Origin: Nocardioides sp.
Lineage (GTDB): Bacteria > Actinomycetota > Actinomycetes > Propionibacteriales > Nocardioidaceae
Length of the DNA: 43,254 nt
Assembly (NCBI GenBank): GCA_025965335.1
Contig: JAOPXC010000265.1
Location: 1 to 43,254 of the forward strand
Direction: 5' to 3'
The first letter of the stretch is position 1. Every line of letters starts with the position of its first letter. The position numbers were made by a program, and so were the translations under genes. Below are positions 1 to 43,254 of this stretch, piece by piece. The notes under the pieces are model-generated. The model did not search any database, was not told where the DNA came from, and was given only the letters and a program-made list of their open reading frames with translations.

Positions 1-119
1 TAGGGGGCCTGGCCCTTCCATCGCAGGTCAAACGCCAGGCATCCAGGACGTGCGTTCACACCGCGCCCGCCTCGGGCACGCAGATGCCGTTGCCCGGCCG
101 ACCCTCATGACAAGGCAAC

Positions 120-701
120 ATGGCACGCATGTCCTTGCCCACCCCCACGCTGCACACCGCTCGCCTGCGATTGCGCCCCTTGACCAGCGCGGACGCGGAC
201 GTTCTCTTCGCGCTGCACAGCAGCGCCTACGTGCTTCGCTACTGGGACTCGCCGCCCTGGAGCGAACGTGCGCGCGCCGAGCGCTTCATCGCAACTTGTC
301 GGCAGATGGCGGAGGAAGGCAGCGGGGCGCGGCTGGCCATGGACCGTGTTTCCGACGGGGCATTTATCGGCTGGTGCAGTCTGACCCGATGGAACCCGGA
401 CTATCGCAGCGCGTCGATGGGCTACTGCCTCGACGATGCGGCATGGGGCCACGGCTACGCGACGGAGGCCGCGCGTGCCTTGCTGCAGTGGGCCTTCGAC
501 ACGCTGGACCTGAATCGAGTCCAGGCCGAGACTGATACGCGCAATGCGGCATCTGCCCGCGTCCTGGAAAAGCTCGGATTCGTGCGTGAAGGGACGTTGC
601 GGGAAGACTGCGTCGTGAACGGCGAGGTGTCGGACTCGTGGGTGTACGGGCTGATCAGGCGGCAGTGGCGACCGTCGTCCGGCCCGGATCCCGGCCACTG
701 A
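120..701 (+). CDS. GNAT family N-acetyltransferase (RimJ-like)
   Basis: Predicted acetyl-CoA-dependent N-acyltransferase of the RimJ/RimL type (193 aa). The N-terminus TLHTARLRLRPLTSADAD is the usual RimJ opening, GYCLDDAAWGHGYATEA carries the acetyl-CoA pyrophosphate loop, and NAASARVLEKLGFVREG is the classic C-terminal GNAT motif. The ATG at 120 follows an AAGG sequence; a second ATG at 129 would also fit the family. The substrate (protein N-terminus or small molecule) cannot be read from the sequence. It stands alone, with a degenerate region downstream, so it may belong to an accessory segment. Family assignment is firm and function is generic. Confidence 0.88.
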   Translation: MARMSLPTPTLHTARLRLRPLTSADADVLFALHSSAYVLRYWDSPPWSERARAERFIATCRQMAEEGSGARLAMDRVSDGAFIGWCSLTRWNPDYRSASMGYCLDDAAWGHGYATEAARALLQWAFDTLDLNRVQAETDTRNAASARVLEKLGFVREGTLREDCVVNGEVSDSWVYGLIRRQWRPSSGPDPGH

Positions 702-736
702 ATGCTCTTCGCCGCGAGCCGTGCGGGACGCCCCGC

Positions 737-805
737 GTCCGGTCGCTGACCCCGGAGCTGGTCAAGGGGCTCGAGTTCGACCTGGTCATCCTCACGAGCT
801 CCTGA
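737..805 (+). pseudogene. Remnant of a superfamily 1 (UvrD/HelD-like) helicase C-terminus
   Basis: In this frame 22 residues read VRSLTPELVKGLEFDLVILT and then stop. The core TPELVKGLEFDLVIL matches the motif near the C-terminus of UvrD/Rep and HelD/HelR-type helicases, where it contacts DNA or ATP. No start and no other helicase motif lies upstream, because the GNAT gene ends 36 bases earlier. It is best read as a short relic left by deletion or recombination. The identification rests on one motif. Confidence 0.5.
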
Positions 806-1250
806 CGTCGGCCAAGACCTGATCGAGCACCCGCGCACGAGCGTCCGCGGCCGGCACGATCCGCACCGACCGGGCGGCGATTGCCGCGATACTGCTGCTC
901 GACGCGATCACCCAAGAACGGCCGCCAGTGTCCGAGTGACCATCCGCATCAGTTTGGCCGTCTACGCCTCGGGGTGACTCCCGGCACGAATTCGCGATCC
1001 GCGCTCCGGTGGCCGTTCCTTGACAACGCGGCCCGAGCCGGACCGGCAGCCACCAGGCGGAGCGCCGCTGGCCCCGAAGCGGGTGCCGCGGCGGCCTGTC
1101 GAGCGGCCGAGATCGAGACACACCCAATGAATGGCGCCGGCTCCGATGGATGGCCGGTAGCGGGGTGGGCACGCGGGGGCGCGCGAGGCACGCTTGAACG
1201 GTCGCCTTCCTTACGGCGGCCCCTCCCCCGACGAGACCTGGAGGCACTTC
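806..1250. other. Gene-poor stretch without a supportable gene
   Basis: About 445 bases between the helicase relic and the next credible start. Long frames exist on both strands, but they are low-complexity Arg/Ala/Pro translations with no family resemblance. A minus-strand stretch at about 795-935 (ending RIVPAADARARVLDQVLADV) looks protein-like and might be another relic, but I cannot name it. No tRNA, clear hairpin or mobile element was seen. Confidence 0.4.
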
Positions 1251-1859
1251 ATGCCCACGACGCACAAGCCCAATCGGACGAACGGCACCCCCCGGAGCAC
1301 TGGCCAGACCACCGGCTTCGAGAGGGCGAGTCCGCAGCATTGGCTGGGGTCGAACGACGATCCCGACGTCATGCTGAGCGTCCCTGACCTGTCGCTGGGC
1401 AAGCTCACCCTCAAGGTCAAGGAGCTCCGCGCGGACGTCGATCTCCAGGCCCGGGTCCTCGACCTCCTCGATCTTCGGGTCGGGGCGCGGGTCACGCTCG
1501 GCGAAGTGGAACTCGACATCGAGAACGTCGCTGCCCAGGCGATGCTGAAGGTCCGGCTTGACACGGTGGCCGAGGTGGTCGCGCAGGTCATGCAGGCGAT
1601 CACCGCCAACCCCGAGCTCGTCACGAGCGCCATCAACTTGAGCGTCGCGGCCGACCCGGAGCTCGGGATCTCGCCGGAGACCAGGACGGTCCGCGGGACA
1701 CCTCTCGCGGGGGTGCTGGGCGGGACACTCGGCGCCCGGGGCGCCGAGGCCCAGGTGGACGCCGTGCAGGTGGCCCATCGGGTCAAGCCCGTGAAGGCGG
1801 CCTCGAAGCGGGCGCCACGCAAGTCCACCACGAACCGAGTCCGGGGCTCCCGGAAGTGA
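1251..1859 (+). CDS. Conserved hypothetical protein with a basic C-terminal tail
   Basis: Protein of 202 aa starting at ATG 1251, preceded by GGAGG at good spacing; an in-frame ATG at 1194 lacks such a site. The middle (about residues 40-120) is regular and amphipathic: LSLGKLTLKVKELRADVDLQ, then VELDIENVAAQAMLKVRL and VAEVVAQVMQAI. I recall similar 'VELDIE..AQALLKVRLD' proteins in actinomycetes, but they have no assigned function as far as I know. The last 30 residues are very basic (KPVKAASKRAPRKSTTN), suggesting nucleic-acid or polyanion contact. No signal peptide or membrane segment. Codon use is typical of the window, so it is probably a real gene. Confidence 0.65.
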   Translation: MPTTHKPNRTNGTPRSTGQTTGFERASPQHWLGSNDDPDVMLSVPDLSLGKLTLKVKELRADVDLQARVLDLLDLRVGARVTLGEVELDIENVAAQAMLKVRLDTVAEVVAQVMQAITANPELVTSAINLSVAADPELGISPETRTVRGTPLAGVLGGTLGARGAEAQVDAVQVAHRVKPVKAASKRAPRKSTTNRVRGSRK

Positions 1860-2020
1860 GTCCTCCGGTGTTCATCGGGCAGCACCGCGTCCACGAACGG
1901 CTGGCTGAGGTCCAGGCGACGGCCGCTGGTTCCCCGATGAACCTGTGGAGGTGATCGGTGAGATTGCAGTTCTGATCCCGGTCCCTTCCAACCCACCGAC
2001 ACGAGCAAGGGAGGACACCC

Positions 2021-2425
2021 ATGCACGTCCTGCCGCAGCAGCCCTCCGCCAAGGGCCCAGCCGAGATGTTCACCGGAGACGTCTACTTCGACATCATCTG
2101 CAAGGGCGAGGAACCTTCACGCCTGCGCGCCAACACCGTCCGTTTCGCGCCCGGAGCCCGCACCGCCTGGCACTGCCATGCCGTCGGCCAAACCCTCCAC
2201 GTCACCGAGGGCATCGGCCTCGTCCAGGTCCGTGGCGGCGGTGTCCTCGAGATGCGACCCGGCGATACCGTCTACACACCTCCCGGCGAGTGGCATTGGC
2301 ACGGCGCCGCCCCCGCGCACTTCATGACCCACCTCGCCCTGTGGGAAGCGCCGGCGCCGGACGCCGACGTACCCGAGTCGGAGTGGGGCGAGCACGTCAC
2401 CGACGCCGAGTACAACGCGCACTGA
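2021..2425 (+). CDS. Small single-domain cupin, hydroxynitrile-lyase-like
   Basis: Cupin of 134 aa with GGAGG before the ATG. Motif 1 is GARTAWHCHAVGQTLHVTEG and motif 2 is PGEWHWHGA. The predicted metal ligands H51, H53, Q57 and H92 correspond in order and spacing to those I recall for the manganese cupin hydroxynitrile lyase of Granulicella, and the end 'MTHLALWE..EHVTDAEY' also matches that family. Most relatives are annotated only as cupin-domain proteins beside oxidoreductases. It lies 13 bases before the aldo/keto reductase and is probably cotranscribed with it. Reaction unproven; family assignment good. Confidence 0.85.
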   Translation: MHVLPQQPSAKGPAEMFTGDVYFDIICKGEEPSRLRANTVRFAPGARTAWHCHAVGQTLHVTEGIGLVQVRGGGVLEMRPGDTVYTPPGEWHWHGAAPAHFMTHLALWEAPAPDADVPESEWGEHVTDAEYNAH

Positions 2426-2438
2426 GACAGGAAGCCGT

Positions 2439-3407
2439 ATGGACTACACACACTTGGGCGGCTCAGGCCTGAAGGTCAGCAGGATCGCCCTGGGCTGCAT
2501 GAGCTTCGGCGACACCTCGAGGGGGTTCAGCGAGTGGGCCCTCGACGACGAGGCGTCCGAGCCGATCTTCCGACAGGCCGTCGAGCTCGGCATCACCTTC
2601 TGGGACACCGCCAACGTCTACAGCGTCGGCACCTCCGAGGAGATCGTCGGCCGAGCCATCAACAACTACACACGCCGAGAGGACGTTGTCCTGGCCACGA
2701 AGGTCTTCTTCCCGATGCATGACGGGCCCGGTGGATCAGGGCTGTCGCGCAAGGCGATCATGGAGCAGATCGACGCCTCCCTCACCCGCCTCGGCACCGA
2801 CTACGTCGATCTCTACCAGATCCACCGCTTCGACCCCGAGACCCCGGTCGAGGAGACCATGGAGGCCCTGCACGACGTGGTCAAGGCCGGCAAGGTCCGC
2901 TACCTCGGTGCCTCCTCGATGTGGGCCTGGCAGTTCGCCAAGATGCAGCACGCAGCCGACCTCGGGGGCTGGACGCGGTTCGTCTCGATGCAGAACCAGT
3001 ACAGCCTCCTGCAGCGCGAGGAGGAACGCGAGATGTTCGGCCTCCTGGCCGACCAGGGTGTGGGCAGCATCCCGTGGAGCCCCCTGGCCAAGGGACGCCT
3101 CGCCCGACCGTGGGGCGAGCAGACCAAGCGGTCGGACAGCGACCCCATGGGACAGCGGTATGTCGACGACGACAACCGGCCGATCGTCGAGGCCGTCGCG
3201 CGAGTGGCCGAGGCCCGCGGGGTCCCGATGGCGCAGGTCGCGCTGGCCTGGGTGCTGCAACACCCGACCGTCACCGCCCCGATCGTCGGCCCCACGAGCG
3301 AGCGCCACCTCCCCGACGCCGTAGCGGCTCTGGGGCTCGAGCTCACCCCCGACGAGATCAGCAACCTTGAGGCGCACTACACCCCGCGAGCGCCGTCCGG
3401 CTACTGA
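2439..3407 (+). CDS. Aldo/keto reductase
   Basis: NADPH-dependent aldo/keto reductase of 322 aa, a full-length TIM barrel. The catalytic tetrad is visible as D56 and Y61 (FWDTANVYSVGTSEEIVG), K88 (VLATKVFF) and H129 (DLYQIHRFD). The C-terminal half holds the cofactor-binding strand IPWSPLAKGRL and the helix TSERHLPDAVAAL. The opening LGGSGLKVSRIALGCMSFG places it with YajO/AKR11-type enzymes. AGGAAG precedes the start. It directly follows the cupin gene, so both may act on a shared carbonyl or cyanohydrin-type metabolite; that link is inference. Confidence 0.92.
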   Translation: MDYTHLGGSGLKVSRIALGCMSFGDTSRGFSEWALDDEASEPIFRQAVELGITFWDTANVYSVGTSEEIVGRAINNYTRREDVVLATKVFFPMHDGPGGSGLSRKAIMEQIDASLTRLGTDYVDLYQIHRFDPETPVEETMEALHDVVKAGKVRYLGASSMWAWQFAKMQHAADLGGWTRFVSMQNQYSLLQREEEREMFGLLADQGVGSIPWSPLAKGRLARPWGEQTKRSDSDPMGQRYVDDDNRPIVEAVARVAEARGVPMAQVALAWVLQHPTVTAPIVGPTSERHLPDAVAALGLELTPDEISNLEAHYTPRAPSGY

Positions 3408-3522
3408 GCCGGTCCACCGCTCGACGGCGCGGCCTCCCTCCGACTCGGGCCTGCCGGAGGCCCCGGCGCGCCCCGTAGACTGCAGGGGTAAGAAGCATCC
3501 AGTCCGGGGAGAGAGCGCCGCA

Positions 3523-4479
3523 GTGCACGATGCCGAGGCCGCGCCGTGCTGCGCGGCGCGACGACGGCCCGGCGCCTCCGTGGCGCCCGAGCAGGCCCTG
3601 GTGGCGGCACCCCGGTCCACGCGCGGCCAGGTGCATCTCGCGGGCGGTGCCTTCTCGATGGGGGACGCGTTCGGTGAAGGCTACGCCGCCGACGGCGAGG
3701 TCCCGGTCCACCGAGTCGAGCTGGCGCCGTTCCACATCGACGCCACCGCGGTGACGAATGCGCAGTTCGCCACCTTTGTGAAGGCCACCGGACACGTTAC
3801 CGACGCCGAGCGGTTCGAGACCTCGGCCGTCTTCCACGCGGTAGTGGCGGCGGAGCCTCACGACGTGTACGGCCCGGTCCGGGAAACTCCTTGGTGGGTC
3901 ACCGTCCGCGGTGCCACGTGGCGCGGCCCGGAGGGCCCGCTGTCCGACATCTCCCAGCGCCAGAACCACCCGGTCGTCCACGTCTCGTGGCGCGACGCCG
4001 CGGCCTACGCGGCGTGGGCGGGCAAGCGTCTGCCTACCGAGGCGGAGTGGGAGTACGCCGCCCGCGGCGGCCTCGAGGACCAGCGGTTCCCCTGGGGTGA
4101 CGAGTTGGCCCCCCGCGGCCGCTGGCGCTGCAACATCTGGCAGGGCCGGTTTCCCGACTACAACACAGAGGAAGACGGCCACTTCACCACGGCCCCGGTC
4201 AGGGCCTACTCGCCGAATGGACACGGCCTGTGGAACACCTCGGGGAACGTGTGGGAATGGTGCGCCGACTGGTTCGCTGCGGACTACTACGCCACGTCAC
4301 CGCTGGCGAACCCGACCGGCCCGGCCGACGGCCAGGCCAGGGTGATGCGCGGAGGGTCCTACCTCTGCCACGACTCCTACTGCCACCGCTACCGGGTCGC
4401 CGCCCGGTCGTCGAACACACCGGACTCCTCCGGGGCGAACCTCGGGTTCCGCTGCGCCAACGACCAGGGTCCGGCGTGA
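3523..4479 (+). CDS. Formylglycine-generating enzyme (FGE, SUMF1 family)
   Basis: Oxidises the active-site cysteine of sulfatases to C-alpha-formylglycine. With the GTG at 3523 (GGGGAGAG upstream) it is 318 aa, close to the size of the Streptomyces enzyme; the open frame runs back into the reductase gene but that part is not protein-like. The start of the domain is VHLAGGAFSMGDAFGEG, followed by PVVHVSWRDAAAYAAWAGKR and NTSGNVWEWCADW. The paired catalytic cysteines C282 and C287 are present in GGSYLCHDSYCHRYRVAARS, which separates true oxygen- and copper-dependent FGE from related proteins that lack the pair. A CxPAR sulfatase lies in inverse orientation about 750 bases away and is a likely client. 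Confidence 0.95.
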   Translation: MHDAEAAPCCAARRRPGASVAPEQALVAAPRSTRGQVHLAGGAFSMGDAFGEGYAADGEVPVHRVELAPFHIDATAVTNAQFATFVKATGHVTDAERFETSAVFHAVVAAEPHDVYGPVRETPWWVTVRGATWRGPEGPLSDISQRQNHPVVHVSWRDAAAYAAWAGKRLPTEAEWEYAARGGLEDQRFPWGDELAPRGRWRCNIWQGRFPDYNTEEDGHFTTAPVRAYSPNGHGLWNTSGNVWEWCADWFAADYYATSPLANPTGPADGQARVMRGGSYLCHDSYCHRYRVAARSSNTPDSSGANLGFRCANDQGPA

Positions 4480-4489
4480 AGGAGTTCCG

Positions 4490-5194
4490 CTACGCCTGCT
4501 GAGCAGGCCCACGGCGCCGCCGCGCCTGGCTGAACTGGCTCAGTACGTCGATCCCGGGATAGCTGCCGGTCAGATCGGTGAACGAGAAGCCGCGCTCCGG
4601 GTCCTTCTCGATGAGGAACTGCTGGAACGGCAGGGCGTAGATCGGACACCCCACCGCCTCGGCGAAGTAGACGGCGAAAGGGAACACCATCGTCGGTTCG
4701 AACGACTGCCCGTGCTGCCAGATCGACTTCGAGAAGTCGTCTCCGGCGATCCATCCGTTCGGACGAATCTTGTCCCACACCCGGATCAGGTCGATGGAGA
4801 TCCCGCGGAGGGTGTGGTCACCGTCGATGTAGGCGAGGTCCAGGTGCCCGTCCGGAATCTCATCCACCACCTCCGAGGTTCGGCCGCGGAGCACGATGCG
4901 GCGCTCCGCATGCTCTGCCGTCTTCGCCATGGCCTCCTCGAAGATCTCGTCGAACTTCTTGCTGTCCTTGTTCGCCGGCTTGTTCCAGTCCTCGAGATGG
5001 CGCCACGGGTCGATCATGTAGTACTCGGTGATCGCCGGGCAGCGACCGAGGAGCTTCTCGGCGAACGCCCCGCGGAACACGCCGATCTCGGCCACCCGTC
5101 GTGCGTCGGTGCGGGTGATCACGTCGACCCAGAGGTCAACACGTTGTCTTGCGTCGTTCGCGACCGTCGTCAGGTCGTCGTGGGTGATCGTCAA
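4490..5194 (-). CDS. Class I SAM-dependent methyltransferase (Methyltransf_24 type)
   Basis: Protein of 234 aa with SAM-binding motif I RRVAEIGVFRGAFAEKLL (about residues 32-49) and the acidic strand DLAYIDGDHTLRGISIDL (about 118-135), typical of the family that includes cephalosporin hydroxylase-like and O-methyltransferase-like proteins. The C-terminus is basic (QARRRRGPAQQ). It converges on the FGE gene (10-base gap) and lies 30 bases downstream of the sulfatase on the same strand, so sulfatase and methyltransferase probably share a transcript. Substrate unknown; a sulfated or glycosylated natural compound is conceivable but speculative. Confidence 0.82.
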   Translation of the reverse strand: MTITHDDLTTVANDARQRVDLWVDVITRTDARRVAEIGVFRGAFAEKLLGRCPAITEYYMIDPWRHLEDWNKPANKDSKKFDEIFEEAMAKTAEHAERRIVLRGRTSEVVDEIPDGHLDLAYIDGDHTLRGISIDLIRVWDKIRPNGWIAGDDFSKSIWQHGQSFEPTMVFPFAVYFAEAVGCPIYALPFQQFLIEKDPERGFSFTDLTGSYPGIDVLSQFSQARRRRGPAQQA

Positions 5195-5224
5195 GGCAGC
5201 CTCCTGAGACTGGGTACGTCGGGT

Positions 5225-6610
5225 TCAGCGAGCGGTCTGGACGAGCCGTTCGAGTGCGAGTCTGCGGAGGTCCTGCTCGACGTCACTGACTTCGGGCAGC
5301 GCCGCCAGGTTGCGGGTCTCGTGGGGATCGTTGACCAGGTCGAAAAGCAGGTAGATCTCGCCATTGCCGTTCAGAGCCATCTTCCACTCGCTGGTGGCAA
5401 GCATCACCTCACCACTCAGCTCGGAGAGCGCCGCCTCCCGGTGCCGCTCATGCGGGTTCTCGAGGACCGGGACCAGGCTCCGTGCATAGCTCCCCTCGAC
5501 CGGCTCGGCCCCAGCCAACTCGAGGAGGGTCGCACCGAGGTCCATGAGCTCGACGGGCGCCGCGCTGGTCACCCCAGCGGCCTTCCCCGGTGCCTTGATC
5601 AGAAACGGCACCCGTACCGAAGGATTGAGGAAGTTCTGCTTGTACAGCAGCCCGAAGTCGCCGTTCATCTCCCCGTGGTCGGAGACGAGCGCGATCACCG
5701 TGTTCTCGAGCTCACCCCGGTCCTCCACGACGCCGAGGATCTCGCCGATCTGGTCGTCGATCAGGGCCATGTTGCCAGCGTAGTTCGCGCGCAGCCGCGC
5801 CACGTCACCGGGCTCGAACGCGGGTCGCTGCTTCAGCCGCCGGTCAAGGCGGCCCCTGGGGCGGGCCTGGGCGGCGGGCCACGCTGGCTCGATGGGCGGG
5901 GGCATCGACGCCGGATCGAACATGCTCGCGTACGGCTCCGGCGCGTCCCAGGGCTCGTGGGGACCGCCGAAACTGACCCAGCAGAACCACGGCGCCGTCC
6001 GGTCGTGCTCCTGCAAATGGGATTTCGCCTGCTGTCCGACGTAAACGTCGGCGTAGTGCTCGAGCGGGACCGGCGACGGCCTGGCGACCCAGGGCTTGTT
6101 CCGGAACCGGTCCTGGGAGTCCTGCCGGTAAGCGGCATAGACGCCGGCGGCCTCCCAACGATCGGTCATGTGTGACCGCGCGACGGTGGTCGCGCGGGGC
6201 CCGGCGATCTCGTCGACGTGATCCAGGCCGTACGCACGCACCAGGTGCTCCCTGTCGCGGAGGTCGCCGTTGTGCGGGTGCAGGTGGGTCTTCCCGAAGA
6301 CGCTGGTGGCGTACCCGGCGCTCCTCAGTCCCTGCATCCACGTCGGTGTCTCGGTCGGCATCGTGTACTTGTTCTGGTTCTGCCACACGCCATGGTTGTG
6401 CGGGTACCGGCCGGTGGCCAGGCTCACCCGCGCCGGAATGCACACCGGTGAGTTCGTGTACGCATCGCTGAACCGGGTCCCGGCGCGAGCGATCCGGTCG
6501 ATGTTCGGGGTGAGCAGCCAGTCGCTCACACAGCTCATGGCGTCCCAACGCTGCTGGTCAGTCATCACCAGGAGGATGTTCGGCCGAGCGGGATCCGGGG
6601 GACTCACCAC
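5225..6610 (-). CDS. Type I (formylglycine-dependent) sulfatase
   Basis: Alkaline-phosphatase-fold sulfatase of 461 aa starting at a GTG. The N-terminal metal site is PNILLVMTDQQRWD. The signature CIPARVSLATGRYPHNHG has C57, P59, A60 and R61, the CxPxR motif that FGE converts to formylglycine. K107 and H109 (VFGKTHLH) and the metal/sulfate residues in LVSDHGEMNGDFGLLYKQNF complete the active site. There is no signal peptide, so it appears cytosolic, which suits modification by a cytosolic FGE. The substrate cannot be deduced; choline- or aryl-sulfates are typical of the wider family. Confidence 0.93.
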   Translation of the reverse strand: MVSPPDPARPNILLVMTDQQRWDAMSCVSDWLLTPNIDRIARAGTRFSDAYTNSPVCIPARVSLATGRYPHNHGVWQNQNKYTMPTETPTWMQGLRSAGYATSVFGKTHLHPHNGDLRDREHLVRAYGLDHVDEIAGPRATTVARSHMTDRWEAAGVYAAYRQDSQDRFRNKPWVARPSPVPLEHYADVYVGQQAKSHLQEHDRTAPWFCWVSFGGPHEPWDAPEPYASMFDPASMPPPIEPAWPAAQARPRGRLDRRLKQRPAFEPGDVARLRANYAGNMALIDDQIGEILGVVEDRGELENTVIALVSDHGEMNGDFGLLYKQNFLNPSVRVPFLIKAPGKAAGVTSAAPVELMDLGATLLELAGAEPVEGSYARSLVPVLENPHERHREAALSELSGEVMLATSEWKMALNGNGEIYLLFDLVNDPHETRNLAALPEVSDVEQDLRRLALERLVQTAR

Positions 6611-6728
6611 TGCCTACCGCCTTTCGCGTGGGAACTTGGCCAGGCCGATGCTTCCATGGAGACCAATGGGCCGACAGCCGCGGGGGGCCGTCAGCGTGTC
6701 ACGGGCAGCCGTTGCCCGAGACCCTCGC

Positions 6729-8084
6729 TCAGCCCTCCAGCCCCAGGTCCTTCGCCAACGCCGTTCGTCGGACCTTGCCGCTGACCGTGTGCGGCAGTGC
6801 CTCGAGCCGGTAGTACGACTTGGGGCGCTTCGGGGGGCTGAGTCGCTGCGCCGCCCAGGTCCGCAGATCGATCTCGCTGACCTCTCCGACGTACGCCGCG
6901 CAGACCCGCTGCCCCCACTGCTCGTCCGGGCAGCCGAACACGGCCACGTCCTGGACGCCCGGCAGGCCACGGAGCGCGAGCTCGACCTCCAGCGGGTACA
7001 CGTTCACCCCACCCGTGATGAGCAGGTCCTCGCGCCTGCCGTCGAGGTACAAGAATCCCTCGTCGTCGAGGCGGCCCAGGTCACCAACGGTGAAGGCATC
7101 CCCCCGCCACGCCCGCGCGGTCTTCTCGGGGTCACGCCAGTAGCTGAAGCGGGCGTGCGCGGGAACGCGGCACCAGATGGTGCCGTCTGCGTCGAGCGAA
7201 AGCTCCCGGCCCGGACGGGGCCGCCCGACGCTTCCCGGACGTGCGACCGAGTCCTCGGGAGAGCACGCCGTGAACTGTCCTTCGGTCGAGCCGTAGAACT
7301 CCCACACCGAGCCGACGGGGAGGGTGTCGACCGTGCGCTCCTTCAGGGGAGGCGGACAGGGTGCACCTGCGTGGGCCAGCAGCCGGACCTGGGCCAGCGA
7401 CGGAAGCACGGCCCCGGCGTCGACCGCAGCGAAGATCCGCTGCAGGTGGGCGGGAGCGCAGAACGTCGTGGAGGGACGGACGTGGGCGAGCGCCTCGATG
7501 GCCTCGCGCGGGCCGAAGGACGGCAGGACCGCGATGGCACCGCCGGCCATCAGGGTCCCGGCGGCGAAACGCAAGGGTGCCGAGTGGTGCAGGGCGGACA
7601 GCACCAGGTGCACGTCGCTGGGCTCGAACCGCCACAGCTCACGCTCCTCGAGGAGGAGCGCCGAAGCCGCCTCGTCGTCCAGCACGCCGGACCAGACTCC
7701 CTTGCGATGTCCCGTTGTCCCCGACGTGTAGTGCATCGGCCGGGCGAGCGGAGAGTCGGCGAGCGGCCCGGGCTCGGAGTTGAGCAGCCGCGTCAGCCCG
7801 ACGTGGTCGTCGACCACCAGCGAGGGCTGGCAGTTCGCCAGTACCTGGTCGCGCTCCACGGGCGTCAGGTGGGGGTCCAGCATCACCGGCACCACACCGC
7901 TGCGGAGCGCGCCCAGCACCACGCTCACGAGCGCTGTCGACCCGGGCAGCGAGAGGACCATCCGGTCGCCGGCGCGGATGCCCAGCTCGCCGAGGGCGCC
8001 GGCGGCCCGGCGCTGCTGGTGCTCGCTATCGCCGGCTGTCAGGACGTCCACGGCCGGCCCGTCCCGGCTAGGGCCGATGCGCAC
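6729..8084 (-). CDS. Class I adenylate-forming enzyme (acyl-CoA synthetase / AMP-ligase)
   Basis: ATP-dependent carboxylate activation, normally to an acyl-CoA. Motifs in order: MHYTSGTTGHRKGVWSG (phosphate loop), EFYGSTEGQ (A5), YLDGRREDLLITGGVNVYP (A7/A8 hinge) and HTVSGKVRRTALAKDL with the catalytic lysine (A10). The open frame extends to 8597, but protein-like sequence begins near VLTAGDSEHQQRRAAGALGE; GTG 8084 or GTG 8051 is the likely start, giving 440-451 aa, at the short end for the family. No strong ribosome-binding site is seen, and decayed DNA lies immediately upstream, so the N-terminus may itself be altered. It may be cotranscribed with the sulfatase (118-base gap). Confidence 0.8.
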   Translation of the reverse strand: MRIGPSRDGPAVDVLTAGDSEHQQRRAAGALGELGIRAGDRMVLSLPGSTALVSVVLGALRSGVVPVMLDPHLTPVERDQVLANCQPSLVVDDHVGLTRLLNSEPGPLADSPLARPMHYTSGTTGHRKGVWSGVLDDEAASALLLEERELWRFEPSDVHLVLSALHHSAPLRFAAGTLMAGGAIAVLPSFGPREAIEALAHVRPSTTFCAPAHLQRIFAAVDAGAVLPSLAQVRLLAHAGAPCPPPLKERTVDTLPVGSVWEFYGSTEGQFTACSPEDSVARPGSVGRPRPGRELSLDADGTIWCRVPAHARFSYWRDPEKTARAWRGDAFTVGDLGRLDDEGFLYLDGRREDLLITGGVNVYPLEVELALRGLPGVQDVAVFGCPDEQWGQRVCAAYVGEVSEIDLRTWAAQRLSPPKRPKSYYRLEALPHTVSGKVRRTALAKDLGLEG

Positions 8085-8184
8085 GCCCCGGCGAGCGCCG
8101 CTGTCCGGGCCATCTCCTGGCCGACCACTGCAGGAGCACCGGTGATCGCTCCCCTCCCTGGCCCGCTCGGCGGCCAGCACGCGA

Positions 8185-8520
8185 CGCCGAAGCCGTCGCT
8201 GAACGGGTGCGCGTTGCAGTCGGCGACGGGCAGTCCCATGGTCGCCCAGCGTAGGTGCACAACCGCCAGATCTGCCGCCGCTCGGTGCGCCACGCGGGAG
8301 AACAACGAACTGGTCCGCGCGGCGTCCGCTGCCTTGGTCACCTCCATGACGTCGCCCACGGCCGGGCGAAGCCCCAGCCGTCGCCGTGCTTGCGCGACAG
8401 CCCGGTGAAGTCCTGGAGTTCCTGCTCGGCCGCGACGCCCAGGGCGACGTGCAACAGCGTGTCGAGCAACGGCTTGTGACCGAGCCGCACGCCGCCGGAC
8501 GCGCTGGCCTCCTCTCGCAT
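8185..8520 (-). pseudogene. Decayed class II glutamine amidotransferase
   Basis: Two protein blocks in different frames together read as a class II glutamine amidotransferase. One is ELQDFTGLSRKHGDGWGFA (about 8365-8425). The other is AARTSSLFSRVAHRAAADLA continuing into VVHLRWATMGLPVADCNAHP (about 8190-8320). A frame change near 8365, where GFARP should continue as VGDVMEV, separates them. After FSDG near 8190 the expected AHNG oxyanion segment is missing and the sequence runs into the ligase gene. The N-terminal nucleophile segment (MCR..) is also absent. So the gene is frameshifted and truncated at both ends. It is distinct from the intact family member at 15418. Confidence 0.6.
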
Positions 8521-8590
8521 TGGCCGTAAATGAAAATGTGAAGGATGCTTGATCCGGTGGCGCGACGCTCAGATGAAGATCGGAGGCACC

Positions 8591-8836
8591 GTGACAAGTC
8601 AGTACCCCGGCGGCCCCGGACAGCCGCAGCAGGCTCCGACGACGGCGGTCATCCCGCGGTGGTTGGTCTGGGCCCTCGTGTGCGCTGGCCTGGCAATCGT
8701 TGGGCTCTTGGCCCTGGTAGTCCTACTCCTCACCAGATCCTCGGACAACGAGGCCGGAGCTCCGGGCGGCACCAGCCCCGAGCCGACCACGTTCAGCGCC
8801 GGCGGCGGGGCGTCCGGCGACCACGCTCAGGTGTGA
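8591..8836 (+). CDS. Small membrane protein, single transmembrane helix
   Basis: An 81-aa protein starting at GTG 8591, with GGAG five bases upstream; in-frame ATGs at 8549 and 8573 are less well placed. It has a Gln/Pro/Gly-rich N-terminus (SQYPGGPGQPQQAP), one strong hydrophobic helix (WLVWALVCAGLAIVGLLALV, about residues 21-45) and a Ser/Gly/Thr-rich tail of about 30 residues that would lie outside. This layout is common among actinobacterial 'DUF' membrane peptides. Function not recognised. Confidence 0.55.
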   Translation: MTSQYPGGPGQPQQAPTTAVIPRWLVWALVCAGLAIVGLLALVVLLLTRSSDNEAGAPGGTSPEPTTFSAGGGASGDHAQV

Positions 8837-8854
8837 GGACTTCCGGGCCGGGGC

Positions 8855-8998
8855 TCACCTGAACCAGACGTGATCGCAGCCTGTGCAGGCGAATTCCTGC
8901 ACGGCCACGCCTTCGCTGAATTCGACGTTCCGCAGCTCCCACAGGTGTTCGTGGGCTGGGTGCTCGGGCAGGAGGGGCACCGGCGGCTGTGTCGTCAC
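8855..8998 (-). CDS. 47-aa putative zinc-binding (CxxC) protein
   Basis: Too short for routine gene calling. It opens at GTG 8998 with GGAG and a five-base spacer upstream, and reads VTTQPPVPLLPEHPAHEHLW, then an acidic stretch, then FACTGCDHVWF before a TGA. C38 and C41 form one CxxC knuckle; with nearby histidines (H17, H43) they could bind zinc. I recall similar short 'LRxVEF..F.C..C' proteins in actinomycetes, none with a known role. It ends 19 bases from the end of the convergent small membrane protein gene. Confidence 0.55.
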   Translation of the reverse strand: MTTQPPVPLLPEHPAHEHLWELRNVEFSEGVAVQEFACTGCDHVWFR

Positions 8999-9086
8999 GG
9001 CTGCTCCAATTCCCCGTGACGGCGTTGGGCAAACGACGCGATCTCAACCGCCCGGCCAGAGCGGGTGACGTGCATCGGGTCGCAGC

Positions 9087-12000
9087 TCAACCGTTCGGGC
9101 AGGTGGATTGGTAGGGCTGTCCCCCGAAGTTGTCCCGCCACTCCTCCTCGGTCAGGTCCCGCCCCACCGCACGGCAGGCGAACTGGACGGCCCGCGCCGA
9201 CGTCGGATTCCAGACGTAGACGGCTGCGTCCTGTCCCCACGGGGCGACGAGCAGCGTGTGTCCGTCGGGCCGGAACTCGGCGGACACGAGCCCCGGAACC
9301 GGGATGGTGATCCGGGCAACCTGAGCGGCGGTGTCGGTGTCCCAGAGCACGACCGAACCGTCGCCCGCTGCGGTGACCAGTCGCGACCCGTCCGGGGAGA
9401 ACGCGGCCCAGAACGCGCCGTCGCTGTGTGCGATGACGGTCGGCCCGACCGGCTGGCCGGTGGCCAGGTCGATGATCTCGACCTCGCCGTGGGCGCCAGT
9501 GGCGACGGCGTGCTGGCCGTCCGGAGAGTAGGCCGCCCAGTTCCCGGCATCGAGATCCAGGGGGCCCTCGTTGACCACCGTGCCCTTGTCGAGGTCCACC
9601 AGCGCCCATCGGCGGGCCGGCACATTCCAGAATTCGGGAAGATCCGGGCCGCCCGTCAACACGAACGCCGTGCGATTGTCCGGTCCCGCCGACACTGCAA
9701 GAACCGGTACGCCGAGATCGACCGGGCGCCCGACCCGCTTCATTGTGTCCGCGTCCAACATGGTGATCCGTCCCTCCTGCTCGGCGGCCACGACCATCGA
9801 CTCGTCGGGCGTGTGGTCGACGTCCACTACGTGGTCGCCGAGCGGATGCGATGTCGAGAGCACCGCACCCGTGCGCCCGTCGAACGCCCGGATCGTTCCG
9901 CCGTCTGCTCGGATGAAGGTGGTGGTGCTCGGCCTCCAACTCCCCCCACCCCAGTGCCACCCGGAGTACGCCTCTCTGACCAGGTGCGTCTGACGTCGGG
10001 CCACGTCGAGGAGCAGGTACGCGTTCGCCAGCTTGGCCGAGAGGAAGCCGCACGGCAGATACATGACGAACTGCCCTCCGGACGACGGGGTGGTGAAACA
10101 TGAACCGCCGCTCGCCTTCGTTGCCCAGGGCAACCCCGGCACGGGGATGCGGCGCAGGTATCGCCGGCCGCCATCGACATTCCATTGGCGGAGCGCATGG
10201 TCGGGACCAGCACTGAAGACGGTCTGGCCGGACGGATCCATGGCGACGGCTCGTTCTGACCCACCGGTGAGCGCTAGATCGGCGAGCTGCTCGCCGGAGT
10301 CGGAGTCCCAGACCTGGGTTTGTCGCGGGCTGCCGTAGTCGGTGGTCAGCACCCGTTCACCGTTCGCGCTGAACCGCACGTCGCTGACGACGACGCCACC
10401 AGCTACCGAGTGCAGGACGCGCCCCGTGCCTGAGTCGAGGACAACCGCGCCCCCGGGAGGGCCGTTCTCGGGGATGCCTCGCCCGAACGCGAGTTTGCGG
10501 CCATCTGGACTCACCTCGAGCCCACCGGCGTTGAAGTTGATCTCGTTCGGGAAGAACGTCGTCTCGGTTCCCGTCCGCATGTTGTGGACCACCCGGGACG
10601 GCAGTGTGTACAGCAAGCCGCCATCTGGGCTCAGGGCCACCGAGACCCACCCCACGTCGTTCGACAGAGGGACGATCCGGGGTTGGCCCGGGCGCCTCAG
10701 CCGCCACACTGCCGCCCGGGTGGCGACGGTCTCGCGAGAGTCGCCACGAGTCACGATCTTCTGGATCGCGACGGCCACGGACTCGCCGTCCTCGCTGAAG
10801 TACAGGTCGCTGGCCTTCCAGCGGCCCGACGGGAGACCACCGAGCTGGGTCGGCAGCACCTCCAGAGTCCGTGCATCGAGGAGCTCGACCGGGGCACCGG
10901 AGAATGGTGTCCTGCCGACGGCAAGGACACGGCCGTCGGGACTGAACTGGAGTGCCCGCGCATCGTCGTTCTCGCGCCGAGCGGGGCCCTCTTGGCGCGT
11001 CAGGAACTCACCGGAGGCGACATTCACGAGACGCACCGCATGCGTCGTGTCCACCGTCGCGACCCGATTGCCGTCAGGACTGACATCGATCGCCATCACC
11101 TCGTTGCCCGGCAGGGGGGTCGACTCGATGAGGGCCGGACGCTTGGCCAGGACACCCATCAGGCTGCTCAACGAGGCCGGAGAGTCCTCCAGCTTCACCG
11201 CCGCCAGGGCGAGCAACAGTGACGTGTCGACGTCGTCGACGACGGCGGCGCGCGCGCCGGCCTGCCGGACCTGGGCGGTCAAGGCTTGCTGCTTCGCGGC
11301 GGCCTCGGCTGTGAGGGCGGCGGTGGCGTTGTCGCTGGCGTGTTTCGACTGGACGGCCGCGAGACCGCCGGCGGCGAGCGCCAGCACCAGCAGCACGACC
11401 GCACCGGTGAGGACCAGGCGCAGCCGCCGGATGAGTCGGGTCTGCGCTCGCTCCCGTTCGACCGCGCTCTGTTCCTCGGCCTCGGCGTTGCTCCGGGCCG
11501 CCTCGAGGAACTCTCGTTCGGCGTCGGTGAGCGTGGACCTGGTCCGGCCCTGCCAGTCCAGGGTCCTGGCCAGCCGGACGCCCCGGTAGAGCTCGCTCTC
11601 GGGACGCCCGAGGGAGTCCCAGGCATCGGCCGCGGCGGACAGGTGGTGCAGCATCCGCTGGCCCTCGACGTCGTCGTCGAGCCACCCCTGGAGCCTGGGC
11701 CAGGCGCGGGCGAGTGCCTCGTGGGTGATCTCCAGGACGCCGTCGTCGCTGGTGACGAGCCGCGCCCCGACGAGCATCTCGATGAGCCGGTCCCGCTCGA
11801 CGTCGGTGGCCACCAGCCGCCGCGGGACCCGGCTGCGGACAGGCTCTCCCTGCAGGCCGGGTGAGACCAGGCGCAGGACGAGGTCGCGCAGCAGGTGTCT
11901 GCGGTCCGTGTCGATCTGGGCGTAGAGGCGTTCGGCCGACTGGGCCACGGCACCGTAGATGCCGCCCGAGGCTCGATAGCCCGCCACGGTCAGCGTGTTG

Positions 12001-13394
12001 CCCTCGCGCCGCTTCCAGGTCTCGAGGAGTGCGTGCGAGAGCAGCGGCAAGGCTCCTGGGTCGTCCCTGACCTCGCGGACCAGCAGGTCGACCAGGCCGG
12101 GCTCGATGACCAGCCCGGACCGCCTGGCCGGGGCTTCGACCGCGTCCCGCAGCCCTTCCTCGCTCAACCCTCCGACCAGGTAGAGGCCCTGTTCCACGAG
12201 CCGGGCGAACCCAGCATGGGTCACCAGGTCGGCGAGATGGTCCGCGCGCAGCGCGAGGACGACGATGCGCGACGCTGCTTCCGTGGTCAGTGCCCGGACG
12301 AACTCCTGCTGCTCGGCGGGGTCGTCGCAGAGCGAGAAGACCTCCTCGAACTGGTCGACGAAGAGCACCGTGGCCGGGGATGCTCCCGCCAGTTCCGTCA
12401 GGGCTTCCATGGGGTGAGGACCAGGCGTGAGCACGACGCACGGCTGACCCCGGCTGCGCAGTGCGGCGGCCACCCCGGCGCGCAGGATCGACGACTTCCC
12501 CGACCCGGACGGTCCGACCAGCGTCAGGACCGGCGTACGGCGAAGGATCTCCAGACACCCGTCCACGTCATCCTGACGGCCGAAGAACCGGTCGGCGTCG
12601 TCGATCTCGTAGGCCTTCAGCCCCTGCCAGGGGCAGGTTCCGTGGGACGCCGCGATGGTCCCCCGGACGAGCAACGAGGCATCTTGTCGCAGGATCGCCT
12701 GCTCCAACGCTGTGACGTCGGGCCCCGGGTCGATACCGAGCTGCTGGACGAGCATGGACCTGAGCTGGTGAATGGTCCGCAGCGCCTCAGCCTGCTGGCC
12801 GGCCTGGTACTGCGCATGGGCCTGCAGAGTCCAGCGACGCTCCCGCAGTGGCGCGGCCCGCACCATCGCCTGGCACTCCGCCAGTACTTCACGATGCCGG
12901 CCCACGCGCAGATGTGCGTCCACGCGCAGCTCCTCAGCCTCCAGGCGCAGCTCGCCGAGCCGCCTCGCCTCCTCGACCGCCGGTGCCCAATTCTCCAGAT
13001 CCGCGAATGGCTGGCCCGTCCAGAGCGTCAACGCTTCCGTGAGCTGGTAGGCCGCGCGGTCGTCCTCGCCCAGGGACAGCAGCTCCCGCGCCCGGACGAC
13101 CATTCGCTCGAACCGCTGGGCGTCGACCTGGTCGGGGGGAACGGTCAGCAGGTAGCCGTGTGAGCACGTCTCGATGGCCTCCGGCCCGAGCTCCTTGCGC
13201 AACCGGACGATGCAGCCCTGCAGGACCTTCGCGGCCGATGCGGGCGGTTGGTCTGCCCAGAGGGCGTCGGCCAGCTGGTCGGCGCTCACCGGATGGCCCG
13301 GACGCGTAGCCAAGGTCTCGAGAACAACACGGTCCCGCCGACTGAGCCGTCCCGAGCCATCAATGGTCAACGGACCGAGGACTGTGATGCCCAT
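9087..13394 (-). CDS. SARP-family regulator with STAND-type ATPase, membrane segment and WD40 repeats
   Basis: Very large AfsR-related regulator of about 1435 aa. Order: winged-helix DNA-binding domain (about 1-85, MGITVLGPLTIDGSGRLS), bacterial transcriptional activation domain (about 90-240), P-loop ATPase with Walker A GPSGSGKSS (294-302) and Walker B VLFVDQFEE (343-351), a transmembrane helix (LVLTGAVVLLVLALAAGGLA, about 658-683), then about 700 residues of WD40-like repeats carrying signatures such as AFSPDGSRLVTAAGDGSVVL. The frame extends to 13520, but ATG 13394 begins the domain; the GGAGG is very close to it. The DNA-binding half would be cytoplasmic and the propeller probably external, which suggests a one-component membrane sensor-regulator. 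It is divergent from a secreted-peptide gene. Confidence 0.9.
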   Translation of the reverse strand: MGITVLGPLTIDGSGRLSRRDRVVLETLATRPGHPVSADQLADALWADQPPASAAKVLQGCIVRLRKELGPEAIETCSHGYLLTVPPDQVDAQRFERMVVRARELLSLGEDDRAAYQLTEALTLWTGQPFADLENWAPAVEEARRLGELRLEAEELRVDAHLRVGRHREVLAECQAMVRAAPLRERRWTLQAHAQYQAGQQAEALRTIHQLRSMLVQQLGIDPGPDVTALEQAILRQDASLLVRGTIAASHGTCPWQGLKAYEIDDADRFFGRQDDVDGCLEILRRTPVLTLVGPSGSGKSSILRAGVAAALRSRGQPCVVLTPGPHPMEALTELAGASPATVLFVDQFEEVFSLCDDPAEQQEFVRALTTEAASRIVVLALRADHLADLVTHAGFARLVEQGLYLVGGLSEEGLRDAVEAPARRSGLVIEPGLVDLLVREVRDDPGALPLLSHALLETWKRREGNTLTVAGYRASGGIYGAVAQSAERLYAQIDTDRRHLLRDLVLRLVSPGLQGEPVRSRVPRRLVATDVERDRLIEMLVGARLVTSDDGVLEITHEALARAWPRLQGWLDDDVEGQRMLHHLSAAADAWDSLGRPESELYRGVRLARTLDWQGRTRSTLTDAEREFLEAARSNAEAEEQSAVERERAQTRLIRRLRLVLTGAVVLLVLALAAGGLAAVQSKHASDNATAALTAEAAAKQQALTAQVRQAGARAAVVDDVDTSLLLALAAVKLEDSPASLSSLMGVLAKRPALIESTPLPGNEVMAIDVSPDGNRVATVDTTHAVRLVNVASGEFLTRQEGPARRENDDARALQFSPDGRVLAVGRTPFSGAPVELLDARTLEVLPTQLGGLPSGRWKASDLYFSEDGESVAVAIQKIVTRGDSRETVATRAAVWRLRRPGQPRIVPLSNDVGWVSVALSPDGGLLYTLPSRVVHNMRTGTETTFFPNEINFNAGGLEVSPDGRKLAFGRGIPENGPPGGAVVLDSGTGRVLHSVAGGVVVSDVRFSANGERVLTTDYGSPRQTQVWDSDSGEQLADLALTGGSERAVAMDPSGQTVFSAGPDHALRQWNVDGGRRYLRRIPVPGLPWATKASGGSCFTTPSSGGQFVMYLPCGFLSAKLANAYLLLDVARRQTHLVREAYSGWHWGGGSWRPSTTTFIRADGGTIRAFDGRTGAVLSTSHPLGDHVVDVDHTPDESMVVAAEQEGRITMLDADTMKRVGRPVDLGVPVLAVSAGPDNRTAFVLTGGPDLPEFWNVPARRWALVDLDKGTVVNEGPLDLDAGNWAAYSPDGQHAVATGAHGEVEIIDLATGQPVGPTVIAHSDGAFWAAFSPDGSRLVTAAGDGSVVLWDTDTAAQVARITIPVPGLVSAEFRPDGHTLLVAPWGQDAAVYVWNPTSARAVQFACRAVGRDLTEEEWRDNFGGQPYQSTCPNG

Positions 13395-13433
13395 GCCTCC
13401 ACAGTCGACCCGGGCGCGCCGACCGTCAACGGA

Positions 13434-13464
13434 GGCGATACCCGGGCGATACCAGCGCGACACC
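13434..13464. promoter_or_regulatory. Three direct repeats at 11-bp spacing, candidate SARP operator
   Basis: GGCGATACC occurs at 13434-13442 and 13445-13453, and CGCGACACC (7 of 9 matching) at 13456-13464, each exactly 11 bp apart, in the 154-bp gap between the SARP gene and the divergent peptide gene. SARP regulators such as AfsR and ActII-ORF4 are known to bind heptameric direct repeats at about one helical turn. An inverted repeat CCGGTC/GACCGG follows at 13485-13503. Confidence 0.6.
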
Positions 13465-13548
13465 GTTCCGGCGCGGGTCCGGTACCGGTCGGTGACAGAC
13501 CGGAAGCAGCACCGAGGCAATCGGCCTCGTCGACCAGGGAGCTACATC

Positions 13549-13863
13549 ATGAACCGCTATTCACTCTCATCCGACTCCCCCCGGTGGTGGTGGGCCCCGG
13601 GCGCAGCAGCCGCGGCCGCCACCACCGCGATAGCCGCATTGGTGGTGGCGCCGGTCACCGCCGCCCCGTCGGCGCCCATCCCGGCTGGCCCGGAACCCGC
13701 CTGGCCGGCGTCCGGGTCCACACCATCGACCGATCGGCCGTGCTTCATGGTGCGGCCGCACTGGAACAACGCCCTCGACGGACCTCAGCCAGTTTGCCCC
13801 TTGGACGACGCCGTGGCCGACCCCGAGGGCGTGGTCCGGGTCGGGGTGGACTACCTGCCGTAG
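13549..13863 (+). CDS. Small secreted protein divergent from the SARP regulator
   Basis: A 104-aa protein starting at ATG 13549 with AGGGAG upstream. The N-terminus SPRWWWAPGAAAAAATTAIA followed by LVVAPVTAAPSA is a good Sec signal with cleavage expected after VTAA (near residue 39). The predicted mature part, about 65 residues, is Pro-rich, has two cysteines (RPCFMVRP and QPVCPLDD) that could form one disulfide, and an acidic end. No family recognised. Its position opposite a membrane-anchored SARP with 11-bp repeats between them suggests it is a target of, or signal to, that regulator. Confidence 0.68.
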   Translation: MNRYSLSSDSPRWWWAPGAAAAAATTAIAALVVAPVTAAPSAPIPAGPEPAWPASGSTPSTDRPCFMVRPHWNNALDGPQPVCPLDDAVADPEGVVRVGVDYLP

Positions 13864-13961
13864 GGCGTGTCCGCCAATTCTCGACCGCGGCGCGCAGCAG
13901 GCCAGGGAGTTGGGAGAGACCCGCCCTAGGTGTTCAAGGCTCCTCGTGGGGATCCGCCCCG

Positions 13962-15353
13962 TCAGTGGTGGAAGCCGGAGGGACCGCTGGCCGTACCCGA
14001 GCCCGTGTAGGTGTTCAACTGCTCGACCGCGGCGCGGAGGTGCTCCAGGAAGGTCTCGGCCAGGTCGTGACCGAAGCCGTTGCGGCAGACGACCCGCACG
14101 ACGGCAAGGTCCTGGCGGTCCGCGGGGAAGGTGTAGGCAGGCACCTGCCAGCCCCGTTCGCGCAGCGTCCGCGAGAGCGCAAAGACATCCCAGCCGTCGA
14201 CCTGGTCGGTCGTGGTGAACGCGAAGACGGGCAGCTGGTCACCGCACGAGATCAGCCTGAACTCGGGCATCTCCGCTATCCGGCCGGACATGAAGGTGGC
14301 AACGTCGCGAGAGGCCTGCTGCACGGCACGGAAGCCGGCACGGCCCAGTCGGAAGAACGTGTAGTACTGCGCGACAACCTCGGCGCCGGGCCGCGAGAAG
14401 TTCAACGCGAAGGTCGGCATGTCTCCGCCCAGGTAGTCGACGCTGAAGATCAGCTCGCGGGGCAGCGCGTCGGGGTCCCGCCACAGCACCCAGCCCACAC
14501 CCGGGTAGACCAGGCCGTACTTGTGGCCGGAGGTGTTGACCGAGGCCACTCGGGGCAGTCGGAAGTCCCAGACGAGGTCGGGGTCGAGGAACGGCGCGAT
14601 CATCGCGCCGGAGGCGCCGTCGACGTGGATCGGGACGTCGGGCCCGTCGAGGGCGAGCTGGTCGAGCGCGGCCGCGATCTCGGCCACCGGCTCGTAGCTG
14701 CCGTCGAACGTCGAGCCGAGGATTGCCACCACGCCGATGGTGTCCTCATCACACAGCGCGACGGCTTGCTCGGCATCGAGGTGGAAGCGCTCTCCGCTCA
14801 TCGGCACGATCCGCGGCTCCACGTCCCAGTAGCGGCAGAACTTCTCCCAGCACACCTGGACGTTCGCGCCCATCACCAGGTTCGGCTGCCGAGTGGGGTC
14901 GGAGACGCGCGCCGCCCAGCGTCGCTTCAGCGCCAGTCCAGCGAGCATGCAGGCCTCGCTGGACCCCGTGGTCGAGCACCCGGTGGCCTGCTCGGGTTCC
15001 GGGGCGTGCCAGAGGTCCGCGAGCATCGCGACACAACGGCGCTCCAGCTCGGCGGTCTGCGGGTACTCGTCCTTGTCGATGATGTTCTTGTCCACACAGT
15101 CGGCCATCAGCTGCCGGGCCTGTGGCTCCATCCACGTCGTGACGAAAGTGGCGAGGTTCAGCCGGGCACTGCCGTCGAGCAGCAGCTCGTCGTGGATCAG
15201 CTGATAGGCGACGTCCGCGGGAACCGGCCCCGCGGCGAGTCGACTCTTCGGCGGCTCCAGTCGTTCACCCAGTGCCGGGTTCGCGTCGGTGACGAACGGG
15301 TTCGAGCTGCGACGCTCGGACGGAGCGGACCGCGAACCGTGGTGAAGGGCCAT
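13962..15353 (-). CDS. gadB: Glutamate decarboxylase (PLP-dependent)
   Basis: Converts L-glutamate to GABA and CO2 with proton consumption; often part of acid or stress response. It is 463 aa, matching GadB length. The PLP lysine is K278 in NTSGHKYGLVYPGVGW, and the substrate-site region CSTTGSSEACMLAGLALKRR is intact. The frame continues upstream to 15641, but the family start SRSAPSERRSSNPFVTDANP fits ATG 15353 (GTG 15362 is also in frame). There is no Shine-Dalgarno sequence before either, so leaderless translation is likely. An inverted repeat covers the start codon (15351-15366). No partner antiporter gene is seen in the window. Confidence 0.95.
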   Translation of the reverse strand: MALHHGSRSAPSERRSSNPFVTDANPALGERLEPPKSRLAAGPVPADVAYQLIHDELLLDGSARLNLATFVTTWMEPQARQLMADCVDKNIIDKDEYPQTAELERRCVAMLADLWHAPEPEQATGCSTTGSSEACMLAGLALKRRWAARVSDPTRQPNLVMGANVQVCWEKFCRYWDVEPRIVPMSGERFHLDAEQAVALCDEDTIGVVAILGSTFDGSYEPVAEIAAALDQLALDGPDVPIHVDGASGAMIAPFLDPDLVWDFRLPRVASVNTSGHKYGLVYPGVGWVLWRDPDALPRELIFSVDYLGGDMPTFALNFSRPGAEVVAQYYTFFRLGRAGFRAVQQASRDVATFMSGRIAEMPEFRLISCGDQLPVFAFTTTDQVDGWDVFALSRTLRERGWQVPAYTFPADRQDLAVVRVVCRNGFGHDLAETFLEHLRAAVEQLNTYTGSGTASGPSGFHH

Positions 15354-15366
15354 AGTGACCACTATG
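15351..15366. promoter_or_regulatory. Inverted repeat over the gadB start, candidate operator
   Basis: CATAGTG-AC-CACTATG is a perfect 7-bp inverted repeat with a 2-bp centre. Its left arm contains the gadB start codon (minus strand), and it lies 51 bp before the divergent amidotransferase start. The size and symmetry suit a homodimeric repressor (GntR, TetR or MarR type), and the position would allow one protein to control both genes. No regulator gene is adjacent. Confidence 0.5.
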
Positions 15367-15417
15367 CCGGTGCCGCTGGGACCGGCGCCTGGGCAAGCAG
15401 GAGGAGGATCCCCGGCC

Positions 15418-16296
15418 ATGTGCCGTCTGTTCGGGTTGCACGCCGGGCCCACACCGGTGCTGGCTACATTCTGGCTCGTCGACGCCCCGGACAGCCTCGC
15501 CCGACAGAGCCGTCGCAATCCTGACGGCGCTGGGATCGGGACGTTCGACGTCACAGGTTTGCCTGTCGTGGACAAGCAACCGCTTGCCGCTTGGCAGGAC
15601 CCCGAGTTCGCGTCAGCTGCCCGCGAGCTGCGCAGCCCCACGTTCCTGGCGCACGTCCGCTACGCCAGCACCGGGAACCTGTCGGAGCGCAACACCCACC
15701 CGTTCGTGCAGGACGGCCGGTTGTTCGCGCACAACGGAGTCGTGCAGGGGCTGGACGAGCTCGACGCCCGGCTCGAGACACTCGGGGCCGCGCGCCTCGT
15801 GCGCGGTGAGACCGACAGCGAACGAGTCTTCGCGTTGATCACGACAGAGACGGCACGACACGACGGAGATGTGACCGAGGGCCTCAAGGCGGCCGTCGCC
15901 TGGATCAGCGACCACCTACCGGTCTACTCCCTGAACCTCCTCCTCACCACGGCCGGTGACCTGTGGGCCCTTCGCTACCCGGAGACCCACGGCCTCTATG
16001 TCCTCACCCGGCCGTCCGGCGGCGGCCCCACCGATGCGCTGGACGCCAGGACCTCCCGAATCCACGCACGGTCCGAGCACCTCGCCGTCCGTGCGTCCGT
16101 GATCATCGCCAGCGAACCGATGGACGCCGACCCCGGTTGGCGCCTCCTCGAACCGGGTGAGCTCCTGCACGTCGCCTCCGATCTCGCCGTCGCGACCGGC
16201 AGACCCTTCCCCGAACCTCCCCGCCGGCTCCTCACCCGCGCCGACCTCGACCCGGCGACGGAGGCCTCACAACACCCGGACCCACCGTCGCGATAG
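15418..16296 (+). CDS. Class II glutamine amidotransferase
   Basis: N-terminal-nucleophile amidotransferase domain protein of 292 aa; hydrolyses glutamine to glutamate and ammonia for an acceptor reaction. AGGAGG precedes ATG 15418, which places Cys2 (MCRLFGLHAG) as the nucleophile after Met removal. The glutamine-binding and oxyanion elements LAHVRYASTGNLSERNTHPF (R81) and LFAHNGVVQ (N106, G107) are present. It is close to YafJ-type stand-alone proteins rather than GlmS or PurF, because no synthase domain follows. The acceptor is unknown. It is divergent from glutamate decarboxylase, so glutamate it releases could feed GABA formation (inference). Confidence 0.88.
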   Translation: MCRLFGLHAGPTPVLATFWLVDAPDSLARQSRRNPDGAGIGTFDVTGLPVVDKQPLAAWQDPEFASAARELRSPTFLAHVRYASTGNLSERNTHPFVQDGRLFAHNGVVQGLDELDARLETLGAARLVRGETDSERVFALITTETARHDGDVTEGLKAAVAWISDHLPVYSLNLLLTTAGDLWALRYPETHGLYVLTRPSGGGPTDALDARTSRIHARSEHLAVRASVIIASEPMDADPGWRLLEPGELLHVASDLAVATGRPFPEPPRRLLTRADLDPATEASQHPDPPSR

Positions 16297-16362
16297 TTCT
16301 CCGACGTCCAAACCGGAATCTTTGCCGCGAGTACACCCGGTCGCGGGCAAGTACTCCCCCAA

Positions 16363-17529
16363 TCACTGAGCCGGTGCGATCGGTCGCGGCCTCCGGGCGG
16401 GACCCGGGGACGTGGCGGTAGCAGCGTCGACCAGCCCCCAGCCGTAGAGCGCGTCATAGCCTGGTCTGCCGAGGTCACGCGCGCTCTGCTCCAGTCGCGT
16501 CTCGATCTCCTCGGGGGACGGGTCGGGGCCGATCACGGTGCTCGCGACCACGAGCGCGGCGGAGGCCGACACGTGCGGTGCCGCCATCGACGTACCCAGG
16601 TAACCGCTGACCTCGAATCGGCTCAGGTAGGGCCCCGACAGCGTGATCTGGTAGATCGGCTGGCCGTCCCGGCCCGGCCGGCACGTGGGATCGTTCGGGA
16701 GGTTGGCATCGCCGCCGCCGCCCGGCGCGACGAGGTCCAGGCCGGATCCGTGGTTGGAGTAGCTGGCGAGGCAGCCGTCATCGGTGGTCGCGCCGACCGC
16801 GAGGACGTGCGGACCCAGTGCTGGGTAGGTGACGGAACCCTCGCCCGCGTTGCCGGCGCCGGCCACCACGAGGCTGCCTCGTCGGTGTGCGTAGTCGAGA
16901 GCGTCGAGGAGTCCCCGGATCTGGCCGGCATCGACGCTCTCGTTGAAGTTGAGGCTGAGGTTGATCACCTTGGCGCCGTGGTCCACCGCGAAGCGCAGGC
17001 CCCGCTCGATCGTGTCCGCGTCTCCGGCGCCGTTCCGGTCAAGGACCCGCACCGGCATGATCGCCACGCCGTAGGCGAGGCCGGTGAGCCCGTAGGCGTT
17101 GTCGGTCTGTTCGGCGATCGTCGATGCGACGTGGGTGCCGTGGCCGTTCTGGTCATACGGGATGGTGTCGCCGTCGACGAAGTCGTAGCCGGCGACGAAT
17201 CGGCTTTGGCTGAGATCCGGTGAACCGGGTCGGGACGGGTCCTGGCCCGGGTAGGCGACTCCCGTGTCGAGCACGGCCACGACCACGCTGGCTCCGCCAG
17301 CAGCACCCGCCGCGATGAGGTTGCCCCACGCGTGCGGTGCGTCAACACCGTAGGGGCCGACGAAGTTCCACTGCAGTTGGGCCCATCCGGCGCGCACCCC
17401 GGCCGTGCCGGTGTCATCGGGCATGTACGGGGCGGCTGCCCGCGCATTGACGCCGGGTAGTCCGTTGAGCACCGCGGCCACTCCGGCGAGCAGCAGGAGG
17501 GCGGCCAGGAGGTTGGGTAGGTGTCTCAT
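16363..17529 (-). CDS. Secreted subtilisin-family serine protease (S8)
   Basis: Protease of 388 aa with signal peptide LPNLLAALLLLAGVAAVLNG. The catalytic triad is D88 (VVVAVLDTGVAYPG), H130 (QNGHGTHVAST) and S314 (GYLGTSMAAPHVSA), with oxyanion N227 (VVAGAGNAGEGS). The short segment between signal and catalytic core (about 30-75) is much shorter than a standard I9 propeptide. No C-terminal anchor is present, so it is probably released or held by partners. Its ATG overlaps the stop of the upstream oxidoreductase gene (ATGA), which indicates translational coupling and a joint role outside the membrane. Confidence 0.93.
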   Translation of the reverse strand: MRHLPNLLAALLLLAGVAAVLNGLPGVNARAAAPYMPDDTGTAGVRAGWAQLQWNFVGPYGVDAPHAWGNLIAAGAAGGASVVVAVLDTGVAYPGQDPSRPGSPDLSQSRFVAGYDFVDGDTIPYDQNGHGTHVASTIAEQTDNAYGLTGLAYGVAIMPVRVLDRNGAGDADTIERGLRFAVDHGAKVINLSLNFNESVDAGQIRGLLDALDYAHRRGSLVVAGAGNAGEGSVTYPALGPHVLAVGATTDDGCLASYSNHGSGLDLVAPGGGGDANLPNDPTCRPGRDGQPIYQITLSGPYLSRFEVSGYLGTSMAAPHVSASAALVVASTVIGPDPSPEEIETRLEQSARDLGRPGYDALYGWGLVDAATATSPGPARRPRPIAPAQ

Positions 17530-19352
17530 CGGCGGGGCAGCTGCACGCAGAGGATGCGGTCGTCTCCGGGGCGCGGGCTGCCACGACCGTCGCGGTTGCT
17601 GGTCAGCACGTAGAGGCAGCCGTCTGGTCCTTCCTTGACGGTGCGCAGGCGGCCGAACTGGCCGTGCAGGAGCGGCTCGTCGACCACGACCCGCCCGTTC
17701 TCGATGGACAGGCGGCGCAGCTCCTGCCCGACCAGTGACGCGAGCACGTAGTCGCCCTGCCACGGCGAGCCTGGCCGGGTGAGGAAGGTGGCACCGGAAG
17801 GGGCGATCGCGTCCGCGTAGACGCGGAGCGGAGCGAGGTACCTGCCATCGCCGGTGGCGTTGCTGATGACCTCGGGCCAGCCGTAGTTGCCGCCTGCCAC
17901 GATCTGGTTGACCTCGTCGTATCCCTCGGGGCCGTCGAAGCCGCTGGGGCCGTGGTCGTTCGCGATCAGCGCCCCCGTGCCGGGCTGCCAGTCGAACCCC
18001 TGTGAGTTCCTCAGGCCGCTGGCGAGGATGGCCGGGCGGACGGTGCCGGTGCCCCGGTACTGCTCGGGGGACAGGGCCAGGAGCTTGCCGTTGAGCGAAC
18101 CGGGATCCTGGGCCAGCTCGGGGTGCCCGGCGTCGCCGGTGGCCACGTAGAGGCGACGGTCGGGGCCGAACGCGATCCGCCCCGAGTCGTGGATTTCTCC
18201 TGCCTCGATCGCGTCGACCAGGGTCACCTGGCGCACCAGCTGCGAGCCGGTCCAGCGCCACCGCTCGAGCCGCATGCCGTCGGGGCCGGTGAAGTAGAGG
18301 TAGACCAGCTGGTTGGCGCTGAAGTCGGGGTCGATTGCCAGCCCGAGAAGCCCGCCCTCCCCCTGTTGGGCCACGGCAATCTTTGCCACCGGAGCACGCT
18401 GCAGGCCGCCGGGCTCCAGGAGCCGGACACGTCCCGGGCGCTCGGTGACGAGCGCGCGCCCGTCCGGCAGGAAGGCGATGTCCCATGGGACCTCCAGCCC
18501 GGTGGCCACGGTGCGCACCCGGACCTGTCGATCGCAGCGGTCGGAGTCCGGACAGGTCGCGAGCACCCGCAGGTACGGCTTCCCGCCGCGCCATCGAAGG
18601 TCGAGCAACACCGAGGCGGCGTTGTTCGCGTACGAGAGCTCCCGCAGGCTCAGGTCGGTGTTCACGCGGTGCACCAGCACGTAGCGGCCGGCCGGAACAC
18701 CGTCGAGCGAGAGTTCCTGGTACTCCAGGTAGGCGGAGTAGTCGTCGCCGTACCCGACCGAGATGCCTTGCACCAGGTCCATCAGGTCCGGACGGGCCAG
18801 CCCGCACTTACCTGTGTACACCGCGCCGGCGGCCGCGCCCGTCAGGACCCGGATGGTCCGGTACCGATCACCCAGACAGAAGCCGGTCTTGCGGTCCTGC
18901 ACCAGCACCTGGGAGCTCCCGGCGCGACGCAGCTCGTAGCGGTCGAAGCCGAGAAGGTGCCAGTGATCATGGTCGGCCGACGTGACGAACCTCAGCTCAC
19001 CCACGCCGGGAACGCGCTCCGTGGACCCGGCCTCGGTGTCGATCAGCTGGTCGGCGCTCATCGGGGCGGACTCCAAGTCCTGGGACCGATGGCCCTCGAT
19101 GATCAACGGCCCGTCGCCGACGTTGCGGATCGCCGAACGAAAACCCAGCAGATAGCTCCGCGTGCCCCCCGAGACCTGCTCACGGACCGCGAGCTGCGTG
19201 GGGGTCTCCTGGTCCAGGTCCGGAAGTCGAACCGCGCTTTCCGGGCCCGAGCCGTTCCGATGCCCAGCGACGCTCACACCGACCGCCGCCGTAGCAACGC
19301 CCAGCACCGCCGCAGCCCCCATCGCCAGCCACCGGAGCCGCGCACGCCTCAT
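17526..19352 (-). CDS. Exported fusion: lysyl-oxidase-like copper domain plus PQQ glucose/sorbosone dehydrogenase domain
   Basis: A 608-aa protein with GGGAGGGAG before ATG 19352 and an N-terminal signal or anchor (LRWLAMGAAAVLGVATAAVG). Residues about 45-255 resemble bacterial lysyl-oxidase-like proteins: YLLGFRSAIRNVGDGPLIIE, the copper ligands H128, H130 and H132 in SADHDHWHLLGFDRYEL, then KTGFCLGD. Residues about 280-605 are a six-bladed sugar dehydrogenase: WDIAFLPDGRALVTERPGRV, GLLGLAIDPDF, then IHDSGRIAFGPDRRLYVATG with likely catalytic H388, and GNYGWPEV. Each half is well supported; joining them in one chain is less usual. It is coupled to the subtilisin gene. The substrate could be wall polymer, sugar or protein amines. 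Confidence 0.87.
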   Translation of the reverse strand: MRRARLRWLAMGAAAVLGVATAAVGVSVAGHRNGSGPESAVRLPDLDQETPTQLAVREQVSGGTRSYLLGFRSAIRNVGDGPLIIEGHRSQDLESAPMSADQLIDTEAGSTERVPGVGELRFVTSADHDHWHLLGFDRYELRRAGSSQVLVQDRKTGFCLGDRYRTIRVLTGAAAGAVYTGKCGLARPDLMDLVQGISVGYGDDYSAYLEYQELSLDGVPAGRYVLVHRVNTDLSLRELSYANNAASVLLDLRWRGGKPYLRVLATCPDSDRCDRQVRVRTVATGLEVPWDIAFLPDGRALVTERPGRVRLLEPGGLQRAPVAKIAVAQQGEGGLLGLAIDPDFSANQLVYLYFTGPDGMRLERWRWTGSQLVRQVTLVDAIEAGEIHDSGRIAFGPDRRLYVATGDAGHPELAQDPGSLNGKLLALSPEQYRGTGTVRPAILASGLRNSQGFDWQPGTGALIANDHGPSGFDGPEGYDEVNQIVAGGNYGWPEVISNATGDGRYLAPLRVYADAIAPSGATFLTRPGSPWQGDYVLASLVGQELRRLSIENGRVVVDEPLLHGQFGRLRTVKEGPDGCLYVLTSNRDGRGSPRPGDDRILCVQLPRR

Positions 19353-19458
19353 GTGAACTCCCTCCCGGTCAGACCAGTGTCATGACGAGGAATCACCGTG
19401 TCGAGCGGCCGGTGTTCGCCGGCCGCTCGACCTGGCCGTGGCCGTCCAGCTGTCGGCC

Positions 19459-20313
19459 CTAGCCGTCTCCGACGACCGGCGGCCAGTACTTGTTGATCGC
19501 GGCCTCGGTCTTCTTGTCCTGGGCCCGCGTGGCCTTCAGGAGAGTGCCGCTGCTCGCGGGGAGGGTCGGGTTGATCTTCCGCGTTCCCTTGATCGCCTGG
19601 ATCTCGTCGTCGAGGAGGGGGAGCACGCTCGGCATCGTCGTGGCCCAGTTCGAGGCGACGGCCCCGCCGCTCGCGTTGGCGTGCGCGCCACCGCTCTTGC
19701 CCGCCGGCGGCGGTGGCACTGGGATCTTGTGGATGTACTTGATCGCGGCGTCGCGAGTATCGGCCGCCGCGCCGATCGTGGCGGAGACGGTGGTGTTCAG
19801 GCGGGAGCCGCCCGCGCCGAGGAGCCCGAGCGAGGTGGTCACGGCGTCGTGCTGCAGGCTGAAGACGGCGAGAGCGGTGTCCTCCGGGGAAGCGAACGAC
19901 GGTCCAGCTGGCGCGCCGCCGCTCGCGTGGGCGAAGGCCCCGCCCGTGGCCACCGGAGGAGGCGTCGTCCGGATGACGTACTTGGCCGCGGTCCAGGCCG
20001 CGTTCATGTTGGCCTTCGCGGCGCTCAGCTCGGCGACGGCCCTTTTGGCCTTGCCCTCGTCGACCCAGGTCGTCGCACGCGCGAGAGCCGCCTCCGCCCG
20101 GACGAGCCGGGTGTTCACGATCGCGGGGTAGACGAGTACAGCTGCCGAGCCACCGGAGGCGGTGGCGACCGGGCCTCGGTAGCTCAGCGCGCGGTCGGAC
20201 TCAGACGACGTGTCGCCTTCGGAAAAGGACGGCATGGTGGCCGGCACGATCGCGACCAGGCCGACAAAGGCCGCAGCGACCCCAAGCGGGGCGACAAGTC
20301 GAAGCGAAGCCAT
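19459..20313 (-). CDS. Exported Ala-rich protein of unknown function
   Basis: About 284 aa from ATG 20313, which sits at good distance from AAGGGA; ATG 20319 is two codons earlier but too close to that site. Signal peptide LVAPLGVAAAFVGLVAIVPA. The body is helical, Ala/Ser/Thr-rich and contains two diverged copies of a Gly/Ala/His linker (TGGAFAHASGGAPAG at about 127-141 and SGGAHANASGGAVAS further on), each following a Pro-rich 'I..TPPPV' or 'IPVPPPP' turn, so the protein looks internally duplicated. No family or catalytic motif recognised. It lies between the oxidoreductase and carboxypeptidase genes on the same strand, all exported. Confidence 0.7.
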   Translation of the reverse strand: MASLRLVAPLGVAAAFVGLVAIVPATMPSFSEGDTSSESDRALSYRGPVATASGGSAAVLVYPAIVNTRLVRAEAALARATTWVDEGKAKRAVAELSAAKANMNAAWTAAKYVIRTTPPPVATGGAFAHASGGAPAGPSFASPEDTALAVFSLQHDAVTTSLGLLGAGGSRLNTTVSATIGAAADTRDAAIKYIHKIPVPPPPAGKSGGAHANASGGAVASNWATTMPSVLPLLDDEIQAIKGTRKINPTLPASSGTLLKATRAQDKKTEAAINKYWPPVVGDG

Positions 20314-20432
20314 CTTCATTCCCTTTCGGTGGGTCTCTCCCTGTACTGGAAGAGTGGCTGCCGAGCGGTATGGCGGTCTTCGCGGCCAGCGCCCAAACGT
20401 CGCCCCCGCGGGCAGGCAGACGCACATTCCCG

Positions 20433-21263
20433 CTAGCCCCCAGCGAGCGTTGCCCTGCCGGTCACCCGGGCGGATCCGAGGATCGCGCGGAGCGTGCCGG
20501 GGGCGGCTTGGCCACGGAGGTACCTCCGGGACGGGTGGGCTCCGAACTCGACGGTGACGGCGGTGCCGGCGAAACGCGAGTTGTACCAGTCGGTCATCGT
20601 GCCGTGGCACACGCCGGTGCAGATCAGGCGCTTGCGGCGGAGATCGAGCTCCTGAGAGAGCCGGGCGGTGAATCCGGGCCTTTCGCCGGCCAGCCCCACG
20701 CTGGCGAACGGCTGGTGGAACGAGACCACGAAGCGCGGCCGAACCCGGGCAAGGAAGTCCCGGAAGGCCCGCGATTCGGGCTCGCTGAACGGACGGGTGC
20801 CCGAGTAGTACGGGCTGGCGAGCGGCGCCCAGTCGTGTCGCCAGTTGCGGTTCAGGTCGACCCCGCGGGCGTTCGTGCGGGTGCCGCGGGCAAGTCCGTC
20901 CGGGTTGATCGTGGGAAGAACCCAGAGCGTGAACCCGGGCACCGGCTTGCCGTCCTTCAGTGCGCGGGCGACGGCGACCCCGGCCCGCTCGTCGCCATGA
21001 ATGGACCCGAGCACGACCGCCCGCACCGCGGCCCGCTGACCGCCCAGCCGGTAGGCCCGGATGGGTCGGCCGCGCAGGCTGGTGCCGATGCGTCGTACCT
21101 CGTGCAGGGTCTCCTCGGGCCTGCCGCCGCCGGACGATTGGATTGTCGGCTGCTCGGCGTTCCGCGGGGCCGCCGGCGTGAGGTCAGGGCTGCAGGCGCC
21201 CAGCAGCAAGGCAGTGCACGCGACCGCGGTCGGGGCGGCGCGAACTGCACGGCCTCGGGTCAT
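20433..21263 (-). CDS. M14 zinc carboxypeptidase lipoprotein, MpaA-like
   Basis: A 276-aa lipoprotein: signal VACTALLLGACSPD with the lipobox cysteine C24. Zinc ligands H89 and E92 (LGSIHGDER) and H183 (VSFHQPFASVG); substrate-site N138/R139 (GVDLNRNW); catalytic base E239 (VTVEFGAHP). The SFHQP block and overall size resemble E. coli MpaA, which cleaves gamma-D-Glu-DAP in murein peptides, so a role in trimming cell-wall peptides on the outer face is likely but not proven. It is upstream of the exported Ala-rich gene on the same strand (about 115-base gap). Confidence 0.88.
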   Translation of the reverse strand: MTRGRAVRAAPTAVACTALLLGACSPDLTPAAPRNAEQPTIQSSGGGRPEETLHEVRRIGTSLRGRPIRAYRLGGQRAAVRAVVLGSIHGDERAGVAVARALKDGKPVPGFTLWVLPTINPDGLARGTRTNARGVDLNRNWRHDWAPLASPYYSGTRPFSEPESRAFRDFLARVRPRFVVSFHQPFASVGLAGERPGFTARLSQELDLRRKRLICTGVCHGTMTDWYNSRFAGTAVTVEFGAHPSRRYLRGQAAPGTLRAILGSARVTGRATLAGG

Positions 21264-21497
21264 GCCTCCTCCTCACGCGATGCACACTCGGTTCCCGGTA
21301 CCCCGAACTTCGGCAGGCGACCGTCTACTGGCGTCCAGTGAGCGGGTAGTTTGACTCGGGTGCCACCCGTGAAGACTCGAGCAGCTGCTGACGCGACGGC
21401 GGAACGGGTGCGCCACGGGACCCAGGGCTCCGGATCTCGGCGGCTCAGGCAGTTCCCGTCCACCGCCGCCGTCGACCTCCTGTTTGATTCGTAGCGG

Positions 21498-22469
21498 ATG
21501 CCGCACACCCGCTGCTACCGCAACGGAGTCCTCACCGACGAGGACTTCCCGCTGGAGGACGTGTCCGAGCACCTGGGGGGCGGCTCGACGGTTGTCTGGG
21601 TGGACTTGACTGCTCCGGACCTGGAGCATCTGCAACTCGTGGCGGACGAGCTCGGCCTGCACACGCTCGCCGTCGAAGACGCCACTCGTGGCCGGCAGCG
21701 ACCGAAGTTCACCCGTTACACCGGCCATGACTTCCTCACCGCCTATTCGGTCACCTTGGACGTCGAGTCCGGTGAGCTCGTCACAGGCGAGATCGCCGCG
21801 TTCATCACGTCCAGAGCCCTGGTGACGGTCAGGAAAGACGACGAGTTCCCCATCGACGGACTGCTCAGCCGCTGGGACGACAACGCCGATCTGATCGAGT
21901 ACGGAGTCGGCGCGCTCGTCCACGGCCTGTTGGACTTCGTCGTCGACGGCCACTTCGACGCAGTGGAATCGCTCGACGAGGAAATCGAGCGGCTTGCGGA
22001 CCTGCTGTTCGACGACCGCCCGCACGACAAGGCCGTCCAGCTTCGCAGCTTCGAGCTGCGCAAGAGCCTGGTCCAGCTCCGGCGGGTGGTGCTGCCGATG
22101 CGCGAGGTCGTCAACTCACTGATGCGGCGCGACGTCGGACTGGTCCCGGAGGAGATGACGCCCTACTACCAGGACGTCTACGACCATGTCCTGCGGGCCA
22201 CCGAGTGGACCGAGAGCCTGCGCGACCTTGTCACCACCGTCGTGGAGACCCACCTGACCATCCAGGGGAACCGACTCAACATCATCACCAAGAAGGTGAC
22301 CAGCTGGGCGGCGATCATCGCCGTGCCGACCGCCATCACCGGCTTCTACGGCCAGAACCTGCCCTACCCCGGGTTCAGCAACGAGTCGGGGTTCATCGCC
22401 TCGTCGGCCCTCATCGTGATGCTGTCCGCGGGCCTCTTCTTCGCATTCAAGCGCAACGACTGGCTGTGA
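21498..22469 (+). CDS. corA: CorA-family divalent cation transporter with variant GQN signature
   Basis: A 323-aa CorA-type channel with a long cytoplasmic N-domain, a conserved helix (ELRKSLVQLRRVVLPMREVV), two C-terminal transmembrane helices (about 267-283 and 298-317) and a basic end KRNDWL. The pore-mouth signature, normally YGMN in CorA, is YGQN (284-287) in TGFYGQNLPYPGF. I believe this variant occurs in a subset of actinobacterial relatives, so it need not mean loss of function, but ion preference could differ. Weak ribosome-binding site. Divergent from the carboxypeptidase. No M-box-like leader was recognised upstream. Confidence 0.9.
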   Translation: MPHTRCYRNGVLTDEDFPLEDVSEHLGGGSTVVWVDLTAPDLEHLQLVADELGLHTLAVEDATRGRQRPKFTRYTGHDFLTAYSVTLDVESGELVTGEIAAFITSRALVTVRKDDEFPIDGLLSRWDDNADLIEYGVGALVHGLLDFVVDGHFDAVESLDEEIERLADLLFDDRPHDKAVQLRSFELRKSLVQLRRVVLPMREVVNSLMRRDVGLVPEEMTPYYQDVYDHVLRATEWTESLRDLVTTVVETHLTIQGNRLNIITKKVTSWAAIIAVPTAITGFYGQNLPYPGFSNESGFIASSALIVMLSAGLFFAFKRNDWL

Positions 22470-22655
22470 CGGGGTCGACGCCAGTCCACTACCCGCTGGC
22501 AGGGATCCCGGAACTGCCGTCTGCCGCAGGGCACGTCGGCCGCCAGCGGTGATGCCGTGAAGGGGCTAGCGCGAGACGCTTGAACTGCCGGCCGCCACCC
22601 AGCCCCGGCGAGACGGAAGGCAAGAAGCAGCCACCGCCGTTCAAGGACCGATCGC

Positions 22656-22889
22656 ATGGACGCTCAGCACGACCTCACCCCCGAGCAGGCGAGCCGCATG
22701 GCGGTCACCGCGGTCGCCGCGGACCTCGAGTACTGGGCGCGCACTGTCTCCGTCGACGGCCGCGTCGGCCTCAACGACCTGATGCGCACCCTCGACCTGA
22801 TTCGCGAGGCCAGTGCTCCCGCACCCGACCTGCCCGGCGCCACCGGCGGCGCGAGCTGGCACGAGTCAAGTGCGCGGGGACCGCGCTAG
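22656..22889 (+). CDS. Small hypothetical protein (77 aa)
   Basis: AAGGA lies eight bases before ATG 22656. The first 50 residues (EQASRMAVTAVAADLEYWAR, then a second helix LNDLMRTLDLIREA) predict two amphipathic helices and the tail is Gly/Ala/Ser-rich. No signal, cysteine pair or known domain. Codon use is consistent with coding. I do not recognise a family. Confidence 0.5.
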   Translation: MDAQHDLTPEQASRMAVTAVAADLEYWARTVSVDGRVGLNDLMRTLDLIREASAPAPDLPGATGGASWHESSARGPR

Positions 22890-23074
22890 TCGTCCTCGTT
22901 GAGGTCATCGCAAACCGGAGTCGATTGCGGCAGTGAGGCTCTCGGCAATCGTCACCAATCGCGACAGCACCACGGCGCTCCGGCGAACGGTGGGGACAGC
23001 GGTCTCTTCGCAATCAAGGTCTGGAACTACGGTCGTCTCCGGGCCTGTCGGTGCTCACCCCTAGCGTCACACCC

Positions 23075-23221
23075 ATGCGGAGCACGACACGGGCCTACTG
23101 CTTCACCTGCCGTCACATCCGGACCTTCAGGCTGGTCGACCAGCCCCAGCTCCAAGGTCGACGTGAGATGGCCTGCCTGCGCTGTGGCGCGCGCGAGACA
23201 GCGCCCCTCACCGACGCGTGA
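23075..23221 (+). CDS. 48-aa zinc-ribbon-like protein
   Basis: A short frame missed by length filters: starts MRSTTRAYCFTCRHIRTFRL and ends CLRCGARETAPLTDA. C9/C12 and C34/C37 form two CxxC knuckles 22 residues apart, the spacing of a zinc ribbon, and the body is basic. No strong Shine-Dalgarno sequence, so it could be leaderless. It is 50 bases upstream of the CYTH-CHAD gene on the same strand. The two matched CxxC pairs in an otherwise unforced frame make chance unlikely. Function unknown. Confidence 0.58.
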   Translation: MRSTTRAYCFTCRHIRTFRLVDQPQLQGRREMACLRCGARETAPLTDA

Positions 23222-23270
23222 GCAGGCCACGCACCTGTCCCGATGCACGTGCGTCGTGTAGAGATGGCGA

Positions 23271-24776
23271 ATGGCGCATCACGAGATCGAGCGCACGTAT
23301 CAGCCCGGGCCCGACCAACCCGTCCCCGATCTCAGCGGCCTGCCCGGCGTCGTCGCCGTGGGCTCGCCCCAGTCGTTCGAGCTGTGCGCCACGTACTTCG
23401 ACACCCCGGACCTGGCCCTGACTCGCGCCGGCGTGTCCCTCCGTCGCCGCACCGGCGGCGCGGACGAGGGGTGGCACCTGAAGATTCCGTCCGGCCAGGG
23501 CAGAGACGAGATCCGGCTGCCGCTCGCGCGTGCCCAGCGCACGGTGCCCGCCGAGCTGCGCCGGATGACCCTGGGGTGGACGCGTCACGCGGATCTCGTG
23601 GTCATCGCGACGGTGGTGACGCAGCGGACGACCTACGCGCTGCTCGACGACGATGCCCGGCCCCTCGCCGAGTTCGCCGACGACCGGGTGACCGCGACCC
23701 CGGAGGGCTCGACGGAGCCGATCGCGTGGCGGGAGTGGGAACTGGAGCTCGTCACCGGGAAGCCACGCCTGCTGAAGGCAGCGGACAAGCTGTGCCGCGA
23801 AGCGGGCGTGCCTCCGAGCGACTGCCCGCGCAAGATCGTCCGGGCCCTCGGGGAGCGGGCGCCCGTACCCCTCCGGATCGGCAAGGTCGGTCCCGGCAGG
23901 CCGGCCGGACGGGTGCTGCAGTCCCGGCTGGTCGAGCAGGTGGTTGAACTGCTGCGTCACGACAGCGAGATCCGCCGGGGCCTGCCCGTGGGAGTGCACC
24001 AGGCGCGCGTGGTCTGCCGGCGGCTGCGCGGAGCGCTGGCGACGTACCGACCACTCGTCGAACGCGACGTGACCGACCCGATCCGCGCCGAGCTGCAGTG
24101 GGTGCAGCGCGTCCTGGGCGACGCGCGGGATGCCCACGTGGTGCGGGCGCGACTGCGTGCACTGGTCGACCAGGAGGAGGTTGTGATCGGGCCGGTCCGG
24201 CGACGCCTCGACCAGACCTACCGGGCCCGTTCGCGCGCAGCCGGTGCCGTGGTGACGGAAATGCTGGCCTCGGACCGGTACCTCGCCCTGCTCGACGAGC
24301 TGGAACGTCTCGCCGCCGCTCCGCCCTGGACCGACGAGGCGGATCGGCCGGCGACGGCGCTGCTCCGCAAACGGATCTACAAGGACTGGAAGCGACTGTC
24401 CCGACGGGTCGACGCCCTCGACGGGACCCGTGGTGACCGATCGGCCCACAATGACGCGGTACACGGCGTGCGGAAGGCCGCCAAGCGGCTCCGCTACGCG
24501 CTGGAGGTGGTCGAGCCGGTGTGGGGAGAGCAGACGCGGCCGATGCACAAGCTGGCGAAGGCGACGACCCAGGTCCTCGGCGAGCGTCAGGACACGGTCG
24601 TGGCCCGACAGGACCTGCTCTCCATCGCCGCCGGCGCCACCGCCGAACGAGAGAACACCCTCACCTACGGCCGGCTGCACCACCGCGAAGAGGTCGTGGC
24701 GGACAAGCAGGAGCACCGGTTCGCCGATCTGTGGGGAGCAGCGTCGAAGCGGAAGCCGACCGCCTGGCTCGACTGA
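23271..24776 (+). CDS. CYTH-CHAD domain protein, predicted polyphosphate-binding
   Basis: A 501-aa cytosolic protein. The CYTH (triphosphate tunnel) domain covers about 1-205: entry motif HEIERTY (the family pattern is ExExK; the lysine position is Thr9 here), paired with YFDTPDLALTRAGVSLRRRT and WHLKIPSG. The CHAD domain covers about 215-490: VHQARVVCRRLRGALATYRP, LQWVQRVLGDARDAHVVRAR, AVHGVRKAAKRLRYALEVVE. CHAD domains are known to bind inorganic polyphosphate through these conserved basic helices. The CYTH part may be a triphosphatase with altered chemistry. No operon partner is clear. A PPK2 gene lies at 40.4-41.2 kb, in another operon. Confidence 0.9.
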   Translation: MAHHEIERTYQPGPDQPVPDLSGLPGVVAVGSPQSFELCATYFDTPDLALTRAGVSLRRRTGGADEGWHLKIPSGQGRDEIRLPLARAQRTVPAELRRMTLGWTRHADLVVIATVVTQRTTYALLDDDARPLAEFADDRVTATPEGSTEPIAWREWELELVTGKPRLLKAADKLCREAGVPPSDCPRKIVRALGERAPVPLRIGKVGPGRPAGRVLQSRLVEQVVELLRHDSEIRRGLPVGVHQARVVCRRLRGALATYRPLVERDVTDPIRAELQWVQRVLGDARDAHVVRARLRALVDQEEVVIGPVRRRLDQTYRARSRAAGAVVTEMLASDRYLALLDELERLAAAPPWTDEADRPATALLRKRIYKDWKRLSRRVDALDGTRGDRSAHNDAVHGVRKAAKRLRYALEVVEPVWGEQTRPMHKLAKATTQVLGERQDTVVARQDLLSIAAGATAERENTLTYGRLHHREEVVADKQEHRFADLWGAASKRKPTAWLD

Positions 24777-24848
24777 CGGCGCGCCCCGGCCACGACCCGT
24801 CTGCGCGACGCTCACCGCCCGTTCATCCGCGTCCGGGAGGGTCCTCAC

Positions 24849-25966
24849 GTGAGAATCGCCCAGCTCGCCAACTTCATCGGCCAGCCTCCGGCGGCATGAA
24901 GACGGCCGTCCACGCGCTCGGCCGGGGCTACCAGGCCGCGGGCGCACGGCGGCTGCTCGTGATCCCCGGACCGGCGGATCTGCGTGCGTCGACGCCGGAA
25001 GGAGACGTCGTGCAGCTGCGGGCGCCGAGAGTGGGTGGCGGTTACCGGCTGATCGTTGAGCCCTGGCGCGTCATCGACGTACTCGAGGAGTTCGCGCCGA
25101 CCTCGGTCGAGCTCAGCGACAAGCTGACCCTGCTGCCGATCACGCGTTGGGCGCGGAAGCGCGGCGTCGGCTCGGTGCTGTTGTCCCACGAACGGCTCGA
25201 CGACATGCTCGCGATGCGCACCGGGCTCGAGGCCGGCTCGAAGGTGTCGAGCAAGCTCCTCAACCGGGTCCTGGTGCGCAGCTTCGACGCGGTGGTGGTC
25301 ACGTCCCGCTATGCGCAACGGGAGTTCCAGGCGCTCGCCGACGCGGCCAACTGTCCGATCGTCCGTGTCCCCCTGGGGGTGGACCTGGAGACCTTCCGGC
25401 CGCGGCTCAGATCCGTCTCGCCCGACCTACTGCGGCTGGTCCACGTCGGGCGGCTGTCTCGCGAGAAGTCACCCCACCTGGCCGTAGCTGCCGCGGTCGA
25501 GCTGCACCGGCGGGGCGTACCCGTCCAGCTCGACGTCTACGGCGAGGGACCGCACCTCGACGAGCTGCTGGCCATGGCGGCTGGAGCGCCGGTCACGTTC
25601 CACGGCTACGTCGAGGACCGCGACGATCTCAACCAGAGGATCTCGGCTGCCGACATCGCGTTGTCGGTCTGCCCCGGCGAGACGTTCGGGCTGGCCGTCC
25701 TCGAAGCCCTGGCCAGCGGCACCCCGGTGGTCACCGCCAACCGGGGCGGAGCCCGGGAGCTGGTGGACGCACGGTCCGGGGCATGGGGCGATCCGGACCC
25801 GGCGGCGCTCGCCGACGCAGCGCTCGGGCTTGCCGGGCGGCCGCGGGCCGCCACCCGTACGGCGGCCCGCGCTCGCGCCCTCCAGTTCCCCTGGGAGCGG
25901 ACTGTCGAGCGAATGCTCGACCTGCATGCCACCGTCGCCTCGGGCGCGGTGCCGGCCTCGGCCTAG
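24849..25966 (+). CDS. GT4-type glycosyltransferase with a one-base frameshift near its start
   Basis: GT-B retaining glycosyltransferase. GGGAGGG and GTG 24849 begin RIAQLANFIG, the first Rossmann strand expected for the family, but this frame stops at 24897-24899. The rest of the protein (GGMKTAVHALGRGYQAAGAR onward) continues without interruption in the next frame to 25966. One extra C in the cc run at about 24881-24882 would restore GPASGGMKTAV, exactly the expected join. Downstream motifs are intact: LVHVGRLSREKSPHLAV, VYGEGPHLDELL, then CPGETFGLAVLEALASGTPV. ATG 24896 could start a shortened protein lacking strand 1. Sequencing error, a recent mutation or programmed frameshifting cannot be separated here. 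Its stop overlaps that of the convergent mptB (shared CTAG). Confidence 0.82.
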
Positions 25967-27450
25967 GCCTGGCTCCCCGCCGGTCGGGTCGCGACCTCGG
26001 GGGTCGTCCGCAGCCATCCGGGTGCCGCGATGCGCTCGATCCGCGCGCGGGCGCCACGGGTCAGCAGCAGGACGGGCACCAGGATCGCGATGATCATGCA
26101 GCCCAGGACGATCGCCGTGTAGGCACCGTGCAGGGAGGAGTCGAGGGGTGCCACCAGGCCGATCACGACGGAACTCACCAGCAGCGCGCTCATGGCCAGC
26201 CGCGAGAGCGCGAGCGAGGCGACGAAGGGCAGCGGCCACAGGAAGTACCAGAGGTGCACCACCGGGCCGAAGATCACGGTCACGCCGAGCACGACACCCA
26301 CCGCGAGCACGCTCCGGGACCGGTCGCCGGTGTCCCACCGCAGGGCCACGTAGGCCGCAACACCGAGCGTGGCCAGCGAGCCGAGGTGGCGAACCAGACC
26401 GAGGAGCGTGGCCGGGGCGAGCCCGAGATTCAGGGTCGCGGCCATCCAGTCCAGGGCGCCACCCGCCAGGGTCGTGACCGACAGCGGGGTGTTGACCGCG
26501 CCGGGGACCGACAAGGCGTCCACCCACCCCGAGCCGGTGCCCGCCACGATGCCGAGGCAGAAAAGGGTCGCCACGGCGACTGCGCCGACGGCGCCGAGGC
26601 GCCGGAGCCGCTTCGCCGGGCCGGCGTGCGGCGCCAGCGAGATCAGGGCGACCCCGATGCACACCAGGCCGCCGGGCACCTTGACCGCGGCCGCGCTCGC
26701 ACCCAGGAGCGCACCGGCCAGCCAGCCGTGCTCGGCGGCGGCCACCAGTGCGGCCGCCATCAGCCCGGCCATCAGCAAGTCGTTGTGCAGGCCGCCCACG
26801 CCGTTGGCCAGCATCAGCGGCGAGGCCACGACCACAGCCGTGGCCAGCGCCGGGTTGCCCTGACCCCAGGAGGCCAGCCGAGGCACGGCCCAGGCCAGCA
26901 GGACGAGCCCGACCAGCGCCAGGCCCCGGTGGGCGATCACCAGCATCCACGGGTTCCCGGTGTGGGCCGCCATCGCCTCACCGAACCACAGCGGCAACGG
27001 ACCGTACGGCGTCGCCGTGTGCATCCACAACGGGTCGACCGCCTGCACGATCGGCCCGGCGAGGACGGCGGGACCGTGCTCGTAGGGCGAGATCCCCATC
27101 GAGGTCATCGCTCCCTGGGCGGCGTAGGACCATCCGTCGCGCGAGAACAACGGGGGCGCGAGGAGCAGCGGCGCGCTCCAGACCACGCTGGCGAAACGCA
27201 CCAGGTTCAGGGACTCGGGCTCTCCCCCGGCCGGTGACGCCGAGACCTGGCGGCACAACGACAGCCACGCATGGGCCACCAGTCCCAAGCCCAGGAGCAC
27301 GACCGCGAGTCCCAGCATCCGCCCGGCTCCGGTATCGCGCAGGGTGGTCAGGATTTCGTGACGCAGGAGAGGGGTCGAGGCCGGCAACGTCGACACCACC
27401 AGCCCTCCGAGCAGCACCAGAAGGCTCCCGGCCAGACCACGCGAGATCAC
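25963..27450 (-). CDS. mptB: Polyprenol-phosphomannose-dependent alpha-1,6-mannosyltransferase, MptB-like
   Basis: Integral membrane GT-C enzyme of 495 aa (GTG start) with about a dozen hydrophobic helices. The segment SRDGWSYAAQGAMTSMGISP, followed by VDPLWMHTATPYGPLPLWFG, is the hallmark of the actinobacterial MptA/MptB group, where the Asp after SR is the catalytic loop residue and the PYGPL block follows. MptB elongates the mannan core of lipomannan or related lipoglycans from polyprenyl-phosphomannose on the outer membrane face. It converges on a glycosyltransferase gene, and the two TAG stops share the palindrome CTAG. The C-terminal tail is basic and cytosolic. Confidence 0.85.
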   Translation of the reverse strand: MISRGLAGSLLVLLGGLVVSTLPASTPLLRHEILTTLRDTGAGRMLGLAVVLLGLGLVAHAWLSLCRQVSASPAGGEPESLNLVRFASVVWSAPLLLAPPLFSRDGWSYAAQGAMTSMGISPYEHGPAVLAGPIVQAVDPLWMHTATPYGPLPLWFGEAMAAHTGNPWMLVIAHRGLALVGLVLLAWAVPRLASWGQGNPALATAVVVASPLMLANGVGGLHNDLLMAGLMAAALVAAAEHGWLAGALLGASAAAVKVPGGLVCIGVALISLAPHAGPAKRLRRLGAVGAVAVATLFCLGIVAGTGSGWVDALSVPGAVNTPLSVTTLAGGALDWMAATLNLGLAPATLLGLVRHLGSLATLGVAAYVALRWDTGDRSRSVLAVGVVLGVTVIFGPVVHLWYFLWPLPFVASLALSRLAMSALLVSSVVIGLVAPLDSSLHGAYTAIVLGCMIIAILVPVLLLTRGARARIERIAAPGWLRTTPEVATRPAGSQA

Positions 27451-27538
27451 GATCCGAACGCTAGGGAACGTCGGGCTCCGGACCGTGAACGAAGCAGCAA
27501 CGGGCGACGTCGCTCCGGCGACGAGATGGCCCCCGTCA

Positions 27539-27558
27539 GATGGCCCGCGTGGGCCATC
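27539..27558. repeat. Perfect 8-bp stem, 4-base loop hairpin
   Basis: GATGGCCC-gcgt-GGGCCATC lies in the 231-bp space between the LexA-box gene and mptB, both minus strand. It could end the small gene's transcript, but no T tract follows on either strand. An AT-richer patch with ACCCCA/TGGGGT symmetry follows at about 27570-27595. No gene is seen in this space. Confidence 0.45.
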
Positions 27559-27681
27559 CCGACCCCAGTTTTACCCAATTTGGGGTATGGATCCCGGGAG
27601 GCAGCCAGTATCGTTGGTGCTGTCGAACCGCTGGCGACCCGAGACGCCGGCGGTTCGACTCATTTCGGTCCGAACGCCCGC

Positions 27682-27984
27682 TCAGATCGGGGTCAGCTGC
27701 GACGCCGGCAGCCACTCCTCCACCCCGAGCCAGACGCCGGGGCGCAACAGGGCGGCGTACATCACCCGCCCCTCCCAGCCGGATGGCGACTGGCGCCACT
27801 CGAACAGCAGCCCCGGGCGCTTCACACCGAGCCCGTCCACGGCGCCGGCCACCCAGCAGTGCCGGGTCGGGCAGGCATCGTCCAGCGGCGCAGGCGGGCC
27901 GTCCGGGACCACATGCCCGGGGCCGACCCGAACGCGGTCGGCCAGCGGGAAGCCGCTGCCCCGCTTGTTCATGCCGCCCGCCAT
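27682..27984 (-). CDS. Small conserved protein under a LexA box
   Basis: A 100-aa protein from ATG 27984, with GGGAG nine bases upstream (ATG 27972 and 28002 are alternatives). It reads like a folded soluble domain: FPLADRVRVGPGHVVPDGPP, TRHCWVAGAVDGLGVKRPGLLFEWR, WEGRVMYAALL, VEEWLPASQL. No membrane segment or catalytic motif. I have a faint memory of related proteins beside actinobacterial imuB/dnaE2 mutasome genes, but cannot confirm it. A LexA-type box 22 bases before the start makes it a candidate DNA-damage-induced gene. It stands alone between the K+ channel gene and mptB. Confidence 0.72.
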   Translation of the reverse strand: MAGGMNKRGSGFPLADRVRVGPGHVVPDGPPAPLDDACPTRHCWVAGAVDGLGVKRPGLLFEWRQSPSGWEGRVMYAALLRPGVWLGVEEWLPASQLTPI

Positions 27985-28005
27985 GGCGACATGCTCCCAC
28001 ATGGT

Positions 28006-28021
28006 TCGAACACCTGTTCGA
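28006..28021. promoter_or_regulatory. LexA (SOS) box
   Basis: TCGAAC-ACCT-GTTCGA is a perfect 6+6 palindrome with a 4-base centre and matches the actinobacterial LexA consensus (TCGAAC N4 GTTCGA). It lies 22 bases upstream of the minus-strand gene starting at 27984 and 25 bases beyond the stop of the K+ channel gene, so that small gene is its only evident target. Confidence 0.82.
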
Positions 28022-28045
28022 TGAACGACTTGGCGGGACTCCCGG

Positions 28046-29152
28046 TCAGTCGTCTTCGTCGGTGGCGAAGTCCTCGTCGTGGGTGCCGGGGCGGGGTGCC
28101 CACGGCAGCTCCTTCGCCGGACGTACGACGACGAGCCGGTCGCCGCGGGACAGCTGGGTCACCACGGGGTCGAAGTAGCGGTACACCTTCTCGTCGCGGA
28201 CCACCGCGATCACCTGGTCGGGCAGGCTCTGCGGCTGCCTGCCCACCTCGGACACCAGGAGATCGCGCTCGGCGACCTCCAGGCCCTCGCCATAGGTCAG
28301 CAGGTCCTCCATCACCGACCCCAATGTGGGCGAGAGCGACGACAGCCCGAGCAGCCGGCCGACCGCGTCGGACGAGGTGATCACCGAGTTGGCACCGGAC
28401 TGCTTCATCAGGGGCGCGTTCTCCTGCTCGCGAGCCGCCGCGACGATGTAGGCGTCGGGGTTGAGCTGGCGGACCGTGAGCGTCGCCAGCACGTTGGAGT
28501 CGTCGCGGTTGGTGGTGATGATGACCTGGTCTGCATCGGCGACCCCGGCGCGGCGGAGCACCTCGCGCCGTGTGGCGTCGCCGGTGACGACGGCCAACCC
28601 GTCGGCGTGGGCCTCGGTCAGCGCGGTCGCGCTCGGGTCCACGATCACGATGCTCTCGCGGTCCTGGCCGTTGTTGATCAGCGTCTCGACCGCGCTGCGG
28701 CCCTTGGTGCCGTAGCCGACGATGACGACGTGGTGTCCCATTCTCTTCCTCCAACGGGCGACGCGGAACATCTCCCGCCCCTGTGATGCCAGCACCTCGA
28801 GCGTGGTGCCGATCAACAGGACGAGGAAGGCGATGCGGAGAGGCGTGATGACGAATGCGTTGATCAGCCGCGCGTGCGGCGCCACCGGGGCGATGTCGCC
28901 GTAGCCGGTCGTGCTGAGCGTGACCGTCGTGTAGTAGATCGAGTCGATCAGGTCCACTCGGAAGTACGGCGGGTCGTTGCCGTCCCGGTAGCCCGTGCGG
29001 TCGAGGTAGACCAGCAGGACCGTGCCGACCAGGATCCCGAGCGCCGCGAGCAGGCGGATCCCGAGGGCGAACCACGGGGAGCGGACCGGTTCGGGCAGTT
29101 CGACCCTGCCGCGGGTGCTCGCGTCGCTCAGAACGGACGCTTCGTCGGGCAC
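28046..29152 (-). CDS. Two-TM potassium channel with RCK (TrkA) domain
   Basis: A 368-aa protein. TM1 is about 27-50, the selectivity filter TTGYGD is at 81-86 within YYTTVTLSTTGYGDIAP, and TM2 is about 97-120. The RCK_N Rossmann domain starts HHVVIVGYGTKGRSAVETL (nucleotide loop GYGTKG 146-151) and a C-terminal RCK_C domain ends about residue 345, followed by an acidic tail (HDEDFATDEDD). This is the Kch/MthK-type plan: a tetrameric K+ channel gated by ligand at the RCK ring. It stands between the LexA-box gene and the YihY gene on the same strand; 45 bases separate it from the latter, so the two could be cotranscribed. Confidence 0.93.
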   Translation of the reverse strand: MPDEASVLSDASTRGRVELPEPVRSPWFALGIRLLAALGILVGTVLLVYLDRTGYRDGNDPPYFRVDLIDSIYYTTVTLSTTGYGDIAPVAPHARLINAFVITPLRIAFLVLLIGTTLEVLASQGREMFRVARWRKRMGHHVVIVGYGTKGRSAVETLINNGQDRESIVIVDPSATALTEAHADGLAVVTGDATRREVLRRAGVADADQVIITTNRDDSNVLATLTVRQLNPDAYIVAAAREQENAPLMKQSGANSVITSSDAVGRLLGLSSLSPTLGSVMEDLLTYGEGLEVAERDLLVSEVGRQPQSLPDQVIAVVRDEKVYRYFDPVVTQLSRGDRLVVVRPAKELPWAPRPGTHDEDFATDEDD

Positions 29153-29197
29153 AGGCTGAATCTAGAGCACGACGACCCGGTGATTGCGGCGACGTGC

Positions 29198-30172
29198 TCA
29201 GTCCGCATCGTCCCGCGAGCCCATCCGGTGCCGCAGCCGCGCCATCAGCTCGGTGCGCGCCCGAGCCGTGGTGTTCTGCGCGAACACGGTGTCGAAGGCC
29301 GCGTTGACGGCCGCACCGATCAGCACGGCGATGGCGACGATGTAGAGCCACAACAGGATGGCGATCGGCGCCGCCAGGGGGCCGTAGATCGACTTCGAGT
29401 CCGTGGCGGTCACGGTGAGGATGTAGCGCAGGACGTAGGAGCCGACGATCCAGGCCACCAGCGAGAACGTCGCCCCGGGCAGGTTGAACGTCCAGTTCGT
29501 CTTGACCGGGACGGACACGTGGTAGAGCGTCGCCAGGAAGCAGATGCAGACCACGATCACGATGGGCCAGTAGAAGTTGAGCAGGAAGTCGAATCGCGGG
29601 GGCAGCCAGTCGCTGACCAGACTGGGTCCGGCCACCATCAGCGGGATCGACACGACACCGGTGACGATCGCCAGCACGTACAGCACGAAGGACAGCGCGC
29701 GGGTCTTGATGATGCCGCGGTGCCCGCCGAGGCCGTGCATGATCGTGATGGTGTCGATGAAGACGTTGAGCGCGCGGGAGCCGGACCAGAGCGCGAGCAC
29801 GAAGCCCAGGGAGATGACGTCGAAGCGGCCTCCGTTGAGGACGTCGTTCAGGGTGGGCACAATCACCGAGTTCACGGCGGAGTCGGTCAGCAGGCGCGAC
29901 GAGAGGTCGATGACGGCCTGGCGGACGTCCGCCACCTGGGCGTCACTGAAGTGACTCGTGACGTAGCCGATGGCCCCGGCCATCGCGAAGATCAGCGGCG
30001 GCACCGACAGCACCGCGAAGAACGCGCCCTCGGCCGCCAGCCCGGTCACCCGGTAGCGCAGGCAGGAGCTCACCGTGGTCACGATCAGCCGCCAGGTGAC
30101 GTCCCGCACCCGTCGGAGCAGGGGCTCCCTGGCCGCTGCCGCGGCGCTCGGGTGAGTCTCCGCCGGGGGCAT
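29198..30172 (-). CDS. YihY/BrkB-family membrane protein
   Basis: A 324-aa integral membrane protein with about six helices. The family block CLRYRVTGLAAEGAFFAVLS near the N-terminus, LWSGSRALNVFIDTITIMHG in the middle and YGPLAAPIAILLWLYIVAIA near the end are typical of YihY (formerly 'RNase BN'/BrkB). Biochemical role not established for the family. ATG 30172 leaves 17 bases to the divergent acyl-CoA dehydrogenase start; a more upstream ATG (30205) would overlap that gene. Basic cytosolic tail. Confidence 0.88.
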   Translation of the reverse strand: MPPAETHPSAAAAAREPLLRRVRDVTWRLIVTTVSSCLRYRVTGLAAEGAFFAVLSVPPLIFAMAGAIGYVTSHFSDAQVADVRQAVIDLSSRLLTDSAVNSVIVPTLNDVLNGGRFDVISLGFVLALWSGSRALNVFIDTITIMHGLGGHRGIIKTRALSFVLYVLAIVTGVVSIPLMVAGPSLVSDWLPPRFDFLLNFYWPIVIVVCICFLATLYHVSVPVKTNWTFNLPGATFSLVAWIVGSYVLRYILTVTATDSKSIYGPLAAPIAILLWLYIVAIAVLIGAAVNAAFDTVFAQNTTARARTELMARLRHRMGSRDDAD

Positions 30173-30189
30173 GGCTCTACGGTATCCAC

Positions 30190-31833
30190 ATGGCGCTTCA
30201 CTCACCGGAGGACATTCGGGCGGCCGCGAATCAGGCTCCGCCGCTGGTCGGCCACAACGTCCTCGCCACCGATCTCGCCCTGACCGAGGCCGTCGTACGG
30301 CACGGATCGGGCGAGGTCGTCGACGACCTGCTGCCGCTGGGTGCCCAGGCCGGCACCGCGGAGGCCCGCGAGCACGGGATCCTCGCCAACGAGAACCATC
30401 CGCGGCTCACGCCGTACGACCGCTACGGCAACCGGATCGACGAGGTCACTTTCCACCCGTCCTGGCACTGGCTGATGGAGCGTGCGGTCGGGCACGGGCT
30501 GGCCGCCGCACCGTGGGAGTCGGAGTCGCCGCACGCGCACGTCCGGCGGGCCGCCGGTTTCATGGCCTGGTCGCACACCGAGCCCGGCCACGGGTGCCCG
30601 ATCTCGATGACGTACGCCGCGATCCCGGCCCTCCGCGCCGACGATGCCATCGCCAAGGAGTGGACGCCCGCGCTGGCGTCGACGACCTACGACCCGGGTC
30701 TGCGACCGGTGTCCCAGAAGCGCGGCGCCCTCGCCGGCATGGGCATGACCGAGAAGCAGGGCGGCTCCGACGTGCGGGCCAACGTCACCACGGCGACGCC
30801 GACCTCGGTGGACGGTGAGTACACCCTGCGGGGCCACAAGTGGTTCACCTCCGCGCCGATGAACGACATGTTCCTGGTGCTCGCTCAGGCCGCGGGCGGG
30901 GTCACCTGCTTCGTCGTGCCGCGGGTGCTTCCGGACGGCACCCGCAACCGGCTGGACGTGGTCCGGCTCAAGGACAAGCTCGGTAACCGGTCGAACGCCT
31001 CCTCGGAGCTCGAGTTCGACGGCACCCTCGCGTTCCGCCTCGGCGACGAGGGCCGCGGGGTCCGCACGATCATCGAGATGGTCGCCGCGACCCGGCTCGA
31101 CTGCGTGCTCGGCTCGACCGGTCTGATGCGGCGCGCGGTCGCCGAGGCGTCCTGGCACGCCGCGCACCGATCGGCGTTCGGCTCCCTGCTGTCCGACAAG
31201 CCGCTCATGCAGAACGTGCTCGCCGACCTGGCCGTCGAGTCCGAGGCCGCGACGGCGTTGGCGATGCGACTTGCCGCCGCCGTGGACAACGTGAACGACC
31301 CGCGGGAGGCGGCCTTCCGCCGGATCGCGCTGCCGCTGGCGAAGTTCTGGGTGTGCAAGCGCACCCCGTTCATGATCGCGGAGGCGCTCGAGTGCCTGGG
31401 CGGCAACGGGTACGTCGAGGAGTCGGTGCTGCCGCTCCTGTACCGCGAGGCGCCGCTGAACTCCGTCTGGGAGGGCTCGGGCAACGTGAACGCCCTCGAC
31501 GTCCTGCGGGCGTTGTCCCGCGAGCCCGAGGTGCTCGACGCCTGGATCACCGAGGTCGGCCTGGCCCGGGGCACCGACCCGCGCCTGGACCGCGCGATCG
31601 ACGACACCCTCGCACTCCTCGGTGACGTGGCTTCGCTCGAGGTGGGCGCCCGGCGGCTGGCCGGCCGGATGGCCGCCTGCCTCCAGGGCTCGCTGCTGGT
31701 GCGCTTCGCTCCCGCCGAGGTCGCCGACGCGTTCTGCTCCTCGCGGCTCGGCACGACGTACGACGGCACGTTCGGCACGCTCGACGGTGGGGACCTGAGG
31801 GCGATCGTGGACCGGACGACGCCGGCGTTCTGA
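30190..31833 (+). CDS. AidB-like acyl-CoA dehydrogenase
   Basis: FAD-dependent protein of 547 aa, the length of the AidB subgroup rather than the roughly 380 aa of ordinary acyl-CoA dehydrogenases. Motifs: FMAWSHTEPGHGCPISMTYA, GMGMTEKQGGSDVRANVT (FAD/substrate loop), GHKWFTSAPMNDMFLVLAQA, EALECLGGNGYVEES and LYREAPLNSVWEGSGNV. AidB proteins are linked to resistance to alkylating agents, binding DNA through a C-terminal extension, but many actinobacterial relatives may be catabolic. The 17-base gap to the divergent yihY implies overlapping promoters or leaderless transcripts. Confidence 0.9.
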   Translation: MALHSPEDIRAAANQAPPLVGHNVLATDLALTEAVVRHGSGEVVDDLLPLGAQAGTAEAREHGILANENHPRLTPYDRYGNRIDEVTFHPSWHWLMERAVGHGLAAAPWESESPHAHVRRAAGFMAWSHTEPGHGCPISMTYAAIPALRADDAIAKEWTPALASTTYDPGLRPVSQKRGALAGMGMTEKQGGSDVRANVTTATPTSVDGEYTLRGHKWFTSAPMNDMFLVLAQAAGGVTCFVVPRVLPDGTRNRLDVVRLKDKLGNRSNASSELEFDGTLAFRLGDEGRGVRTIIEMVAATRLDCVLGSTGLMRRAVAEASWHAAHRSAFGSLLSDKPLMQNVLADLAVESEAATALAMRLAAAVDNVNDPREAAFRRIALPLAKFWVCKRTPFMIAEALECLGGNGYVEESVLPLLYREAPLNSVWEGSGNVNALDVLRALSREPEVLDAWITEVGLARGTDPRLDRAIDDTLALLGDVASLEVGARRLAGRMAACLQGSLLVRFAPAEVADAFCSSRLGTTYDGTFGTLDGGDLRAIVDRTTPAF

Positions 31834-31844
31834 GGGCGTGCAGT

Positions 31845-31905
31845 TTCACTGGTTAACCAGTGAATCTGGTGCCTCGCCCGGAGAACTTCGTGCGCGAAGC
31901 ACCAG
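31845..31905. repeat. 20-bp perfect palindrome followed by a nested hairpin
   Basis: TTCACTGGTTAACCAGTGAA (31845-31864) is perfectly self-complementary. Right after it CTGGTGC (31866-31872) pairs with GCACCAG (31899-31905), enclosing a second stem CTTCG-tgcg-CGAAG. The element fills most of the gap between the convergent acyl-CoA dehydrogenase and marR genes, so it may be a bidirectional terminator or a dispersed intergenic palindrome. Confidence 0.65.
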
Positions 31906-31983
31906 TTTCCCGGGTTCAGTAGGGTCGTTGAGTTCGCAGGCAGCCCCCGCGGAGACCGCCGGGGCACGATGCGCCCCAGGACC

Positions 31984-32421
31984 TCAGGAGTCTCCGGCGG
32001 CGATCTCCTCGAGGACACGACGGAAGGTCCGGTAGCGACGCTCCCCCACCCTCGCGGCCCAGCCCCGCTCGACCTGGGCCATCCGGAGGGCCAGCGCGCG
32101 GGTGGCCGAGTCGCCGGCAGGAGTGCGCCGCACCAGCCGGACCCGCCCGTCGTCAGGGTCCGGCTCCACGACCAGATGGCCCGTGTCCACGAGCTGGCTG
32201 ACGAACTGCCCGCAGCCCTGCTTGGTCATCCCCACGTGGACCGCGAGCTCGGTGATGCTGATGCCGTTCGGAGGGACGTATCCCATGACTCGGAGGTGCG
32301 ACGGGCGAAGTCCGTCCCATTCCTCGCTCACGAGGACGCGCCTGATCTCGTCGAACAGCAAGCCGAGCTCCATCGCGACGTGCTGCTCATCTGCCGGGAC
32401 CTCGGCCTTGACGAAAGTCAT
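31984..32421 (-). CDS. MarR-family transcriptional regulator
   Basis: A 145-aa winged-helix dimer-type regulator. Recognition region ISITELAVHVGMTKQGCGQF and wing VVEPDPDDGRVRLVRRTPAG are standard for MarR. The dimerising helices are the N-terminal AMELGLLFDEIRRVLV and the C-terminal ERRYRTFRRVLEEIAA. It is divergent from a phosphotransferase gene with duplicated operator-like sites covering its own start codon, so autorepression and control of the neighbour are expected. Confidence 0.9.
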   Translation of the reverse strand: MTFVKAEVPADEQHVAMELGLLFDEIRRVLVSEEWDGLRPSHLRVMGYVPPNGISITELAVHVGMTKQGCGQFVSQLVDTGHLVVEPDPDDGRVRLVRRTPAGDSATRALALRMAQVERGWAARVGERRYRTFRRVLEEIAAGDS

Positions 32422-32460
32422 AAAGCAACTTTACAGTCTCTACATTGTAAAGCAACTTTC
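32421..32460. promoter_or_regulatory. Duplicated MarR-type operator in the marR/phosphotransferase divergent promoter
   Basis: TAAAGCAACTTTA (32421-32433; TAAAG/CTTTA arms) recurs as TAAAGCAACTTTC at 32448-32460, 27 bp apart. Between them CTTTACA (32429-32435) and TGTAAAG (32446-32452) form a further inverted repeat. The AT-rich patch is unusual in this GC-rich window. The first copy touches the marR start codon; the second ends 17 bases before the phosphotransferase ATG. Confidence 0.72.
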
Positions 32461-32476
32461 CCGATTGGGTGACGGC

Positions 32477-33616
32477 ATGAGTAATCGATCGGTGCTGGGA
32501 CCGGCGGACGTCCACGACGACGAGCTCACGAGGATGGTCGCGGACCTGCTGGGCCATCATCCGGGCGAGGTTCGGCTGCTCGAGTCGACGGCGGAAGAGT
32601 TCCCCTACGACCTGCCGGCGATCACAACGGCCGGCCGGTACTGGGTGAGCGGGACGGCCTGCACCCCGCGCGGTGACGAGCGCTTCCGGATCTTCGTGAA
32701 GCACGTCCAGTCGTGGTCCCGTTCACCCCTCTTCGCGCAGGTGCCGGAGGCGTTCCGGGACGCCGCCGAGGCCCAGGTCCCGTGGCGAACCGAGCCGCTC
32801 GTCTACCGCTCCGACCTGCGGGATCGCCTCCCGGCGGGGCTGCACATGCCCCGGCCTCTCGGCGTGGTGGACCTGGACGAGAAGTCGGCCGCTGTGTGGC
32901 TCGAGGAGGTCACGGCCGAGCGCCCGGAGTGGGATCTCGACGGCTACACCCGCGCCGCGCACCTGCTCGGCCGTCTCGCGGCCAGCGCCGACGTCGCGAG
33001 CGTGGGTGACGTCTGGGAGCGGGACTGGCGGGTGCGCGACTACCTGGACGGGCGTCTCGGGCTTCAGGTGCTGCCACTGCTGCGGAGTGACGAGGTGTGG
33101 CAGCACCCGTTGGTGGGGGGCGCCTTCGGCACCGAGCTGCGGGGGCGCCTCCTGGAAGCGGCCGGGCGGGCCGAGGCGATCGTGGAGGAGCTGGGCGCCA
33201 TGCCCCTGCTGATCTCGCACGGCGACGCCTGTCCCAACAACCTGCTGGCCGGACCTGAGGCCGACAGCCTGATGCTGATCGACTTCGGCTTCTGGAACCC
33301 GGCTCCCGTCGGGTTCGACCTCGGCCAGCTGCTGGTTGGCGACGTCCAGATCGGGCGCAGGTCACCAGACCTGCTCGCCCCGACCGAGTCGGCCATCGTC
33401 CCGGCGTACGTCGAGGGCTTGCGCGCCGAGGGCAACCAGGTCCCCGAGGACGTGGTCCGGCGGGCCCACGCACTCCACCTGCTCGTCTTCACGGGGTACT
33501 CGGCGCTGCCGTTCGAGCACCTCGACTCCCCCATCACCCCCGGGCTGCAGCAGGTCGCCCGCGACCGCGCCGCGGTCGCGACGTTCTCGCTCGACCTGGT
33601 CGACGCGACCGAGTGA
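32477..33616 (+). CDS. Aminoglycoside phosphotransferase/kinase-fold protein
   Basis: A 379-aa protein of the APH/choline-kinase fold. ATP lysine near K75 (RIFVKHVQS), catalytic loop LISHGDACPNNLL (H248, D250, N255) and metal-binding LMLIDFGFWN (D269) are all present, so it should be active. ATG 32477 begins the domain; the longer open frame upstream is not protein-like. Typical substrates of the superfamily are antibiotics, sugars, choline or homoserine; nothing here narrows it. Divergent MarR regulation suggests induction by a small molecule, which fits a detoxifying or resistance kinase (inference). Confidence 0.85.
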   Translation: MSNRSVLGPADVHDDELTRMVADLLGHHPGEVRLLESTAEEFPYDLPAITTAGRYWVSGTACTPRGDERFRIFVKHVQSWSRSPLFAQVPEAFRDAAEAQVPWRTEPLVYRSDLRDRLPAGLHMPRPLGVVDLDEKSAAVWLEEVTAERPEWDLDGYTRAAHLLGRLAASADVASVGDVWERDWRVRDYLDGRLGLQVLPLLRSDEVWQHPLVGGAFGTELRGRLLEAAGRAEAIVEELGAMPLLISHGDACPNNLLAGPEADSLMLIDFGFWNPAPVGFDLGQLLVGDVQIGRRSPDLLAPTESAIVPAYVEGLRAEGNQVPEDVVRRAHALHLLVFTGYSALPFEHLDSPITPGLQQVARDRAAVATFSLDLVDATE

Positions 33617-33674
33617 CGGCAGGGCCCGGGCTCAGGACAGCTCGAAGACCATCCCGCCTAGCTGGCTGCGCTCG

Positions 33675-35111
33675 CTACGCGAGGTTCAGACCTGGGTACA
33701 GCGGGTGCTTGTCGAGCATCTCCGCCGAGGCCTCCTTGACCTTGTCCGCCACGCCGTCGCCCAGGAGGTACGTCGCCTTGGACGGCCCGCCCGCCTTGGT
33801 CGTGCCCGGCCGAGTGTTCTGGAGCACGTGGACGATCAACTCGGCCACGTTGTCGAACTCGTCGTGGCCGAACCCGCGGGTGGTGAGCGCGGGGGTGCCG
33901 AGGCGGACGCCGGAGGTGTACCAGGCGCCGTTCGGGTCCGACGGGACCGAGTTGCGGTTGGTCACGACTCCGGCGTCGAGGAGCGCCGACTCGGCCTGCC
34001 TGCCGGTGAGGCCGAAGGACGTCACGTCGAGCAGCACGATGTGGTTGTCGGTGCCTCCGGTGACCAGCTTCGCATCCCGCTTGAGGAAGCCCTCCGCGAG
34101 CGACTTCGCGTTGTCGGCGATGTTCTGGGCGTAGGTCTGGAACGACGGCTGGCGGGCCTCGGCGAGCGCCACGGCCTTGGCCGCCATCACGTGCGACAGC
34201 GGGCCGCCCAGCACCATCGGGCAGCCGCGGTCGACGGAAGGCGCGAACTCCTCGGTGGCCAGCACCATGCCGCCGCGCGGGCCGCGCAGCGACTTGTGGG
34301 TGGTCGTGGTGACGATCTGGGCGTGCGGAACCGGGTCCTCGTCGCCGGTGAAGACCTTGCCGGCCACCAGGCCGGCGAAGTGGGCCATGTCCACCATCAG
34401 GGTGGCTCCGACCTCGTCGGCGATCTCGCGCATCTTGGCAAAGTTGATCCGACGGGGGTACGCCGAGTAGCCGGCCACCAGGATCAGCGGCTTGAACTCC
34501 CTCGCCTTGGCGGCGAGCGCGTCGTAGTCGAGGAGCCCGGTCACCGGGTCGGTGCCGTACTGCTGCTGGTGGAACATCTTGCCGCTGATGTTCGGGCGGA
34601 AACCGTGCGTCAGGTGGCCACCGGCATCCAGGGCCATGCCGAGCAGCCGCTGGTTGCCGAGCTCGTGGCGCAGGGTCTCCCACTGCTCGTCGGTCAGGTC
34701 GTTCACGTTCTTCGCCGCGAGCTTCTCGAGCGCGGGCGACTCGACCCGGTGGGCGAGGATCGACCAGAACGCCACCAGGTTGGCGTCGATGCCGGAGTGG
34801 GGCTGGACGTAGGCGTACTCCGCGCCGAACAGCTCCCGCGCATGCTCGGCCGCGATCGACTCCACGGTGTCGACGTTCTGGCAGCCGGCGTAGAAGCGGT
34901 GGCCGACGGTGCCCTCGGCGTACTTGTCGCTCAACCAGCTGCCCATGGTCAACAGCACCGCGGGCGATGCGTAGTTCTCGCTGGCGATCAGCTTCAGCGA
35001 CGCGCGTTGATCGACAAGTTCCTGCCGAGTGGCCTCCGCGATGCGGGGCTCGACCGAGGCGATGACCTCGAGGGCTTGCTGGTACGCGCTGCTGATGAGG
35101 GCATCCGTCAT
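33675..35111 (-). CDS. glyA: Serine hydroxymethyltransferase
   Basis: PLP enzyme interconverting serine and glycine with tetrahydrofolate. Conserved blocks: [52 protein letters not shown] and [15 protein letters not shown] with PLP lysine K273. At 478 aa it is longer than the usual 415-435 aa; the extra residues lie after the [15 protein letters not shown] block ([20 protein letters not shown] and following), an insertion I recall from some actinobacterial forms. ATG 35111 ([14 protein letters not shown]) is the family start; the frame upstream is not coding. Weak ribosome-binding site. No glycine or THF riboswitch was recognised in front of it. Confidence 0.95.
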
Positions 35112-35219
35112 GCGGCCCAGCGTAGTGAGGCGGATGCACGCTGAGGCGATACGCACCGAAGCGTCCAGAATGTGACGTGGGCCGCACGAACCGAGTCGGC
35201 AGGCGCAGGTACGGCCACT

Positions 35220-35293
35220 GTGTCTCACATTATGGATCCGTGTCTCATTCCATGGGATTTCGCCTTGTGAGAGAGCCGTCCGAGCCGTGAGAC
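35220..35293 (+). promoter_or_regulatory. Promoter-region repeats upstream of the cysteine leader
   Basis: GTGTCTCA occurs at 35220-35227 and 35240-35247, exactly 20 bp (two helical turns) apart, each followed four bases later by ATGG. An inverted copy GTGAGAC lies at 35287-35293, opposite GTCTCAC at 35222-35228. These AT-richer sequences lie between glyA and the sulfur operon and are likely activator/repressor sites or promoter elements. A TTGACA at 35297-35302 abuts the leader start. Confidence 0.5.
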
Positions 35294-35301
35294 TGCTTGA
35301 C

Positions 35302-35391
35302 ATGACCTCCGCTGCGACTCCTGTCTTCCTCGTGGTGCGTCGCCACGTGGACCTCGGGCGCACCCGCAGCATGATGTGTTGGCCCTACTGA
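35302..35391 (+). CDS. Cysteine-operon leader peptide (29 aa, attenuator uORF)
   Basis: A 29-codon frame [20 protein letters not shown], then TRSMMCWPY and TGA. The RRHVDLGR core followed by a cysteine near the end matches the small 'putative leader peptides' I recall upstream of sulfur-assimilation operons in actinobacteria; in mycobacteria related cysteine-containing uORFs mediate attenuation. One Cys codon (TGT, 35377-35379) lies four codons before the stop, and a strong hairpin begins three bases after the stop. sirA starts 135 bases further on. Expected role: ribosome pausing at the Cys codon when cysteine is scarce changes the leader fold and raises sirA-cysH expression. Confidence 0.75.
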
Positions 35392-35393
35392 CC

Positions 35394-35416
35394 GTCGTCT
35401 GACTCGAGCAGACGAC
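35394..35416 (+). promoter_or_regulatory. Leader hairpin after the cysteine uORF (candidate attenuator)
   Basis: GTCGTCTG-actcgag-CAGACGAC is a perfect 8-bp stem with a 7-base loop whose loop contains CTCGAG. It starts three bases after the leader stop codon, so a ribosome finishing the leader peptide would cover part of it while one stalled at the Cys codon would not reach it. No T tract follows, so either Rho-type termination or masking of the sirA ribosome-binding site is possible. Confidence 0.6.
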
Positions 35417-35526
35417 CCGCCCGCCAGACCACCAGTCCCCGGGCGCCGGTCCGAAGGCCATCCCGACGATGAAGTCGGGCCCTGACGAGTCGCGCGTCTC
35501 CCCAACGCCAAGGGAAATCCTTCCTG

Positions 35527-37269
35527 ATGAACGACCTGCGCTACTCGGCCAAGCGTCCGACCCACACCGAAATCCCGCGTCCCAAGCGCGGCGAAGGACA
35601 GTGGGCGCTCGGCTACAGCGAGCCGTTGAACAAGAACGAACAGTCCAAGAAGGACGACAACCCGCTCAACGTCCAGGCGCGCATCCTCAACATCTACTCC
35701 AAGCGCGGTTTCGCCTCGATCGACCCCGCCGACCTGCGCGGCCGCTTCCGCTGGTTGGGCCTCTACACCCAGCGGGCTCCCGGCTTCGACGGCGGCAAGA
35801 CCGCGATGCTCGAGGAGGAGGAGCTCGACGACGAGTTCTTCATGATGCGGGTCCGCTCCGACGGCGCGCTGCTGTCCGCGGACGCCGTGCGCGCCTTCGG
35901 CACGATCGGCCAGGACTTCGCGCGGGACACCGCGGACGTCACGGACCGGGAGAACATCCAGTACCACTGGATCCGCATCGAGGACGTCCCGACGATCTGG
36001 GCGCGGCTCGAGGCCGCCGGGCTCACCACGATGGAGGCGTGCGGCGACTCGCCGCGGCCGTTCCTCGGCTCGCCGGTCGCCGGAGTGGCGAAGGACGAGA
36101 TCATCGACGGGACGGCGGCGCTGGAGGAGATCAAGCGCCGCTACATCGGCAACCCGGACTTCTCGAACTTCCCGCGCAAGTTCAAGACCGCGCTGACCGG
36201 CCACCCGGGGCACGACGTCTCCCCCGAGACCAACGACGTCTCCTTCGTGGGCACCGTCCACCCCGAGCATGGCCCGGGGTTCGACCTGTGGGTCGGCGGC
36301 GGCCTGTCCACCAACCCGATGCTGGCCCAGAAAATGGGCGTCTGGATCCCCCTCGAGGAGGTCGCCGACGCCTGGGAGGGCGTGGCGTCGATCTTCCGTG
36401 ACTACGGCTACCGCCGACTGCGCTCGCGCGCGCGCCTGAAGTTCCTGGTCGCAGACTGGGGCGTGGAGAAGTTCCGCGAGGTGCTCGAGAACGAGTACCT
36501 CGGCCGGAAGCTGGCCAGCTGCGAGTCGCCCGGCTCCCCGACGGGACACCGGGACCACATCGGGGTGCACGAGCAGAAGGACGGCAAGTTCTACGTCGGC
36601 GTGGCCCCGACGGCCGGGCGCGTGTCCGGGACCAAGCTGGTCCAGCTCGCCGACCTGATGGACGAGTACGGCGTCGCCGGTGCGCGGCTCACGCCGTACC
36701 AGAAGATCGTGCTGATCGGCGTCGACGCCGACGTGGTCGAGTCCCTCGTGCCGCGGCTCGACGCGATCGGCCTGTCGGCGCGACCGTCGAACTGGCGGCG
36801 CAACACGATGGCCTGCACCGGCATCGAGTTCTGCAAGCTGGCCATCGTCGACACCAAGGACCGGGCCCGCGACCTCGTGGCCGAGCTCGAGAGGCGGTTC
36901 CCCGACCTCGACGTGCCCATCACCGTGAACGTCAACGGCTGCCCGAACGCGTGCGCGCGCACCCAGGTCGCCGACATCGGGCTCAAGGGCCAGCTGGTGA
37001 TGTCCGACGGCCAGCAGGTTGAGGGCTTCCAGGTCCACCTCGGCGGCGCCACCGGCCTGCAGGCCAACTTCGGCCGAAAGCTCCGGGCCCACAAGGTGAC
37101 CAGTGCCGGCCTCGACGACTACGTCACCAACGTCGTCCGGTCCTTCCTGTCCGAGCGCGCCGAGGGCGAGTCGTTCGTCGAGTGGGTCGTCCGCGCGGAC
37201 GAGGATGTCCTGCGCGGCGAGGGTCTGGACAGGATCGACCAGCGAGATCTTGCGGTGGTGACCACGTGA
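35527..37269 (+). CDS. sirA: Assimilatory sulfite reductase (ferredoxin), siroheme [4Fe-4S]
   Basis: A 580-aa enzyme reducing sulfite to sulfide with six electrons. Two homologous halves: the first with FRWLGLYTQRAPGFDGGKTA, the second with FYVGVAPTAGRVSGTKLVQL. Cluster ligands are C430 and C436 (TMACTGIEFCKLA) and C472 and C476 (NVNGCPNACARTQ), the CX5C...CX3C pattern of siroheme reductases. The N-terminus RPKRGEGQWALGYSEPLNKN is typical of the actinobacterial SirA/NirA group; nitrite reductase is the main alternative, but the following cysH and chelatase genes favour sulfite. GTGA overlap couples it to the next gene. Confidence 0.95.
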   Translation: MNDLRYSAKRPTHTEIPRPKRGEGQWALGYSEPLNKNEQSKKDDNPLNVQARILNIYSKRGFASIDPADLRGRFRWLGLYTQRAPGFDGGKTAMLEEEELDDEFFMMRVRSDGALLSADAVRAFGTIGQDFARDTADVTDRENIQYHWIRIEDVPTIWARLEAAGLTTMEACGDSPRPFLGSPVAGVAKDEIIDGTAALEEIKRRYIGNPDFSNFPRKFKTALTGHPGHDVSPETNDVSFVGTVHPEHGPGFDLWVGGGLSTNPMLAQKMGVWIPLEEVADAWEGVASIFRDYGYRRLRSRARLKFLVADWGVEKFREVLENEYLGRKLASCESPGSPTGHRDHIGVHEQKDGKFYVGVAPTAGRVSGTKLVQLADLMDEYGVAGARLTPYQKIVLIGVDADVVESLVPRLDAIGLSARPSNWRRNTMACTGIEFCKLAIVDTKDRARDLVAELERRFPDLDVPITVNVNGCPNACARTQVADIGLKGQLVMSDGQQVEGFQVHLGGATGLQANFGRKLRAHKVTSAGLDDYVTNVVRSFLSERAEGESFVEWVVRADEDVLRGEGLDRIDQRDLAVVTT

Positions 37270-37463
37270 GCGAGCGAGGCATCCCGTTCCACTGCCCCTA
37301 CTGCGGCGACGAGGACCTGCGACCCCACGAGGTGGTGTCGGAGACCGGCGAGATCACCTCGCCGCACGGCTCGTGGGAATGCCGGTCATGCCTGCGCGCT
37401 TTCTCCCTGAAGATGCTTGGCCTGATCCGGGCGTCGTCCGCCAACCGGGGAGCGCCCTCATGA
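37266..37463 (+). CDS. 65-aa zinc-ribbon protein between sirA and cysH
   Basis: Starts at the GTG in GTGA shared with the sirA stop and ends overlapping the cysH start (ATGA), so translation of all three is chained. C10/C13 (FHCPYCGDEDLRPHE) and C39/C42 (WECRSCLRAF) form a zinc ribbon. A similar small protein occurs at this operon position in other actinomycetes, as I recall. It may assist cluster or sulfur handling by SirA/CysH, but no function is established. Confidence 0.82.
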   Translation: MSERGIPFHCPYCGDEDLRPHEVVSETGEITSPHGSWECRSCLRAFSLKMLGLIRASSANRGAPS

Positions 37464-38206
37464 CCGCCGCCACCACCACGTCCGCCCGTAACTACCGCGG
37501 CATCGAGACCGAGGGGCGCGCCCCTGAGGAGCTGCGCGAGCTGGTCTCCCACTGGGGCGCCGAGCTCGAGCTCGCCCCGGCGGAGACGATCATCGAGTGG
37601 GCGGCAGCGACGTTCGGCAAGCGCTTCTGCATCACCTCGTCGATGGGCGACGCCGCGCTGGCTCACCTCGCGGCGAAGGTGGTGCCCGGGATCGACGTGG
37701 TCTTCCTCGACACCGGCTACCACTTCATCGAGACGATCGGCACCCGCGACGCTGTCGCGGCCACGATGAACGTCAACCTGCTCTCGATCACCCCGGTGCA
37801 GTCGGTCGCCGAGCAGGATGCGGAGCACGGCAAAGACCTCTACAAGACCGACCCCGACCTGTGCTGCGCGCTGCGCAAGGTCAAGCCGCTCGCCGACTCG
37901 CTGGAGAACTACGACGCGTGGGCGACCGGGCTGCGTCGCGAGGAGACCCACAACCGCGTGATCGCGCCGGTGATCGGCTGGGACGCCAAGAAGGGCAAGG
38001 TCAAGGTCTCGCCGCTGGCGCGCTGGTCCGACGAGCAGATGGAGCGCTACATCGCCGAGAACGGCGTACTGGTGAACCCGCTCGTGTACGACGGCTACCC
38101 GTCCATCGGCTGCGCGCCGTGCACCCGCCGGGTCGCACCGGGCGAGGACCCCCGCAGCGGCCGCTGGGCCGGCACCAACAAGACCGAGTGCGGCATCCAC
38201 TCATGA
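37460..38206 (+). CDS. cysH: Adenylyl-sulfate (APS) reductase, CysH family
   Basis: A 248-aa reductase producing sulfite from APS with thioredoxin. Residues C135/C136 (DLCCALRKVKP) and C218/C221 (IGCAPCTRR) bind a [4Fe-4S] cluster, which marks the APS-using type rather than the cluster-free PAPS reductase of E. coli. Nucleophile C244 is in the C-terminal ECGIH motif. The N-terminal ATP-pyrophosphatase-like loop is ITSSMGDAALAHL. It sits in the coupled chain sirA - zinc ribbon - cysH and feeds sulfite to SirA. Start ATG 37460 overlaps the previous stop. Confidence 0.96.
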   Translation: MTAATTTSARNYRGIETEGRAPEELRELVSHWGAELELAPAETIIEWAAATFGKRFCITSSMGDAALAHLAAKVVPGIDVVFLDTGYHFIETIGTRDAVAATMNVNLLSITPVQSVAEQDAEHGKDLYKTDPDLCCALRKVKPLADSLENYDAWATGLRREETHNRVIAPVIGWDAKKGKVKVSPLARWSDEQMERYIAENGVLVNPLVYDGYPSIGCAPCTRRVAPGEDPRSGRWAGTNKTECGIHS

Positions 38207-38286
38207 TTTCGACACGGTCGCGGAGCGACCTGCTCTATCCAGGGACCGCGCTAGGCACGAGCCCGCGAACCGACAGTGCCGTCGGT
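38204..38286. repeat. Dispersed-repeat-like sequence and hairpins after cysH
   Basis: From the cysH stop the sequence reads tttcgacacGGTCGCggaGCGACCtgctc: a 6-bp stem with 3-base loop (38216-38230), resembling a repeat I associate with Nocardioides intergenic regions. A second stem ACCGAC-agtgcc-GTCGGT follows (38269-38286). The 133-bp gap otherwise holds only the cbiX ribosome-binding site. Either stem could reduce read-through into the chelatase gene. Confidence 0.5.
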
Positions 38287-38339
38287 CGTACAGCACCATC
38301 CCCCGAGAACAACGAGAACCACACGAGGAGGCTGCTCTG

Positions 38340-39083
38340 ATGGCTGCTCCCGCACTGGTGGCCCTGGCTCACGGCAGTCGTGATCCCCGGTCCGCCCAGA
38401 CGATCACCGCCCTGGTTGGCGAGGTCCGCGCGATGCGCCCGGACCTTCGCATCGAACCGGCGTTCCTCGAGCTGTCCCGACCGTCATTCCAGAAGGTCGT
38501 CGACCGGCTCGTGAAGGCCGGCCACGACGAGATCGTCGTCGTACCCCTCCTGCTGACCGAGGCCTACCACGCCAAGGTCGACGTCCCCGGTGCGATCGCC
38601 GAGGCCGCTGCCCGGCACGAGGGCCTGCAGATCCGCGCCACGTCGATCCTCGGGCTCGAGCCGTGCTTCCTCGAGGTGCTGGACGTGCGGCTGCGCGAGG
38701 CGCTGAAGAACTCCCGTGTGCGGGAGCTCGATGCCCTCGTGCTCGCCGCGGCCGGCTCCAGCGACCCGCTCGCCAACCAGGCCGTCGCCCGCCTTGCCCG
38801 CCTGTGGGGCTCGCACCACAAGCTCCCCGTGACCGCGGCGTTCGCCTCGAGCGCCCCGCCGGCGACCGGTGAGGCGGTGCGGTTGTTCCGCGCGGAGGGT
38901 CGACGCCACATCGCGGTCGCCTCGCTGTTCCTCGCGCCCGGCTTCCTGCCGGACCGGGCGGCGGAGCTCGCCCTCGAGGCCGGTGCCGTCGCGGTGTCCG
39001 CTCCCCTGGGGGCTCACCCCGAACTGGCCCGGACGATGCTGGCCCGGTACGCCGTCGGAGCCGTCGAGCTGGTCCCCGTCTAG
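38340..39083 (+). CDS. cbiX: Sirohydrochlorin chelatase (CbiX/SirB-like)
   Basis: A 247-aa chelatase with GAGGAGG upstream of ATG 38340. The metal-binding start LVALAHGSRDPRS (H11) and IVVVPLLLTEAYHAKVDVPG form the first half; the second half repeats the fold (LVLAAAGSSDPLANQAV, VASLFLAPGFLPDRAAE), giving a two-domain CbiX. As the last gene of the sirA-cysH operon it most likely inserts iron into sirohydrochlorin to supply SirA with siroheme; cobalt insertion is the alternative. Confidence 0.92.
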   Translation: MAAPALVALAHGSRDPRSAQTITALVGEVRAMRPDLRIEPAFLELSRPSFQKVVDRLVKAGHDEIVVVPLLLTEAYHAKVDVPGAIAEAAARHEGLQIRATSILGLEPCFLEVLDVRLREALKNSRVRELDALVLAAAGSSDPLANQAVARLARLWGSHHKLPVTAAFASSAPPATGEAVRLFRAEGRRHIAVASLFLAPGFLPDRAAELALEAGAVAVSAPLGAHPELARTMLARYAVGAVELVPV

Positions 39084-39087
39084 CGCT

Positions 39088-39196
39088 GACCTGTCAGTTC
39101 TGGCCCTCCAGAACCCGCTGACCCGTCACTTATGGCCCTTCATGGGGGCCAAAGGTGACGGGTCAGCGGCATTTCTGGGGCCATTTCTGACAGGTC
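39088..39196. repeat. 109-bp near-perfect intergenic inverted repeat
   Basis: The whole span is nearly its own reverse complement. Outer arms GACCTGTCAG (39088-39097) and CTGACAGGTC (39187-39196) pair perfectly. The next section TGGCCC..CCAGAA pairs with few mismatches. Inner arms GCTGACCCGTCAC and GTGACGGGTCAGC (13 bp) pair perfectly around a central TTATGGCCC/GGGGCCAAA stem. The outer and inner parts also share the theme CTGACCyGTCA..TGGCCC, as if a unit had been duplicated and inverted. It separates the convergent cbiX and DUF3037 genes and is likely a bidirectional terminator or a mobile palindromic repeat. Confidence 0.82.
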
Positions 39197-39212
39197 GGCG
39201 TGGGGGCCGGGG

Positions 39213-39605
39213 CTAGCCGACGAGCTTCTGGCGGAGGTTCTCGAGCTGGCGGGCCGGGTCGGCCGTGACGCCGCCGTGGACCGGGCCGGGCTGGAGGACG
39301 GTACTCCTGGGCGCCTTCAGGAACCCGAACCGCTGGCCGATCGGGCTGCCCGCCGCCGCGCCCCCGCGCTGGTCGCCGGCACACACTCCCTCGACGAACG
39401 CCAGGGCCTCGCAGACCTGGTCGACGTCGAGCTGGGGGTCCAGCACGCGCAGCCGGTCGCGGTCCGCGCGCCACGAGACGTCGAGAAATCCAGCGGCCTC
39501 GCAGTAGATGACCACGCCGACGTTGAGGAACTCCTCGCGGTCGACTCGTGGGACGCAGCGCAGCACGACGTACTGGTAGGCGAGCTGGGTCGCGGGCGTC
39601 GTCAT
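39213..39605 (-). CDS. DUF3037 family protein
   Basis: A 130-aa protein with the DUF3037 opening YQYVVLRCVPRVDREEFLNV followed by GVVIYCEAAGFLD. No catalytic motif or membrane segment. Its ATG overlaps the stop of the HipA-like kinase gene (ATGA). DUF3037 and HipA-like kinase genes are, as I recall, neighbours in many bacteria, so the two probably act together, either as regulator and kinase or as an antitoxin-like pair. Biochemistry of the family is unknown to me. Confidence 0.85.
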   Translation of the reverse strand: MTTPATQLAYQYVVLRCVPRVDREEFLNVGVVIYCEAAGFLDVSWRADRDRLRVLDPQLDVDQVCEALAFVEGVCAGDQRGGAAAGSPIGQRFGFLKAPRSTVLQPGPVHGGVTADPARQLENLRQKLVG

Positions 39606-40369
39606 CCGGAAACCGCCTGCGGCAGCCACTGACGGGCGCCGAGGCGCGCGGTCAGGAAGGCGATGTACGCCGAGCGCAGCGCCTCGGGTGACTCCGCACC
39701 GGGCACCGGCTCGAGCCACACGTCCGGCACCTCGGCCAGGATCTCGGCGAACACCGAGTCGCCGAGCATCGAACCGATCTCCTCGTCCGCGGCCGGGAGC
39801 GCACCGAGGAACTGCCTGAAGACGTGGTCGTCGGGGTTCCACGGCTGGGCGGCGAACCTCGCCGGGTCCGTGACGCCGCCGCCCCAGGCGTGGTGGAAGT
39901 AGAGCGCGGCCCCGTGGTCGATCACCCACAGGTCCCCGTGCCAGAGCAGCAGGTTGGGGTTGCGCCAGGAACGGTCGACGTTGGCAGTGAATGCGTCCAG
40001 CCACAGCACCTTCCCGGCCACGTCCGACCCGGTCGGAACCTCACCATCGAAACCGAACGACCCGGGCAGGAAGTCGACACCCAGGTTCAGCCCGGCGCTG
40101 GCCTTGAGCAGGTCCTGGACTTCCTCGTCCGCCTCGTAGCGGGCGATCTCCGGATCCAGGTCGAGAGCCACCAAACGCGGGGTGAGCAGGCCGATCCGCC
40201 GGGCCAGCTCGCTCACGATCACCTCGGACACGAGGACCCGGACGCCCTGCCCGGCGCCGCGGAACTTGCACACGTAGGTCCCCAGGTCGTCACCCTCGAC
40301 GATGCCGGGCAGGCTGCCGCCCTCACGCAACGGGGTGACGTATCGGGTCACCGACACGTTCTCGATCAC
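39602..40369 (-). CDS. HipA-like kinase-domain protein
   Basis: A 255-aa kinase-fold protein starting at GTG 40369, inside the stop of the PPK2 gene (GTGA). Likely active residues: K35 (TYVCKFRGAGQG) for ATP, D132 and N137 or N139 in LDAFTANVDRSWRNPNLL (compare NTDRHAKN of HipA) and metal ligand D151 (LWVIDHGAAL). It is much shorter than true HipA (about 440 aa) and lacks its N-terminal subdomain; no HipB-like helix-turn-helix gene is adjacent. HipA phosphorylates glutamyl-tRNA synthetase; the target here is unknown. Coupled on both sides, to PPK2 and DUF3037. Confidence 0.85.
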   Translation of the reverse strand: MIENVSVTRYVTPLREGGSLPGIVEGDDLGTYVCKFRGAGQGVRVLVSEVIVSELARRIGLLTPRLVALDLDPEIARYEADEEVQDLLKASAGLNLGVDFLPGSFGFDGEVPTGSDVAGKVLWLDAFTANVDRSWRNPNLLLWHGDLWVIDHGAALYFHHAWGGGVTDPARFAAQPWNPDDHVFRQFLGALPAADEEIGSMLGDSVFAEILAEVPDVWLEPVPGAESPEALRSAYIAFLTARLGARQWLPQAVSG

Positions 40370-41208
40370 GAGACGGGGTCCTCGTTCAGCAGGCGGGCGC
40401 GCTGCTCCTCGACGTCGAACGCCGGCGGCGGCCAGACCGGATCCATCCGGCGCAGCGTCTCGAGCACCAGGCCAGCGACCGCCAGGTTGCGGTACCACTT
40501 CCGGTCGCTGGGCACCACGTGCCAGGGGGCCGCCTCGGTGTTGGTCCGCTCCAGCGCGATCTCGTAGGCCTCGCGGTAGGCGGCCCAGCGGGCGCGTTCG
40601 TCGATGTCACCGGGACTGAACTTCCAGTACTTCTTCGGGTCGTCGAGGCGGGCCAGCAGGCGTTTCTTCTGCTCCTCGGCCGAGATGTGGAGCATGCACT
40701 TCACGATGACGGTGCCGGCCTCCGCCAGCTCGGACTCGAACTCGTTGATGGCCGGGTAGCGACGCTCGATCTCTCCGGGGTCGGCCAGCTGGTGCACGCG
40801 AGCGATCAGGACGTCCTCGTAGTGGGACCGGTCGAAGACCCCGATGTACCCCGGCTCGGGAACGGCCCGACGGATGCGCCAGAGGAAGTCGTGGGCCAGC
40901 TCCTCCTCGATCGGCGCCTTGAAGGCGGTGATCTTCACGCCCTGCGGGTCCATCAGTCCCACGGTGTGCCTCAGGATCCCGCCCTTGCCCGAGGTGTCCA
41001 TGCCCTGCAGCACCAGCAGCAGCCGCCGCGACGAACCGGCCGTCCGCTCGGCGAAGAGTCGTTCCTGCAGCTCGGAGAGCTCGGGGCCCAGCCCGGCCAA
41101 GGCCCGCTCGCCGGCCGCCTTGTCACCCTCGAAGCCCGGGGTCTCGTCGGTCCGGATCGAGGTCAGGTCCACGGGACCGGGCGGCAGCCGCAGTGGAAGG
41201 GCGTTCAT
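40366..41208 (-). CDS. ppk2: Polyphosphate kinase 2 family phosphotransferase
   Basis: A 280-aa PPK2 domain: Walker A LLVLQGMDTSGKGGILRHTV, lid/Walker B block YIGVFDRSHYEDVLIARVHQ and EEQKKRLLARLDDPKKYWKF near the C-terminus. PPK2 enzymes transfer phosphate between polyphosphate and nucleotides, mostly making NTP or NDP; the GVKITAFKAPIEEELAHDFL region places it with the PPK2-related polyphosphate:nucleotide phosphotransferases. ATG 41208 (MNALPLRLPPG) is chosen; ATGs at 41217 and 41220 are possible. It is downstream of a GNAT gene (22 bases) and coupled to the HipA-like kinase gene. Confidence 0.93.
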   Translation of the reverse strand: MNALPLRLPPGPVDLTSIRTDETPGFEGDKAAGERALAGLGPELSELQERLFAERTAGSSRRLLLVLQGMDTSGKGGILRHTVGLMDPQGVKITAFKAPIEEELAHDFLWRIRRAVPEPGYIGVFDRSHYEDVLIARVHQLADPGEIERRYPAINEFESELAEAGTVIVKCMLHISAEEQKKRLLARLDDPKKYWKFSPGDIDERARWAAYREAYEIALERTNTEAAPWHVVPSDRKWYRNLAVAGLVLETLRRMDPVWPPPAFDVEEQRARLLNEDPVS

Positions 41209-41230
41209 GCCGCTCATCATGTCGGACGAC

Positions 41231-41947
41231 CTAGCCGAGCACGCGGGGCACGTCGAGCGCGCAGCCGACCATGGTGTCGACCCCACCCTCGTGGTTGGGC
41301 TCGTCGAACCAGACACCCTCGGTGAACCCGGCCTTGGCCAGCACCCGGAGCGATGCGGCGTTGCGGTGGTCGGGCGCCGCGAAGTACGTCGCCGCGTCCG
41401 GGAACCGCCTCCGGGTGCGCAGCATCCACGCCCAAAGCACCTGCACGCCGAGCCCGCGACCGACCCACTCCACCTCACCGATCGCGTAGTCGAACCCGAT
41501 CGCGTCGGGATCGGGACCGAGGACGGCGAACTCGGGGTAGTCACCGATCCGGTAGTCCTGGACGAAACCGACCGAGCGCCCGTTGACCTCGGCGACCCAC
41601 ATCCGGGTCGCGCTCATCCCGTCGATCCGCGGGCCGTACTTCTGCTCGATCAACTCCGCGGTCGGCTCGCCCTCGGAGGCCCACCACCGATGCACGTGCT
41701 CGGACTGGCGCCAGCGGGTGACGTTCGGAAGGTCGCCCCGGGTCATCGCGCGTACCGATGTCCGGGTGTCGTGGTCGACCACGAAGTGCTTCACCTCGCC
41801 CGACAGGTCGACCGGCATGGGCTCGACATGGAAGCTCGCGACGGCACGGCGGGCGGCGGCCGCCCAGGACTCTCCCGGGTGTACGACGCCCTCCAGGTCG
41901 CGCCCGCGGTCGTGCACGACCACACGGACGGTCGGCTCCTCGCTCAC
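41231..41947 (-). CDS. GNAT acetyltransferase of the AAC(6')/siderophore type
   Basis: A 238-aa protein (GTG start). An N-terminal extension of about 60 residues precedes a GNAT domain starting TSVRAMTRGDLPNVTRWRQS. Motifs VGRGLGVQVLWAWML (acetyl-CoA loop) and FAAPDHRNAASLRVLAKAGF are clear. HVHRWWASEGEPTAELIEQK resembles aminoglycoside 6'-N-acetyltransferases and the IucB/MbtK-like Acetyltransf_8 group. The substrate is uncertain; a drug-resistance role should not be assumed. It is probably the first gene of the PPK2/HipA-like/DUF3037 operon. Confidence 0.85.
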   Translation of the reverse strand: MSEEPTVRVVVHDRGRDLEGVVHPGESWAAAARRAVASFHVEPMPVDLSGEVKHFVVDHDTRTSVRAMTRGDLPNVTRWRQSEHVHRWWASEGEPTAELIEQKYGPRIDGMSATRMWVAEVNGRSVGFVQDYRIGDYPEFAVLGPDPDAIGFDYAIGEVEWVGRGLGVQVLWAWMLRTRRRFPDAATYFAAPDHRNAASLRVLAKAGFTEGVWFDEPNHEGGVDTMVGCALDVPRVLG

Positions 41948-41987
41948 GGGCCGACATTAGACGAGTGCTTCCACCGGGTGCACAGGC

Positions 41988-42482
41988 TCAGTGCGAGAGG
42001 CCACCGCGGCGGTCCACCAGCGGGCCGGCCGCCGACCAGGGGAAGTCGATCCAGCGCTCCGTGCGCCGCCACACGTAGTCGGCCCGGACCACGGTCCACG
42101 GCTTCTCGTAGATGACGGCCACCCGCGCCTCGGCCACGTGGTCGGCGCAGAAGTCGCGCACGATCTCGAGGGTCTTGCCGGTGTCGGCGACGTCGTCGGC
42201 GATCAGGATCCTCAGGCCCGAGAGGTCGACGGCGGCCGGGGTCGGCGGCAGCATGATGGGTACGTCGAGCCGTTCGTCGACTCCGGTGTAGAACTCGACG
42301 TTGATCGCCGAGAGGTTCTTGACGTCGAGGGCGTAGCCCAGCGCCATGCCGAGACCCAGCCCACCGCGGGCGATCGAGAGCACCAGGTCCGGCTCGTAGC
42401 CGTCGTCGACGACCTGTTGCGCCAGGTCGGCCACCGAGGTCCCGAAGAGCTCCCAGGTCAGGACCTCACGCTCGTCGTCCAC
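41988..42482 (-). CDS. Purine-type phosphoribosyltransferase
   Basis: A 164-aa type I phosphoribosyltransferase. The PRPP loop is LRILIADDVADTGKTLEIV (D96, D97, D100, T101, G102, T104). The pyrophosphate loop SIARGGLGLG follows the first strand. The C-terminal hood carries EKPWTVVRADYVWRRTERWI, with the aromatic/acidic end WIDFPWS typical of xanthine/hypoxanthine-guanine transferases. GTG start at 42482. It would recycle a purine base with PRPP. It is 40 bases upstream of the GNAT gene on the same strand, so it may lead that operon. Confidence 0.88.
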   Translation of the reverse strand: MDDEREVLTWELFGTSVADLAQQVVDDGYEPDLVLSIARGGLGLGMALGYALDVKNLSAINVEFYTGVDERLDVPIMLPPTPAAVDLSGLRILIADDVADTGKTLEIVRDFCADHVAEARVAVIYEKPWTVVRADYVWRRTERWIDFPWSAAGPLVDRRGGLSH

Positions 42483-42529
42483 GGCAACATTGTGGTCGCA
42501 CCAGGCAGGTCAGTCGACCGCGGGCTCGT

Positions 42530-43135
42530 CTAGGACTCCTGAGCCTCGCGGCCGGCGGCGGCGAGCTCGTCGCGCACCACCGCGTAGCAGAGGCCGGAGG
42601 GGTAGCCCTTGCGGGCGAGCAGTGCCACCAGTCGCCGGGTGGCCGTGGTGTCTTCGACGCGACCCAGCGAGCGCAGCTTCTTGCGGACCAGGACCCGCGC
42701 GGCGGTCTCCTCGTCGGCCGGGTCGATCTCGTCGAGGGCCTCGCGGGCGACCTCGTCCCCGATGCCCTTGCGGCGCAGCTCCTGCGCGAGGGCGCGGCGA
42801 GCCAGCCCCTTGCCCGGCTGGCGGCTCGCGATCCACGACCGGGCGAACGCCTCGTCGTCGATCAGCCCGACCTCTTCGAACCGGTCGAGCACCGCGGTGG
42901 CCACCTCGCCCGGGACGTTCTTGGCGGCCAGCTTGTCGCTGAGCTCCTTGCGGCTGCGGGCCTGACCGGTGAGCTGGTCGAGCAGGATCTTGCGGGCCAC
43001 CGACTCCGGGTCGGCATCGGGGCCCGCCGCGACCGGGTCGTCGGGAACCGGAGTCGGCGCCGACGCGTTGCGGGTCCAGGCGGCGACCCCCGCCGCGACA
43101 TCGCCGCGCCAGGGGTCGCCGTCAGGACCGGTCAT
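42530..43135 (-). CDS. recX: Recombination regulator RecX
   Basis: A 201-aa RecX with the three-helix repeat units visible: ARKILLDQLTGQARSRKELS, DEAFARSWIASRQPGKGLAR and ARVLVRKKLRSLG. RecX binds RecA filaments and limits strand exchange. The first 45 residues are a variable acidic/Pro-rich extension. In actinobacteria recX normally follows recA directly, so recA is expected just beyond the right edge, with the tandem repeat between them. Confidence 0.93.
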   Translation of the reverse strand: MTGPDGDPWRGDVAAGVAAWTRNASAPTPVPDDPVAAGPDADPESVARKILLDQLTGQARSRKELSDKLAAKNVPGEVATAVLDRFEEVGLIDDEAFARSWIASRQPGKGLARRALAQELRRKGIGDEVAREALDEIDPADEETAARVLVRKKLRSLGRVEDTTATRRLVALLARKGYPSGLCYAVVRDELAAAGREAQES

Positions 43136-43145
43136 GGCTCAGCTC

Positions 43146-43254
43146 TCCTCGGTGATCGAGCCTGTCGAGATCCTCGGTGATAGAGCCTGTCGAGATCCTC
43201 GGTGATCGAGCCTGTCGAGATCCTCGGTGATCGAGCCTGTCGAGATCCTCGGTG
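43146..43254. repeat. 25-bp tandem repeat between recX and the window edge
   Basis: Units start at 43146, 43171, 43196 and 43221, with a partial fifth at 43246: four complete copies of exactly 25 bp, and the array runs off the window. The core gatcgagcctgtcgaga contains the inverted TCGA...TCGA pattern; the second copy differs by one base (gatAgag). No unique spacers occur, so it is not CRISPR. The core resembles a dispersed repeat of Nocardioides-like genomes, here expanded head to tail. Confidence 0.92.

Follow-up and report, generated by a model that had tools for sequence, protein, structure and literature searches.

A conserved leader ORF with a single UGU cysteine codon ahead of sirA-cysH in Nocardioides, a candidate cysteine-responsive leader

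INTRODUCTION

Can a leader peptide with a single cysteine codon serve as a cysteine sensor? The question is raised by contig JAOPXC010000265.1 of the soil actinomycete Nocardioides sp. (assembly GCA_025965335.1), whose 43,254 nt were analyzed as a whole and are called the window here. Upstream of sirA and cysH it holds a short ORF, which the original prediction read as a cysteine attenuator. In the portions available, PMC9031893, PMC13236596, and PMC9094748 describe polycysteine leaderless short ORFs of Mycobacterium smegmatis as cysteine-responsive attenuators, and PMC4633059 describes conserved cysteine-rich upstream ORFs before cysA2. The accessible text of Seliverstov et al. (2005; PMC1262725) predicts leader peptides, with no terminators, for cys operons of Mycobacterium and Propionibacterium. 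The available part of PMC8079986 names eight S. lividans leader peptides, none for cysteine.

RESULTS

The leader ORF belongs to a known family and is nearly universal in the genus

The 29-codon ORF was found where it had been predicted (Table 1), with its Cys at codon 26, four codons ahead of the stop codon, and with one Cys codon rather than a polycysteine tract; a run of Cys codons is absent from the window leader. The leader would be the first element of a putative sulfur operon, with sirA, cysH, and the CbiX gene lying 3′ of it, all on the same strand. Because the NCBIfam matches of the sirA product fell under their cut-offs, its specificity for sulfite rather than nitrite rests on the neighboring genes. 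On the other side, the divergent hydroxymethyltransferase gene and the leader promoter share a common intergenic region.

Table 1. Features of the leader region and its neighboring genes in the window
Feature	Position	Strand	Remarks
Serine/glycine hydroxymethyltransferase, divergent	33675-35114	minus	upstream of leader
Tandem operator-like sites GTGTCTCA	35220-35257	+	copies at 35220-35227 and 35240-35247
Putative promoter	35265-35294	+	-35 TTGTGA (35265-35270), 18 bp, -10 GAGACT (35289-35294)
Cysteine leader ORF	35302-35391	+	ATG at 35302, stop TGA at 35389-35391, 29 residues
Presumed sensing Cys codon, single TGT	35377-35379	+	TGT in 77/78 leaders
P1 outer strand, 5′, TGGCC	35380-35384	+	pairs with 35456-35460; predicted from fold
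P1 inner strand, 5′, GACC	35390-35393	+	overlaps stop codon; pairs with 35448-35451; invariant in 14 rows
P1a hairpin GTCGTCTG / CAGACGAC	35394-35416	+	strands 35394-35401 and 35409-35416
P2, CGCCCG (35418-35423) / CGGGCG (35440-35445)	35418-35445	+	fold and covariation
P1 3′ strand GGTCCGAAGGCCA	35448-35460	+	predicted from fold
Hairpin CCCGAC / GTCGGG	35462-35479	+	
Conserved GACGAGTCGCGCGTC	35484-35498	+	alignment; possible alternative partner of 35440-35458
sirA Shine-Dalgarno AAGGGA	35510-35515	+	
sirA, siroheme sulfite/nitrite reductase	35527-37269	+	first structural gene; Pfam NIR_SIR
cysH, (phospho)adenylyl-sulfate reductase	37373-38206	+	longest ORF, putative start; NF002537, 254.2 bits (cut-off 154)
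CbiX-type chelatase (siroheme)	38340-39083	+	PF01903, 1.1e-43

The proposed kinship with mycobacterial cysteine leader peptides was borne out by matches, below cut-off, to two NCBIfam leader families. Residues 9-28 of the window peptide correspond to positions 2-21 of 21 in NF042936 (Ms4527A; E = 6.2e-5; 22.5 bits versus a cut-off of 45), a family whose name we take to point to the M. smegmatis sirA-cysH operon, and residues 8-21 to positions 1-14 of 19 in NF042934 (cis_reg_atten; E = 3.6e-4; 20.1 bits versus 27). The NF042936 cut-off was exceeded in 0 of 59 genomes of the genus, with a match at E <= 0.01 in 48 of the 59. When NF042934 was run on eight peptides, two Streptomyces sirA leaders passed (32.9 and 37.8) and the window failed, so that the cut-off splits one series of homologous loci. 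Leaders of these two families have a Cys-rich tail, whereas the window leader has one Cys. As judged from these matches, the leader is of a known kind, the actinobacterial cysteine leader peptide.

Against an alignment of leaders that included its own peptide, the leader frame scored E = 1.6e-17, and a leader stood ahead of sirA in 78 of 79 loci; the ORF is therefore not a chance one. The 79 are the window plus 78 of the 80 loci found with SirA, since L017 and L055 begin inside sirA and were left out. An ATG or GTG lies at the expected distance in 77 of these leaders; the remaining one, L071, is a peptide without such a start, in which FVDL replaces HVDL. At L049 (Nocardioides jejuensis), operator and promoter are kept and the whole leader ORF is lost. 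The original prediction called for conservation of the Cys codon among relatives, and a Cys was present at the same place in 78/78 leaders upstream of sirA (the script required a Cys anywhere in the tail, and the sole failing locus, L049, lacks the entire ORF). From core to stop, the 78 leaders contain one or two Cys codons.

Searches with an alignment of 31 leaders covered 215 genomes of the genus, of which 211 had the leader, and 120 genomes of the family, of which 113 had it, spread over 23 of 26 genera (own genome included in both counts). Four genomes of the genus (G119, G026, G168, and G179) gave no leader match at E <= 1e-3; together with L049, they are possible natural leader-less cases. 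Leaders also lie ahead of sirA in Streptomyces and Kribbella loci. The window's own assembly, which is 85% complete, held one clear leader copy (next best match, 0.116), and a second clear one was not found in it.

Many genomes of the genus gave two or three leader matches. We read 19 weaker matches from 12 genomes (L141 to L159; four other weak matches had no locus), and all 19 held a short ORF with an [HA]VD core followed by a Cys, near the middle of the locus or, in L141, near its start, with cores such as KRRAVDHCR and RRHVDLC. The window's leader is therefore one of a set in the genus. Pfam assigned the gene that follows five of these leaders: L145 precedes a DUF4395 protein, L148 a PALP enzyme of cysteine-synthase type, L155 a rhodanese, L149 a sodium:dicarboxylate symporter, and L142 a flavin reductase. 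Several of the genes preceded by such leaders belong to sulfur metabolism, and DUF4395 goes together with rhodanese. At L153, a rhodanese gene lies ∼640 nt 3′ of the leader, and the closest relative that the window's assembly has to this sulfurtransferase shares only 33% identity with it. The second leader type, KRRAVDHCR, resembles the Ms5788A leader (NF042933; 39.3 bits, cut-off 45) and differs from the window leader in its core and in the operons it precedes.

A putative promoter is placed for leaderless transcription

The two copies of GTGTCTCA are spaced at exactly 20 bp, as predicted, and the second falls within 35243-35257, an imperfect palindrome of the form TCTCA-n5-TGGGA. When 169 relatives were aligned on the leader ATG, 105 had TCTCA and 31 had TCTCA-n4-6-TGAGA, and adjacent TCTCA copies were 20 apart in 30 of 37 spacings. 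These operator-like sites are partly kept in relatives and, in our reading, would belong to transcription initiation.

An ungapped alignment on the leader ATG showed that TTGtgG and TGAGACT are kept, with GAGACT at -13 to -8 from the ATG in 130 of the 169 relatives. The original prediction had taken the GTGAGAC at 35287-35293 for an inverted operator half; the motif is present, but it overlaps this conserved GAGACT and is therefore better read as a -10 element. Because a strict sigma-70 consensus scan of 35100-35560 returned no promoter, the promoter call rests on conservation. The -10 box lies 7 nt ahead of the leader ATG, in register across relatives, a position from which the transcript is probably leaderless and starts at the leader ATG.

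Selection changes character at a UGU codon

The conserved Cys codon is UGU in 77 of the 78 leaders, against 16 of the 426 Cys codons that the sirA genes at these loci contain. We fetched 120 further regions and dropped one without a recognizable sirA start (L264), which gave a total of 172 distinct leader-spacer sequences; 171 of these have UGU at the leader Cys. Selection was compared in the 150 distinct leaders with three codons between Cys and stop. In the twelve core codons, pairwise nucleotide differences at codon positions 1/2/3 were 0.103/0.048/0.222, as against 0.412/0.362/0.256 in the three post-Cys codons, where amino acids vary while single bases stay, for example the last base before the stop codon. 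Selection thus looks peptide-like up to the Cys codon and RNA-like past it. The leader sequences are related, so that these counts are not independent events. Taken together, these comparisons indicate that the leader is real and under selection.

These features bear on a reading by translational coupling, in which the leader mainly supplies ribosomes to sirA and neither its peptide nor its Cys codon has a sensing role. Coupling of leaderless small ORFs to the next gene is discussed for mycobacteria in the available part of PMC4633059. However, spacers from leader stop to sirA of 40 to 215 nt across loci (135 nt in the window) are long for coupling, which would also leave Cys conservation, the UGU preference, and the peptide-type selection unexplained. 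We regard coupling as very unlikely.

The leader end co-varies with the sirA ribosome-binding site

We paired the stretch from Cys to stop (plus up to 8 nt) with the 26 nt ahead of sirA in all 172 leaders; sirA starts were chosen by script, and at least that of L185 looks misassigned. Own pairs gave a mean duplex energy of -13.29, compared with -11.78 for permuted pairs (0/5000 permutations), and the signal held in 101 representatives under 75% identity (0/5000). The leader core, used as a control, gave a null result against the same ribosome-binding site (RBS; 2060/5000). By spacer class, the counts were 0/5000 for 97 short and 34/5000 for 75 long spacers; with a shorter RBS stretch they were 356/5000 (35 short spacers) and 243/5000 (42 long). 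Pairing of the leader end with the mid-spacer was also nonrandom (0/5000). The effect per locus was modest: for 36 of the 172 leaders, the true pair with the RBS ranked in the top tenth of the row. Particular bases go together: of 86 leaders with CGC before the stop, 62 have CAGCG near the RBS, versus 5 of 64 without CGC, and TCC before the stop accompanies GTCAAGGA in 11 of 32 versus 0 of 118. On these permutation tests, the leader 3′ end is seen to co-vary with the sirA RBS. Pairing of leader codons with a Shine-Dalgarno (SD) box has been proposed for the LEU element before leuA in the accessible text of PMC1262725, which differs in having leucine codons and a pseudoknot.

We modelled the folding of 169 of the 172 loci, assuming a ribosome footprint that reaches 15 nt upstream and 11 nt downstream of the A-site codon. 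In the 94 short-spacer loci, a stall at Cys reduced the predicted cost of SD opening from a mean of 4.46 to one of 3.58 kcal/mol, an average gain of 0.87 kcal/mol (more than 0.3 lower in 50 loci and more than 0.3 higher in 16; p = 6e-6). A stall six codons earlier brought no gain (4.54 kcal/mol versus 4.46 without a ribosome), and stalls three codons earlier (3.91; p = 0.11) or at the stop (3.55; p = 0.95) were not distinguishable from the Cys stall in these loci. In 46 other long-spacer loci, the cost went from 4.43 to 3.64 (gain, 0.80), compared with 3.99 for a stall six codons earlier (difference, p = 0.21). In the 29 loci of the window's motif class, it stayed about the same (3.50 to 3.40; +0.10, p = 0.9), as it did in the window itself (5.65 to 5.50 kcal/mol). 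A coarse early test on 76 loci gave a mean RBS accessibility of 0.440 without and 0.486 with the stall (window, 0.476 and 0.472). For the short-spacer relatives, and not for the window, the models thus support an RNA structure that masks the RBS and would be opened by a stalled ribosome.

A classical trp-type transcription attenuator calls for an intrinsic terminator, and no hairpin with a U run was found in 35100-35560 (0 terminator-like sites). Termination could instead depend on Rho: once the ribosome has gone, the C-rich spacer would bind Rho, and transcription would end before sirA unless a stall or structure prevents it. Such a role was raised for mycobacterial cys leaders in the available text of Seliverstov et al. 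(2005; PMC1262725), and the lack of an intrinsic terminator in 35100-35560 suits it. The C-over-G excess between leader stop and sirA, seen at 77 loci, resembles Rho loading sites. In these 77 spacers C is abundant and G is scarce (mean C, 0.454; mean G, 0.261), which makes Rho a serious rival; equally skewed nearby windows of the same length, on both strands, made up 1.2% at the median and 4.0% for our window, against a background of surrounding, mostly coding DNA rather than of other 5′ leaders. On the other hand, Rho does not explain the co-variation of the leader end with the sirA RBS, and a ribosome stalled at Cys would leave most of the spacer uncovered. On balance, we think termination by Rho improbable, though worth keeping in view.

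In the window's clade, the leader end is predicted to close a three-way junction

The original prediction placed a perfect 8-bp hairpin after the leader ORF. This hairpin (P1a) is present, with a loop of 7 nt and 110 bases between it and the sirA ATG at 35527; the gap between stop codon and hairpin measures two bases instead of three. When the 135-nt spacer was shuffled 1000 times with its dinucleotides preserved, 19 of the shuffles had a perfect stem of at least 8 bp, and the hairpin alone is therefore only modestly unusual. As an attenuator hairpin it stood in part: the stem is conserved with two-sided changes in the clade, but it appears as an arm of a three-way junction and not as a lone structure.

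We folded 31 loci, namely 29 recognized by a sequence motif, minus L011 and L019, plus L036, L051, L206, and L260 chosen by eye. In these, the window among them, the leader end, from the Cys codon to a little beyond the stop, is predicted to pair with a downstream GGUC..AGGCC[A/G]AC or equivalent (P1). The pairing encloses two hairpins in 26 of the 31, of which P1a is the first, and one hairpin in five (L177, L042, L018, L028, and L020). In many relatives, the spacer is short and has no P1a, and the leader end would pair with the RBS instead. Compared with shuffles in 30 of the 31 loci (L020 was left out), the junction domain had a mean z of -3.19, with 29 of 30 loci below -1 and the window at -2.31. 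P1 averaged 12.5 pairs per locus versus 3.5 in shuffles and was matched by at most 3 of 60 shuffles in 20 of 30 loci; for the 9 P1 pairs of the window, the figure was 11 of 60.

A covariance model built from five close relatives and then nine was run on 61 sources and, at E <= 5e-4, had 14 matches in the sense orientation. Covariation was counted in alignments A8 (14 sense rows) and A6 (9 rows); antisense rows occur in A5 and make up 5 of 25 in A7, which was set aside for that reason. In the 14 rows, 88.9% of cells pair and two-sided changes occur in 11 of 27 pairs (3/500 shuffles do as well); the covariation score was 0.243, compared with 0.086 in shuffles (0/500 reach it) and at most 0.063 when slid. 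Two-sided changes fell in 6 of 7 modelled pairs of P1a, 3 of 6 of P2, and 2 of 14 of P1, and 7 of the 14 modelled P1 pairs never vary in these rows. The compensatory changes that had been expected in the 35394-35416 stem were thus found in the window's clade. P1 hardly varies, so that covariation is stronger support for the arms than for P1, and an alignment fitted to the structure, as this one was, favors such a result. Given MAFFT alignments of 22 long and of 28 short spacers, RNAalifold predicted no pairs.

The junction could also be a metabolite riboswitch in its own right, with the ORF secondary. It is strongly folded in the predictions, its arms covary, and Rfam offers no match: the window gave 0 gathering matches, and 35200-35600 one sR47 match (E = 0.81) far under the gathering score. 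However, P1 is built from the leader's own Cys-to-stop stretch, and we did not notice a conserved unpaired core. Across the 215 genomes of the genus, the junction model had matches (E <= 1e-3) in 14, once each and always at the sirA leader, in a search whose stricter filters lost weak matches, versus 211 of 215 for the leader. An independent riboswitch therefore seems extremely unlikely to us.

We also considered, and rejected, a four-segment switch in which the P2/P1 strand 35440-35458 would pair with GACGAGTCGCGCGTC near the SD. With a modelled Cys stall, this alternative helix rose from a 30-locus mean of 0.026 to one of 0.218 (19 loci gained more than 0.05, and 0 fell) and from 0.003 to 0.034 in the window; a stall at the stop raised it more (0.328; 30 loci). 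The helix was not above shuffled partners (mean z, -0.67 in 30 loci; window, +1.18), lying at or under 10/200 shuffles in only 6 of 30 loci, and its effect on the SD was mixed (14 better and 9 worse of 30). We retain this switch as no more than an idea.

DISCUSSION

We consider it likely that a cysteine-responsive ribosome-stalling leader controls sirA-cysH after transcription start. Transcription would start at the leader ATG, and ribosomes would translate the leader and reach its single rare UGU codon. With sufficient Cys-tRNA, the ribosome would pass UGU, terminate three codons on, and depart, leaving the UGU-to-stop stretch free to pair: directly with the sirA RBS in most relatives, and in the window's subtype with GGUC..AGGCCA some 55 to 80 nt on, which would close the three-way junction. 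Under a shortage of Cys-tRNA, the ribosome would stall with UGU in its A site and cover this stretch, so that no pairing forms and sirA translation rises. In the window, the junction would have to act on the sirA start, and folding predicts no change in RBS exposure there.

A ribosome covers about the next dozen nucleotides past its A-site codon. A ribosome stalled at Cys would thus cover the codons engaged in P1 or in pairing with the RBS; together with the Cys codon, the choice of UGU, and the RNA-type selection after Cys, this fits the stalling model. Stalling, the response to cysteine, and the direction of the effect are what we infer, from leader conservation, UGU preference, selection, and covariation as they emerged in comparison with relatives. 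A similar principle is said to operate in M. smegmatis, where Canestrari et al. reportedly described in 2020 that stalling at Cys codons of polycysteine leaderless short ORFs opens RBS-hiding RNA.

Tentatively, we further suggest that LVxRRHVD.GRxRS is an arrest peptide that sensitizes the ribosome, so that one UGU is enough, and that the readout passes through the three-way junction closed by the Cys-to-stop stretch; we hold this extension to be possible but doubtful. If it is true, the arrest peptide would be an amplifier that replaces the polycysteine run.

Compared with the M. smegmatis polycysteine attenuators, as described in the portions of the literature available, the window's leader is likewise a short ORF, predicted to be leaderless, with cysteine genes downstream. 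It differs in its single UGU, in the strong peptide conservation upstream of that codon, and, in the window's subtype, in a leader end predicted to pair with a mid-spacer strand in a three-way junction and not with the RBS. The cys leaders in the accessible text of PMC1262725 are also short ORFs ahead of a cys operon that lack a terminator, but they have runs of Cys codons, and conserved hairpins were not found there. The available part of PMC11133741 holds nothing on such leaders. In text searches with most subscription journals outside their scope, the sole match to RRHVDL was an unrelated paper, and the titles and starts of abstracts among the matches listed named no single-Cys leader or such a junction. 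The leader family is known; its one-codon, RNA-junction form is new. What is new comprises the UGU preference, the switch from peptide to RNA selection at Cys, the co-variation of the leader end with the RBS, and the junction closed by the leader end.

The finding ties one leader, near-universal in the genomes of the genus and family that were examined, to a testable design, a peptide code up to UGU and an RNA code after it. It would let annotators recognize single-Cys leaders that now fall under the NCBIfam cut-offs. It also raises the question of why a sensor of a single amino acid needs a conserved peptide, and offers a place to test whether the nascent peptide helps in tRNA sensing.
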